Shown here one piece after another: positions 1 through 56,087 of a stretch of 56,087 nucleotides of DNA. The DNA is from an uncultured Pelagibacteraceae bacterium (GTDB lineage: Bacteria; Pseudomonadota; Alphaproteobacteria; Pelagibacterales; Pelagibacteraceae). The DNA is taken from the NCBI GenBank assembly GCA_902633595.1, contig CACPGV010000002.1, positions 1-56,087 of the forward strand, read 5' to 3'. The notes under the pieces were generated by a model that had not been told where the DNA came from, did no database searches, and saw only the letters and a list, made by a program, of their open reading frames with translations. Within the stretch, counting starts at the first letter, position 1. The number at the start of each line of letters is the position of its first letter. Made by a program: the position numbers and the translations under genes.

Positions 1-2
1 CT

Positions 3-1295
3 TCCTTAACGGAAGATCAAGTAGATACTGGCTTAAAAGAAATACGCTTAGCTTTATTAGAAGCCGATGTAGCGCTGCAAGTAGTAAAAGATTTTATTGA
101 AAATATAAAACCAAAAGCTATTGGCCAGGAAATCATTAAATCAACTTCACCTGGTCAAATGATAGTTAAGATCGTTTATGATGAATTAGTAAACATACTT
201 GGTTCAAAGAATGAGGAGATTAATCTAAAAGCAGTTCCGCCAATTTCTTTATTGTTAGTTGGTTTACAAGGGTCAGGAAAAACAACTTCAGCAGCAAAAT
301 TAGCTAAGTTAATTGAAAAAAATTTTAAAAAAAAAGTTATGCTTGTGAGCTTAGATGTTTACAGACCTGCTGCTCAAGAACAATTAAAATTATTAGCAGA
401 AAAAAATAATATACAAAATTTACCAATCATTGAAAAACAGCAGCCGATCGATATCACTAAAAGAGCACTTAACGCTGCAAATTTAAGTGGTTCAGACGTT
501 ATAATTTTTGATACCGCTGGCCGAACACAAATAGATTTACCAATGATGTCTGAAATTAAACAAATAAAAGATTTAACAAACCCTGCTGAAACTATTTTAG
601 TAGCAGACTCTTTAACTGGTCAAATAGCTGTAAACGTTGCAAAAGAATTTGATACGGCAGTCAACCTTTCATCAATTATTTTGACTAGAGTAGATGGAGA
701 TGCACGAGGTGGAGCTGCATTAAGCATGAAACATGTTACCGGCAAACCAATAAAATATATTGGAGTTGGAGAAAAAGTTTCTGACTTAGAAATGTTTCAC
801 CCAGATAGACTTGCAAATAGAATTCTCGGAATGGGTGATGTGGTAACGCTTGTCGAAAAAGCAGCACAAGATTTAAGCGAAGAAAAAATTAAAGAAACTG
901 AGGAAGAACTTAAACAAGGTATTTTTACAATGGACTCTTATCTTTCTCAATTAAGACAAATGAAAAAAATGGGAGGCATGGAAGGAGTTATGTCTATGTT
1001 ACCTGGTGTAAATAAAATGAAAGCTAAAATGGATCAAGCCAATATAGATGAAAGAATGCTTATTGAAAATGAGGCTATAATTTTATCTATGACAAAAAAC
1101 GAAAAGGAAAATCCAAAAATCATTAGTGGTTCTAGAAGAAAAAGAATTTCCCAAGGCGCTGGAGTAGATGTTTCCAAAATAAATAAGTTACTAAAACAAT
1201 TTAAAATGATGTCAGATATGATGAAAAAGATGTCACAAGGAAAAAAAATTCCATCTGGAATGATCCCGGATGAAATGCTCAATAAACTAAAATGA
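3..1295 (+). CDS. ffh: Signal recognition particle protein Ffh (5' truncated by window edge)
   Basis: Frame is open from base 3 (SLTEDQVDTGLKEIRLALLEADVALQVVKDFI...), so the listed ORF start at 159 is internal. GLQGSGKTTSAAKLA, DTAGR and Met-rich M domain. Confidence 0.97.
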   Translation, partial: SLTEDQVDTGLKEIRLALLEADVALQVVKDFIENIKPKAIGQEIIKSTSPGQMIVKIVYDELVNILGSKNEEINLKAVPPISLLLVGLQGSGKTTSAAKLAKLIEKNFKKKVMLVSLDVYRPAAQEQLKLLAEKNNIQNLPIIEKQQPIDITKRALNAANLSGSDVIIFDTAGRTQIDLPMMSEIKQIKDLTNPAETILVADSLTGQIAVNVAKEFDTAVNLSSIILTRVDGDARGGAALSMKHVTGKPIKYIGVGEKVSDLEMFHPDRLANRILGMGDVVTLVEKAAQDLSEEKIKETEEELKQGIFTMDSYLSQLRQMKKMGGMEGVMSMLPGVNKMKAKMDQANIDERMLIENEAIILSMTKNEKENPKIISGSRRKRISQGAGVDVSKINKLLKQFKMMSDMMKKMSQGKKIPSGMIPDEMLNKLK

Positions 1296-1305
1296 AAGGT
1301 AAAAC

Positions 1306-1845
1306 ATGTTAAGAATAAGACTATCAATGGGAGGAGTAAGGAAAAGACCAATATATAAAATAGTTATCGCTGATGGAAGATATCCACGAGACGGTAAATT
1401 TATTGAAAAAATTGGTTCTTACAATCCATTACTTCCAAAAGATAAAAAGGAAAGAATAAAAATAGAAGCTGAGAGAGTAAAATATTGGATGAGCAAAGGT
1501 GCTCAACCAACTCTTAGAGTTTCTAGACTTTTAGGTGAACTCCAAATAATGCCAATGCCGAAGCCGGGTAATAATCCTCAAAAAGCTATTCCTAAAAAAG
1601 ATAGAAAGAAAAGTGCAGAAGAAAGTAAAGAAGCACCCAAAACAGATGTCAAAAAAGAAGAGCCTAAAGCTGAAGCTAAAAATGAAGAACCAAAAGCCGA
1701 AACTAAAAAGGAAGAGCCAAAAAAGGAACAACCTAAAGTCGAAGCTAAAAAGGAAGAGCCAAAAAAGGAACAACCTAAAGTCGAAGCTAAAAAGGAAGAA
1801 CCAAAAGCCGAAGCTAAAAAGGAAGAACCAAAAGATAAAAAATAA
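1306..1845 (+). CDS. rpsP: 30S ribosomal protein S16 with long Lys/Glu/Pro repeat C-terminal tail
   Basis: MLRIRLSMGGVRKRPIYKIVIADGRYPRDGKFIEKIGSYNP is S16; the C-terminal half is KKEEPKAEA-type repeats. Confidence 0.96.
   Translation: MLRIRLSMGGVRKRPIYKIVIADGRYPRDGKFIEKIGSYNPLLPKDKKERIKIEAERVKYWMSKGAQPTLRVSRLLGELQIMPMPKPGNNPQKAIPKKDRKKSAEESKEAPKTDVKKEEPKAEAKNEEPKAETKKEEPKKEQPKVEAKKEEPKKEQPKVEAKKEEPKAEAKKEEPKDKK
1705..1788 (+). repeat. 42-nt tandem repeat x2 inside rpsP (KKEEPKKEQPKVEA)
   Basis: aaaaaggaagagccaaaaaaggaacaacctaaagtcgaagct occurs twice back to back, followed by a degenerate partial copy. Confidence 0.9.
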
Positions 1846-1856
1846 GGTTTTAAAAA

Positions 1857-2549
1857 ATGCTCGAAGTACAAATATTTACTTTGTATCCGGATTTATATCC
1901 TGGGCTTTTAGATGTAGGTATATATAAAAAAGCTAAGGAACAACAAAAGTGGAGTCTCAAAATTATAGATATTAGAGACTATGCTTTTGATAATAATCGG
2001 ACAGTTGATGACACTCCTTTTGGTGGTGGAAGCGGTATGTTATTAAAACCAGATGTTGTAGCACTTGCTTTAGATAAAAACATTAAATCAAAAGAAAAAA
2101 TAATTTATTTATCTCCTAAAGGAAAAAGATTAGATCAAAACAAGGTAAAGATTCTTAGTAAACTAAAAAAAATAAATATATTATGTGGCCATTTTGAAGG
2201 TGTAGATCAAAGACTTTTAGAGACACGAAATATTGAAGAATACAGCATTGGAGATTTTATTTTATCAGGGGGTGAGAGTGCATCATTTGTATTTGTAGAC
2301 GCCATGGTAAGACTATTGCCAGGTGTTTTAGGAAATATTAACTCTATCAAAGAAGAAAGTTTTGAGAATAATCTTTTGGAGTACCCTCAATACACTAAAC
2401 CAAGAGATTGGGAGGGTAAAAAAGTACCAGAAGTCTTATTTTCCGGTGATCATGCTAAAATTAAGGGGTGGCGTTTATCTCAATCTGAGGCTATAACACG
2501 TCGCCAGAGACCCGATCTTTGGAAAAAATATTTAGATAAGAAAAAATGA
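1857..2549 (+). CDS. trmD: tRNA (guanine-N1)-methyltransferase TrmD
   Basis: [46 protein letters not shown] motifs; between rpsP and rplS. Confidence 0.97.
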
Positions 2550-3052
2550 AAAACATTGAAGACATAAATAAAGCAGCAATTCAAAAAATCACTGCTAACA
2601 AGAAAATCACAGATTTTTCTCCAGGAGACACCATTAAAGTTGGAGTAAAGATTGTCGAAGGTAAGAGAGAACGAATTCAATACTTCGAAGGTGTTTGTAT
2701 TGCAAAAAAAAATAGAGATTTAAACTCGTCTTTTACCGTAAGAAAAATATCTTTTGGAGAAGGAGTAGAAAGAACTTTTGCTTTATATAGTCCAAATGTA
2801 GACACGATTAAGGTAATAAGATCAGGAAAAGTTAGAAGAGCTAAACTTTATTATCTTAGAGATAGAAAAGGAAAATCAGCTCGAATTGCTGAAAAGATTA
2901 AGAAAAAAATTGGTGTGGACGTATCCGTTAAGCCTGAGGAAACAAAAAAGATTGTTGAACCTGTTAAAGCTGAAGAAAGTTCTGAAGATAAAAAAAAAGA
3001 AGCTTCGTCTGAAGAAGTAAAAGTCGAAAAATCAACAAACGAAAAAAAATAA
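2546..3052 (+). CDS. rplS: 50S ribosomal protein L19 with charged C-terminal extension
   Basis: [53 protein letters not shown]. Confidence 0.97.
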
Positions 3053-3061
3053 AAATTTTTA

Positions 3062-4459
3062 ATGTCAAAAACACTATATGATAAGATATGGGAGAACCAT
3101 CTTGTTAACGAACAAGAGGATGGAACTTGTTTAATTTATGTCGACCGTCATTTGGTACATGAGGTTACAAGCCCCCAAGCTTTTGAGGGTTTAAGGTTAA
3201 ATAATAGAAAAGTAAGAAGACCAGAGTTAACCCTAGCAGTGCCAGATCATAATGTTCCAACTACTGACCGTTCAAAAGGAATAGATGACGAACAATCAAG
3301 AATTCAAGTTGAAACTTTAAGAAATAATTGTAAAGAATTTGGCGTAAAACTTTTTGACGTAAACGATAAAAGACAAGGCATAGTACACATTATCGGTCCA
3401 GAGCAAGGATTTACTCAACCAGGTACAGTAATAGTTTGTGGTGATAGTCATACAGCTACTCACGGTGCCTTTGGAGCTTTAGCATTTGGAATAGGAACTT
3501 CAGAGGTAGAACATGTTTTGGCCACTCAAACTTTAATTCAAAAAAAATCAAAAAATTTAAGAATAAATGTTACTGGATCATTACCAAAAGGTGTTACGGC
3601 AAAAGATGTAATTTTAAAGATAATCGGAACAATAGGAACTGCCGGCGGGACAGGTTACGTGATTGAATTTGCTGGAGAAGTAATTAAAGGTTTAAGCATG
3701 GAAGAGAGGATGACCGTTTGTAATATGACAATTGAAGCTGGCGCAAGAGCAGGTTTAATTGCACCAGACGAAAAAACTTTCGAGTATTTAAAAGGAAAAA
3801 AAATGTCTCCAAAAGGAGAAACTTGGAATAAAGCAGTTAACTTTATGAAGTCCTTGTATTCTGACGATGGCTGCAAGTTTGACAAAGAAATAAATATTGA
3901 TGGGAGTGAAATTGAGCCATTAGTCACTTGGGGAACTTCGCCACAAGATGTTTCTCCAATTACAGGTTTTGTGCCAGATCCTGAAAAAGAAAAAAATGCA
4001 GATAGAAAAATGGCAATGAAAAGGTCACTAGAGTATATGGGTTTAGAGGCTAATACAAAAATCTCTGAGATTAAAATTGATAAAATATTCATTGGAAGTT
4101 GTACTAATGGAAGAATTGAAGATTTAAGAGTTGCGGCAGAACTTTTAAAGGGTAAGAAAGTTGCTGGAAATGTGAGCGCTATGGTAGTACCCGGTTCGGG
4201 ACTAGTGAAAGCACAAGCTGAGGAAGAGGGGTTAGATAAAATTTTTATCAATGCGGGTTTTGAATGGAGAGAGCCAGGATGCTCTATGTGTTTAGGCATG
4301 AATCCTGATCAACTAAAACCCAAAGAAAGATGCGCTTCAACATCAAACAGAAATTTCGAGGGCAGACAAGGAAGAGGAGGAAGAACTCATCTAGTCAGTC
4401 CGGGTATGGCTATCGCAGCTGCGGTAACTGGTTGTTTAACCGATGTAAGAAAGATTTAA
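3062..4459 (+). CDS. leuC: 3-isopropylmalate dehydratase large subunit
   Basis: Aconitase-family motifs ([54 protein letters not shown]). Confidence 0.97.
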
Positions 4460-4461
4460 CA

Positions 4462-5070
4462 ATGGAAAAATTTACAGAATTAAAGTCTATTCCATCATAT
4501 TTATCTTTACAAAATATTGATACAGATATGATTATTCCAAAACAATTTCTTAAAACAATAAAAAGAACCGGTTTAGGAAAAAGTCTATTTTATGAAATGA
4601 GATATGATGAAAATGGAAAAATTAATGGAGAATTTATCTTAAACAGAGATCCCTATAATAAATCTAGAATACTTATAGCTGGTAAAAATTTTGGCTGCGG
4701 TTCCTCAAGAGAGCACGCTCCATGGGCTTTATCAGACTTTGGAATTAAATGTATTATAAGCTCAAGTTTTGCCGACATATTTTATAATAACTGTTTTAAA
4801 AATGGTATTTTGCCAATTAAAATTGATGAACAGATAGCCATTGAATTATCAGAATACTCTAAACGAAAAGAAGAAATAGAAATAAATTTACAAAATCAAG
4901 AAATTAAGTTTGGAAATAAAATTCAAAAGTTTGAAATAGACCAGTTTAAAAAAAAATGTTTAATCGAAGGATTAGATGATATTGCCTTATCGATGGAAAA
5001 AATAAGTAAAATTGATAATTTTGAAAAAAAACTAACCTCTGAAAGACCTTGGTTGCTAATTAATGATTAA
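4462..5070 (+). CDS. leuD: 3-isopropylmalate dehydratase small subunit
   Basis: [50 protein letters not shown] at 4462 just after the leuC stop; listed ORF start at 4330 lies inside leuC. Confidence 0.95.
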
Positions 5071-6169
5071 AGTAAAAGATAGAAAACTTTTACTTCTTCC
5101 AGGAGACGGAATAGGGCCAGAGGTAATGCGTGAAGTAAAAAAAATTATTGAATGGTTTAACAAAAATAAATCTTTAGATTTCAAGATCGAAGAGGATTTA
5201 GTTGGAGGGGCTTCTTACGATAAACATAAAAACCCCATTACTGATGAAGTTTTTTATAAAGCTCTAGAAAGTGAAGCTGTTATTTTAGGTGCTGTTGGAG
5301 GACCAAAATATGATAATTTAGAATTTTCTAAAAGACCAGAAAGAGCTCTTCTTAAGCTAAGAAAAGAACTAAAATTATTTGCTAATTTACGTCCTGCGAT
5401 ATGTTTTCAACAATTAGTTGAGGCTTCTTCGCTTAAACCAGAAATAATATCTGGTTTAGATATCATGATTGTAAGAGAGTTAACCGGAGGGATTTATTTT
5501 GGTGAACCACGAGGAATTGAGCCAATTGAAAATAATGAACGTAAAGGAATAAACACTCATACCTACACAACAAGTGAAATTCAAAGAGTTGCAAGAGTTG
5601 CTTTTGATTTGGCTAAAAAAAGAAAAAATAAAGTAACATCTTGTGAAAAATCAAATGTAATGGAAGCAGGAGTATTATGGAGAGAAGAAGTTCAATTACT
5701 GAAAGACAAAGAGTATTCAAAAATTGAATTAAGTCATATGCTTGCAGATAACTGCGCAATGCAACTATTAAGGAATCCAAAGCAATTTGATGTAATTGTT
5801 ACTGATAATTTATTTGGAGATATTCTGTCAGACGAGGCCGCTATGTTAACTGGCTCCTTGGGTCTATTACCATCAGCCTCACTCGGTGCAAAAGATAAAA
5901 ATGGCAAAATCAGATCAATGTATGAACCCGTACATGGTTCAGCACCAGATATTGCTGGAAAAAATATAGCTAATCCAATAGCAACAATTTTAAGTTTGGC
6001 TATGGCTTTAAAATATTCTCTTGATTTGGATAAAGAGGCAAATCAACTTGAGAAAGCAGTTCAAAGTGTTTTAGACGATGGTTTGAGAACAAAAGACATT
6101 ATGTCCAAAAATATGAAAGAGGTTAACACTTCTGAGATGGGTAATGCAATTATAGCAAAATTAAAATAA
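5063..6169 (+). CDS. leuB: 3-isopropylmalate dehydrogenase
   Basis: [50 protein letters not shown]. Confidence 0.97.
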
Positions 6170-6179
6170 ACTAATCTTT

Positions 6180-7172
6180 ATGAATTTTGCAATAATTGGG
6201 GCATCTGGAAACGTTGGAAGAAAAACTATTGAAATTTTAGAGAAGTCTAAAATTCCATTTCAAGAGTTATTTTTGGTTGCGTCTAAAAAAAGTGCTGGAA
6301 AAAAAATTAGATTTAGAAAAAAAGAAATTGTAATAGAGAATTTAGAAAATTATGATTTTTCAAAGGCGCAAATTACTTTTTTTGCAGCAGGAAGCCAAAT
6401 AGCCAAAGAGTGGGCGTTTAAAGCTGCTGAAAAAACTATTGTTATTGATAATTCCAGTTACTTTAGAATGCAAAAAGAAGTTCCTCTAGTGGTTCCCGAG
6501 GTTAATGCTGACGAGTTAGATAAACATAAAAATATTATTTCAAACCCCAATTGTTCAACAATGCAGATGGTTCTCGCGCTTAAACCTCTTCATGACGAGT
6601 ATAAAATTAATAGAGTTGTAGTATCAACCTACCAAGCTGTGTCAGGTGCGGGAAAAGCTCCTATGGATGAACTTTTTGATCAAACAAAAGATTTTTTGAA
6701 TAAAAAAGAAATAAATTCACAAAATTTCACTAAACAGATTGCTTTCAACTTAATTCCTCATATCGATGTCTTTGATAAAGATGGATATACTAAAGAAGAA
6801 TTAAAAATGACTAATGAAACCAAAAAAATATTAGATGAAGATATCAATGTTACGGCAACATGTGTTAGGGTCCCCGTTAAAACTGGACACTCAGAGTCCA
6901 TTAATATTGAATTTGATAATCTTTATGATTTTGAAAATATTATTAAACTTTTAAATAATGCTCCTGGATGTAAAGTTTTGGACGAAAGAAAAGATGGAGG
7001 CTATATGACCCCAATTGAAGCCGAAGGAGATCATACAACCTACATTTCAAGAATTAGAAAAGATAATTCCAATGTTAAAGCAATAAATATTTGGGTTGTA
7101 TCTGATAACTTATTAAAAGGCGCTGCTTTAAATAGTGTACAAATTGCAGAGCATTTAGTGAAAAAACTATAA
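6180..7172 (+). CDS. asd: Aspartate-semialdehyde dehydrogenase
   Basis: GASGNVGRKTIEIL, ISNPNCSTMQMVLALKPLHD, YQAVSGAGKAPMDEL, RVPVKTGHSES. Confidence 0.96.
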   Translation: MNFAIIGASGNVGRKTIEILEKSKIPFQELFLVASKKSAGKKIRFRKKEIVIENLENYDFSKAQITFFAAGSQIAKEWAFKAAEKTIVIDNSSYFRMQKEVPLVVPEVNADELDKHKNIISNPNCSTMQMVLALKPLHDEYKINRVVVSTYQAVSGAGKAPMDELFDQTKDFLNKKEINSQNFTKQIAFNLIPHIDVFDKDGYTKEELKMTNETKKILDEDINVTATCVRVPVKTGHSESINIEFDNLYDFENIIKLLNNAPGCKVLDERKDGGYMTPIEAEGDHTTYISRIRKDNSNVKAINIWVVSDNLLKGAALNSVQIAEHLVKKL

Positions 7173-7192
7173 GTTTAGTTTATAAAATATTC

Positions 7193-7579
7193 ATGCAAGA
7201 AAAAAATAATCCTTTAAGTCCTCATCTTCAAATTTATAAGTGGCAGATATCCTCTTTGCTTTCTATTACTCACAGGATAGTTGGAGTTGTAAATATATTA
7301 GCGATAACAATAATTTGTTTTTTAAGTTTATCGTTGCTACTTGGCGCAGAAAATTACGAGATTATTCATAATTTCTTTAAAAGTTTCCTTGGGAAATTCA
7401 TAGTAGTAAGCATTTGTTGGACATTCAGCTTTCATATTTTAAATGAATTAAGACACTTACTCTGGGATCTTGGATATGGTTTTGATTTAAAAGTTGCAAG
7501 GATAACAGGTGTAATAGCTTTGATAGGATCATTTATCCTTACAATTTTATTTTATCTAATAGGAAAAAATATTTTTTAA
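7193..7579 (+). CDS. sdhC: Succinate dehydrogenase cytochrome b556 subunit
   Basis: NPLSPHLQIYKWQISSLLSITHRIVGV; HILNELRHLLWDLGYGFDL; upstream of sdhD/sdhA. Confidence 0.94.
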   Translation: MQEKNNPLSPHLQIYKWQISSLLSITHRIVGVVNILAITIICFLSLSLLLGAENYEIIHNFFKSFLGKFIVVSICWTFSFHILNELRHLLWDLGYGFDLKVARITGVIALIGSFILTILFYLIGKNIF

Positions 7580-7580
7580 T

Positions 7581-7907
7581 ATGCACGCTTCTACAAAAAA
7601 ATGGTTATTTACAAAAATAAGTTCATTTATTCTTATTCCATTTATGATTTGGTTTATTATGAGTTTTGTCTCTATTTATGAGAATGATTATCAAGAAGTT
7701 GTTTTTTTCTTCACGCAACAACCAACAAAAATTCTATTTCTTATATTTATCGTTTTAGCGTTCTTTTTTTCAGCTTTAACGATTAGCGAGATATTTGAAG
7801 ATTATATAAGGAACGAAAAAACCAAAAATGTCGCAAATAAACTATTAAATATATTTGCTATAGTAATTCCTATATTAACTATTATTGGAATATATAATTT
7901 ATCATAA
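7581..7907 (+). CDS. sdhD: Succinate dehydrogenase hydrophobic anchor subunit
   Basis: Three-TM small protein between sdhC and sdh[25 protein letters not shown]. Confidence 0.88.
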
Positions 7908-8695
7908 TGAGTGCATATAAAATTATAGATCACGAATACGATGTTGTTGTACTAGGCGCAGGTGGGTCTGGTTTGAGAGCAGCTGTAGGTTTATCTGAAG
8001 CTGGTTTAAAAACTGCATGCATATCTAAAGTTTTTCCAACAAGAAGTCATACTTCAGCTGCCCAAGGTGGTATTTCAGCTGCTTTAGGAAACATGGGAGA
8101 AGATGATTGGAGATGGCACATGTACGATACAGTAAAAGGCTCTGACTGGTTAGGCGACCAAGACGCAATAGAATATTTATGTAAAGAAGCGCCCAGAGCA
8201 GTGGTAGAATTAGAAAGATATGGTGTTCCATTTAGTAGAACAGATGACGGAAAAATTTATCAAAGACCTTTTGGAGGAATGACAAAAAATTACGGAAATG
8301 GGACTGCTCAAAGAACATGTGCTGCGGCTGATAGAACTGGTCATGCGATTTTACATACTTTATATGGTCAAGCTTTAAAACATAATACAGAATTTTTTAT
8401 TGAGTATTTTGCATTAGATCTAATTATGAAAAACGGGGAATGCAAAGGTGTTATTGCTTGGAATTTAACAGATGGAACAATTCACAGATTTAGATCTCAC
8501 ATAACAATAATTGCAACAGGAGGTTATGGAAAAGTTTACTACTCCGCAACTTCTGCTCATACCTGTACTGGAGATGGTAATGCTATGGTATTAAGAGCAG
8601 GTTTACCTCTACAGGATATGGAATTTGTTCAGTTTTCAAACATTTTTATAACGTCCAACACCTATCGCACTAGTGGGCGAACCTTCGCTGACTAG
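7907..8695 (+). pseudogene. sdhA: Succinate dehydrogenase flavoprotein subunit, 3' truncated (about 243 native residues plus 19 unrelated residues)
   Basis: SdhA N-terminus ([85 protein letters not shown]) ends at 8635 where HPTGIYG is expected; reads [19 protein letters not shown] instead. Could also be an assembly junction. Confidence 0.85.
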
Positions 8696-8760
8696 TGTCG
8701 ACACTCTTGTTTTTAAGAGCACCGCAAAAACTTAAGTAATTGCGGAAAGTCCGTGGAAAC
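8636..8760 (+). other. Hairpin-rich non-coding segment following the sdhA breakpoint (unidentified structured RNA/DNA element or chimeric junction)
   Basis: Stems: CACTAGT(8668-8674)/ACTAGTG(8691-8697) with inner GCGA(8677-8680)/TCGC(8685-8688); CTCTT(8704-8708)/AAGAG(8715-8719); CCGCAA(8722-8727)/TTGCGG(8740-8745). Confidence 0.5.
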
Positions 8761-8810
8761 TACAATTTGGGGTTTTAAAAGTCAATGAATAATTATACTA
8801 ATCTACTATT

Positions 8811-9641
8811 ATGCCTTTGATTAAAGCTTTTAGAATGGACGGTTTAGGTAATAGGTTTATTATTATAGACAGAAGAAAAAATTCAATAAATATACCAAAA
8901 GAAAAAATTGTTCATTTGGGAAATCTAAAATCTTTTCACCGGAACATTAAATTTGACCAAATAATATTTATTGAAAAAGAAATTAATAACACATTTCCAA
9001 TAACCATTTTTAATTCAGATGGTGGTGAAGTAAGTGCGTGTGGAAATGGAAGTAGGTGTGTGGCTTACTTGTTAAGCAAAGATTTAAATAATAAAGAAAT
9101 TAAATTAAAAACAAATAATAGACTACTTAATGCAAAAATTGTTGGGGAGTCCGATGTTCAACTGGAAATGGGGAAACCTGTATTTGAGTGGAATAAGATT
9201 CCATTAAAAGAAAAGTTAGATTACAAAAATATAACTCTAGATATTGATGGTAAAGAATTTACTTATGGATTTAGCCTCAACGTGGGAAACCCTCATATAA
9301 TTTTTTTTGTTAAAGATTGTTTTGAATATGATCTAAAAATATTAGGACCAAAAATAGAGAATCATGAATTATTTCCTGAAAGAACCAATGTTACTTTTGC
9401 TCAAATAGATGACGAAAATAATATTACAGTGAATGTTTGGGAAAGAGGCGCAGGATTAACAAAAGCATGTGGAACAGCTGCTTGTGCTACTGCTGTTGCA
9501 GCATTTATCAAGAAGCTGACTAAAAATGATATCAACATTAAATTCGAAGAAGGAAGTTTAAATATTAAAATAGATGCAGAACTTAATATATTTATGAGAG
9601 GTCCAGTTTCAGAAATAAAACATACTAGCCTTGAAATCTAA
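8811..9641 (+). CDS. dapF: Diaminopimelate epimerase
   Basis: FRMDGLGNRFIIID, ACGNGSRCVAYLL, VWERGAGLTKACGTAACATAVAA. Confidence 0.97.
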   Translation: MPLIKAFRMDGLGNRFIIIDRRKNSINIPKEKIVHLGNLKSFHRNIKFDQIIFIEKEINNTFPITIFNSDGGEVSACGNGSRCVAYLLSKDLNNKEIKLKTNNRLLNAKIVGESDVQLEMGKPVFEWNKIPLKEKLDYKNITLDIDGKEFTYGFSLNVGNPHIIFFVKDCFEYDLKILGPKIENHELFPERTNVTFAQIDDENNITVNVWERGAGLTKACGTAACATAVAAFIKKLTKNDINIKFEEGSLNIKIDAELNIFMRGPVSEIKHTSLEI

Positions 9642-10562
9642 ATGGGTTTATTTGATAAATTTAAAATAGGATTAGGTAAAAGTTCAGATGGGCTGTCTAC
9701 TGGCTTTAAAAATATATTTTCCAAAAAAAAAATTGATGATAATGTTCTTTCAGAATTTGAAGAATTAATTATTACATCTGATGCAGGAGTAGAGGTCGCT
9801 AAAGAACTAAGAAGAGATTTTGAAAACTTTAAAGTTGACAAAAAATTAGACGATCATAAAGAAATTTTAAAACTTTTGGCTGATAAATTAGCTATCAACC
9901 TTCAAAAATTTGAAAAAGATCTCAGCCTTATGGGAAATGCAAAGTCTGCTGTGATTGTTGTATCTGGAGTAAATGGGGTTGGAAAAACAACTAGTATCGG
10001 AAAACTTGGAAAGTATTTTAAAGACAATAATAGATCTGTTGTTTTTGGAGCTGCCGATACTTTTAGAGCAGCTGCCATAGATCAACTGCAAGTTTGGGCT
10101 GCAAAAGTCAAAGTTGATATTATTAAATCTGAAATCAATAGTGATCCTGCCTCTGTAGCCTTTAAAACTGCCGAGTTTGCAAAAAAAAATGAAATCGATG
10201 TAGCTTTAATTGATACAGCTGGAAGACTTCAAAACAAAAAGAATTTAATGGAAGAGTATAAAAAAATTATTAATGTTCTTAAAAAAATAGATCCTTCATT
10301 TCCAAATGAAGTTATTTTAGTTTTGGATGCTACTACTGGACAGAACGCAATTAATCAAGTTGAAGAATTTAGTAAGATTCACGATTTGACAGGTTTAATT
10401 ATTACTAAACTCGATAGTACTGCTAAGGGAGGAGTTGTTTTAGCAATTTGTAAAAAATTTAATCTTCCGATTGTTGCAGTCGGAATGGGTGAGAAGGAAA
10501 CTGATTTACAACCCTTTAATGCTGAATATTTCTCGAAAGCACTATTAGGTATCGAAAACTAA
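9642..10562 (+). CDS. ftsY: Signal recognition particle receptor FtsY
   Basis: VSGVNGVGKTTSIGKLGKYF, AADTFRAAAIDQLQVWA, DTAGRLQNKKNLMEE, ITKLDSTAKGGV. Confidence 0.97.
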   Translation: MGLFDKFKIGLGKSSDGLSTGFKNIFSKKKIDDNVLSEFEELIITSDAGVEVAKELRRDFENFKVDKKLDDHKEILKLLADKLAINLQKFEKDLSLMGNAKSAVIVVSGVNGVGKTTSIGKLGKYFKDNNRSVVFGAADTFRAAAIDQLQVWAAKVKVDIIKSEINSDPASVAFKTAEFAKKNEIDVALIDTAGRLQNKKNLMEEYKKIINVLKKIDPSFPNEVILVLDATTGQNAINQVEEFSKIHDLTGLIITKLDSTAKGGVVLAICKKFNLPIVAVGMGEKETDLQPFNAEYFSKALLGIEN

Positions 10563-11359
10563 AGTTTTTTGATAAAATTTTTTATATTTAAGAGTAATTT
10601 GTCATTGTACTCCATCATGTGATCATCATCATCAGGAAAATAACTAAATTTAGGTTTATTAGCGTTTTCAAAAAGTTCTAGTCCCATTTTTTGAGGTACA
10701 ATATTATCTTTTTTTCCATGCATAATTAAAATTGGAGAATTAATTTTTTTGATTTTATTTTTCGAGTCATATCTATCTTTTAGCAATAGATTGACTGGTA
10801 AATATGGATAATAAATTTTTGCTGAATCAGCTATTGAAGTAAATGGAGACTCTAAAATAACTCCAGCAAATTTATTCTTTGAGGCTAGTTCAGTAGCTAC
10901 ACCAGTACCTAAAGACTCCCCATATAGAATAATGTCGTTTTTATTTATTCCTTGATCATTAAGCCATTCAACGACTCTATTACCATCGTGATAAAAGTTT
11001 TTCTCTGAAGGTTTGCCCTTATTTCCACTAAAACTTCTCCACGAAATTAATAAAATGTTTACATTTAGTTTATTAAGCTCATTAAGTTTATGAACTCTAT
11101 TTAGGAGATTTCCAGCATTTCCATGAAAAAAAAGTATTGTTTTAAATTTAGATAAATCTTTTTTTATAAACCAAGATTTAAGTGAAACATTGTCATCTGT
11201 ATTTATAAACAATTCTTCATATTCAAAAGTAATTTTATCGTTTAAATAATTATTTTCACTTGGGTGATATAATAAACTTCTTTGATAAAAATATATAAAG
11301 ATAGTTATTCCTATATAAGCTATGATTATTGAGCTTGCTGCTAGATAAAGATATTTCAT
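10559..11359 (-). CDS. Alpha/beta hydrolase, membrane-anchored (YfhR/BEM46-like)
   Basis: N-terminal TM, FFHGNAGNLLNR, GESLGTGVA nucleophile elbow, PILIMHGKKDNIVP, C-terminal DDDDHMM. Confidence 0.85.
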   Translation of the reverse strand: MKYLYLAASSIIIAYIGITIFIYFYQRSLLYHPSENNYLNDKITFEYEELFINTDDNVSLKSWFIKKDLSKFKTILFFHGNAGNLLNRVHKLNELNKLNVNILLISWRSFSGNKGKPSEKNFYHDGNRVVEWLNDQGINKNDIILYGESLGTGVATELASKNKFAGVILESPFTSIADSAKIYYPYLPVNLLLKDRYDSKNKIKKINSPILIMHGKKDNIVPQKMGLELFENANKPKFSYFPDDDDHMMEYNDKLLLNIKNFIKKL

Positions 11360-12261
11360 GATGTAATTTTCCTTGCTAAATATACACCTGCAAAGACGAA
11401 CGCTGCTCCAAAATAATGGAAATTTAAAAGAGCTTCATCAAAAAGTATTATGCCATATATAGCAGAGTAAATTGAAAAAATGTAAAGAGTGAAACCAGTT
11501 AATGAGGCGCCTAAATATTTTTGTACCCTAGTATATAAAGTAAAAGCAATAATACCTGGTGAAACAGCCGCAAACAAAACCCAAAATAAGAAATTACTAT
11601 TAAAAGCCGTATTGAAATAAAAAATTTCTTCTAAAATATAAAAAGGAAATAGAGATATAGTTCCAAACATAGCTATCAAAGTAAATCTTGCCATTAAACT
11701 AAATTTACTTTTCCAGTTTAGAAGATAAATCGAATAGACGGCCCAACCCATAGCAGCACCTATCATCCATAAATCTCCCGAAGTAAATTTAAAATTTATT
11801 AATAAATCTAAATTACCTTTACTTATAATTGCTAAAACACCAATTAAGCATAATACTAATCCAATGACTCTCGAGAAATTAATTTTGTCATTGAAAAACA
11901 TTGCAGATAAAATGATTATAAAAATTGGTGAAGAGGTATAAATGATTCCCATATTTGCCATTGTGGTAGACATGCCAGCAATGAATGGAAATGCTCCACA
12001 TATTCCACAACCCATAGAACCAAGAAAAAATAATTTCCAAAATTCTTTATTGATATATTTTTTATTTTTTAAAATTTCGTTGTAGAAAAAAGGAAACAAA
12101 ATTAAAAAGACTGTTAACCATCTCCAAAAAGCTAAAGATATCGGTGGAACATATTCTACACCACCTCGTGCCACAATAATATTTGTTGCCATGAAAATTG
12201 GCTGTACAAATAACAAAATGTAAGGAAAGTAAGAGTTATTTCTTATCGCCGAAGGCTTCAT
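11356..12261 (-). CDS. DMT-family (EamA) transporter
   Basis: About ten TM segments with EamA-type duplication (VARGGVEYVPPISLAFWRWLTVFLILFP). Confidence 0.88.
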   Translation of the reverse strand: MKPSAIRNNSYFPYILLFVQPIFMATNIIVARGGVEYVPPISLAFWRWLTVFLILFPFFYNEILKNKKYINKEFWKLFFLGSMGCGICGAFPFIAGMSTTMANMGIIYTSSPIFIIILSAMFFNDKINFSRVIGLVLCLIGVLAIISKGNLDLLINFKFTSGDLWMIGAAMGWAVYSIYLLNWKSKFSLMARFTLIAMFGTISLFPFYILEEIFYFNTAFNSNFLFWVLFAAVSPGIIAFTLYTRVQKYLGASLTGFTLYIFSIYSAIYGIILFDEALLNFHYFGAAFVFAGVYLARKITS

Positions 12262-12415
12262 AGAACATCATTACTATCACGATTATCATTAAGATATAAA
12301 CTGGCAACACATCTTTGAAACCTATCATCATTGATCTAGTTAGCGTAGTAGCAAGACCTAATAAAAATAAAGCACAAAGAGTAACACCTATGATTGTAGC
12401 AATTTTATCCTTCAT
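12236..12415 (-). CDS. Small membrane protein, 59 aa (not in supplied ORF track)
   Basis: Translation MKDKIATIIGVTLCALFLLGLATTLTRSMMIGFKDVLPVYILMIIVIVMMFYEAFGDKK*; ATG overlaps the amidase 3' end and its stop overlaps the DMT start. Confidence 0.65.
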   Translation of the reverse strand: MKDKIATIIGVTLCALFLLGLATTLTRSMMIGFKDVLPVYILMIIVIVMMFYEAFGDKK

Positions 12416-13739
12416 CTTTACAATTTTTTTCTAACCAGTTAGCTGCTCCCAAAAATCTTAAGTCATCAAGCTTGTCACCAACTAATTGAACTCCCAATGG
12501 TAAGTCATTTTCTCCGGTAAGTAAAGGTAATGAGATTGCGGGCAAACCAAGGTAAGTCCAAATTTTTTGAAAATCGGCGCTACCTGTTGATTTCAATCCT
12601 TTGTCAGCAACTCCACTTGAAGAAGGTGTTATTATACCATGGTAGTCTTCAAAAACTTCTTTGTAAGACTCGTAGCTCTGTTTCATAAAATCGATCGCAT
12701 CTGCGTACTCTTTTCCTGAATATTTTAGTCCTCTAACGATTGCTTCTCTAAGTTCTTTTGAAAGTTTTGTTTTATCTTTTTTAAAATAAACTTGCATGTT
12801 ATTTGCCATATCTACCTCATGAATAATTTGGTGATATTTAGGAATATCTTCAAAATATGATGGTGTATCAAAAACTTCTATGTTTTTTTTTAAATTTTTA
12901 ATTAAAAATTCAAAAGCTTGTTGTGATTTTTTATTAATACTTTTCCATTTGTTTGTTTTATAAAAGATAAATTTAGGCTCAAATACTGGACCTTCTTCAC
13001 AAGCTTCAAGCATACTATCAGCTGAAAAATGTATAGTAGAAGTGTCATATAAATCTTTTTTTATTAAAGTTTTGGCTAATAGTGCTACATCTTTTACAGT
13101 TTTCCCAAAAACACCCATTGTATCTAATTTATCTGAAACTTTTAAAACACCATTCCTAGAAATCAATCCGTAGGAGGGTTTGTACCCTACAACTCCACAA
13201 TAAGATGCTGGTCTAATGATTGAACCGCCTGTCTGAGATCCAATGGATAAATGCGCCATGTGTGAAGCTATAACTGCAGCAGAGCCACTTGAAGAACCGC
13301 CTGGTGTCCTAGAGTAATCATGAGGGTTTTTTGTTTTACAAGGGTGGATATAAGCGAGTTCGGCCGTTGCCGTTTTTCCCATTATTATAGCTCCAGCGTT
13401 TTTAAGTAAATTCACTATCTCAGAGTCTTGTGAGCTGGACATCTTTTTTCTAAATATTGTTCCACACTCTGTTGGCATGTCATAAGTGCCGATTATATCT
13501 TTAACAGCTACCGGTAGTCCGTGAAGGGGTCCTAAGGGTTTCCCTGATTTTCTGTAGTCATCGGCCTCCTCAGCTTTTTCTAATAAAATTTTTTTATCTA
13601 AATGTGCCCAAGCTTGAATATCTTTTTCATATTTTTTAATTCTATCTAAATATTTGTTACAAAGCTCTACAGAGGATATTTCTCCAGATCGTAGTTTTGA
13701 CACTAACTCATTAGCAGTAAGTGTGGAGACATCTATCAT
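12405..13739 (-). CDS. Amidase (amidase-signature family, GatA-like)
   Basis: GLPVAVKDIIGT, TPGGSSSGSAAVIASHMAHLSIGSQTGGSIIRPASYCGVVGYKPSYG. Confidence 0.94.
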   Translation of the reverse strand: MIDVSTLTANELVSKLRSGEISSVELCNKYLDRIKKYEKDIQAWAHLDKKILLEKAEEADDYRKSGKPLGPLHGLPVAVKDIIGTYDMPTECGTIFRKKMSSSQDSEIVNLLKNAGAIIMGKTATAELAYIHPCKTKNPHDYSRTPGGSSSGSAAVIASHMAHLSIGSQTGGSIIRPASYCGVVGYKPSYGLISRNGVLKVSDKLDTMGVFGKTVKDVALLAKTLIKKDLYDTSTIHFSADSMLEACEEGPVFEPKFIFYKTNKWKSINKKSQQAFEFLIKNLKKNIEVFDTPSYFEDIPKYHQIIHEVDMANNMQVYFKKDKTKLSKELREAIVRGLKYSGKEYADAIDFMKQSYESYKEVFEDYHGIITPSSSGVADKGLKSTGSADFQKIWTYLGLPAISLPLLTGENDLPLGVQLVGDKLDDLRFLGAANWLEKNCKDEG

Positions 13740-13747
13740 TTTAATTT

Positions 13748-15109
13748 TTAGTTAGCGAATAGAGTATCTGGTAACCAAAGAGCTATTCCAGGAAATAGAT
13801 ACATAAGCACCATCGCAAAAATAACTATACCTAAGAATGGCATAATACCTGTAAATATCTGCATTAGTTCTACGTTTTTACTTTGTACACCTTTTAAATA
13901 ATAAGCGGACATGGCCATGGGTGGAGTTAAAAAAGAAGTTTGTAAATTCAAAGCAATCAGCATCGCAAAGAAGTAAGGGTTTACCTCAAAAAATGCTACA
14001 AGAGGTAAAAATATTGGTACAAATATAATTAATATTTCTGTCCATTCTAAAGGCCAGCCAAGTAAAAAAATTATTAACTGAGTTATAATTAAAAACTGCC
14101 AAGGTTGTAGATTCATTGATTTGAAGAAATGTTCAAAAACTTCGTGTCCGCCTAAATAAGAAAATACTGATGCAAAAGTCCAAGATCCTATGAACAACCA
14201 CATGATCATTGCTGTAGTTTTCGCGGTTAAAAAGACGGACTCTTTAAAATTTTTCCACTTTAAAGTTTTATAAAAATAAGAAAGAACCAGTGAGCCAAAA
14301 GCACCAACGGCTGCTGCTTCTGCTGGAGTTGCTAACCCTCCCAGAATAGTTCCTAATACAAGAATGATTAAAGAGAAAAGAGGCAGGAAGGATACCAAAA
14401 CTTCTTTTAATATCACTGATCGCGGTGGTATATCTTCTTTAGGAGGCTTTGGTGCAATCGATGGATTAAAGTAAGCCATGGTAATTGCGTAACCTATATA
14501 AAGTCCTGCCAGTAAGAGACCTGGAAAAATAGCAGCCGCGAATAGTCTTAATGGAGATAATTGAGCAATAACGGAATAAACAATTAACATAATGCTTGGT
14601 GGAATTAAAATTCCTAAACAACCGCCAGAACAAATTACTCCAGAAGCAAATTTTTTATCGTACCCTGCCTTAATCATTGCTGGCCAGGCTAATAATCCCA
14701 TTAAAGTTACAACTGCTCCAATAATTCCTGTTGCTGTGGAAAATAATGCACAAGTGATTAGCGCTGCTACAGCCATTGAAGCTGGTAGCCTGTGTGAAGC
14801 TAATCTAATTGCAAAAAATAATCTTGATACAATACCTGCCCTTTCAACTAAATAACCCATAAATAAAAATAAGGGGACTGCAGTTAAAACTGTATTGTCC
14901 ATGACAGTATAAGTATTTTGTACAAATAATTGGAAAATTCTGTTATCAAGGAGATGTTCCATTCGAGTTGGGTCAAAGTAAGCGTAATAACCAAATCCAA
15001 CTCCCATTGCCATTAAGGTAAATGCAATCGGAAATCCTAATAAAACTGCAAATAGGAATATTCCCATCATTAAAATAGCGATTTCTGGATTTGTTAAACT
15101 AAATAACAT
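13748..15109 (-). CDS. TRAP transporter large permease (DctM family)
   Basis: Polytopic DctM features (PLFLFMGYLVERAG, CSGGCLGILIPPSIMLIVY, NLQTSFLTPPMAMSAYYLKGV). Confidence 0.94.
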   Translation of the reverse strand: MLFSLTNPEIAILMMGIFLFAVLLGFPIAFTLMAMGVGFGYYAYFDPTRMEHLLDNRIFQLFVQNTYTVMDNTVLTAVPLFLFMGYLVERAGIVSRLFFAIRLASHRLPASMAVAALITCALFSTATGIIGAVVTLMGLLAWPAMIKAGYDKKFASGVICSGGCLGILIPPSIMLIVYSVIAQLSPLRLFAAAIFPGLLLAGLYIGYAITMAYFNPSIAPKPPKEDIPPRSVILKEVLVSFLPLFSLIILVLGTILGGLATPAEAAAVGAFGSLVLSYFYKTLKWKNFKESVFLTAKTTAMIMWLFIGSWTFASVFSYLGGHEVFEHFFKSMNLQPWQFLIITQLIIFLLGWPLEWTEILIIFVPIFLPLVAFFEVNPYFFAMLIALNLQTSFLTPPMAMSAYYLKGVQSKNVELMQIFTGIMPFLGIVIFAMVLMYLFPGIALWLPDTLFAN

Positions 15110-15683
15110 CTTTTTGATCTTCGTCTTGTGCTGTTCTCATTAATATTTTTTCAGTTTCTTCTGCCACAACCATCCTAGCTGGCCAATGACCTGTTTGAAT
15201 ACAAATTATAGATCTGCAAACTTCACTTACACCTTGAATGATTAATAAAATACCTGCAGCTGGTATTAAAGATTTTGCCATATAAATTTGAATTTGAGCA
15301 GGACTATTCCAACTTGTTTCTTTTATCTTCCAAGCTAAAGCAGCATACTCATATCCATAAAATGCTAAAGCAAGTACTCCTGGAAAGAAAAATATAAAGT
15401 ATAAAACTAGATCTATATAACCTTGAGTTCTTGGTTTAAATAATCTGTAAATGACATCACCCCTTACATGTGCTTCTGTAGATAATGTGTACGCTCCTGC
15501 CATCATGAAAATGGCTCCGTACATTTGTAAACTAAAATCAAAATTCCATAGAGTAGGAGCATTGAAGGCGTATGCCATTATTACTTCATAGCATGTACCA
15601 CCCATTAAAATAACGATACACCAAGAGAATGCCTTACCAACCGAAGTGCTTAGTGTATCTGCGAAATGAATAAACCCTCTCAT
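15099..15683 (-). CDS. TRAP transporter small permease (DctQ family)
   Basis: Four-TM protein between DctP and DctM; AYTLSTEAHVRGDVIYRLF typical of DctQ. Confidence 0.9.
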   Translation of the reverse strand: MRGFIHFADTLSTSVGKAFSWCIVILMGGTCYEVIMAYAFNAPTLWNFDFSLQMYGAIFMMAGAYTLSTEAHVRGDVIYRLFKPRTQGYIDLVLYFIFFFPGVLALAFYGYEYAALAWKIKETSWNSPAQIQIYMAKSLIPAAGILLIIQGVSEVCRSIICIQTGHWPARMVVAEETEKILMRTAQDEDQKDVI

Positions 15684-15723
15684 AAGAAGTTTAAAACTAT
15701 TCTAATTTTTTGATTAATTCCAT

Positions 15724-15757
15724 AAAAAAAGGGGGCGTATTATCACCCCCTTTTTAA
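15724..15757 (-). terminator. Rho-independent terminator/attenuator between dctP and dctQ
   Basis: AAAAAGGGGG (15726-15735) pairs with CCCCCTTTTT (15746-15755); T-run on either strand. Confidence 0.75.
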
Positions 15758-15772
15758 TTTTTTTAGTAAATA

Positions 15773-16927
15773 CTAAATTTTTACTTTACCAATAGAGCCA
15801 AATTCGTTCTCGTAAGCCAACTTATAGTTAGGTTGGTTCATGAGTAAGTATTTCATAACTCTCTTAGCATAAGCTTTTTGTGAATCTATGATCTTTTTGA
15901 AGAATGCATCTTTCTTATTGAAGTCTCCAATTACTTTGTCCCAACCTTTTAATTGTTGAGCTAAGATCGCGTCAGATGTTTGATACACATTTACTTTGTG
16001 CTGGTTCATCAATTTAGATAAGTCAGCTGAGTATCTCACTAATGCTTTAAAGTAGTTGTCTGTATTTGCAGCGTAAGCAGCATTTTTTAGAATAGCCTGG
16101 TGTTTAGGCGATAGTCCATTAAATGTCTTCTTATTAACTGGAATTTCAAACATCTCTTGTGATTGGTGGAAGCTTCCTAAGTGATAATGCTTAGAAACGT
16201 CTTGCATACCAAACTGAGAGTCTGAAGTTGGGTTGTTAAACTCAGCAGCTTCAATCAATCCTGTTTTCATTGCAGGTTGAATCTCACCACCGGGTAATTG
16301 TCTTACAACCATTCCCATTGCTGTTAATACGTTAGTAGCTAATCCTACTGTTCTGTACTTCATACCTTTAACATCAGACACTTTGGTTACGTTCTTTTTG
16401 AACCAACCAAAAGGCTGAGCAGGCATCGGCATGTGAAAGAAACCAATATAATCGAAACCTACTTTTGCAAGTGTTTCATCATATAATTTTCTACCTCCAC
16501 CATACTCCATCCATCCCATTACTTCTTGAGACGACATTCCGTATGACGGACCCGTTCCGAACAGAGAAGCAGCTGGATTTTTTCCATACCAGTATGCTGT
16601 TACCCAGTGTCCCATATCAAGAACACCTGAACTTACTGCTTGTCCAATTTCTGAAGTTTTAACTACGGCACCAACTGGCTGAAGATCAATTTTTAACTCA
16701 CCTCCAGACATGTCGCCAACCATTTTTGCGTAGTCGCCAGCCATTTCAAAGAAAATGTTAGCGCCTGACGGCCAAGCCGCTTGCATCTTTAAAGTTTGCG
16801 GAGCACCAAGAGCAATGTTTGGCATTGCTACTGTTGCTGCTGCTGCTGCACCTGTTGCTGCTGCTGCTTTAAAGAACTTACGTCTTGAAGGAGTTTTTAC
16901 TCCTTTTATTTTTTTGTCTTTTGACAT
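15773..16927 (-). CDS. TRAP transporter substrate-binding protein (DctP family) with Tat-like signal
   Basis: SRRKFFKAAAATGAAAAATVAMPNIALGAPQTLKMQAAWPSG; KGMKYRTVGLATNVLTAMGMVVRQLPGGEIQPAMKTGLIEAAEFNNP. Confidence 0.93.
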   Translation of the reverse strand: MSKDKKIKGVKTPSRRKFFKAAAATGAAAAATVAMPNIALGAPQTLKMQAAWPSGANIFFEMAGDYAKMVGDMSGGELKIDLQPVGAVVKTSEIGQAVSSGVLDMGHWVTAYWYGKNPAASLFGTGPSYGMSSQEVMGWMEYGGGRKLYDETLAKVGFDYIGFFHMPMPAQPFGWFKKNVTKVSDVKGMKYRTVGLATNVLTAMGMVVRQLPGGEIQPAMKTGLIEAAEFNNPTSDSQFGMQDVSKHYHLGSFHQSQEMFEIPVNKKTFNGLSPKHQAILKNAAYAANTDNYFKALVRYSADLSKLMNQHKVNVYQTSDAILAQQLKGWDKVIGDFNKKDAFFKKIIDSQKAYAKRVMKYLLMNQPNYKLAYENEFGSIGKVKI

Positions 16928-17030
16928 ATGTCCCCCATTTATTAATTAATTGAATTATTAAAACGTAAACTCAAAGTAGAGTCTACCTTTTTTATAATTA
17001 TTATAATCTATGATACAATCTGTGAGTGTA

Positions 17031-17990
17031 TTAATTTACTTGATCTTGTGGTTTTTGACCAGAAAAAAACTGCTCTAAATTTTTTGTCGCTCGATAAGCC
17101 ATATCCCATCGTGTTCTTTTAGTCGCGCTTCCAAGATGTGGAAGTAAAAAGATATTTTTTAAATTTAAATACTCAGGATGAATTTTCGGTTCACCATTAT
17201 AAACGTCCAGACCATAGGCAAACACGGTTCCATTTTTTAAAGCTTCTATCATTGCGTCGTCATCTACTACATCTCCTCTGGCTGCGTTTCCAACTACGGT
17301 GTTTTCTTTTAAATAACTTAAGGTCTCTTTATTAATAATTTTAGTTGTCTCCGGTGTTGCTGGACAGTTTACAGATAAAAACTCACTTTGCTCAAATAGT
17401 TCTTTTAAAGATTTATGATAAATTGCTCCGTCTTCTAACTCAGGTGAGAGTTTTGATCTATTATGATAATGTATTTCCATTCCAAAGGCTTTTGCTCTTT
17501 TTGCTACAGCTCTACCAATTCTGCCCATACCTAAAATCCCTAAACGTTTATTTGACATTTGTTTACCTAATAAGAAATCCCAGGACCATTTCCAACTTTG
17601 TGTTTCTGCTGCTAATCTTCCTTCATAAGCTTTTCTAGATGCTCCTAATAATAACAATATTTGAATATCTGCTGTAGCGTCTGTCAAAACATCAGGAGTA
17701 TTTGTGACCGTAATACCTTTTTCTCTTGCAATTTTAAAATCAATATTTCCAAATCCAACTGCACCGTTAGCAATAATTTTTATTGATTGAGAAAGTTTAG
17801 AAATTGTAGCAGCGTTTATAGGATCTGTAACCGAACTTAAAATTCCGTCACAATCTTTAGATCCTTCAATAATTTCTTCAGCACTATAAATTTTATCATT
17901 TGAATTAAGTTTTACCTCAAATAATTCTTGAAGTTTTTGCTCATTTTCTTTTAAAAGTTTTCGAGTAACGAATACTTTTTTCATAATCAA
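17031..17990 (-). CDS. D-2-hydroxyacid dehydrogenase (glyoxylate/hydroxypyruvate reductase-like)
   Basis: LGILGMGRIGRAVAKRAKAFGMEIHYHNRS, NAARGDVVDDDAMIEAL, LLPHLGSAT. Confidence 0.92.
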   Translation of the reverse strand: MIMKKVFVTRKLLKENEQKLQELFEVKLNSNDKIYSAEEIIEGSKDCDGILSSVTDPINAATISKLSQSIKIIANGAVGFGNIDFKIAREKGITVTNTPDVLTDATADIQILLLLGASRKAYEGRLAAETQSWKWSWDFLLGKQMSNKRLGILGMGRIGRAVAKRAKAFGMEIHYHNRSKLSPELEDGAIYHKSLKELFEQSEFLSVNCPATPETTKIINKETLSYLKENTVVGNAARGDVVDDDAMIEALKNGTVFAYGLDVYNGEPKIHPEYLNLKNIFLLPHLGSATKRTRWDMAYRATKNLEQFFSGQKPQDQVN

Positions 17991-19285
17991 AAATTTTCTA
18001 ATTTGTAAGGCTTAGGACCGCCTGTAAACCAATCTAATAATTCCACTGTATGAATGATTGGGATCTGAGTTCCATTTGATATCTGTGTCATACACCCTAT
18101 GTTTCCAGTTGAAATAAAATCTGGTGAAACTTTTTCTATGTTACTTACTTTATTTTTTAATAAGGTTTTTGCCATTTTTTGATGAAGTATATTATAAGTT
18201 CCTGCCGAACCACAACATAGATGTCCTTCGGGTATATCGATTACCTCATTACCTGTTTTTGAGATCAAATCCTTCGGCTGTTGATGTACTTTTTGACCAT
18301 GCTGCATAGAACAAGCTGAATGATAAGCAATTTTATATTTTTTTTCATCGTTTGTTTTAATTTTTAAATCTAGGCTCTCTTCAAGATACTCGGTAACATC
18401 TTTTGTTAATTCTGAAATTTTTTTAGCTTTTTTCTTCAAATCATTATCATTTTTAAAAATATGACCATAATCTTTTAAAGTTGTGCCACATCCAGATGTA
18501 TTACTTATAATTGCATCTAAACCATTAGTAATATATTCATCGTGCCACTTTTCTATATTTTGAACAAAAGATTGGTGTGCAAGATCTTTTTTTCCTAAAT
18601 GATGATTTAGTGAACCGCAACATTCTATTTCAGGTATAACAACTACCTCTACATTATGTCTATTAAGTATTCTTATTGTCGACTCATTTATTTCTGGAGA
18701 AATAACACGTTGAACACATCCAGTTAGCAGGGCAACCCTTGAAATAATTTTACCACTCTCAGGTTTATAAATTTTTTGTGTTTCAATTTTTTTTGAAGGT
18801 ATTTTATTTGGCATTAAATTAAGTGAGTTTTTTAAAAACGTAGGTAAAAGAAAACTAAAAGGTTTAATAAGTTTCGTTAAGTAAGCTAAAACCAAAAAGA
18901 CTTTTGGTCGTGGTAAAACAAATGATAATACATTTCTAAATAAACGATCAAAAAAAGGTCTCTTGTAAGTCTCCTCAACGTAATTTCTACCATGATCGAT
19001 TAAATGCATATAATTTACACCTGAAGGACATGTTGTCATACATGAGTAGCAGGAAAGGCAACTATCTATATGCTTAACGATTTTTTTGTTTGCTGGCTTT
19101 TTATTCTCAAGCATATCTTTAATTAGATAAATTCTTCCTCTAGGACCTTCAAGTTCTTCACCATTTACACAAAAAGTTGGACAAGTTGCATTGCACATGC
19201 CACAATGAACACACTTCCTTAGAATGCCCTCGCTTGATTTATTGTCTTTATCTAGAAGTTGTTTGTCAGTAAAAGATGTTTGCAT
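17987..19285 (-). CDS. glcF: Glycolate oxidase iron-sulfur subunit
   Basis: CVHCGMCNATCPTFCVNGEELEGPRGRIYLIKDML, CLSCYSCMTTCPSGVNY, GCCGSLNHHLG, CCGSAGTYNIL. Confidence 0.94.
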   Translation of the reverse strand: MQTSFTDKQLLDKDNKSSEGILRKCVHCGMCNATCPTFCVNGEELEGPRGRIYLIKDMLENKKPANKKIVKHIDSCLSCYSCMTTCPSGVNYMHLIDHGRNYVEETYKRPFFDRLFRNVLSFVLPRPKVFLVLAYLTKLIKPFSFLLPTFLKNSLNLMPNKIPSKKIETQKIYKPESGKIISRVALLTGCVQRVISPEINESTIRILNRHNVEVVVIPEIECCGSLNHHLGKKDLAHQSFVQNIEKWHDEYITNGLDAIISNTSGCGTTLKDYGHIFKNDNDLKKKAKKISELTKDVTEYLEESLDLKIKTNDEKKYKIAYHSACSMQHGQKVHQQPKDLISKTGNEVIDIPEGHLCCGSAGTYNILHQKMAKTLLKNKVSNIEKVSPDFISTGNIGCMTQISNGTQIPIIHTVELLDWFTGGPKPYKLENF

Positions 19286-20544
19286 TATATTCCCGTATAC
19301 ATTTTACCCGGATTAAAAATTCTTCTCGGATCAAAACTTTTTTTAATTTTTTCAGAAATCTTATACTTAATTGGGTCTATTGTAAAAATATCAGCAGCTG
19401 CTTTCATGTCCTCCTCAACTTTAATTAAAGTAAAATATCCATTGTGATCTTTAGTAATATCTTTTAATTCATTGAGAATTTTAGTGGAGATATCATTAAG
19501 CTCAAGCCAAATAAGGCTTCCACCCCAATCCAAAAAATAGCTGAAATCAACATTTTTTAATTTTTGTAACAAATTTAAAGTCTCGCTGACAGGAATTACT
19601 ACTCTAATTAAATTTTTTTTTGTATTTGAAAAAACTTCAAGGTTTTTAGTCTTTTTCCAAAAAATGTTTGACTGTTCAACATTCAAAACTGAATATTCAT
19701 TTTCAAGTAAATCTAATTCCTTAGATAACCTTTTAATTCTTTGGTCTACAGAATTTGTTGGGCCTTCTACTCTTATACCTGTTAAAGCACCCTTATGAGT
19801 TAGATCATTGAAAGAGAAATGCTTTTCGAAAGAATCTGGATAAAAAACTCCACCTGAAGGATCTATAGACGAAGATAATGATTTTCCTAAATATTCTAAA
19901 GCCTTTTTTACGTGGGGATTATTTATAATTAGTGTTTTGCTTGTCTCTGGTTTTGGTAAAACTTTTATTGATAATTCTGTCAAAACTGTCAAAGTTCCAA
20001 AAGATCCTGAAAGCAACTTACATAAATCATATCCTGTTACATTTTTAACAACGGTTCCGCCAGATTTTATTGTTTCACCTTTACCATTAATTCCTTGAAA
20101 GCCTAGTAAATGATCTCTCGCACTACCTACTTTAAATCTTCTAGGGCCAGCAAAATTACATGACACTACTCCGCCAATTGTTCCTGAATTACTTTTACCA
20201 GAAAATAAATACCCAAAGTCCGTTGGTTCAAAAGCAAGTTGTTGATTATTTTTATCTAGTTCTTTTTCTATTAGTTCAATAGGCGTTCCTGCTTTTACTT
20301 TTATGTACAGTTCTTCTGGTTTGTATTCAATTACTCCAGAGTATTGGGACAAATCTAAAGTTTTTTCTGCCTGAAAGTTTCTACCTATTTTATTTTTTGA
20401 GTTAAGACCATTTATCTCAAGAGGAATACTTTTTTTATAAGACTCTTTAACTATCTCTGAAATTTGCTCTCTGGTTGAGGGCTTAAGAACTGATTGATTA
20501 AAATCTAGGAATGTCTGGGAATTTTGTTTTTCCTCCATGGACAT
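19285..20544 (-). CDS. glcE: Glycolate oxidase FAD-binding subunit GlcE
   Basis: Truncated FAD_binding_4-type protein (GTIGGVVSCNFAGPRRFKVGSARDHLLGFQGINGKGETIKSGGTVVKNVTGYDLCKLLSGSFG) between glcD and glcF; start chosen at MSMEEKQ behind ggaagg. Confidence 0.92.
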   Translation of the reverse strand: MSMEEKQNSQTFLDFNQSVLKPSTREQISEIVKESYKKSIPLEINGLNSKNKIGRNFQAEKTLDLSQYSGVIEYKPEELYIKVKAGTPIELIEKELDKNNQQLAFEPTDFGYLFSGKSNSGTIGGVVSCNFAGPRRFKVGSARDHLLGFQGINGKGETIKSGGTVVKNVTGYDLCKLLSGSFGTLTVLTELSIKVLPKPETSKTLIINNPHVKKALEYLGKSLSSSIDPSGGVFYPDSFEKHFSFNDLTHKGALTGIRVEGPTNSVDQRIKRLSKELDLLENEYSVLNVEQSNIFWKKTKNLEVFSNTKKNLIRVVIPVSETLNLLQKLKNVDFSYFLDWGGSLIWLELNDISTKILNELKDITKDHNGYFTLIKVEEDMKAAADIFTIDPIKYKISEKIKKSFDPRRIFNPGKMYTGI

Positions 20545-21994
20545 GAACCCTTCCTTCCTCAGCACATTTTCTAAGAATTGGATATACTTTTCCAGGATTT
20601 AAAAGTGAATTAGGGTCTAAAGCAACTTTAATTGTAAGTTGTTGTTGGATATCCTTATCATTAAATGCTTCGCACATTAATTCTCTTTTCTCAATTCCAA
20701 CGCCGTGTTCACCAGTTAAAGCTCCACCAACTTTGACGCAATATTTTAATATATCTGCACCAAATTCTTCACATTTTCTAAGTGAATCTGGATTGTTTGC
20801 GTCAAACATAATCAGAGGATGTAAATTTCCATCTCCTGCGTGAAAAGCGTTGGCTACTGGCAAATCATATTTTTTTGATAATCTTGAAATCTCATTTAAA
20901 ACTTCAGCTAATTTTCCTCTAGGTATGGAGCCATCCATACACATATAATCTGGTGCTAAAACTCCGCAAGCTGGAAAAGCTGCTTTACGGCCTGCCCAAA
21001 ATTTTAATCTTTCTTCATTTGATTTACTTACTTTTAAACTTGATGAATTATTTTTTTCTGCAATTTGTTTAACTTTACCTATATAATCTTCAACTTCGTG
21101 CTCAGTTCCATCAAACTCTACTATCATCATAGCTTCTGCATCTGTTGGGTAACCAGCTTTTGCGTAATCGTTCGTTGCTTTTGTCAAAGCCTTATCCATA
21201 ATTTCCATTCCTGCTGGAATACATCCTTGAGCTATAATTTCTGCAACACAGCTTCCTGCGTCCTCAATTGTTGGAAAGCCAACTAAAGCAGCTTTCACTA
21301 CTTCAGGAGCTTTTAAAATTTTTACTGTTACTTCCGTAATAACTCCAAGTAAACCTTCTGAACCTGTCATTAATCCCAGAAAATCATATCCTTCTGAGTC
21401 CATTGTTTTACCACCAAATCTAGTTATGGTTCCATCCATTAGTACAACCTCAATACCTAAAAGATTGTTTGTAGTAGCACCATATTTTAGAGAGTGTACG
21501 CCTCCAGAATTTTCGGCAACATTTCCACCGATTGAACATGCTATTTGACTTGATGGATCCGGAGCGTAATAAAATCCTTTGTCTTGAACTGCATGTGTAA
21601 TAGCTAAATTTGTTACACACGGTTGTGTTACAACACATCTGTTTTCATAATCTATTTCAAGAACTTTATTGAATTTTCCCATAGCCATTAAAACACAATC
21701 TTCTAAAGGCATTGATCCCCCTGATAATCCTGTGCCGGCACCTCTTGGGACTACTTTGATTTTATTCTCGTTACAATATTTTAAAATTTTACTAACTTCG
21801 TCAACATTTTCAGGCATAACTACTGCTAGAGGCATTTTCCTATATGCTGTTAACCCATCTGTCTCAAAAGGTCTTAATTCGTCAGGATGTGAGAGAACAT
21901 TTTTTGGGTTTATGATTCTTCCGATATCAGAAACGATCTTATCTTTATTAGATAAAATTGAACCGTCGACCTTTGGCATTTGCAAACTACTCAT
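20498..21994 (-). CDS. glcD: Glycolate oxidase subunit GlcD
   Basis: PRGAGTGLSGGSMP, GGNVAENSGGVHSLKYGATTNNLLGIEVVL, ANAFHAGDGNLHPLI, GGALTGEHGVGIEKR. Confidence 0.95.
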   Translation of the reverse strand: MSSLQMPKVDGSILSNKDKIVSDIGRIINPKNVLSHPDELRPFETDGLTAYRKMPLAVVMPENVDEVSKILKYCNENKIKVVPRGAGTGLSGGSMPLEDCVLMAMGKFNKVLEIDYENRCVVTQPCVTNLAITHAVQDKGFYYAPDPSSQIACSIGGNVAENSGGVHSLKYGATTNNLLGIEVVLMDGTITRFGGKTMDSEGYDFLGLMTGSEGLLGVITEVTVKILKAPEVVKAALVGFPTIEDAGSCVAEIIAQGCIPAGMEIMDKALTKATNDYAKAGYPTDAEAMMIVEFDGTEHEVEDYIGKVKQIAEKNNSSSLKVSKSNEERLKFWAGRKAAFPACGVLAPDYMCMDGSIPRGKLAEVLNEISRLSKKYDLPVANAFHAGDGNLHPLIMFDANNPDSLRKCEEFGADILKYCVKVGGALTGEHGVGIEKRELMCEAFNDKDIQQQLTIKVALDPNSLLNPGKVYPILRKCAEEGRVHVHGGKTKFPDIPRF

Positions 21995-22001
21995 AATTAC
22001 C

Positions 22002-23165
22002 TTACTTAAGCATTTTTGATATTTTATCTAGTGCTTTTTGAATATTATCCCTTGATGCTGCGAAGCTAAAACGTACAAAATCTGTAGATGTTTTACCAAA
22101 AGCTGTTCCAGGAACAATTGCCACACCGGCTTCATGCATACATTTTTTTGAAAATTCAGATCCATTCATGCCTGTACCGCTCACATTAGGGAATGCGTAA
22201 AAGGCACCTCCGGGCATACTGCATGTTACTCCAGGTAGATCGTTTAATCCTTTGTGAATTAATTTTCTTCTTTGATCGAATTTTTCCATCATATGATGGA
22301 TAGACTCATCAGGACCATCAAGGGCTGCTATGCCAGCAAACTGCGAAGGAGCATTCACGCATGAAAAACTATTGATTGCCAACTTAGTGACATGTGGAAT
22401 TAATTTTTCTGGCCACACACTCCAACCCATTCTCCAACCCGTCATTGAGTAAGCTTTACTCCAGCCATCTAAAACTATTAATCTATCTTGTAGATCTGGG
22501 TAATTAAAAAAAGTTGGCATTTCTTTTCCATCAAAAATTTGCCTACTATAAATTTCATCACTTAATATTGTGACATGTGGATGTTTCTTTAAACCTTCAG
22601 CAAGAAAATCTATCGCGGGCTTTTCTACAAAACTTCCAGTTGGATTGTTGGGATTAATTAATATTACTAATCTAGTCTTATCCGTTATAAGAGATAGAAT
22701 TTTTTCAGGATCAAACTTTAAATCTTTTTCTATGGTTAAATCATAAGATACAGCCTTAGCTCCAGTATAGTTAATCATGGACTCATAAATTGGAAATCCG
22801 GGTGTTGGATGAACTATCTCTGCTCCTGGCTCACCAATCATTTGTATTGCAAAATACATAGTTGGTTTTCCTCCTGGCATAATCATAATTCTCTCAGGAT
22901 CAATTTCTTTTTTATATAATTTTTTTATTTTTCTAGAGACAGCTTGCCTGCATTCGGTAATTCCATTTGCTAAAACATACCCGTGATGCCCATCATCAAT
23001 TGCTTTTTTTGCTGCATCCATAATGTGCTGAGGTGTCTTGAAATCTGGTTGACCTAATCCTAAATGAATCATTTCTTTACCTTGTGCCTCAAGTTTTTTT
23101 GCTTCAGCTAAAACACTAAAAGCTGTTTCTGTACCTAATCTGTCTAAATTTTTTGCTAATTTCAT
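22002..23165 (-). CDS. PLP-dependent class I/II aminotransferase
   Basis: NPNNPTGSFV, SDEIYSRQIFDG, LDGWSKAYSMTGWRMGW (Schiff-base lysine region). Confidence 0.93.
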   Translation of the reverse strand: MKLAKNLDRLGTETAFSVLAEAKKLEAQGKEMIHLGLGQPDFKTPQHIMDAAKKAIDDGHHGYVLANGITECRQAVSRKIKKLYKKEIDPERIMIMPGGKPTMYFAIQMIGEPGAEIVHPTPGFPIYESMINYTGAKAVSYDLTIEKDLKFDPEKILSLITDKTRLVILINPNNPTGSFVEKPAIDFLAEGLKKHPHVTILSDEIYSRQIFDGKEMPTFFNYPDLQDRLIVLDGWSKAYSMTGWRMGWSVWPEKLIPHVTKLAINSFSCVNAPSQFAGIAALDGPDESIHHMMEKFDQRRKLIHKGLNDLPGVTCSMPGGAFYAFPNVSGTGMNGSEFSKKCMHEAGVAIVPGTAFGKTSTDFVRFSFAASRDNIQKALDKISKMLK

Positions 23166-23213
23166 ATTATAACTTAATAATTTTTTTACGTTTTGCCTAC
23201 TGTAAATATTGCA

Positions 23214-24362
23214 TCATCTATAAGCTATTTTCGTTTGATTAAGCTCTTTAATAGTTTTGCATCCAAGTAAAATCATATCTCTTCTAATTTCTTCTCTCAT
23301 TCTTTTTAATATTTGCTCTACTCCTGCTTGTCCACCTGCTCCTAAAGCAAATAAAAAACCTTTTCCAAAACTACAAGCAGTTGCTCCAAGTGATAATGCT
23401 TTAAGAACATGAGTTCCTCTTCTAATTCCTCCGTCTAATATTATTTCTAACTTGTCACCAACTGCATCTCTTATTGCTGGTAATTGATCAAAAGGTGATC
23501 TTGAACCATCAAGTTGTCTACCTCCATGGTTAGATAATAAAATTGCAGATGCGCCTATGTCAACTGCTCTTTTAGCATCTTCCACTGACATTACTCCTTT
23601 TAGTGCAAAGGGACCTCCCCATTTTTTAACCACGTACTCTGCATCTTTCCAACTCATTGCTGGATCATATTGTTCATTAATATATTCCATCACACCTTTT
23701 GCAATACTTGATCCTTTTTTTGTCCAATGAGAAACATTAGCAAGCTCAAATTTTTTATGAGTTAAATAATTAAATGCCCACTTTGGATGCATTGCAAAAC
23801 TCATTATACTTTTTAAAGTTAATTTAGGCGGTGTAGTAAATCCCCACTTGTGATCTCTTTCTCTGTTTCCTGCTACAACTGTATCAACTGTAAGGCATAA
23901 AGATTTAAAACCTGAACTTTTACATCTATCAATTAGATTATCTGTTAGCCCTTGATCTTTATGAATATAAAGTTGAAACATCTTTGGACCGCTTGCTGCA
24001 TTAGCTATTTCTTCAATAGATGACGTTGCCATAGTTGACATACTATAGAAAGTTCCAAATTTTTCTGCTGCCCTTGCTGAAGCCTTGTCTCCGTCATGAT
24101 GATATAATCGCTGCATCGCCGTTGGTGCTAGGAATAATGGCATATCAATTTTCTGGCCAAATACTGTGGTAGAAAGATCTGGTTCACCAACGCTTGCTAA
24201 AATATTAGGAACTAAATCACATTTTAAAAAAGATTCGGTGTTTCTTTTAAGAGTAGTTTCATCGTCCGAGCCTCCGTCAATGTAATGAAAAATAGGTGCT
24301 GGTAAATTTTTTTTAGCTAGTTTTCTAAAATCTTCAAAATTATAACAATCGTTTAGGTTCAT
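23214..24362 (-). CDS. FMN-dependent alpha-hydroxyacid dehydrogenase/oxidase (LldD/glycolate-oxidase family)
   Basis: YIDGGSDDETTLKRN, LSNHGGRQLDGSRSPFDQLPAIRDAVGDKLEIILDGGIRRGTHVLKALSLGA. Confidence 0.94.
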   Translation of the reverse strand: MNLNDCYNFEDFRKLAKKNLPAPIFHYIDGGSDDETTLKRNTESFLKCDLVPNILASVGEPDLSTTVFGQKIDMPLFLAPTAMQRLYHHDGDKASARAAEKFGTFYSMSTMATSSIEEIANAASGPKMFQLYIHKDQGLTDNLIDRCKSSGFKSLCLTVDTVVAGNRERDHKWGFTTPPKLTLKSIMSFAMHPKWAFNYLTHKKFELANVSHWTKKGSSIAKGVMEYINEQYDPAMSWKDAEYVVKKWGGPFALKGVMSVEDAKRAVDIGASAILLSNHGGRQLDGSRSPFDQLPAIRDAVGDKLEIILDGGIRRGTHVLKALSLGATACSFGKGFLFALGAGGQAGVEQILKRMREEIRRDMILLGCKTIKELNQTKIAYR

Positions 24363-24370
24363 TGTTATAA

Positions 24371-24874
24371 TTAAAAGTTTTTAGAAAAAGTTATTTGTTG
24401 ATTGTCAGTTCCTGGATTTGTATCGCCCCAATCATTGTTAGAAATGTGACTATAGCTATAACTTAATTTTGAATTTTCAAAAATATCAAGCCCTACTTTT
24501 AATTCGCTTTTAAATTCGAGAACACCTCCTAAATCTTTTCCATCACCTTTTTCATAATAGCCAGGAGCAAAACTTGGGAGGATTTTTAGAGGACCAATTC
24601 CATATTGAGCTTCAACACCTGTGTAAAGATAAATTGAGCTATCACCTGTCATAAAGCCTCCGGTTACTGGCTTAAATTTTCCTAGAAAAGTATCTCTAAA
24701 TAAATTTGGATTTTTGTGTTCAATTCCAAATAAAGTTGTTTGGTCGTCACCCTCTTTATCTATAACATCAAATGTTCCGGTATAAATAGAAATATCGTTT
24801 TCTCCTTGATCTGCAATTACAAAGTTAAAAGTAAAAGCAGAAATTAATAATAGTAATAGAAGTTTGAATTTCAT
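24371..24874 (-). CDS. Putative outer-membrane acyloxyacyl hydrolase / lipid A 3-O-deacylase (PagL-like)
   Basis: Signal peptide, beta-barrel-like alternation, C-terminal SYSHISNNDWGDTNPGTDNQQITFSKNF with HxSN motif and terminal aromatic. Confidence 0.55.
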   Translation of the reverse strand: MKFKLLLLLLISAFTFNFVIADQGENDISIYTGTFDVIDKEGDDQTTLFGIEHKNPNLFRDTFLGKFKPVTGGFMTGDSSIYLYTGVEAQYGIGPLKILPSFAPGYYEKGDGKDLGGVLEFKSELKVGLDIFENSKLSYSYSHISNNDWGDTNPGTDNQQITFSKNF

Positions 24875-24924
24875 AAGAAAAAAATACAACTAAATGTTTA
24901 ATATGTACAGTTTCCTCTAGTGAT

Positions 24925-25284
24925 TTATTGTCTTTTTTTTACTAGAGAAAAGATTAAAAAACCCCCAAAAATTAGGGCTATGTAAGGCAAAATCCATAGC
25001 AAGTAATTTTGTGCATTTAATTGAGGTTTAAATACGATCCACTCACCATATTTATCAGACATAAATGAGTAAATCTCATCTTCAGTTTTTCCTTCATTAA
25101 TTAAATCTTTTACTACGAGCTTGATTGTTTGAGCAAAATCAGAATTTGAGTCTGAGATAGATTGTCCTTGACAAACTAAACAACGTAAATTTTTATGAAT
25201 TGTGTTTGGGTCAATTGTTTTTTCAATGCCAAACAAAGATTGGGTATAAAACATAAAAAAAATCAAAAATATTTTTAATTTCAT
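24925..25284 (-). CDS. ccmH: Cytochrome c-type biogenesis protein CcmH
   Basis: LRCLVCQGQSISDSNSDFAQTIKLVVKDLINEGKTEDEIYSFMSDKYGEWIVFKP. Confidence 0.96.
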   Translation of the reverse strand: MKLKIFLIFFMFYTQSLFGIEKTIDPNTIHKNLRCLVCQGQSISDSNSDFAQTIKLVVKDLINEGKTEDEIYSFMSDKYGEWIVFKPQLNAQNYLLWILPYIALIFGGFLIFSLVKKRQ

Positions 25285-25286
25285 AA

Positions 25287-25802
25287 TTATTTAATCATTT
25301 CTTTGATTTCTTTATAATCATCAAGAGACAATGGTCCAACAAATTTTTTTATGATTGTATTTTTATTATTAATTATTACACTTTCTGGTATTCCATATAT
25401 TCCAAAAATTACAGATTGTTTTCCCTCAACATCTTTTAGAAGAGAGTTATACGGATTGCCTAGATCTTTTAAAAATTTTCTTGCTAACTCTTTTTTATCT
25501 TTAAAATTAACACCTAAAATATCCAAATTGTTCTCTGCAGATAACTTCATTAAAACTGGATGCTCAACTCTACATGGTCCACACCAAGAGGCCCAAAAAT
25601 TAATCAATGTATAATTATTTTTTATAAGATCTTGTTTGGTATAAAATTCGTTTTTATCAAAGTACGCAATTTTAAATTGAGGAACCTCTTTGTTTATTAA
25701 ACTTGAAGTATTATAATTAACATCTCTAGTCAAACTTATATAAAAAACACTTATAACAAAAAAAAATATTACAAATATTATTATCTTAACTGTATTTCGC
25801 AT
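25287..25802 (-). CDS. ccmG: Thiol:disulfide interchange protein CcmG/DsbE
   Basis: LINFWASWCGPCRVEHPVLMKL thioredoxin motif; YGIPESVII. Confidence 0.95.
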   Translation of the reverse strand: MRNTVKIIIFVIFFFVISVFYISLTRDVNYNTSSLINKEVPQFKIAYFDKNEFYTKQDLIKNNYTLINFWASWCGPCRVEHPVLMKLSAENNLDILGVNFKDKKELARKFLKDLGNPYNSLLKDVEGKQSVIFGIYGIPESVIINNKNTIIKKFVGPLSLDDYKEIKEMIK

Positions 25803-27669
25803 TTTTAAATAACCTTAGGAAACCACCTGCAACGATCATGACTACTGATATCCAAATCCAGATCATTAAAGGTTTTTTTTGAAACTTAATATTATAATAG
25901 TCAGATCTATCTATGTTGCTCATAGTCAAATAATAATCCTTTAAAAGATTAGTCTTTATAGAAGCTTCATAAGTTAATGTTTTTGGATTGTCGTAAATTC
26001 TAATTTCAGGTTTTAAAATATTTTTTTCATTAGAAAAATTATTGTTAATCTCTAATGTACCAATCACAGCTTTATAGTTAGGAAAATCTTTTAAATCTAA
26101 TTTTTCTAATTTAATTGAATAATTTTCAAAATTTTTTGTTTCTCCCACTTTAATATTATAGTCTCTCTCAATTGAAAAAATATGGTTTAATCCAATAAAT
26201 AAAACTAAAAAACCAAATGAAGTGTGAGAAATTATTCTTGCTAAATCAAATTTATTTTTTTGGATTGCGCTTACACCATCTTTCAAGGATGATATAATTA
26301 AAAATAAGGCGCTAATAATGATAAAGTTAGATAAAATACTATAGCTTTTAATGAAAACTAAAATTAATGCATTTAAAATTATTGAACCAGCCAAAATCAA
26401 AAAATAAACTTTAATATCCTCAAATTTATTTTTAATCCATTTTACTTTTGGACCTACAGCCATAAATATTAAAAATATTACTACTATCGGAAAAATGATA
26501 GCGTTGTAAAAAGGGGGGCCTACAGAAATCTTGTTATCAGTTAAAGCATCTGTAAAGATTGGATATATCGTTCCTAATAAAACAGTAATTAGATAAAACA
26601 TCATAAACCAATTATTAATTAGAATGAATGTCTCCTTGCTATTTTGATTTAAATTGTAATTCTCTTTTTTGTATTTTTTAAATAAAAGATAAATTGAACT
26701 AAAGATCATCAAACTCAAAAATAATAAAATATAGACGCCTCGAGTAGGATCGCTAGCAAAAGTATGCACTGAATTTAAAATTCCAGATCTTACTAAAAAG
26801 GTTCCGGTAACACTTAATATGAATGTAATTAAGCAAAGAATAATGACCCAAAAATAAAATAAATTTCTTTTTTCGAATACGATGAGTGAGTGGAGCAATG
26901 CTGTCATTGCAAACCAAGGTAATAAAGATGCATTTTCAACTGGATCCCAAAACCAAAAACCTCCCCAACCTAACTCATAATATGCCCAGATGGACCCAAC
27001 TAAGATTCCAAGTGTCTGAAAGCACCAAGAAATTAAAACCCAATTTTTGATTGAAGAGGAAAAAGATTTTTCAGAATAATTAACAATTAGTGATGCGATT
27101 GCAGCTGAAAAATAAATTGAGGAACCAACAAAACCTACGTAAAGCAACGGAGGGTGAATGGCTAATGCTGGATCTTGTAAAATAGGATTTAAACCTAAGC
27201 CCTCACTTGGTGTTGGAGATAAAGAGCTAAATGGATTAGAATTAAATAAAATAAAAAAAAGAAAACCAAGGATTAAAATATTTTGAATTATAAGAGTTAG
27301 CAATCTAAATTTTTTTGGATGATCTTTATTATAAATTAGAAACAAAAAAGAAAATATCGTAAGAATGATCACCCAAAGTAACAAGCTTCCCTCATGATTG
27401 CCCCATGTTCCAGCAATCTTATAAAATACTGGCTTCATTGAATGTGAATTTTGATAAACTGTTACTAGTGAAAAATCTGAAACAATAAAAGCAGCTATTA
27501 AAGTAAAAAAGCAAACAATTATTAAAGTGCTCTGAATTAAACTTAATTGATAAATATTTTTGATTATCAGATTATTCGATACTTTAAGATTTTTATTAGC
27601 TAAGTAAATAATGCTAATACTTAAAAAAGCACTAATAAATAAAATTGAATTTCCAATATTACTTAACAT
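25786..27669 (-). CDS. ccmF: Heme lyase CcmF/NrfE family
   Basis: GTWGNHEGSLLLWV, WAYYELGWGGFWFWDPVENASLLPWFAMTALLHS, FLVRSGILNSVHTFASDPTRG. Confidence 0.96.
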   Translation of the reverse strand: MLSNIGNSILFISAFLSISIIYLANKNLKVSNNLIIKNIYQLSLIQSTLIIVCFFTLIAAFIVSDFSLVTVYQNSHSMKPVFYKIAGTWGNHEGSLLLWVIILTIFSFLFLIYNKDHPKKFRLLTLIIQNILILGFLFFILFNSNPFSSLSPTPSEGLGLNPILQDPALAIHPPLLYVGFVGSSIYFSAAIASLIVNYSEKSFSSSIKNWVLISWCFQTLGILVGSIWAYYELGWGGFWFWDPVENASLLPWFAMTALLHSLIVFEKRNLFYFWVIILCLITFILSVTGTFLVRSGILNSVHTFASDPTRGVYILLFLSLMIFSSIYLLFKKYKKENYNLNQNSKETFILINNWFMMFYLITVLLGTIYPIFTDALTDNKISVGPPFYNAIIFPIVVIFLIFMAVGPKVKWIKNKFEDIKVYFLILAGSIILNALILVFIKSYSILSNFIIISALFLIISSLKDGVSAIQKNKFDLARIISHTSFGFLVLFIGLNHIFSIERDYNIKVGETKNFENYSIKLEKLDLKDFPNYKAVIGTLEINNNFSNEKNILKPEIRIYDNPKTLTYEASIKTNLLKDYYLTMSNIDRSDYYNIKFQKKPLMIWIWISVVMIVAGGFLRLFKNAKYS

Positions 27670-28087
27670 TTTTTTTCATAATATCTTTTAGTTCTGGAGG
27701 CATATAATTTTCGTCATGTTTTGCTAAAATTCTATCTGCAATAAAAAATGATTTATCTTGTAGCTTGCCCTCTGCAACAACACCTTTCTCCTCGGCAAAT
27801 AAATTTGGTACTGTTCCACTAAAGCTTATTTTTAATTCGTTATTAAAATCTGTAATAATAAATTTAATTTCTTGCTCATTAATAATTAAAGAGTTTTTTT
27901 TAACCATTCCTCCTACTCTAATTTTTTTTTTAAAATTTATATCTTGATTATTTTTAATATCTGTCGGTGATTTAAAATATAAGATATTGCTATTTAATGA
28001 TTGAAGGATAAAAAAAATTGCTATCACCGAAGATGAAAACAAAACTACTAAGAGTGAAACTCTTTTTTTTACTTTTTTTTGAAGCAT
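27659..28087 (-). CDS. ccmE: Cytochrome c maturation protein CcmE
   Basis: IRVGGMVKKNS; VVAEGKLQDKSFFIADRILAKHDENYMPPE (heme-binding HDENY). Confidence 0.96.
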   Translation of the reverse strand: MLQKKVKKRVSLLVVLFSSSVIAIFFILQSLNSNILYFKSPTDIKNNQDINFKKKIRVGGMVKKNSLIINEQEIKFIITDFNNELKISFSGTVPNLFAEEKGVVAEGKLQDKSFFIADRILAKHDENYMPPELKDIMKKNVK

Positions 28088-28095
28088 TGACTGCT

Positions 28096-28329
28096 TTATA
28101 CAGTTTTACTATATGACGATAAAACTTGTGATGCGACCTTTGAATTCTCTATGACTATTTTTTTCTGCTCAACTGAAAGTTCGTCAATTTCTTTTGCAAA
28201 CTCTCTCTCATATTTTTTTAGTGTTTTATGAGTTTTATAGTAAACGAAAGTACAAGTAAGAAAGGTAATTAAAAAAGAAGACCATACAAATAATCCGTAG
28301 CCATTCATTGATAATAAATTTTGAATCAT
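28096..28329 (-). CDS. ccmD: Heme exporter protein CcmD
   Basis: Small single-TM protein (MNGYGLFVWSSFLITFLTCTFVYYKT) between ccmC and ccmE. Confidence 0.85.
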   Translation of the reverse strand: MIQNLLSMNGYGLFVWSSFLITFLTCTFVYYKTHKTLKKYEREFAKEIDELSVEQKKIVIENSKVASQVLSSYSKTV

Positions 28330-29033
28330 AATCTTTTTAAGTTTTTTTTCTTTATTCTAATGATTTCTGTCTTATATTTCATTAGAAAAATTAGCGCACA
28401 ATATAAGAGTAGAACAAAAAACATTAGTATTAAAGGCATTAACATAGAGGAATGGATTGTGCTCGAACCTGTTAACTTGATACTGGCAGGTTGGTGAAGA
28501 GTGTTCCACCATTCAACTGAGTATTTAATTATAGGCACATTGATTAAGCCTATTATAGCAACAATACTTGAAATTTTATTTGCTCTTTCTTGTTCAGAAA
28601 TAAATTTGTGAGCAGCAATAAAACCAATATAAAAAAGAGCAAGTATTAACATTGAAGTAATCCTTGCGTCCCATGCCCACCATGTTCCCCAAGTTGGTTG
28701 GCCCCATAATGATCCAGTAACAATTGCTAAACAAGTAAACATTAAACCAATTGGAGCAATACTTTTCGTTATAAGTTTTATATTTTTAATCTTAAAAAGA
28801 AAATTCGCGATAGATAATAATGCTATTGATGTAAAAGAGGCCAAACCAATCCAAGCAGAGGGAACATGAACATACATAATCCTAACACTGTCGCCTTGTA
28901 AATAATCTGGAGGAGAAAGAATTAATGCGAAAGAAAGTGCTACTAAAAGCAAAACAAAAAATATTGAATTGATAAATTTTGTTAATTTTTCAATCCAAAA
29001 AAATATATTTCCTAAGCTCAATAATTTAAACAT
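28326..29033 (-). CDS. ccmC: Heme exporter protein CcmC
   Basis: MYVHVPSAWIGL, GSLWGQPTWGTWWAWDARITSMLIL, SVEWWNTLHQPASI. Confidence 0.96.
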   Translation of the reverse strand: MFKLLSLGNIFFWIEKLTKFINSIFFVLLLVALSFALILSPPDYLQGDSVRIMYVHVPSAWIGLASFTSIALLSIANFLFKIKNIKLITKSIAPIGLMFTCLAIVTGSLWGQPTWGTWWAWDARITSMLILALFYIGFIAAHKFISEQERANKISSIVAIIGLINVPIIKYSVEWWNTLHQPASIKLTGSSTIHSSMLMPLILMFFVLLLYCALIFLMKYKTEIIRIKKKNLKRL

Positions 29034-29080
29034 TGAGGTTTAATTACTATAATATTTTTTTTATGTGAAGTTGTTTTATG

Positions 29081-29136
29081 AGCCCAACTGAGAATTAGGA
29101 GGGAGTATAACTAAAGAGATTATCCTCAATTGGGCT
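29081..29136. ncRNA. Candidate structured intergenic RNA element between hspQ and ccmC
   Basis: AGCCCAA-c-TGAG (29081-29092) pairs with CTCA-a-TTGGGCT (29125-29136); interior ATAA(29107-29110)/TTAT(29120-29123). Intergenic 29034-29209 without an ORF. Confidence 0.4.
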
Positions 29137-29209
29137 AAAACATTATCAATATATGTAATTACTATGTCTGCGATTTGAGTAAAAAATGTTTACTTTTAGG
29201 CAGTAGTAG

Positions 29210-29533
29210 TTAGTTTGAGATTTTAAGATAACTTGAGCCCTTTTTGCCTGAAAAAATTTCCTCTATAAGGGGATGCTTAACTGGTTTTTTTGATTGGTCT
29301 AAAAGAAGATTCTGCTCAGACACATAAGCTTCGTAAGTTACATCATTACTCTCAGCTAGCAGGTGATAAAAAGGTTGATCTTTTCTTGGTCTAACTTCTT
29401 TTGGAATTGATTGGTACCATTCTTCAGAGTTATTGAATTCAAAGTCAACATCGTAAATAACTCCCCTAAAGTCAAAATGTCTATGTTTGACAACTTCACC
29501 TATAGAAAATTTAGCTGTATCTTTTGTAATCAT
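29210..29533 (-). CDS. hspQ: Heat shock protein HspQ / YccV-like hemimethylated DNA-binding protein
   Basis: FSIGEVVKHRHFDFRGVIYDVDFEFNNSEEWYQSIPKEVRPRKDQPFYHLLAE...YEAYVSEQNLL. Confidence 0.92.
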   Translation of the reverse strand: MITKDTAKFSIGEVVKHRHFDFRGVIYDVDFEFNNSEEWYQSIPKEVRPRKDQPFYHLLAESNDVTYEAYVSEQNLLLDQSKKPVKHPLIEEIFSGKKGSSYLKISN

Positions 29534-29609
29534 ACTAAATAGTTAGTAATTTTTTTCTTAAAATCAATATCTAATTTATTAAAATTTTATTATATGCTAA
29601 AAACTATGT

Positions 29610-30155
29610 GTGAATAAGTCGTTTTTAAAATTTATTACAGATTTTGGCCCCCTATTAATTTTTTTTACTATCTATTACAAAAGTGGAAATAGTTTAGAGG
29701 CCGCAATCCCACCTTTAATAATTTCAACATTAATTGCAGTTGCAATAATGTATTTTGTTGAGAAAAAAGTTCCTTTTGTACCATTAATTGGGGCAGTGGT
29801 AATCTCGTTATTTGGAGGATTGACTTTATATTTTAATAATCCAGTCTTCATTTATATGAAGCCCACTATAGTAAACATTATATTTGCCGCTATCCTTATT
29901 ATAAGCAAAACTTATTTTAACAAAAATTTCTTAAAACTATTTTTGCAGACAGCTTTTCAGTTAAACGAGGAAGGATGGAATAAGCTAAACTTCAGATGGG
30001 CTTACTTCTTCGTATTTTTAGCAATTTTGAACGAAATAGTTTGGAGAACACAACCAGAAACCACTTGGGTTAATTTTAAAGTTTGGGGAATGCTTCCGAT
30101 AACGATTATCTTTACAGCTATGCAATTACCGCTAATAAATAAATATAAAGTATGA
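29610..30155 (+). CDS. Inner membrane septation protein A (YciB/IspZ family)
   Basis: FITDFGPLLIFFTIYYKSG; GWNKLNFRWAYFFVFLAILNEIVWRTQPETTWVNFKVWG. GTG start. Confidence 0.93.
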   Translation: MNKSFLKFITDFGPLLIFFTIYYKSGNSLEAAIPPLIISTLIAVAIMYFVEKKVPFVPLIGAVVISLFGGLTLYFNNPVFIYMKPTIVNIIFAAILIISKTYFNKNFLKLFLQTAFQLNEEGWNKLNFRWAYFFVFLAILNEIVWRTQPETTWVNFKVWGMLPITIIFTAMQLPLINKYKV

Positions 30156-30499
30156 ATAAAATTAGATTAGTTATTAATAATGAGCTTCAAAAAAAGAATA
30201 AAGAAAAGTTTTTTATTAAAAAAGAACTTCAAAGCATATTAAATTTATATGCAAAAATGGTTTCTAATGGATCATGGAAAGATTATTCTTTTACCTCAGG
30301 CGTTAGAGAGGTTTCTTTTAATGTTTATCAAAGAGCATCAGATAAACCTGTTCTTAGAATTTTAAAAAATCTTAAACCTCAATATTTTAATGAAAGATAC
30401 TTAATTAAAGACAAAAATGGAATTATTCTGAAAAAATCCGAAAACTTGAATCAATTAATCGACAAAACTAGCTGGAATAAATTAAGGTTAGTAAAATAA
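30152..30499 (+). CDS. DUF2794 family protein
   Basis: Pattern ELQSILNLYAKMVSNGSWKDYSFTSGVREVSFNVYQRASDKPVLRILKN matches the DUF2794 family as I recall it; no search run. Confidence 0.7.
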   Translation: MNKIRLVINNELQKKNKEKFFIKKELQSILNLYAKMVSNGSWKDYSFTSGVREVSFNVYQRASDKPVLRILKNLKPQYFNERYLIKDKNGIILKKSENLNQLIDKTSWNKLRLVK

Positions 30500-31252
30500 T
30501 TATCTTCTTTGACCAAAAAGTCTTAAAAGCATTATAAACAAATTAATAAAGTCTAAGTAAAGAGTTAAGGCTCCCATAACTGCTTTCTTGCCCATTATCT
30601 CGCCACTGTCGCTAACTAAATACATATTTTTAATCTTTTGAGTGTCGTAAGCTGTTAAGCCTACAAATATCAAAACACCAATTATAGAAATTACGAAATA
30701 CATCATAGTAGATTTCATGAAAATATTTACTAGTGATGCAATTATTATGCCGAAAAGTCCCATCATCAAAAATGAACCTAACTTAGTTAGATCTCTTTTC
30801 GTTGTGTAGCCGTAAATACTCATTGCCCCGAAAGTACCTGCGGTAATAAAAAAAACTCTAGTTATACTTGCTCCTGTATACATCAAAAATATTGAAGATA
30901 AAGATGCTCCCATCAAAGCTGCAAAAACCCAAAATGCTGTCTGAGCTTTAGCTGCAGACATTTTCGCTATTCCAAAACTCATATAAAAAACTACTGCTAA
31001 TGGAGCTAGCATTATCACCCATTTTAATCCTGAAGCATAAATAGAATTTCCAAAGTTTGTAAGGCCGATTATTTGTCCTTCACTCGAAGTAACAACTGCC
31101 ATTTTAAAAAATGCTAAAGCGATGAAACCAGTTAGTAAAACACCTGAAGCCATATAATTATAGACTTTAAGCATGTAAGAACGCAGTCCTTGATCTATAA
31201 TTGCATCAGAAGCTGACGATCTAACATTAGAAGATTGTTTGTTAAGTTCCAT
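30500..31252 (-). CDS. Bax inhibitor-1/YccA family membrane protein
   Basis: Seven TM segments; YDTQKIKNMY...LYLDFINLFIMLLRLFGQRR. Confidence 0.93.
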   Translation of the reverse strand: MELNKQSSNVRSSASDAIIDQGLRSYMLKVYNYMASGVLLTGFIALAFFKMAVVTSSEGQIIGLTNFGNSIYASGLKWVIMLAPLAVVFYMSFGIAKMSAAKAQTAFWVFAALMGASLSSIFLMYTGASITRVFFITAGTFGAMSIYGYTTKRDLTKLGSFLMMGLFGIIIASLVNIFMKSTMMYFVISIIGVLIFVGLTAYDTQKIKNMYLVSDSGEIMGKKAVMGALTLYLDFINLFIMLLRLFGQRR

Positions 31253-31330
31253 ACGATATATATATGTTTTTTTAAAAACTTTTCAATAGTCAAAAATTGA
31301 CCTAAAACTGTGCAATAATATTACAAATTT

Positions 31331-32368
31331 ATGAAATTCAAAAAACTTGGAAACACTGATTTAGATGTAAGTTTAATCTGCCTTGGTACCATGACTTGGG
31401 GAACTCAAAACTCTGAGAAAGATGCATTTGAACAAATGGACTATTCAATCGATAACGGGGTTAATTTTTTTGATACTGCGGAAATTTACTCGGTTCCGCC
31501 TACATCAGAGTCGTATGGTAAAACAGAAATAATGATAGGTAATTGGTTCGAAAAAAGAAAAAATAGAGATAAAATTGTTTTGGCCTCAAAAGTTGCTGGC
31601 CCAGGATGCGACTGGATAAGAGGCGGGGGAAATAATTTTGATGAGAAAAAAATAGGAGAAGCAATTGATGGGAGTCTTAAAAGGTTAAAAACAGATTATA
31701 TTGACTTATATCAATTACACTGGCCGGAGCGTTCAACAAATTTTTTCGGTAGAAGAGACTATCTTTACAATAATGAGGAAGGAGACTGGAACAGCTTTGA
31801 AAGTATCCTTGAGGCATTAAGTAAATTTATTAAGAGTGGAAAAATTAGATATATCGGTATGTCTAATGAAACACCTTATGGAATATCTAGATACCTTGAA
31901 ATCTCAAAAAATAAAGGTGCACCAAGAATGATGTCCGTGCAGAATCCTTATAACTTAGTAAATAGAACTTATGAAATAGGTATGTCTGAAATTTCTATTA
32001 GAGAAAAATGTGGTTTATTAGTTTATTACCCTCTCGCAGCTGGAGCATTATCTGGAAAGTATCAAGGTGGAAAAATGCCAAAAGACTCTAGAATGGCACT
32101 TTTTAAAGGTTGGGAAAGACATTTGAATCCTTTAGCTATGAAAGCTTATGAAAAGTACTCGGAGGTTGCCAAAAATTTTAATTTGACCATGGTACAGCTT
32201 GCCCAAGCTTTTGTTAATTCAAGACCATTCGTTACGAGTAATATTATTGGTGCAACTACAATGGATCAACTTAAGGAAAATGTTGAAAGCATAAATATAG
32301 AATTTACAGATGAGATGATGGACAGAGTTAATGAAATTCATAACAACAACCCCAATCCATCTCCTTAA
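31331..32368 (+). CDS. Aldo/keto reductase (Tas-like)
   Basis: FFDTAEIYSVPPTSESYGKTEIMIGNWFEKR, LKTDYIDLYQLHWPERSTNFFGRRDY, IIGATTMDQLKENVES. Confidence 0.93.
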   Translation: MKFKKLGNTDLDVSLICLGTMTWGTQNSEKDAFEQMDYSIDNGVNFFDTAEIYSVPPTSESYGKTEIMIGNWFEKRKNRDKIVLASKVAGPGCDWIRGGGNNFDEKKIGEAIDGSLKRLKTDYIDLYQLHWPERSTNFFGRRDYLYNNEEGDWNSFESILEALSKFIKSGKIRYIGMSNETPYGISRYLEISKNKGAPRMMSVQNPYNLVNRTYEIGMSEISIREKCGLLVYYPLAAGALSGKYQGGKMPKDSRMALFKGWERHLNPLAMKAYEKYSEVAKNFNLTMVQLAQAFVNSRPFVTSNIIGATTMDQLKENVESINIEFTDEMMDRVNEIHNNNPNPSP

Positions 32369-32409
32369 TCCATCGTTGAAATCAAATTTATATAGTATAA
32401 AAACAAACC

Positions 32410-32910
32410 ATGCTTGTTAAAAAAATTTTTCTACTTGGAATTTTTGTAATTTTCTCTTCTAACGCACTTGCAAATACTCCAAGATCGACTGGCAAATATA
32501 AGAATTGGGAAAGTTTTGTTGCTGAAACAGAAAAAGGTAAAATATGTTTTGCACAAACTCTGCCAACAAAAAGAGCTCCAAAAGCAGTTCAAAGAGACAA
32601 ATCAAAATTATTTGTTACTTTTAGACCGGGAGAAAATATCAAGGACGAAGTTAGCATCACTAGTGGACACGACTATAAAAGCTCAACTGTTAGTGCAAGC
32701 TCAGGTAAAAGAAAGTATTCTTTTTTTTCACAAAAAAATTTCGCTTGGTTATTAGATGATCAAGAAGAGAAAAATTTTATTAAATTGATGAAAAGAGCAA
32801 CCGATTTAATTGTTAAAGCGAGAACGACTAAGGGTGCGGAAACTACGGATCATTATTCAATGATGGGATTTACAAAAGCTTACAACACTGCAAAAAAAAC
32901 CTGCAGCTAG
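32410..32910 (+). CDS. Secreted invasion-associated locus B (IalB) family protein
   Basis: Signal peptide; GKYKNWESFVAETEKGKICFAQTLPTKRAP and C-terminal SMMGFTKAYNTAKKTCS resemble IalB-type proteins. Confidence 0.65.
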   Translation: MLVKKIFLLGIFVIFSSNALANTPRSTGKYKNWESFVAETEKGKICFAQTLPTKRAPKAVQRDKSKLFVTFRPGENIKDEVSITSGHDYKSSTVSASSGKRKYSFFSQKNFAWLLDDQEEKNFIKLMKRATDLIVKARTTKGAETTDHYSMMGFTKAYNTAKKTCS

Positions 32911-34095
32911 ATGAAAAAAATTGTTTTAGCTTATTCTGGAGGATTAGACACCTCAATTATTCTAAGATGGTTACAAGAAAATTATAAAGCAGAAGTCATT
33001 GCCTATACTTCGGATATCGGCCAAGAGATAGATAAAAAGAAAATATTAAGAAACGCAAAACTTCTCGGTGTAAAAAAAGTAATTATAGAGGATTTAAAAA
33101 ATATCTTCGTTAAAGATTATGTTTTTCCGATGATAAGAGCACATGCAGTCTATGAAGGCATTTACTTACTTGGTACTTCAATTGCTAGACCTTTAATCGC
33201 CAAAAGGCAAATAGCGATAGCAAAAAAGTTTAAGGCTTATGCTGTATCACATGGGGCAACTGGAAAAGGTAACGATCAAGTAAGATTTGAACTAGGTTAT
33301 GCATTTTTTGGTAGAGGTAAAATAAAAACAATTGCACCTTGGAGGGAATGGAAATTACAATCTAGAGCAGATTTAATAAGATATGCAAAGAAAAATAAAA
33401 TCCCTATACCTCAAGATAAAAAAGGGGCACCACCTTTTTCAGTTGATGATAATATTTTTCATACATCGACAGAGGGTAAAGTTTTAGAAAATCCTAAAAA
33501 TTCAGCACCAGAATTTATATATCAAAGAACTATTTCCCCTGAAAGAGCTCCAAATAAAAAAACGAAAGTAAAAATTACTTTTCAAAATAGTGATCCAGTT
33601 GCAGTAAATGGAAAAAAACTTAAGCCGGAAAAACTTTTAGATAAATTAAATGATATAGCTGGAAAAAATGCTATTGGCAGAGTGGATCTTGTTGAGAATA
33701 GATTTATCGGAATTAAATCTAGAGGAGTTTATGAAACACCAGGTGGAACCTTATTATATATTGCTCATAGAGCGATCGAGTCGGTAACTTTAGATAAAAA
33801 AACTGTTCACGATAAAGAAAGGATTATGCCTGAGTACGCAGAACTAGTTTATAATGGATATTGGTTTTCAAAAAAAAGAATTGAGCTTCAAAAAATAATT
33901 GATAGAAAAAGAAGTCAAGTAACTGGAGAAATTATTCTAAGCCTTTACAAAGGAAATGTTACAATTTTATCTAGAAGAACAAAAAATAAAGCTTATTCTA
34001 TGAAGAAAGTTTCATTTGAGGAAAATAAGTCATTTAATAAAAATAAAGTTGAAAAATTTATTAAATATCACTCTAAACAGTTAAACAAAGCATAA
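32911..34095 (+). CDS. argG: Argininosuccinate synthase
   Basis: VLAYSGGLDTSIILRWLQENY, SHGATGKGNDQVRFELGY, GRVDLVENRFIGIKSRGVYETPGGTLL. Confidence 0.97.
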   Translation: MKKIVLAYSGGLDTSIILRWLQENYKAEVIAYTSDIGQEIDKKKILRNAKLLGVKKVIIEDLKNIFVKDYVFPMIRAHAVYEGIYLLGTSIARPLIAKRQIAIAKKFKAYAVSHGATGKGNDQVRFELGYAFFGRGKIKTIAPWREWKLQSRADLIRYAKKNKIPIPQDKKGAPPFSVDDNIFHTSTEGKVLENPKNSAPEFIYQRTISPERAPNKKTKVKITFQNSDPVAVNGKKLKPEKLLDKLNDIAGKNAIGRVDLVENRFIGIKSRGVYETPGGTLLYIAHRAIESVTLDKKTVHDKERIMPEYAELVYNGYWFSKKRIELQKIIDRKRSQVTGEIILSLYKGNVTILSRRTKNKAYSMKKVSFEENKSFNKNKVEKFIKYHSKQLNKA

Positions 34096-34117
34096 ATCTC
34101 TGATAGATTAGACTAAA

Positions 34118-34504
34118 ATGAACCAAACGATTCGAAATATTCAATTAACAGCTGTTCTAATAGTTCTAGTATCAACAGTTATTGCTTTCTTCTTAGAGAT
34201 AACAGAAATGTATATGAATAGAGATATAACATTAGCAGACCTGCTTTTAATGTTTATTTACATTGAAGTAATAGGTTTGGTCAGGTCTTATTGGGAAACT
34301 AGAGCAGTTAGAATTACATATCCGTTAGTAATTGCAATTACTGCACTTGCACGGTTCATTATATTGCAAGATAAAGAGAGTGATCCGTCTAATTTAATTT
34401 ATATATCATTAGCAATTTTAATTGTTGCAATAGCGACGGTGATAATAAGATTTAGAAATAGTAAATATCTTAAAATAGAAAAGTCTAAATCTGGTGAGCT
34501 TTAA
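34118..34504 (+). CDS. PsiE-family (phosphate-starvation-inducible) membrane protein
   Basis: Four TM segments; DLLLMFIYIEVIGLVRSYWE...ALARFIILQDKE. Confidence 0.75.
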   Translation: MNQTIRNIQLTAVLIVLVSTVIAFFLEITEMYMNRDITLADLLLMFIYIEVIGLVRSYWETRAVRITYPLVIAITALARFIILQDKESDPSNLIYISLAILIVAIATVIIRFRNSKYLKIEKSKSGEL

Positions 34505-35327
34505 AGCATTCCAAAGTATTTTTTAATAAACAAGCAATTGTCATAGGCCCGACACCTCCTGGAACAGGTGTTATTGCTTTTATATTATCTTTAATTTCTT
34601 CAAAGTTAACGTCTCCGACAATTTTATCTCCTACCTTATTAATTCCTACATCAATAATAATAGCGCTACTTTTTACCCAATCTTTTTTAATTAAATTTGG
34701 CACTCCAACAGCAGCCACTAAGATATCTGCTTTCAAACATTCCTCTTGTAAATTATTAGTTTTAGAGTGAACAACGGTTACGGTACAATTTTCTTTTAAC
34801 AATAATTGAGCCATTGGCTTTCCATTTAAATTTGATCTACCTATGATTACAGCATGTTTTCCAGATAGATTTTTTTCAACCTTTTTAATGAGTAATAAAC
34901 ATCCCAATGGAGTGCAGGGAACAATAGACTTATATCCAGATGCAAGATTACCAACATTTATAGGATTGAAACCATCTACATCTTTTTTAGGATCGATAGC
35001 GTTTATAATTTTTTCTTTACTTATTTGTTCAGGTAGTGGGAGTTGAACTAATATACCAGAAATACTCTTGTCATTATTTAACTCATTAATTTTATCCAAA
35101 ACCTCCTTCTCACTTACTTCTTTAGAGTATTTTATTACATTGGAAGTAATGCCTACTTCTGTTGAAATTTTTTCTTTATTTTTTACGTATATTTGGCTTG
35201 GAACAAAATCACCGATCAAAATAACAGTTAAGCTTGGATTTTTATTAATTTTTTTTTTTATCTCAAGTATCTCGCTTTTAATTTCTTCTCTCAAATTAGC
35301 TGCTTCTTTTTTTCCATCAATTATCAT
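34485..35327 (-). CDS. folD: Bifunctional methylenetetrahydrofolate dehydrogenase/cyclohydrolase
   Basis: GILVQLPLPEQI, DPKKDVDGFNPINVG, VIIGRSNLNGKPMAQLLL, TPVPGGVGPMTIACLLKNT. Confidence 0.97.
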   Translation of the reverse strand: MIIDGKKEAANLREEIKSEILEIKKKINKNPSLTVILIGDFVPSQIYVKNKEKISTEVGITSNVIKYSKEVSEKEVLDKINELNNDKSISGILVQLPLPEQISKEKIINAIDPKKDVDGFNPINVGNLASGYKSIVPCTPLGCLLLIKKVEKNLSGKHAVIIGRSNLNGKPMAQLLLKENCTVTVVHSKTNNLQEECLKADILVAAVGVPNLIKKDWVKSSAIIIDVGINKVGDKIVGDVNFEEIKDNIKAITPVPGGVGPMTIACLLKNTLECFKAHQI

Positions 35328-35329
35328 TA

Positions 35330-35620
35330 TTAAAATAATCCTGGAGCTAGCATTTCAAAAACTAAATTTCTCAAAAACATTAATGCTAAAATTAAGACAA
35401 CCGGTGAAATATCAATTGATCCTAAATTAGGAAGAAATCTTCTTATATAATTTAAAGGGGGTGCAGTTAAACGGTATGAAACATCTAAAACAGAATAAAC
35501 AAATCTGTTGCTAGTGTTTAAAACATTGAAAGCAACTAACCAGCTGATAATTGCATTAATAATTAAAATCCAGATATAAATACTCACAATATTATCAAAT
35601 AATATTAAAACAGATTTCAT
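35330..35620 (-). CDS. YggT family protein
   Basis: Two-TM protein; SVLDVSYRLTAPPLNYIRRFLPNLGSIDISPVVLILAL. Confidence 0.9.
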   Translation of the reverse strand: MKSVLILFDNIVSIYIWILIINAIISWLVAFNVLNTSNRFVYSVLDVSYRLTAPPLNYIRRFLPNLGSIDISPVVLILALMFLRNLVFEMLAPGLF

Positions 35621-36711
35621 TAATTTTTCTCCACATAAATAGATGTACTTGGGAATGCAAATGAAGCTTTATTTTTTTCTACTATACTTTTTATTTCTAA
35701 AGCTAATATATCTTTAACTTTTAACCACTCTAAATAATAAGTAGTTTTTGTGAAACAAATTAGTTTTATATCTATTGAACTTGCAGCAAATTGGTCAACT
35801 TTTACAGATAATATTGTATCGTCTGAAGTTGAAAAGTATTCACTTCCTTTTACAAAAGATTCTATTTCATTTTTTATATCTGTAAGTTGTTTGCTTGTCG
35901 TTTTATATTCTAATCCTATAACCCAGTTTATCCTTCGATGAGTAATTTGAGAGTTATTGATTACAGCTTTTTCTGCAAATTGAAAATTTGGAATAGTCGC
36001 TAATGATTTATCAAAACGTCTTACAACTGTTGATCTAAAACCAATAGACTCAACTGTTCCTTCTATAACTCCTTCAACATAAATCCACTCTCCTACTTGA
36101 AATCTCCTTTCAACTAAAACTAATATTCCAGAAATTAAATTTTTAAATAAATCTTGAGCGCCTAAAGCAACAGCTACTCCAAAAAGTCCTAAACCAGCAA
36201 TAATTGGTCCAATTTTTATACCCCATAATTCTAAAACAGCGGCTAGACCTAGAATTATTATTAGAACTTTAATAGCTTTTATTATCCAATTAATTAAATC
36301 TCGAGATAATAAATCTCCTACCGATCTTATTACGACTGACAAGGGTCCTATAATTTGATGAAAGGTCCAAAATATTAATATAGTTATTAAAGACCTATTA
36401 ATTGTTTCTAAAAATTCAGCTGCTTGAGTTTCTATGGTTAAATAACTCGTTGAAACAAAAAAACCTAAAACAATTGGAAAAAACTTCGCTGGCCCTTCCA
36501 TTGAAAACACGAGAGAATTATCAAAATTATTAGTTGTTTTTGATACGTAGTTTTCTAAACGCTTAACAATAAACTTTGAAAAAATTCCTCTTAAAAATAA
36601 AAAAAATAAGAAAATTCCAAGTGCAATTAAAATTTCCGATATATTTACACCAGATATCCCTTTATCCCATACATCAAAAAAAAGATTTTTAAAATTTTGT
36701 AACACTTCCAT
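35620..36711 (-). CDS. MscS-family mechanosensitive ion channel
   Basis: GPIIAGLGLFGVAVALGAQDLFKNLISGILVLVERRFQVGEWIYVEGVIEGTVESIGFRSTVVRRFD. Confidence 0.95.
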   Translation of the reverse strand: MEVLQNFKNLFFDVWDKGISGVNISEILIALGIFLFFLFLRGIFSKFIVKRLENYVSKTTNNFDNSLVFSMEGPAKFFPIVLGFFVSTSYLTIETQAAEFLETINRSLITILIFWTFHQIIGPLSVVIRSVGDLLSRDLINWIIKAIKVLIIILGLAAVLELWGIKIGPIIAGLGLFGVAVALGAQDLFKNLISGILVLVERRFQVGEWIYVEGVIEGTVESIGFRSTVVRRFDKSLATIPNFQFAEKAVINNSQITHRRINWVIGLEYKTTSKQLTDIKNEIESFVKGSEYFSTSDDTILSVKVDQFAASSIDIKLICFTKTTYYLEWLKVKDILALEIKSIVEKNKASFAFPSTSIYVEKN

Positions 36712-37410
36712 TTAATTACCTATTTTTAATAATTCCTCTCCAGGTTCAAAAACTTCTAATTTTGTCCAGCCTGCTTGTTTAAATACATTTAAAACTTTTT
36801 CACTTATACACATTACTCTTGAACCTGTCATCAAAGCATTAAGAGAGTATTTTTTTGCTAATTCTACGAAACTTTCTGCACTTCTTTTTGAATAGACAAG
36901 AATTATGTCAGGAGGATGATTTAATATTATTTCGTTATTTTCTTTATTCAGATCGACGATTTTTTCTGAGGTATAATTAATTATTTTATCAATTTTGAAA
37001 CCTTCTTTCTTTAATTCTAAATCTAAATCTGAAGATATATGATCACCGCAAAAGTAAGCTAACGTTTTATTTTTGTCTATATCACTTGAGTTTGAAATTA
37101 TATTTTTTAAAGCGTTAACAGTTCCACCTGCTGAAATGGTCCTAGAGTAACCATTTTGTCTTACAATTTTTTCTGTAATAGCGCCTACGCAAAAACAGAA
37201 TTTTGATTTGTCTTGATTTATTAATTTTAGATTTCTAATTGCATTAGCGCTTGTAAAAATAAATGCATCATATTTTTTAGGGTCAACTAGATCAATTTTT
37301 GCTGGAGAAATTTTTAAAGTAGGAATATGAATTATCTTGTGACCTTCTGAAAATAATTTTCCCATTAAATCTTCAGAATCAATTAAAGGTCTAGTAATTA
37401 AAATATTCAT
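36712..37410 (-). CDS. hemD: Uroporphyrinogen-III synthase
   Basis: FTSANAIRNL; adjacent to hemC; HemD-like Rossmann pattern. Confidence 0.88.
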   Translation of the reverse strand: MNILITRPLIDSEDLMGKLFSEGHKIIHIPTLKISPAKIDLVDPKKYDAFIFTSANAIRNLKLINQDKSKFCFCVGAITEKIVRQNGYSRTISAGGTVNALKNIISNSSDIDKNKTLAYFCGDHISSDLDLELKKEGFKIDKIINYTSEKIVDLNKENNEIILNHPPDIILVYSKRSAESFVELAKKYSLNALMTGSRVMCISEKVLNVFKQAGWTKLEVFEPGEELLKIGN

Positions 37411-38327
37411 TTTTTTTTAAATTTCGTTCCTGCAAGACTCAGTAATTTTTCTCCAACAGACTTACCAATATACGCAGCATCAACATCTCGGCCGACGAGT
37501 TCATATTCAAAACTTTCATCTCCAGAGTCGGAAAATAACTGAGACTTTAATTTAAGATTGTTATCTTTAATTTCAGCAAATCCTCCTATGGCTGTATCGC
37601 AATCTCCTCCAATTGTTTGTAACATTTTTCTCTCAGCAATTGCGCAAAGACTTGTATTTGTATGATTGATTTTTTTTATAATATTTTTGATTGCTTTGTT
37701 ATTTTCTTTACATTGAACTGCTATTATACCTTGACCCGCAGCTGGTAAGATTTCCTTAGTTTCAAAAAAGAAACCAACTTTGTTTTCTAAGTTTAAACTT
37801 TTAATTCCGGCTGCTGCTAAGATAATTCCATCTAAATCTTGTTTTTCTAATTTTTCAACCCTAGTATCAATGTTTCCTCTGACATGCTCGACTAGGATAT
37901 TTTTATTTATTCTTTTAAGTTGCAGTTCTCTGCGTCTTGAACTTGAACCAATTTTAATTTTTTTTTCTAGATCTTTAATATTCTTTATATAATCACTTAT
38001 CAGCACATCCCTTGGATCATTTCTTTCTATGTAGGCCCCGATTATTAAATCTGGGTTTTCTAATGACTCCATGTCTTTCAATGAATGTACGGCTATATCG
38101 ATATTATCTTTTAATAAATTTTCTTCAATTTCCTTACAAAACAAATTTTTTCCTCCAACTTCAGAAATTCTTACGTCTTGTTTGATGTCTCCAGTAGTTG
38201 TGATTGTTTTTACCTTTATATCAGTCTCATTAAGCTCTTCATTATTCTTTATTAAAAGATCTTTAACCCTAGATACATATGCCAATGAAAGATTGCTATT
38301 TCTGGCTCCAATTGTAATTTTAGTCAT
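37407..38327 (-). CDS. hemC: Porphobilinogen deaminase
   Basis: IGARNSNLSLAYVSRV, AVHSLKDMES, GSSSRRRELQLKR, GDCDTAIGGFA. Confidence 0.96.
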   Translation of the reverse strand: MTKITIGARNSNLSLAYVSRVKDLLIKNNEELNETDIKVKTITTTGDIKQDVRISEVGGKNLFCKEIEENLLKDNIDIAVHSLKDMESLENPDLIIGAYIERNDPRDVLISDYIKNIKDLEKKIKIGSSSRRRELQLKRINKNILVEHVRGNIDTRVEKLEKQDLDGIILAAAGIKSLNLENKVGFFFETKEILPAAGQGIIAVQCKENNKAIKNIIKKINHTNTSLCAIAERKMLQTIGGDCDTAIGGFAEIKDNNLKLKSQLFSDSGDESFEYELVGRDVDAAYIGKSVGEKLLSLAGTKFKKK

Positions 38328-38382
38328 TAATTGATTATATATTTGATAGATCTAATTTATACTAATTAAAACAATTATAGAG

Positions 38383-39459
38383 ATGACAAAAAATATTACT
38401 TTTTTAGGAATTGAAACCAGTTGTGATGAAACAGCCGCAGCAGTAATAAGAGAAAATGATGAGGGAACTGCTGATATTTTATCTAATGTTGTTTCAAGTC
38501 AAATAGAGGAACATAAAAAATTTGGGGGCGTAGTTCCTGAGTTGGCTGCAAGAGCACATTTAGAAAATATTGAGTATATTATCGATACTGCTTTGAAACA
38601 AAGCGGAACTGCTATTAATGAGATAGATGGTGTGGCTACAACAGCTGGACCAGGTTTAATTGTATGTTTAACTGTAGGTTTAAACATTGGAAAATCAATT
38701 GCTGCTTTTTCAAATAAACCTTTAATAGGAGTTAATCACTTAGAGGGTCACGCACTAAGTCCTGGCTTAAATGAAAAGATTAAATTTCCTTATTTACTTC
38801 TATTGATATCTGGAGGTCATTCTCAGTATTTAATAGTCAAAGATGTAAATGAGTATGAACAATTAGGTACAACTATAGATGACGCTTTAGGTGAAGCGTT
38901 TGATAAAACAGCAAAAATGTTAGACTTAGGTTATCCTGGTGGACCGAATGTAGAAAAATTTTCAAAAGAAGGAGATGAAAATTTTTACAAATTGCCAGAA
39001 CCTATAATAAATAAAGCTGGATGCAACTTATCCTTTGCAGGATTAAAAACTGCAGTGTTAAGAGAATCAAAAAAAATAAATGGAGATGTTAAACTCAAAT
39101 ACAATTTAGCGGCTTCATTTCAAAAGACAATAAATAAAATTCTTTATAAGAAAACTAAAATTGCTGTAGAAATGTTTAAAAAGAAAACTAAAAAAGAGAA
39201 TTTTCAATTAATTGTAGCAGGTGGTGTAGCTGCTAATAAAACTATTAGAGAAAATTTAACTCAATTATCAAATGAGATGAATTTTGAAATAATTTATCCT
39301 GATTTGAAATTTTGCGGAGATAATGCCTCTATGATTGCCTGGGCTGGAATACAAAGATTTAAAAAGGATTTAATTGACGATTTAAATATTACAGCTAAAT
39401 CTAGATGGCCTCTCGATAAAGAAGCTCCGTATATGAAAGGTCCGGGGTTGAAATTATAA
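38383..39459 (+). CDS. tsaD: tRNA N6-threonylcarbamoyladenosine synthesis protein TsaD
   Basis: LGIETSCDETAAAVI, GVVPELAARAHLENI, GVNHLEGHALSP, LISGGHSQYLIV, VAGGVAANKTIRENL. Confidence 0.97.
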   Translation: MTKNITFLGIETSCDETAAAVIRENDEGTADILSNVVSSQIEEHKKFGGVVPELAARAHLENIEYIIDTALKQSGTAINEIDGVATTAGPGLIVCLTVGLNIGKSIAAFSNKPLIGVNHLEGHALSPGLNEKIKFPYLLLLISGGHSQYLIVKDVNEYEQLGTTIDDALGEAFDKTAKMLDLGYPGGPNVEKFSKEGDENFYKLPEPIINKAGCNLSFAGLKTAVLRESKKINGDVKLKYNLAASFQKTINKILYKKTKIAVEMFKKKTKKENFQLIVAGGVAANKTIRENLTQLSNEMNFEIIYPDLKFCGDNASMIAWAGIQRFKKDLIDDLNITAKSRWPLDKEAPYMKGPGLKL

Positions 39460-39519
39460 AGAACGAGTCCTGTGTAAATATCATAGGTTAGTGAATTATA
39501 AATAATATACCTCTTTTTT

Positions 39520-40725
39520 ATGAGAATAGTCTTTTTATTATTAATTACGATTTTATTTATACCTAAAATTCATTCTATAGAGGTTTCCTCCTTAGAAGCA
39601 GAAAGAAGACTAAAATTTAACGAATTATTTCCAAAAAAAATTTGTGACAAAATCTACAAAGATATTAATTTTGGTTCGAATAATAAATTAGAAGAAGAAA
39701 TTATGGTGCTGGCTTACCATAACCTTAAAAGAATCAAAATTAATGAGACCGACTCAAGCCTTTCTCTATTTTTTGATAACAGAACATATAGCTACAATAG
39801 TAAAAAATTAGATTTAATTATTTTTAATAACTTGTCAGATGATTTTTCTGATCAAATAACTTCAATTACAAAAAAAATTAGTAAAGCTAAAACAAAAAAG
39901 ATAGTTGTTTGTGAGTACGATTTAGAGAAGTCAATCGAAGACGGAAAATTTTTTAATTTAAGAATTAATTTTGATAATTCTCTGAGAAATATATCGAATG
40001 AAAAGCCAAAAGTTTTAATATATTACGATGGTACTATTGAGTATAATTATTACGATGAACAGATAGATTATTCAATTCCACAATTTGACTATAAGACCTA
40101 TCCATTCGATAGTCATGATTTTAAATTCTTAGTTTCATCAAGAGTTTTTGAAAATTTATTTTTTGAAAAATCTGATAAGTTTGAGATTTTATTAAAAGAT
40201 ATAAAAAAGTTTAACTTTAATAACATTTCATTTCCAGGTTGGACAATTAAACAATACATTTCTTATCCATCAATAGAGCCTTTAAAGGATGCTTATTCAG
40301 AATATTCTAAACACTCAATATCTTCAGAAATATCTATAGAAAGAAATTGGTTAACGTATTTGTACAAATTTGTAGTGCCCTTATTGATTATAACCATTCT
40401 TTGTTATGCGTGTATGTATATGACTTTAAATCATGGAAGAGCTACTTTGCTGGGAACCTTATTAGTTTCTTTTGTGGCGTTTAATTTTGTACTCGTAGAT
40501 AAAGTTCCAGAGTTACCGTACATAACATTTCTTGATTGGATAATTTTTATGGGCTACATGATAGCTGTACTAGTTATCTTAGCAATGTGCATAGAATCTT
40601 TTTATCTTTCACATTTTTACAAAAGTGATGAAAAAAAGTTTAGCAACGTAACGATAGCATTTAAAATAATTATACCTATTATGTATCTTTTATTAGGAGC
40701 TACCGGCTACTATTTAATTATTTAA
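39520..40725 (+). CDS. Pentameric (Cys-loop-type) ligand-gated ion channel, bacterial GLIC/ELIC-like
   Basis: Signal peptide; IYYDGTIEYNYYDEQIDYSIPQFDYKTYPFDSHDFKFLV (YPFD loop), pre-M1 SSEISIERNWLTYLYKFVVPLLIITILCYACMYM, M2 GRATLLGTLLVSFVAFNFVLVDKVPELPYITFLD, then M3 and M4. Confidence 0.88.
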   Translation: MRIVFLLLITILFIPKIHSIEVSSLEAERRLKFNELFPKKICDKIYKDINFGSNNKLEEEIMVLAYHNLKRIKINETDSSLSLFFDNRTYSYNSKKLDLIIFNNLSDDFSDQITSITKKISKAKTKKIVVCEYDLEKSIEDGKFFNLRINFDNSLRNISNEKPKVLIYYDGTIEYNYYDEQIDYSIPQFDYKTYPFDSHDFKFLVSSRVFENLFFEKSDKFEILLKDIKKFNFNNISFPGWTIKQYISYPSIEPLKDAYSEYSKHSISSEISIERNWLTYLYKFVVPLLIITILCYACMYMTLNHGRATLLGTLLVSFVAFNFVLVDKVPELPYITFLDWIIFMGYMIAVLVILAMCIESFYLSHFYKSDEKKFSNVTIAFKIIIPIMYLLLGATGYYLII

Positions 40726-40730
40726 AAAAT

Positions 40731-41150
40731 ATGCAATACTGGTTAATGAAATCCGAACCTGATGTTTGGTCGATAAATCAACAAAAAAAAGCAGGACAAA
40801 AAGGTGTGGCTTGGGACGGAGTAAGAAATTATCAAGCAGCAAATAATTTGAAAAAAATGGAAGTTGGTGATTTATGTTTTTTTTACCATTCTAATATTGG
40901 CAAAGAAATTGTGGGTATAGTAAAAGTGATTAAAAAAGCTTTTGTTGATAAAACAGATAAGAAAAAAAGATTTGTCGCTGTTCAAGTTAGGTTCAAAGAA
41001 TATTTAAAATACCCAGTTACCCTTGAAAAAATTAAAAAAAATAAGAGCATTTCTCATTTACCCTTGATTAAACAAAGTAGGTTGTCAGTAATGCCAATAG
41101 ATTATAAAAGCTGGAAAATACTTTGTAAGATGGGTAGTATAAGTTCTTAA
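40731..41150 (+). CDS. EVE domain-containing protein (PUA-like fold)
   Basis: [55 protein letters not shown]. Confidence 0.94.
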
Positions 41151-41161
41151 AGGGAGAAATT

Positions 41162-43288
41162 GTGGCTAAAAAGAAAAAGAGGAAAAAAACTAAAAAAGTT
41201 AAAAGAGGAAAGTCTAAAAAGGCTGTTAGATCTAAAAAAAAAACTAGAAAAGTAAAAAAAACAAGAAAATCTAAGTCAAGAAAAGCAAAAAAAAGAAGCA
41301 AGCCAAGAAAGAAAAAATTCAAAGCCCCAAAACTTCTAGAAGATGGTGATGGTAAGTCACTAATAAAAGTTTCAGACAGTTGGGCTAACCAAGCCTACGT
41401 TAATAAATCTAAATACCAAAAAAAATATAAATTCTCTATAAAAGAAAATGATAAATTTTGGGCCAAAGAAGGAAAAAGAATTTCTTGGATTAAAAAATAT
41501 TCAAAAATTAAAGATGTAAAATACAGTAAAGATGATGTTAAAATTAAGTGGTACTATGATGGTACTCTTAACGCATCGGCTAATTGTATTGATAGACACT
41601 TAAAAAAGAACGCAAATAAGACAGCTATAATTTGGGTCGGAGACGATCCAGCAGATTCAAAGAAGATTTCTTATAAGGAATTACATAAAAATGTATGTAA
41701 AGCAGCTAATGGATTAAAAAGTTTAGGAATTCAAAAAGGTGATAGAGTTACAATTTACCTAACCATGATACCTGAACTTGCGTATGTGATGTTAGCTTGT
41801 GCAAGAATTGGGGCGGTACACTCAATAATTTTTGGAGGATTTTCCCCAGACTCAATAGCTACAAGAATTAATGACTGTGAGTCAGATTATTTAATTACGG
41901 CAGATGAAGGGGTTAGAGGTGGTAAAATAATTCCTCTTAAAAAAATTGCTGACGAAGCATTACAACAATGTCCTGATGTTAAAAAATGTGTTGTGGTAGA
42001 AAGAACAGGAAATCAAGTTAATTGGAATAACGAAAGAGATGTTTCTTACAAAAAACTAATTTCGTCAGCTCCTACGAAATGTGATCCTGAAGAAATGGGT
42101 GCTGAAGATCCTTTATTTATTCTTTACACCTCTGGTTCTACAGGAAAACCAAAAGGGGTATTGCATACTACGGGTGGTTATATGGTTTATGCTTCTATGA
42201 CTCACCAATACATCTTTGATTATAAACCGACAGATATTTATTGGTGCACTGCTGATATTGGTTGGGTGACCGGCCACAGTTATATTATTTATGGACCATT
42301 AGCCAATGGAGCGACTACGATAATGTTTGAAGGTATTCCGACTTATCCAGATAATACTAGATGGTGGCAAATCGTAGATAAATATAAAGTTAATACTTTT
42401 TATACAGCGCCTACTGCAATTAGAGCTTTAATGAGAGAAGGTGATGGGCCGGTTAAAAAAACAAGCAGAAAAACTCTTAAATTACTAGGTACAGTTGGGG
42501 AACCAATAAATCCTGAAGCTTGGATGTGGTATTATAAAACAGTTGGTGACTCCAAATGTCCGATTGTAGACACTTGGTGGCAAACAGAAACGGGCGGAAT
42601 ATTAATTGCTCCACAGCCAGGCGCTATAGATTTAAAGCCAGGTTCAGCAACGAAGCCGTTCTACGGAATTAAGCCTGTCTTAGTTGATAAAGATGGAAAA
42701 TTAATTAAAGGTGAGGGACAAGGAAGATTATGTATGGCTAGTTCTTGGCCTGGACAAATGAGAACTGTTTATGGCGATCATCAAAGATTTATAGACACTT
42801 ATTTCTCACAATTTGATGGAAAATATTTTACTGGAGATGGATGTCGAAGAGATAAAGATGGCTACTACTGGATTACAGGGAGAGTAGATGATGTAATTAT
42901 TGTTTCAGGTCATAATCTAGGAACTGCTGAAATTGAAAGTGCATTTGTTGCTCATCCTAAAGTGGCTGAGGCGGCTGTAGTTGGTTTTCCTCATAGTATT
43001 AAAGGGAACGGATTATATTGTTACGTTACTTTAAATGCTGATGAAAATCCCACAGGAGATTTAGAAAGAGATTTAAAACAATGGGTAAGAAAACAAATCG
43101 GACCTATTTGTTATCCAGATGTAATTCAATTTGCTCCTGGTTTACCTAAAACAAGATCAGGTAAAATTATGAGAAGAATTTTAAGAAAAATTGCAGCTAA
43201 TGAACCTGATAATTTAGGAGACACTACAACTTTAGCTGACCCAAGTGTTGTCGCGTCTTTGGTAGAAAATAGACAAAATAAAGATTAA
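41162..43288 (+). CDS. acs: Acetyl-CoA synthetase with Lys/Arg-rich N-terminal extension
   Basis: ACS core ([80 protein letters not shown]). GTG start behind AGGGAG; first ~57 aa almost all K/R/S/T. Confidence 0.96.
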
Positions 43289-43914
43289 TTAAATTTTAAA
43301 TTCTTAGTTAGTTTTGCAAATTCTTCTACGATTAAATTCCATTTCAATTTTATAGAATTTAAAACTATTTTCTTATCAAGTTCTTTTAGTACGTCTGCTA
43401 TAGGGGACCAGTGATAAAGAGCTAAACCACTTTCCTTAAATGGTTCTTCCAAATAATATTTTTTAAAATCAATTTTTTCCAATCTAATTAAAAAATCTGT
43501 TTTAGCTTTAATGAAAATTTCCTCAGTTAGGCCATTTTTTTTTTCATTTTCAATAATGTTTAGAAATACTTCTCTACAATCATTTTCTTTTAAATTTTTT
43601 TCGCTTATTAAGTTTGAGAAAACATAAAAAGAGCAATCAGCCAAGGCGACCATATAGATATTCCACTTTGCAAGATTAATTGATTTTGAAAATTCCTCGT
43701 CATCTACCATTAAAGTGAACTTATGACCCATTCGAGTTTTTAAATATCCGTATAATGTTGTTTGAGTTACGTGAGCTGATCTTTGTTGTATAAATTTTTG
43801 TAGATCTTCTTTAGATTTTATGCTCTTAAAATAACTTGTAACCTTTTCAACTGGAAATAAGTATTCCAAGACAGTTTTTAGAGTGTTTCTAAAGTTATTA
43901 AAATTCAATTTCAC
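43285..43914 (-). CDS. Hypothetical protein, 209 aa
   Basis: Complete ORF with good coding character opposite acs; family not recognised. Confidence 0.75.
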
Positions 43915-44028
43915 GTTGTATAAAAAAAACCCCTATTTTACTTAGGTTATAGCATTTCAAATTGGTTTTGACTGCCTTTTTTAGCTTTAAATTCAACTCA
44001 TAATCAGTATGCTTCCCAGCACTAAAGT

Positions 44029-44046
44029 ACTTTTTACGTAAAAAGT
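44029..44046. promoter_or_regulatory. 18-nt perfect palindrome upstream of the symporter operon (possible regulator site)
   Basis: ACTTTTTACGTAAAAAGT equals its reverse complement; followed by GTTAAAGTTAAAGTTAAA; 33 bp before the ATG at 44080. Confidence 0.45.
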
Positions 44047-44079
44047 TAAAGTTAAAGTTAAAAAAAAACAGGGGGAAAT

Positions 44080-44337
44080 ATGTCAAATAAAGACGCATAT
44101 TGGAATAAGACTAAGAACCATATGATAGTTACATTGGTTCTTTGGGCTTTCTTCTCATTAGTTATCTTCATGTTTGGTTCTGAACTAAACACGATGTCTT
44201 TTCTTGGGTATCCACTAGCATATTATATGACAGCACAAGGATCACTTCTTGCGTTCGTAATAATATTGTTTTGGACTGCTAACAAACAAGAAAAAATCGA
44301 CGAAGAACATGGGTTCTCAGAAAGAGAGGACGACTAA
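44080..44337 (+). CDS. DUF4212-type small subunit of sodium:solute symporter
   Basis: Two TM segments, directly upstream of and overlapping the symporter; AYWNKTKNHMIVTLVLWAFFSLVIFMFG...QGSLLAFVIILFWTA. Confidence 0.88.
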   Translation: MSNKDAYWNKTKNHMIVTLVLWAFFSLVIFMFGSELNTMSFLGYPLAYYMTAQGSLLAFVIILFWTANKQEKIDEEHGFSEREDD

Positions 44338-46190
44338 TGTTTAAAGGAGATTTTATATCAAACCTTCCTAAAATATACGGGACCTACACTGGTGGTTTCA
44401 TAGTATTCATCATATTGATGGCTATTGCGGAGCAAGCAGGTGTGTCAGCTAAAAACATCGGAGTGATGTTCGTAGCTTTCACAGTCTTGATTTATGCCTT
44501 AATCGGTTATTTATCAAGAACCATACAAGTAGATGCCTACTATGTTGCAGGAAGACAAGTGCCGACCGTATTTAACGGGATGGCGACAGCAGCTGACTGG
44601 ATGTCAGGTGCATCATTCGTAGCCTTAGCGGGTGGAGTTTACTATGGTGGTTATACTTATATGGCCTTCTTAGTAGGTTGGACAGGTGGATATGTACTTG
44701 TAGCAACTTTAATGGCTCCCTACCTAAGAAAATTTGGATGTTACACAGTTCCTGATTTCATTGGAACACGATACGGTGGTAATCTCGTAAGAGCTTGCTC
44801 TGTGTTCGTGCTTTTCATCGCATCATTTACTTATGTAACTGCACAAATTAACGCTACGGGAACAATTGCTTCTAGAGCTCTTGGAATTCCGTTCGAAGCA
44901 GGTGTATGGGTAGGATTAATAAGTATCCTTATCTGTTCAATGCTTGGTGGAATGAGAGCCGTAACTTGGACTCAGGTTGCTCAGTACATTGTATTAATCG
45001 TTGCTTATCTAATACCAGTTTTCTGGATTAGTAGTAAAGTTGGTGGGGGTGTATTCCCGCACTTAATGTTAGGTGACGAGGTTGCAAGACTTGGTGAACT
45101 TGAACAGCAATTTGGATTAGTTAAAAACAGCGCCGCAGATATGAAAGCAGCTGGGGTACCAGGAGGATTGAAATATATCTCTGGAACTCACTCTGGAGTA
45201 CCTGAAGGTGGAATGGCTGTCTGGAAATACTTATCGCTTGCGATTTGTATGATGGTAGGAACTGCATCGTTACCTCATATCTTAATGAGATACTTTACAA
45301 CTCCTTCAGTGAGAGCAGCAAGAAAATCAGTAGCTTGGTCGCTATTCTTTATTTTCTTACTTTACTCTTCAGCGCCTATGTTAGCGACATTGTCTAAATT
45401 GGCATTGATGGATCCAAATCTACCAACTGGAATTATTGGAAAATCTATTTCTGAAGTTCAGTCGATAGAGTGGGTACAAAGATGGTCTGAAGTTAAACAA
45501 GTATTTATCGCAGACTTTAATGGTGACGGTATACTTCAGTTGAACGAATGGTTCATGAGAGGTGACGTTGTAGTATTAGCTACTCCAGAAGTAGCGGGAC
45601 TACCGTTCGTAATCTCAGGACTTGTGTTTGCTGGTGGTATGGCTGCTGCCATGTCAACTGCTGATGGTCTTGTACTTGCGATTTCAAACGCTTTATCACA
45701 TGATATTTACTACAAAATCATTGATCCAAAAGCGGATACTCGTAAGAGACTTTTAGTTGCTCGTGTACTTCTAGTATTAATCGGAGCTGCCGGTGCTTAT
45801 ATAGCCTCATTCAGGTTAACAAGTATCTTAGGTTCTGTTGCTTGGGCATTCGACTTTGCAATGTCAGGCTTATTCTTCCCACTTGTACTTGGTGTATGGT
45901 GGAAGAGAGCTACTAGAGAAGGTGCGATCGCTGGAATAATAACTGGAATACTTTCAGGATTATTTTACCTATTATGGGTATATCCTAAGTTTTCAGTTCC
46001 ACTTTTCGGTGGTGTAAACGAACCATTCTTAGGTATCGACCACTTAAGATTTGGTTTAATCGGAGCACCAATCTGTTTAGTTACAATGGTTGTAGTTAGT
46101 TTAATGACTAAAGAACCAAGTCCAACTACTCAGAAGATGGTAGACGATCTTAGAATACCAACGGGTAAACCAATCCTTGGTAAACAGTAA
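44337..46190 (+). CDS. Sodium:solute symporter family protein (ActP-like / VC_2705-type)
   Basis: YYVAGRQVPTVFNGMATAADWMSGASFVALAGGVYYGGYTYMAFLVGWTGGYVL; AGGMAAAMSTADGLVLAISNALSHDIYY. Confidence 0.93.
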   Translation: MFKGDFISNLPKIYGTYTGGFIVFIILMAIAEQAGVSAKNIGVMFVAFTVLIYALIGYLSRTIQVDAYYVAGRQVPTVFNGMATAADWMSGASFVALAGGVYYGGYTYMAFLVGWTGGYVLVATLMAPYLRKFGCYTVPDFIGTRYGGNLVRACSVFVLFIASFTYVTAQINATGTIASRALGIPFEAGVWVGLISILICSMLGGMRAVTWTQVAQYIVLIVAYLIPVFWISSKVGGGVFPHLMLGDEVARLGELEQQFGLVKNSAADMKAAGVPGGLKYISGTHSGVPEGGMAVWKYLSLAICMMVGTASLPHILMRYFTTPSVRAARKSVAWSLFFIFLLYSSAPMLATLSKLALMDPNLPTGIIGKSISEVQSIEWVQRWSEVKQVFIADFNGDGILQLNEWFMRGDVVVLATPEVAGLPFVISGLVFAGGMAAAMSTADGLVLAISNALSHDIYYKIIDPKADTRKRLLVARVLLVLIGAAGAYIASFRLTSILGSVAWAFDFAMSGLFFPLVLGVWWKRATREGAIAGIITGILSGLFYLLWVYPKFSVPLFGGVNEPFLGIDHLRFGLIGAPICLVTMVVVSLMTKEPSPTTQKMVDDLRIPTGKPILGKQ

Positions 46191-46208
46191 CAATTAATAA
46201 TTTAAAAT

Positions 46209-46241
46209 TAAAAGGGGCGATTTATTCGCCCCTTTTTTTTT
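46209..46241 (+). terminator. Rho-independent terminator after the symporter gene
   Basis: GGGGCGA(46214-46220)/TCGCCCC(46226-46232), 5-nt loop, followed by a T9 tract. Confidence 0.9.
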
Positions 46242-46267
46242 GACTAAATAGTGATATTCTTTATTTC

Positions 46268-46603
46268 ATGATACCAACTTGGGCAATTGTATTAGACTAT
46301 GTGTTAGGAATGATAATGTGGACTTTAATAGGTCGCGCATTCATGAATATCTTTCAAAAAGAAGATTCTACGTTTTTCTTCATGCGAGTATTTGTTAAAT
46401 ATACGAACCCTATAATTAATTTATTCAAATTTATCACACCAAGTTTTCTTTTTGGCCCATTCATAGCTCTTTATGTGGCTTGGTTTTTCTACCTATTTAG
46501 ATTTTACGCCATGCCTTACATTTTAGGTTACGATGTGTGGGGAATGTTGGCATTTCCACTTGAAAGTGATTTCTCAAGGCAGCTTTACCAGTTATTCAAC
46601 TAA
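46268..46603 (+). CDS. Small membrane protein, possibly YggT-like
   Basis: TM helices; WTLIGRAFMNIF...FVKYTNPIINLFKFITPSFL resembles a YggT half-repeat. Confidence 0.6.
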   Translation: MIPTWAIVLDYVLGMIMWTLIGRAFMNIFQKEDSTFFFMRVFVKYTNPIINLFKFITPSFLFGPFIALYVAWFFYLFRFYAMPYILGYDVWGMLAFPLESDFSRQLYQLFN

Positions 46604-46650
46604 ATTCTTAATTTTTTTGACAAAATTTTAGTTTAAAATATAAACAAGTT

Positions 46651-47313
46651 ATGAGTGGTTTAATTAAAATTTCTCCTTCAATTTTATCTGCTGATTTTAG
46701 TAAATTAGGAAACGAAGTAATTTCTCTGGAAAAAGCAGGTGCTGACTATATCCATATAGATGTTATGGATGGTCACTTTGTTCCAAATTTAACTATTGGG
46801 CCTGAAGTAATAAAAAAGCTTAGACCTTTGACTAAAAAAATATTTGACGTCCATTTAATGATTTCTCCAGTAGATAACTTTGTAAAAGAATTTGCCAATG
46901 CAGGTGCAGATATTATTACATTTCACCCTGAAGCAACTACTGATGTTTCTAAAACTATAAAACTAATTAGAGATCAAAATAAACAAGTAGGTATTTCTCT
47001 TAAACCGAAATCTAAAATTGATTTAATACAAAATTACTTAAAAGATATAGATTTAGTTTTAATAATGAGTGTCGAACCTGGTTTTGGAGGCCAGAAGTTT
47101 ATGCCAGAAGTATTAGAAAAAACAAAAACTATTAGAGATTTGATAAATAAACAAAACCTGAATGTTGACGTTGAAATAGATGGTGGAATTAATTTTGAAA
47201 ATTGTGCGGAAGCGAAGAACGCTGGTGCGAATATACTTGTTTCGGGTTCTACAGTTTTTAAAGAAAATAAGGGTGACCTTAAAAAGAATATAGAAATCCT
47301 CAGAAACAATTAA
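46651..47313 (+). CDS. rpe: Ribulose-phosphate 3-epimerase
   Basis: ISPSILSADFSKLGNEV, HIDVMDGHFVPNLTIGPEV, MSVEPGFGGQKFMPE, EIDGGINFENC. Confidence 0.97.
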   Translation: MSGLIKISPSILSADFSKLGNEVISLEKAGADYIHIDVMDGHFVPNLTIGPEVIKKLRPLTKKIFDVHLMISPVDNFVKEFANAGADIITFHPEATTDVSKTIKLIRDQNKQVGISLKPKSKIDLIQNYLKDIDLVLIMSVEPGFGGQKFMPEVLEKTKTIRDLINKQNLNVDVEIDGGINFENCAEAKNAGANILVSGSTVFKENKGDLKKNIEILRNN

Positions 47314-47316
47314 TAA

Positions 47317-48957
47317 ATGTTTGGCCTGAAAAGTGTCTACTTTTATCTTTTAGCAGTTCAGATAACTCTAATAAAAATTCTGAAGAAATTTTATTTTTCC
47401 TCGAAAAACTATAATAAATCTTTAGAGTCAATTACTCCTCAACAAGTCTACTATAGTCCAAATCCTTTCCTATTATCCATTATAAGTTCTTATAAAAATC
47501 AATCGTTTAAAATAAATGAGGTAGATCCAAATGTTTTCTGGTTAGAGGATAAAAAAAAAAATTCTGAACAGGCACATAAATTTTTGTGGCTCAATTTAAT
47601 TGATCGAAAGGGAGATCAAAAAAATTTGAAAAAAATTATTTATATTTGGATGCTTAAAAATTCAAAATATCAAAAAAAAATATGGGAAACATCTACTTTA
47701 AGTGCCAGGATCATAAGCTGGATTTTAAATATTGATATTATTCTTAATAACAGCACATTTGACTTTAAGAAAAATTTTTTCAATTCAATTGTATCTCAAT
47801 CCAATCATTTAAAAAAAAATATTAGATTTGAAAAGAATATTTTAAAAAAAATTGAAATTTTAACAGCAATAATATTATCAGGACTTGTTTTTAAAGAGTA
47901 TGAAGCAAATTTTCAAATTGGTGTTAAAGAATTGGAGACTCTTGTAAAAAATACTTTTGACAATTATGGCTTTCCATTATCAAGAAATCCAAATGATTTA
48001 TTATTTTATTCTAAATATTTAATTCTTTGCAGGGAAGTAATTAAAGACAGTCAGAAGTATGTTCCAGAATTTTTAGAAGATATAATCGAAAAAAATCTTA
48101 TTTGTCTCAATTATATTAAGACACCAAATGATCAGTTACCCCTATTTAATGGAGCAACAACATCAGAATTAAGTCAAATTAATCAATATTTACAAAAAGC
48201 CGAAAATAAAAAAATAACTAAAGTAAATTTTGGGGGGTTATTTAAGGCAAAACATAAAAATCATTTAATATTTTTTGATATTGAAAAACCGCCACAAAAA
48301 AAATTTTCAAATTCTTATCAATCTGGTCCTCTGTCATTTGAATATTTCATAGATGACGTAAAAATTATTTCTAATTCTGGATTTGGTAGTAGTATATCAA
48401 AAAAAGCTGAGACACTTAGTAGATTAACGGCTTGTCAATCAACTTTAACCTTGAACGATACATCTGTTACTAAGTTTGAACAAAATGAATTAGTTAAGAA
48501 AGTTTTTGGAAATTCTATTAGAGATGATTTTAAATCTTTTGATTTAATAGAAAAAGATGAAAATGGACTTTTGGGTTGTTCAGCTGCAAATAATGGATAT
48601 GAAAAAAGTTTTGGGTGTACTCATAAAAGAGAGATTTACATCGATAAGGAAAATAATTATTTAAAAGGTATAGATCATATATTCAAAAAAAGGGACGGTT
48701 ATCCTGTTCGTTATTCTTTTAGATTTCATGTGAACCCAGAACTAACTGTTGTTAAAACTATGAGTGGAAATGGTGCTTTAATTCAAATTTCAAAAAATAA
48801 GTCGTTGTTATTCACTATTAACAATGAAAATCTAGAACTGGAAAAAAGTATATTTTTTGCTGAAAAAAAAATATTAGATAGTACTTGTATAACTATCACT
48901 GGTAATTTAGTTAATAAAAATAGATCTTTTAATTGGGCAATTAAAAAAAATATTTAA
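47317..48957 (+). CDS. Heparinase II/III family protein
   Basis: C-terminal lyase-like barrel with GPLSFEYFIDDVKIISNSGFGS, RLTACQSTLTLNDTS; between rpe and purH. Confidence 0.85.
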   Translation: MFGLKSVYFYLLAVQITLIKILKKFYFSSKNYNKSLESITPQQVYYSPNPFLLSIISSYKNQSFKINEVDPNVFWLEDKKKNSEQAHKFLWLNLIDRKGDQKNLKKIIYIWMLKNSKYQKKIWETSTLSARIISWILNIDIILNNSTFDFKKNFFNSIVSQSNHLKKNIRFEKNILKKIEILTAIILSGLVFKEYEANFQIGVKELETLVKNTFDNYGFPLSRNPNDLLFYSKYLILCREVIKDSQKYVPEFLEDIIEKNLICLNYIKTPNDQLPLFNGATTSELSQINQYLQKAENKKITKVNFGGLFKAKHKNHLIFFDIEKPPQKKFSNSYQSGPLSFEYFIDDVKIISNSGFGSSISKKAETLSRLTACQSTLTLNDTSVTKFEQNELVKKVFGNSIRDDFKSFDLIEKDENGLLGCSAANNGYEKSFGCTHKREIYIDKENNYLKGIDHIFKKRDGYPVRYSFRFHVNPELTVVKTMSGNGALIQISKNKSLLFTINNENLELEKSIFFAEKKILDSTCITITGNLVNKNRSFNWAIKKNI

Positions 48958-48959
48958 CA

Positions 48960-50510
48960 ATGAATTTAAAAGTTAAAAATGCTTTGATCTCCGTTTCTAA
49001 TAAGGAAAACTTAACTTTTCTTCTTAAAACTTTAAAAAAATTCAATATCAACATTATTAGCTCAGGTGGAACCTATTCTTCTATAAAAAAACTAGGCTAT
49101 CAATGTACTGAGTTATCTAAGTACACAGGTTTTAAAGAAATGTTAGATGGCAGAGTTAAAACACTTCATCCTAAAATTCATGCGGGTATTCTTCATGACA
49201 GGCAGAATAAAAAGCACAAGAGCGAGATGTCAAAACAGAATTTTCCGGCTATTGATCTAATAGTAGTTAATTTTTATCCATTTCAAAAAATTGTAACTAA
49301 TACAAAAAATCCAAAACAAATTATCGAAAATATAGATATAGGTGGCCCAACAATGGTTAGAGCTGCTGCAAAAAACTTTAAAAATGTAAGTATTATAACT
49401 AGCAGAAATGACTATAAATCTTTGGTAAAAGAATTAGAAACTTTTAAAGGAAAAACTTCTTTAAAGTTTCGAGAACTGATGTCATCGAAAGCATTCGGAT
49501 TAACTGCTTACTATGACGCTATGATTGCGAATTGGTTTAATAAAAGACTTAAAATTGAATTTCCAGAAAGAAAAACGATTTTTGGAAGAAAATTACAGAA
49601 GCTAAGATACGGTGAAAATCCTCATCAACAAAGTTCCATTTATGTGAGCGACTATGATGATAAACGATTAGGATTTAATCAAATTCATGGAAAAGAACTT
49701 AGTTATAATAATTACAATGATATGTTCGCATCTTTAGAAATTCTAAACTCACTAAAAAAAAATTCTGGAACTGTAATTATTAAACATACAAATCCATGTG
49801 GTGTATCTGAAAATAAAGTATCATTTATTTCTTTTAAAAATGCTTATGCCTCTGATCCAGTAAGTGCCTTTGGTGGTGTTATCGCTTGTAATTATAAAAT
49901 CAATAAAAAGATTGCTTTGGAAATTAATAAAAACTTTTTAGAGGTCATTCTTGCAAAAGGTTTTGATAAAGAGTCTTTAGAAATTTTAAAAAGTAAAAAA
50001 AATTTAAGAATTATTGATATTTCTAATTTAAAACTTAAGGGTTTTATGTCTGTTAAATCTTTTGATGGGTCCTTTTTAGTACAAAGCAAGAATAATATTG
50101 TTATAGATAAAAAAAAATTGAAATGCGTTACAAAATTAAAGCCTAGTAAGAAGGAGATAGCTGAAATTCAGTTTGCTTTCAATGTTTGTAAACATGTTAA
50201 ATCAAACGCGATTGTATTATGTAATAGTTTTTCAACAATTGGTATTGGTGCGGGCCAGCCAAGTAGACTGGATAGTTGTAAAATTGCAGTACAAAAAGCT
50301 AAACAATTTCAGTCCTCAAAAATAAGAAATTCTATAGCTGCATCAGATGCTTTCTTTCCTTTTGCTGATGGAATAAATGTTCTTATTAAGGCTGGTGTTA
50401 AAACTATAATTCAGCCAGGTGGCTCAATTAGAGATCAAGAAATTATAAATGCTGCTAATAAGGCTAAAATTAAAATGTTTTTTACCGGTATTAGACATTT
50501 TAAACACTAG
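48960..50510 (+). CDS. purH: Bifunctional AICAR formyltransferase/IMP cyclohydrolase
   Basis: ISSGGTYSSIKKLG, DGRVKTLHPKIHAGIL, NIDIGGPTMVRAAAKNF, LRYGENPHQQ, KHTNPCGVS, IQPGGSIRDQEII. Confidence 0.97.
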   Translation: MNLKVKNALISVSNKENLTFLLKTLKKFNINIISSGGTYSSIKKLGYQCTELSKYTGFKEMLDGRVKTLHPKIHAGILHDRQNKKHKSEMSKQNFPAIDLIVVNFYPFQKIVTNTKNPKQIIENIDIGGPTMVRAAAKNFKNVSIITSRNDYKSLVKELETFKGKTSLKFRELMSSKAFGLTAYYDAMIANWFNKRLKIEFPERKTIFGRKLQKLRYGENPHQQSSIYVSDYDDKRLGFNQIHGKELSYNNYNDMFASLEILNSLKKNSGTVIIKHTNPCGVSENKVSFISFKNAYASDPVSAFGGVIACNYKINKKIALEINKNFLEVILAKGFDKESLEILKSKKNLRIIDISNLKLKGFMSVKSFDGSFLVQSKNNIVIDKKKLKCVTKLKPSKKEIAEIQFAFNVCKHVKSNAIVLCNSFSTIGIGAGQPSRLDSCKIAVQKAKQFQSSKIRNSIAASDAFFPFADGINVLIKAGVKTIIQPGGSIRDQEIINAANKAKIKMFFTGIRHFKH

Positions 50511-50845
50511 TATATTTTGTCTATTTTTGCAGCTAAAATAAAATCGCTTTCCGCAAGTCCTTTAATAGCATGAGTAAAAATTTTTACTTTGCAATAACCC
50601 CACCCAAAAGAAATATCTGGGTGATGATTTTCTGCTTCAGCCACATTACCTACTTTGTTTACGAAATTTTGACTTTCCTCAAAATTTTTAAATTTAAACT
50701 CTTTTATTAAATAGTGGCTTTTATCATCGTTACTCTTAACATCCCATCCATCTATTTTTTTAAGATATTTATGTATCTCACTTGTATCAAAAGGTGGGAT
50801 GTTCCCATCACAGGCAATGCATTTTTTGTTTGATAAATCATCCAT
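50507..50845 (-). CDS. phhB: Pterin-4a-carbinolamine dehydratase
   Basis: FNFVNKVGNVAEAENHHPDISFGWGYCKVKIFTHAIKGLAESDFILAAKID pattern. Confidence 0.93.
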   Translation of the reverse strand: MDDLSNKKCIACDGNIPPFDTSEIHKYLKKIDGWDVKSNDDKSHYLIKEFKFKNFEESQNFVNKVGNVAEAENHHPDISFGWGYCKVKIFTHAIKGLAESDFILAAKIDKIY

Positions 50846-50849
50846 AATT

Positions 50850-50924
50850 TGGAGCGGGCAAAGGGGTTCGAACCCTCGACCTTCTCGTTGGCAACGAGAC
50901 GCTCTACCACTGAGCTATGCCCGC
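50850..50924 (-). tRNA. tRNA-Gly (anticodon GCC), CCA encoded
   Basis: Reverse complement GCGGGCATAGCTCAGTGGTAGAGCGTCTCGTTGCCAACGAGAAGGTCGAGGGTTCGAACCCCTTTGCCCGCTCCA folds as a full cloverleaf. Confidence 0.97.
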
Positions 50925-51014
50925 AATTATTTAATTATAGTACACTGTCTTATCCATGGTCAACCATTATAAAATGTCACTATCGGTGAGATCATTTTTT
51001 TAATATAATGAATT

Positions 51015-51632
51015 ATGAAAAAATTTCCAAACATCATTCCAGTATTTCCTCTTAGTGGGGTAATTTATTTTCCTAAAACAAATCTACCTTTAAATATTTT
51101 TGAACAGCGATACTTAAACTTAATAAATGATGCTTACAATAAGGATAAATTAATGGGAATGGTTCAGTCTAAAAAAGAGAATGATAGTGTTTATGAAATT
51201 GGTTGCTTAGGGAAAATCAGTGACTATCAAAAAAGTAAGGATGGCAGAATATTAATTAATTTAACGGGTATTTCTAGATTTAAAATTTTAAAAGAAGTTC
51301 CGAACGATAAGTTATATCGAGAATTTCAAGTTGATTATGAAAGTTTTGTAGGAGATGTTGAAAATGCAAATAGTGAAGTTGATACAAAAGAATTAATAGA
51401 AAAGACGAAAATTTTTTTTAAAAGGAACGGTCTATTGCTTAATTGGAGAGAGTTCGAAAAATTAGACCATGCTCAGAAGATAAATACTCTATCAATGATT
51501 GCTCCAATTACTAATGAGGAAAAGCAAAAACTCCTTGAGGCTATTTCTTTGGAAAATAAAATTAAAACACTAGAGAGTATAATTAGTTTTTACTTGTATG
51601 AAACAAGTGAAAGTAATCAGACAATACAATAA
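51015..51632 (+). CDS. LON peptidase substrate-binding domain protein
   Basis: IIPVFPLSGVIYFPKTNLPLNIFEQRYLNLINDA; GRILINLTGISRFKI. Confidence 0.93.
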   Translation: MKKFPNIIPVFPLSGVIYFPKTNLPLNIFEQRYLNLINDAYNKDKLMGMVQSKKENDSVYEIGCLGKISDYQKSKDGRILINLTGISRFKILKEVPNDKLYREFQVDYESFVGDVENANSEVDTKELIEKTKIFFKRNGLLLNWREFEKLDHAQKINTLSMIAPITNEEKQKLLEAISLENKIKTLESIISFYLYETSESNQTIQ

Positions 51633-51634
51633 AA

Positions 51635-52909
51635 TTAATTTGCAGATTTGTTCATTGAGTCGAAAAAATCAGCATTATTTTTTGTGTTTTTAAGTTTAGC
51701 AATTAAAAACTCTATTCCATCCATTGTACCCATCGGACTTATAATTCTTCGAAGGACATTCATTTTTGAAAGATCATCTTTTTCAAAAAGAAGTTCCTCT
51801 CTTCTAGTTCCTGATCTTGTTATATCTAATGCGGGATAAATTCTTTTATCGGCAACTTTTCTATCTAAGATTAATTCTGAGTTACCAGTACCTTTAAACT
51901 CTTCAAAAATAACTTCGTCCATTCTGCTTCCTGTATCGATAAGTGCAGTTGAAATTATAGTAAGTGAACCACCCTCCTCTACATTACGTGCTGCACCAAA
52001 AAATCTTTTAGGTCTTTGAAGAGCATTAGCATCAACACCTCCTGTTAAAACTTTTCCTGAACTTGGGATTACGGCATTGTAAGCTCTTCCTAATCTTGTA
52101 ATGGAGTCTAATAAGATAACTACATCTTTTTTGTGTTCAACCAAACGTTTAGCTTTCTCTATAACCATTTCGGCAACTGCAACGTGCCTAGAAGCTGGCT
52201 CATCAAATGTTGAGGCTACAACTTCACCTTTCACTGATCTTTGCATATCCGTTACTTCCTCGGGTCTTTCATCGATTAATAAAACCATCAAATAACATTC
52301 TGGGTGATTTGCAGTTATTGATTGAGCTATATTTTGAAGAATAATTGTCTTCCCAGCCCTTGGGGGAGATACGATAAGTGACCTTTGTCCTTTTCCTATC
52401 GGACTCACAAGATCAATTAATCTCGCAGTATTATCTGGTTTTTTTTCAATCTTCGTTGTTTCAACTTCCAATTTAATTCTTTCATTTGGATAAAGTGGAG
52501 TTAAATTATCAAAAGCAATTTTATTCTTTCCTTTTTCAGGTTCATCAAAATTAATTTTATTAACTTTTAAAAGCGCAAAGTATCTCTCTGCATCTTTAGG
52601 GCCTCTAATTTCTCCCTCCACTGAATCCCCCGTTCTTAATCCAAATCTTCTTATTTGGCTTGGGCTTACATAAATATCATCCGGGCCAGGTAAATAATTC
52701 GACTCGATTGCTCTAAGAAAACCGAAACCATCTTGAAGTACTTCTAAAACTCCCGTGGCTGTAATTTGCTCATTTTTTTCAGCTAATTTTTTTAAAATTG
52801 CAAAAAGTATCTCTTGCTTTCTTAAAGTACTTGGGTTTTCTATGCCTAGTTTTTCAGCTTCATTAATAAGCTCTGCGGGGTTCTTTTGCTTTAATTCTTG
52901 TAAGTTCAT
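51635..52909 (-). CDS. rho: Transcription termination factor Rho
   Basis: [88 protein letters not shown]. Start at MNLQ chosen over the longer ORF. Confidence 0.97.
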
Positions 52910-52975
52910 GTTATTGGATTGATTTAAAGGGAAGTAACAAAAATATATGACTTTTTTTGAAAAATTCAAGCCCTA

Positions 52976-53407
52976 TTATAAAGGCTTAAAAACTACAATA
53001 AAAACAACAACAATCAGTATAATCGTAGGTACTTCGTTCATAATTCTAAAAAATTTAGACGTCTTTTTGCTCGAGTCTATAGCAAAATCGTTAAGATATT
53101 TTCCAAGCAAAAAATGATAGGAGGTTAGAATTAACACTGAAACAGTTTTTATCTGCATCCATAGCTCAGCAAAAACTGTAACACCTAAGCTGTGTATTAA
53201 TAAAACTCCAAATAACCAAGATAACAACATTGCTGGCATCATAATATAGTTGTAAAGTTTTCTTTCCATGGTTTTAAAAACGTCCTTTTGAGATTCATGT
53301 GATGCTTCCGAATGATAAACAAATATTCTGGGTAAATATAATAATCCAGCCATCCAAGATATAACCGCTATTAAATGCAGAGACTTAAACAATAGATATA
53401 AATTCAT
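52976..53407 (-). CDS. hemJ: Protoporphyrinogen oxidase HemJ
   Basis: LFKSLHLIAVISWMAGLLYLPRIFVYHSE; four TM segments; next to hemH. Confidence 0.93.
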   Translation of the reverse strand: MNLYLLFKSLHLIAVISWMAGLLYLPRIFVYHSEASHESQKDVFKTMERKLYNYIMMPAMLLSWLFGVLLIHSLGVTVFAELWMQIKTVSVLILTSYHFLLGKYLNDFAIDSSKKTSKFFRIMNEVPTIILIVVVFIVVFKPL

Positions 53408-54400
53408 CTAAATATATTTCATTACTAGTTTTGAAAATAATTCAACATGATCAGAGTTATCATTAAGACATGGAATGAGATCAAAATTTTCACCACCATT
53501 TCCCAAAAAGCTTTCCCTTCCTTGAATATTAATTTCTTCTAAGGTCTCTACACAATCAGAGGCAAAACCTGGACATATGACTAATAAATTTTTTATACCT
53601 TTTTTGGACAAGCTTTCTAAAGTTTTGTCTGTATAAGGTGTCAGCCATTCTTGAGGTCCGAACCTAGATTGAAATGTTGTTTTTATATCAATAGACGTGA
53701 ACTTTTCCTTCATTAGCCTTGTGGTTTTGTGACAGTAACAATGGTAAGGATCTCCTTTATCGAAATATTTTTTAGGGATTCCGTGATAGGATGAGATGAT
53801 AAGATCTGGCTTCCAGTTAATCGTCTCTAGTTTCTTATTAATGCTTTTTGTTAGTGCGTCGATATATAAAGGTTCGCTTTCATAGTGAGGGATTATTTGT
53901 AAACTAGGCTGCCACCTCATTCCCATTAAAGATCTGTAAACCTCATCACATACGGTTGCAGTGGTAGCCCCGGCATATTGAGGGTATAAAGGTAAAATAA
54001 TTATGTTTTCGCAGCCTAAATCTTTAAGAGAGTATAGTTTAGATTTAATACTCGGATTTCCATATCTCATTGCAAAATCAACTATTATTTTTTCATTTCC
54101 AATCTTGTCATTTAATTTTTCAGCTTGGTTTCTAGTAAAGTATAAAAGTGGAGACTCGTTAGTATCCTTTCTCCAAATTTTTTTATAAGCGTGTGCTGTT
54201 TTTGAAGGTCTAAAAGTAAGAATAAATAAATTTAAAATAATTTGCCATAGTACAGGATTAACTTCGATAACACGTCTGTCAGATAAAAACTCTTTTAAAT
54301 ATTTTCTAATATCCCACCAACTTGTAGAGTCGGGGGTGCCTAGGTTAATTAATAAGACTCCGGTTTTACCAAACTTAATATCTGGGTGGTCATTTTGCAT
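53408..54400 (-). CDS. hemH: Ferrochelatase
   Basis: GVLLINLGTPDS, RYGNPSI, SYHGIPKKYFDKGDPYHCYCHKT, FQSRFGPQEWLTPYTD, CPGFASDCVETLEEI. Confidence 0.97.
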   Translation of the reverse strand: MQNDHPDIKFGKTGVLLINLGTPDSTSWWDIRKYLKEFLSDRRVIEVNPVLWQIILNLFILTFRPSKTAHAYKKIWRKDTNESPLLYFTRNQAEKLNDKIGNEKIIVDFAMRYGNPSIKSKLYSLKDLGCENIIILPLYPQYAGATTATVCDEVYRSLMGMRWQPSLQIIPHYESEPLYIDALTKSINKKLETINWKPDLIISSYHGIPKKYFDKGDPYHCYCHKTTRLMKEKFTSIDIKTTFQSRFGPQEWLTPYTDKTLESLSKKGIKNLLVICPGFASDCVETLEEINIQGRESFLGNGGENFDLIPCLNDNSDHVELFSKLVMKYI

Positions 54401-54401
54401 T

Positions 54402-55406
54402 TCAATATTCTCTATAAAATTTTATTAATTTACTAACCTTATCTGGGTCTGTTTCAGGAAGCAAACCATGTCCTAAGTTAAAAATATAAGGTAAATCTTT
54501 GAATGTATCTAAATACTTTTTTGCACAACTCAAGACTTCTTTCTCTGAGGATAACAATAGTTTTGGATCTAAACCCCCTTGTAAAACTACATCAGTTAAG
54601 TTTTCTTTAACCCAGACTGGGTCAACCTCGTAGTCCAAGCTTATTGCATTAGGTTTTACTACATTATTAAATTCTTTATAATTTTTATTTAACCCTTTTG
54701 GGAAACACATTACAGGTATTTTCTTTTCTTTACAAAAATTTACAATTTTTAAGTTTGGGATATAACAATAGTTGGTAAGATCTTCCGATGATATTAATCC
54801 TGCCCAAGAGTCAAAAATTTGTATAACATCGGCTCCAGCATCTATTTGGTTTTCAATATGTGTGCAAAGATAATCATTTAGTTTATCAAGGATTAAATCA
54901 ACTTCAAATCCTTTTGTTTTTATCTTTTTATAATCAATCTTTTTTTTACTCTCTTTTGCTCCCAGCATATAAGTTAATAAAGTCCAGGGGGCGCCTATAA
55001 ATCCTATTAAAGATTTTTCTTTATCTAATTTATCTCTTGTTTTTTTAATTGCTTTATAAACCGGGTGTAGTTTTTGAGTGAAAGAAATTTTATCATTATT
55101 AAAAAATTTTTTAAAATTAAATTTTTCTAATACGGGACCTTTGTTTTTTACAAATTCTACTTTTTGATTTAAAGCATGTGGTACCATTAAAATATCAGAA
55201 AAAATAATAGCAGAGTCAAGATTAAATCTTTTTATAGGTTGTAATGTTATTTCAGAGCACAATTCACTATTTAAACAAAGATTAATAAAATTGTGATTTT
55301 GTGATCTAATTTCTCTAAATTCAGGCAAATATCTACCTGCTTGTCTCATAAACCATATTGATTTACAAATTTTCTTATTTTCCAATATTTCCTTAAGATT
55401 ACTCAT
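54402..55406 (-). CDS. hemE: Uroporphyrinogen decarboxylase
   Basis: IWFMRQAGRYLPEFREIRS, IGFIGAPWTLLTYMLG, IQIFDSWAGLIS, LQGGLDPKLLL, FNLGHGLLPETDPD. Confidence 0.97.
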   Translation of the reverse strand: MSNLKEILENKKICKSIWFMRQAGRYLPEFREIRSQNHNFINLCLNSELCSEITLQPIKRFNLDSAIIFSDILMVPHALNQKVEFVKNKGPVLEKFNFKKFFNNDKISFTQKLHPVYKAIKKTRDKLDKEKSLIGFIGAPWTLLTYMLGAKESKKKIDYKKIKTKGFEVDLILDKLNDYLCTHIENQIDAGADVIQIFDSWAGLISSEDLTNYCYIPNLKIVNFCKEKKIPVMCFPKGLNKNYKEFNNVVKPNAISLDYEVDPVWVKENLTDVVLQGGLDPKLLLSSEKEVLSCAKKYLDTFKDLPYIFNLGHGLLPETDPDKVSKLIKFYREY

Positions 55407-55675
55407 TAAATAAATTAAGTTTATAAGTGTAATTAGAGACTTAGTCCCTGTTAACTAGTTATATAACGATTTTTACAGTTTTTATACATAGGCAATTTAA
55501 CAACTTTTATTATTTTTACTAAATTTTTAGTTTTATTCATTTTATAAACATCTAAAAAACATTATTATTAACAATCAATAATTTGTTTAAAGAATGTTAA
55601 TTAATGTTAACTATTTTATCTCAATCTTAAAAAATATGTAAAACATTAGTTTATTACTACTTTATTAACAAACAT
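55407..55675. other. Candidate chromosomal replication origin (oriC)
   Basis: 269-bp AT-rich gap between divergent hemE and PPDK-regulator genes. IHF-consensus match AATCAATAATTTG (55573-55585), phased TTAA at 55587/55597/55607, one-mismatch DnaA boxes at 55482-55490 (+), 55542-55550 (+), 55635-55643 (-), 55662-55670 (+). Confidence 0.65.
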
Positions 55676-56087
55676 ATGAACGAAAAATACAATGTATATC
55701 TTGTGTCTGATTCAACTGGAGAAACTCTAGATAGAATATTCTTATCACTTAAATCACAATTTGCTAATTTTGAGTACGAAAAAAAAGAATTTGCTTTTAT
55801 ACGTACAGAACAACAAATTGATAAAATTATCAAAAAATGCAACCACATTGAGAATTCAATAATATTATATACAATTGTTGAGACAAAATTAGCTAAGTAT
55901 CTTGCAAATCAAAGTGAAAAGAATTCGGTGCCATGTTTCGGCGTTTTAGGAAATTTAATATTAAGTTTTTCAAAGCTTCTTAATCAGAAGGCCATCCACA
56001 AACCTAGTGCACAACACGTTTTAGATGATGATTATTATAAGAGAATAGAGGCTATTCAGTTTACAATGTCTCACGATGACGGTAAAA
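55676..56087 (+). CDS. Pyruvate,phosphate dikinase / PEP synthase regulatory protein (DUF299), 3' truncated by window edge
   Basis: ATG at 55676 gives MNEKYNVYLVSDSTGETLDRIFLSLKSQF...LNQKAIHKPSAQHVLDDDYYKRIEAIQFTMSHDDGK; open to window end. Confidence 0.94.
   Translation, partial: MNEKYNVYLVSDSTGETLDRIFLSLKSQFANFEYEKKEFAFIRTEQQIDKIIKKCNHIENSIILYTIVETKLAKYLANQSEKNSVPCFGVLGNLILSFSKLLNQKAIHKPSAQHVLDDDYYKRIEAIQFTMSHDDGK

Follow-up and report, generated by a model that had tools for sequence, protein, structure and literature searches.

Pentameric ligand-gated ion channels (pLGICs) of unicellular organisms have, according to Jaiteh 2016 (PMC4795631), no known biological role, and Pelagibacter is already listed there among the holders of these proteins. 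The same paper reports that the proline of the Pro-loop is conserved in 100% of the family and that selectivity is not predictable from the −2′/−1′/0′ motif in prokaryotes. Bacterial ART-LGICs are described with a PBP-I fusion or a neighboring PBP-II gene, an association for which chemoreception was proposed (Tasneem 2004, PMC549065); the term 'PDZ' is absent from that paper. The literature searched, with most subscription journals outside that search, contained no paper that mentions SAR11 together with ligand-gated ion channels. As far as this literature shows, the SAR11 subfamily described below, a conserved cysteine pair, inverted conservation, gene mobility, an orphan TRAP-type solute-binding protein (SBP) and PDZ sisters with protease cassettes appear to be new.

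The window is the whole 56,087-nucleotide stretch analyzed here, taken from a SAR11 (Pelagibacterales) assembly of 644 kb that is 56% complete. The preliminary description placed a pLGIC between tsaD and an EVE-domain gene in a streamlined marine genome, and this placement holds. The open reading frame is exact, running from ATG to TAA at 39520..40725 (+) and encoding 401 aa, with tsaD (38383..39459, +) flanking the insertion site upstream and the EVE-domain gene (40731..41150, +; PF01878, 6e-43) flanking it downstream; the named relatives are almost all SAR11, in Pelagibacteraceae single-cell genomes. Phmmer matches residues 165–393 to GLIC (3tlt) at E = 2.5e-18 across both LBD and TMD, and it reproduces the Pro-loop and M2 alignments to GLIC proposed earlier. 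NCBIfam LGIC_1 matches at 6.7e-12 and 45 bits, below the curated cut-off of 500. The earlier assignment had been made to depend on a Neur_chan domain match or a β-sandwich plus four-helix model. Pfam Neur_chan_LBD and Neur_chan_memb give no match to the window protein even at E ≤ 1, the β strands and four helices were obtained in the model, and the assignment is right. Neur_chan_memb matches 55 of the 74 sequences in alignment A4 at E ≤ 0.01, the window protein not among them, and the Pfam miss is a failure of model sensitivity, not the absence of a defining structural feature. A search of the source genome with Neur_chan_LBD found no match, which is uninformative because control genomes gave none either.

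The AF2 model of the window protein (mean pLDDT 73, pTM 0.65) predicts β strands followed by four TM helices, with the TM blocks at a pLDDT of about 76–91 and the N-terminal half of the ectodomain as the low-confidence part. The top Foldseek matches are GLIC and sTeLIC (2.8e-16). The [FY]PxD Pro-loop that serves as a criterion of the pLGIC superfamily is present as YPFD (residues 194–197, 40099..40110, +), and its P195 and D197 are invariant in alignment A4. The structural hallmarks are also present by AF2 and Foldseek: a β-sandwich ectodomain, of low confidence in its N-terminal half, four TM helices and the M1 proline. Judged from homology and modeled fold, the gene product is a genuine bacterial pLGIC and a relative of the neurotransmitter-receptor channels. 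The dN/dS ratio is about 0.09–0.11, with about 0.10 for the membrane part, and the value of about 0.09 against the orthologue of genome G044 indicates that the channel gene is under purifying selection.

The protein starts with a signal peptide predicted from sequence (residues 1–19, 39520..39576, +), and the mature start I20-E21-V22 is invariant among the f1, or window-type, subfamily members. An N-terminal helical extension (residues 20–62, 39577..39705, +; AF2, low confidence) carries C42 (codon 39643–39645). C131 (39910..39912, +) follows in VVCEYDL just before loop A; this CEYDL motif, YDGT[IV]EY and W241 in β9 are further landmarks of the ectodomain. The loop C region spans residues 246–265 (40255..40314, +), and its Y259, S260, Y262 and K264 are invariant in f1; loop C is shorter in the divergent family f2. 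The membrane domain consists of M1 (residues 277–300, 40348..40419, +) with the conserved P287, the pore-lining M2 from H305 (−2′), G306 (−1′) and R307 (0′) to residue 326 (40432..40497, +), M3 (residues 337–366, 40528..40617, +) and M4 (residues 371–400, 40630..40719, +), with M1, M3 and M4 bounded by AF2, in keeping with the four TM helices and M1 proline noted before. The mature ectodomain measures about 257 aa (20–276), less than the ~270 aa estimated in the preliminary description, and the extra N-terminal domain suggested there is not borne out. No separate N-terminal domain is recognized in the window protein; the added length comes from two helical elements, an extension at the N-terminus and an insert ahead of loop A (AF2, low confidence for both). 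A PDZ domain occupies this place in sister SAR11 pLGICs instead and was rejected for the window protein, which has only 43 residues there and no match.

The only cysteines of the window protein are C42, C131, C295, C298 and C357. The two cysteines bracketing the Pro-loop of Cys-loop receptors are absent, as first stated, but that statement was incomplete: the other pair, C42/C131, is conserved in 71 of 81 SAR11-type pLGICs, sister families included. Because both places hold cysteine in these proteins, a C42–C131 disulfide is likely from co-occurrence. Eight of the other 10 lack both cysteines and two have the N-terminal one only, nearly all being of one type. Three proteins without the pair (L016, L060, L093) have two other cysteines, at about 195 and 231, that perhaps form a substitute disulfide. 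Prime numbering of M2 comes from an ungapped 26-residue block, H305 to P330, that agrees with the phmmer alignment to GLIC and upholds the previous reading of −2′ as His and 0′ as Arg. Compared with the P-A-[RK] anion signature, the H-G-R entrance has the 0′ Arg and no acidic residue, but no Pro at −2′. Entrances in f1 read H-G-R, D-G-R, F-Y-R and similar, with −2′ varying (H/D/F) and the 0′ Arg (R307) invariant. The 0′ Arg is lost in f2 channels; in the PDZ sisters, 0′ is Arg or Lys, and −2′ is Glu or, rarely, Asp or Gln.

Profile searches of Pelagibacterales and 386 genomes of the class found a coherent subfamily only inside Pelagibacterales; outside, matches are limited to the shared core (E about 1e-12 to 1e-23). 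The one named-genome scan took the PDZ group as query, since an alignment of 21 sequences proved too diverse for scanning a collection. An ML tree of 43 rows, unrooted and with long branches, places 18 subfamily members, including f2, on one side of a 100/100 branch. By this phylogeny the window channel belongs to one monophyletic SAR11 subfamily. Between f1 members, pairwise identity averages 62% over the ectodomain and 47–49% over the membrane domain (52–54% in M1–M3, where P287 is invariant along with R307). The 30 PDZ sisters show the reverse: their LBD averages 27% and their membrane domain 61%. An ectodomain more conserved than the membrane domain in f1, opposite to the sisters, points to selection acting on sensing in the window-type channels.

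Comparison with congeners delimits an inserted segment of 1,271 bp at the tsaD/EVE junction (39460..40730, +). The junction is empty in most congeners, where the tsaD stop and the EVE start share one base (TAATG). Within this SAR11 genus the junction acts as an insertion hotspot, holding unrelated single genes or more (L179, L181, L186, L193); genes at the same place in other genomes, judged by eye, encode a BtuF-like binding protein, an acyltransferase-like protein, a TPP enzyme and PPDK. A second channel site, between DctM and the x146 gene before mdh, is filled in genomes G301 and G421 and empty in seven others. The two channel alleles (L132, L140) share 66% protein identity, while DctP and DctM are 99.5–100% identical, the flanks (DctP, DctM, mdh, sucC) are 0–4% different and the neighbors 95–100% identical. 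This comparison of one locus in two strains identifies an allelic replacement of the pLGIC. The window channel is near-identical to that of G540 (98.4% nt), yet tsaD and EVE of the window are closer to G044. Channel alleles out of step with their flanks in both cases indicate that the gene is mobile and is exchanged between lineages. A phage-borne origin was rejected on finding no relative of the channel in the viral_contigs scans, and a known defense system was rejected because PADLOC did not match the channel.

In three f2 genomes (G085, G089, G139), a DctP gene overlaps the channel gene with its 3′ end. DctP occurs in 3 of 54 f2 genomes, the subfamily channel in exactly the same three and the TRAP permease DctM in none of the 54; at genome completeness of 53–100%, single absences mean little, but 0/54 for DctM is meaningful. 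The co-occurrence has a probability of 1/C(54,3) = 4e-5 if independent, a figure that overstates independence because the link probably reflects one or two acquisitions. One acquisition is probable since the site is the same in all three genomes and G089 and G139 are close relatives. The best solved relatives of the f2 DctP are 7ug8 (E about 4e-25) and TakP 2hzk (E about 2e-23), keto-acid binders by name. The Arg and Glu-Trp positions near what we take to be the TakP pocket appear to be kept (AYRAPPG, AAEW). No SBP gene adjoins the channel in the window or in most f1 members. The window does encode a complete TRAP transporter, DctM-DctQ-DctP (13748–16927, −), 23 kb from the channel, whose DctP is of an unrelated type with 26–27% identity to the channel-linked DctPs. 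A functional DctPQM-pLGIC operon in G301 and G421 was downgraded because this TRAP operon also occurs, free of the channel, in seven other genomes; the arrangement looks like another insertion. This type of DctP occurs in 18 of 398 genomes; in all seven further loci examined the channel is absent and DctM is followed directly by the downstream gene.

The PDZ region of the sister SAR11 pLGICs (L022–L097) matches site-2-protease PDZ and solved PDZ domains at E 6e-13, and the AF2 model of one of them, L022, has a pLDDT of 90 and a pTM of 0.83. One cassette, at loci L022–L056, joins a ~153-aa Phage_CP76/CII-like regulator, a PrsW intramembrane protease and the PDZ-pLGIC, in which gene overlaps of about 17 nt are frequent (for example L027:3690–6473 and L022:3882–6524); among 90 loci, 53 have the PrsW-like gene and 55 the regulator. 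Another consists of a caspase-domain protein, a trypsin-like protease, an antisense regulator and a pLGIC of ~490 aa (L060, L062, L064, L066–L068, L076, L077, L080, L082, L083, L085–L088, L091, L093–L095, L097), and looks like a protease-channel signaling or cell-death module. Pfam recovered the expected domain in every sampled member (caspase 18/18, trypsin-like 18/18, PrsW 13/13), and the sister cassettes sit at several genomic positions. In a third arrangement a short pLGIC (~400 aa) directly follows a flavin amine oxidase gene (L059, L069, L070, L079 and others); Neur_chan_LBD is recognizable in this type, and the pairing suggests an amine-related ligand. PDZ-type relatives in records labeled SAR86 (L092) and Gammaproteobacteria (a MAG, L072), each with a PrsW-like gene upstream, suggest transfer beyond SAR11.

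The reading preferred here, held with about equal belief and doubt, is that the protein is a chemosensory channel that faces the periplasm and responds to a small carboxylate, aided in f2 by DctP. The product would assemble as a homopentamer in the inner membrane and project its sensor domain into the periplasm, where the putative C42–C131 disulfide would pin the mature N-terminal helix next to loop A. The conserved ectodomain would bind a small ligand, most probably a 2-oxo-acid/lactate-class carboxylate, which in f2 would probably be presented by the DctP protein. M2 would then open, ions would cross and the membrane potential would change; the acid-free −2′/−1′/0′ entrance may make the pore less cation-selective than GLIC and perhaps anion-permissive. 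The subfamily spreads the channel into operon junctions as a single-gene insert or, in one lineage, as a DctP–pLGIC pair. GLIC homology and fold, the 100/100 branch, sensor-side constraint, the invariant f1 loop C residues Y259/Y262/K264, the f2 DctP linkage, the keto-acid binders nearest to that DctP and the low dN/dS favor this chemosensory reading. It is weakened by the probable single acquisition behind the DctP link, by the shorter loop C of f2, whose ligand may not be that of the window protein, by the missing adjacent SBP in the window, by the insertion-like DctPQM-pLGIC of G301 and G421 and by the low confidence of the ectodomain prediction at its N-terminal side. The readings weighed here overlap, and the probabilities attached to them need not sum to one.

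An ordinary prokaryotic pLGIC gated directly by protons or a small ligand, as in GLIC, sTeLIC and ELIC, with no SBP and the f2 DctP a hitch-hiker, is a plausible competitor, though we lean against it. The closest solved relatives work on their own, an SBP neighbor is missing from the window gene and most f1 members, and insertion at many junctions means that neighbors can be incidental; the f2 DctP, however, occurs only with the channel, overlaps it and has no TRAP permease in any f2 genome. The inverted conservation, together with a weakly conserved M4, the varied M2 entrance and the f2 loss of the 0′ Arg, could also mean that the membrane domain has lost its channel function and anchors a pentameric receptor or adhesion element in the periplasm, with selection keeping the ectodomain. 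The M1–M3 identity in f1, the invariant R307 and P287 and the low dN/dS of the membrane part make this very unlikely. Exchange at one locus might instead reflect diversifying selection on a conflict or phage-pressure cargo gene, such as a phage receptor or defense effector. The G301 and G421 channels, 34% different between near-identical flanks, the window/G540/G044 channel out of step with tsaD, and the sister pLGICs beside caspase and trypsin-like proteases would fit, but the lack of any PADLOC match or relative in viral contigs, the low dN/dS and conservation centered on the ectodomain render this highly improbable. Beyond the preferred chemosensory reading lies a bolder and unlikely proposal: docking of a ligand-loaded TRAP-type SBP without a transporter opens the f2 channel, of which the window protein is a sister variant, and SAR11 pLGICs radiated as periplasmic sensors, with other branches coupled to proteases of the PrsW, caspase and trypsin-like kinds. 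If true, the f2 protein is an SBP-gated pentameric channel.

The subfamily makes the question of a role testable, with a conserved sensor and, in one lineage, a candidate ligand class and a physical partner in the orphan DctP. Genomes that are otherwise similar differ in having or lacking the channel at clean sites, and SAR11 is among the ocean's most abundant bacterial groups. The identity and motifs of the preliminary description stand and its extra domain does not; mobility, inverted conservation and the f2 DctP partner had escaped it.

Set against the known systems, the window protein resembles GLIC, the proton-gated Gloeobacter pLGIC (3eam/3tlt), in its LBD-to-M4 alignment, Pro-loop, M1 Pro and M2–M3 PxxPY[IM]T motif. 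Unlike GLIC, it has the N-terminal extension with the C42/C131 pair, a helical insert before loop A, His for Glu at −2′, Arg at 0′ and no recognizable WxD in β2. sTeLIC (6fl9/9ex6) is matched by Foldseek at E 7e-16 with a TM-score (target) of about 0.71–0.73, but it is 17–18% identical to the window protein, is gated by alkaline pH according to its PDB title and has no N-terminal helix or Cys pair noted. DeCLIC (PMC9897478), with its N-terminal jelly-roll domains, is another prokaryotic pLGIC lengthened at the N-terminus; in place of NTD1/NTD2, the extension of the window protein is short and helical, and sister SAR11 proteins use PDZ. The ART-LGICs of Tasneem 2004 share with f2 the pairing of a solute-binding protein with a pLGIC and the chemosensory proposal, whereas the f2 SBP is an orphan TRAP-type DctP in a family without TRAP permease and the window gene has no partner. 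The SAR11 PDZ-pLGICs come from the same bacterial order, have the same Cys pair and a related TMD, and differ from the window protein in their PDZ domain, Glu at −2′, conserved TMD with a variable LBD, and protease-gene cassettes.
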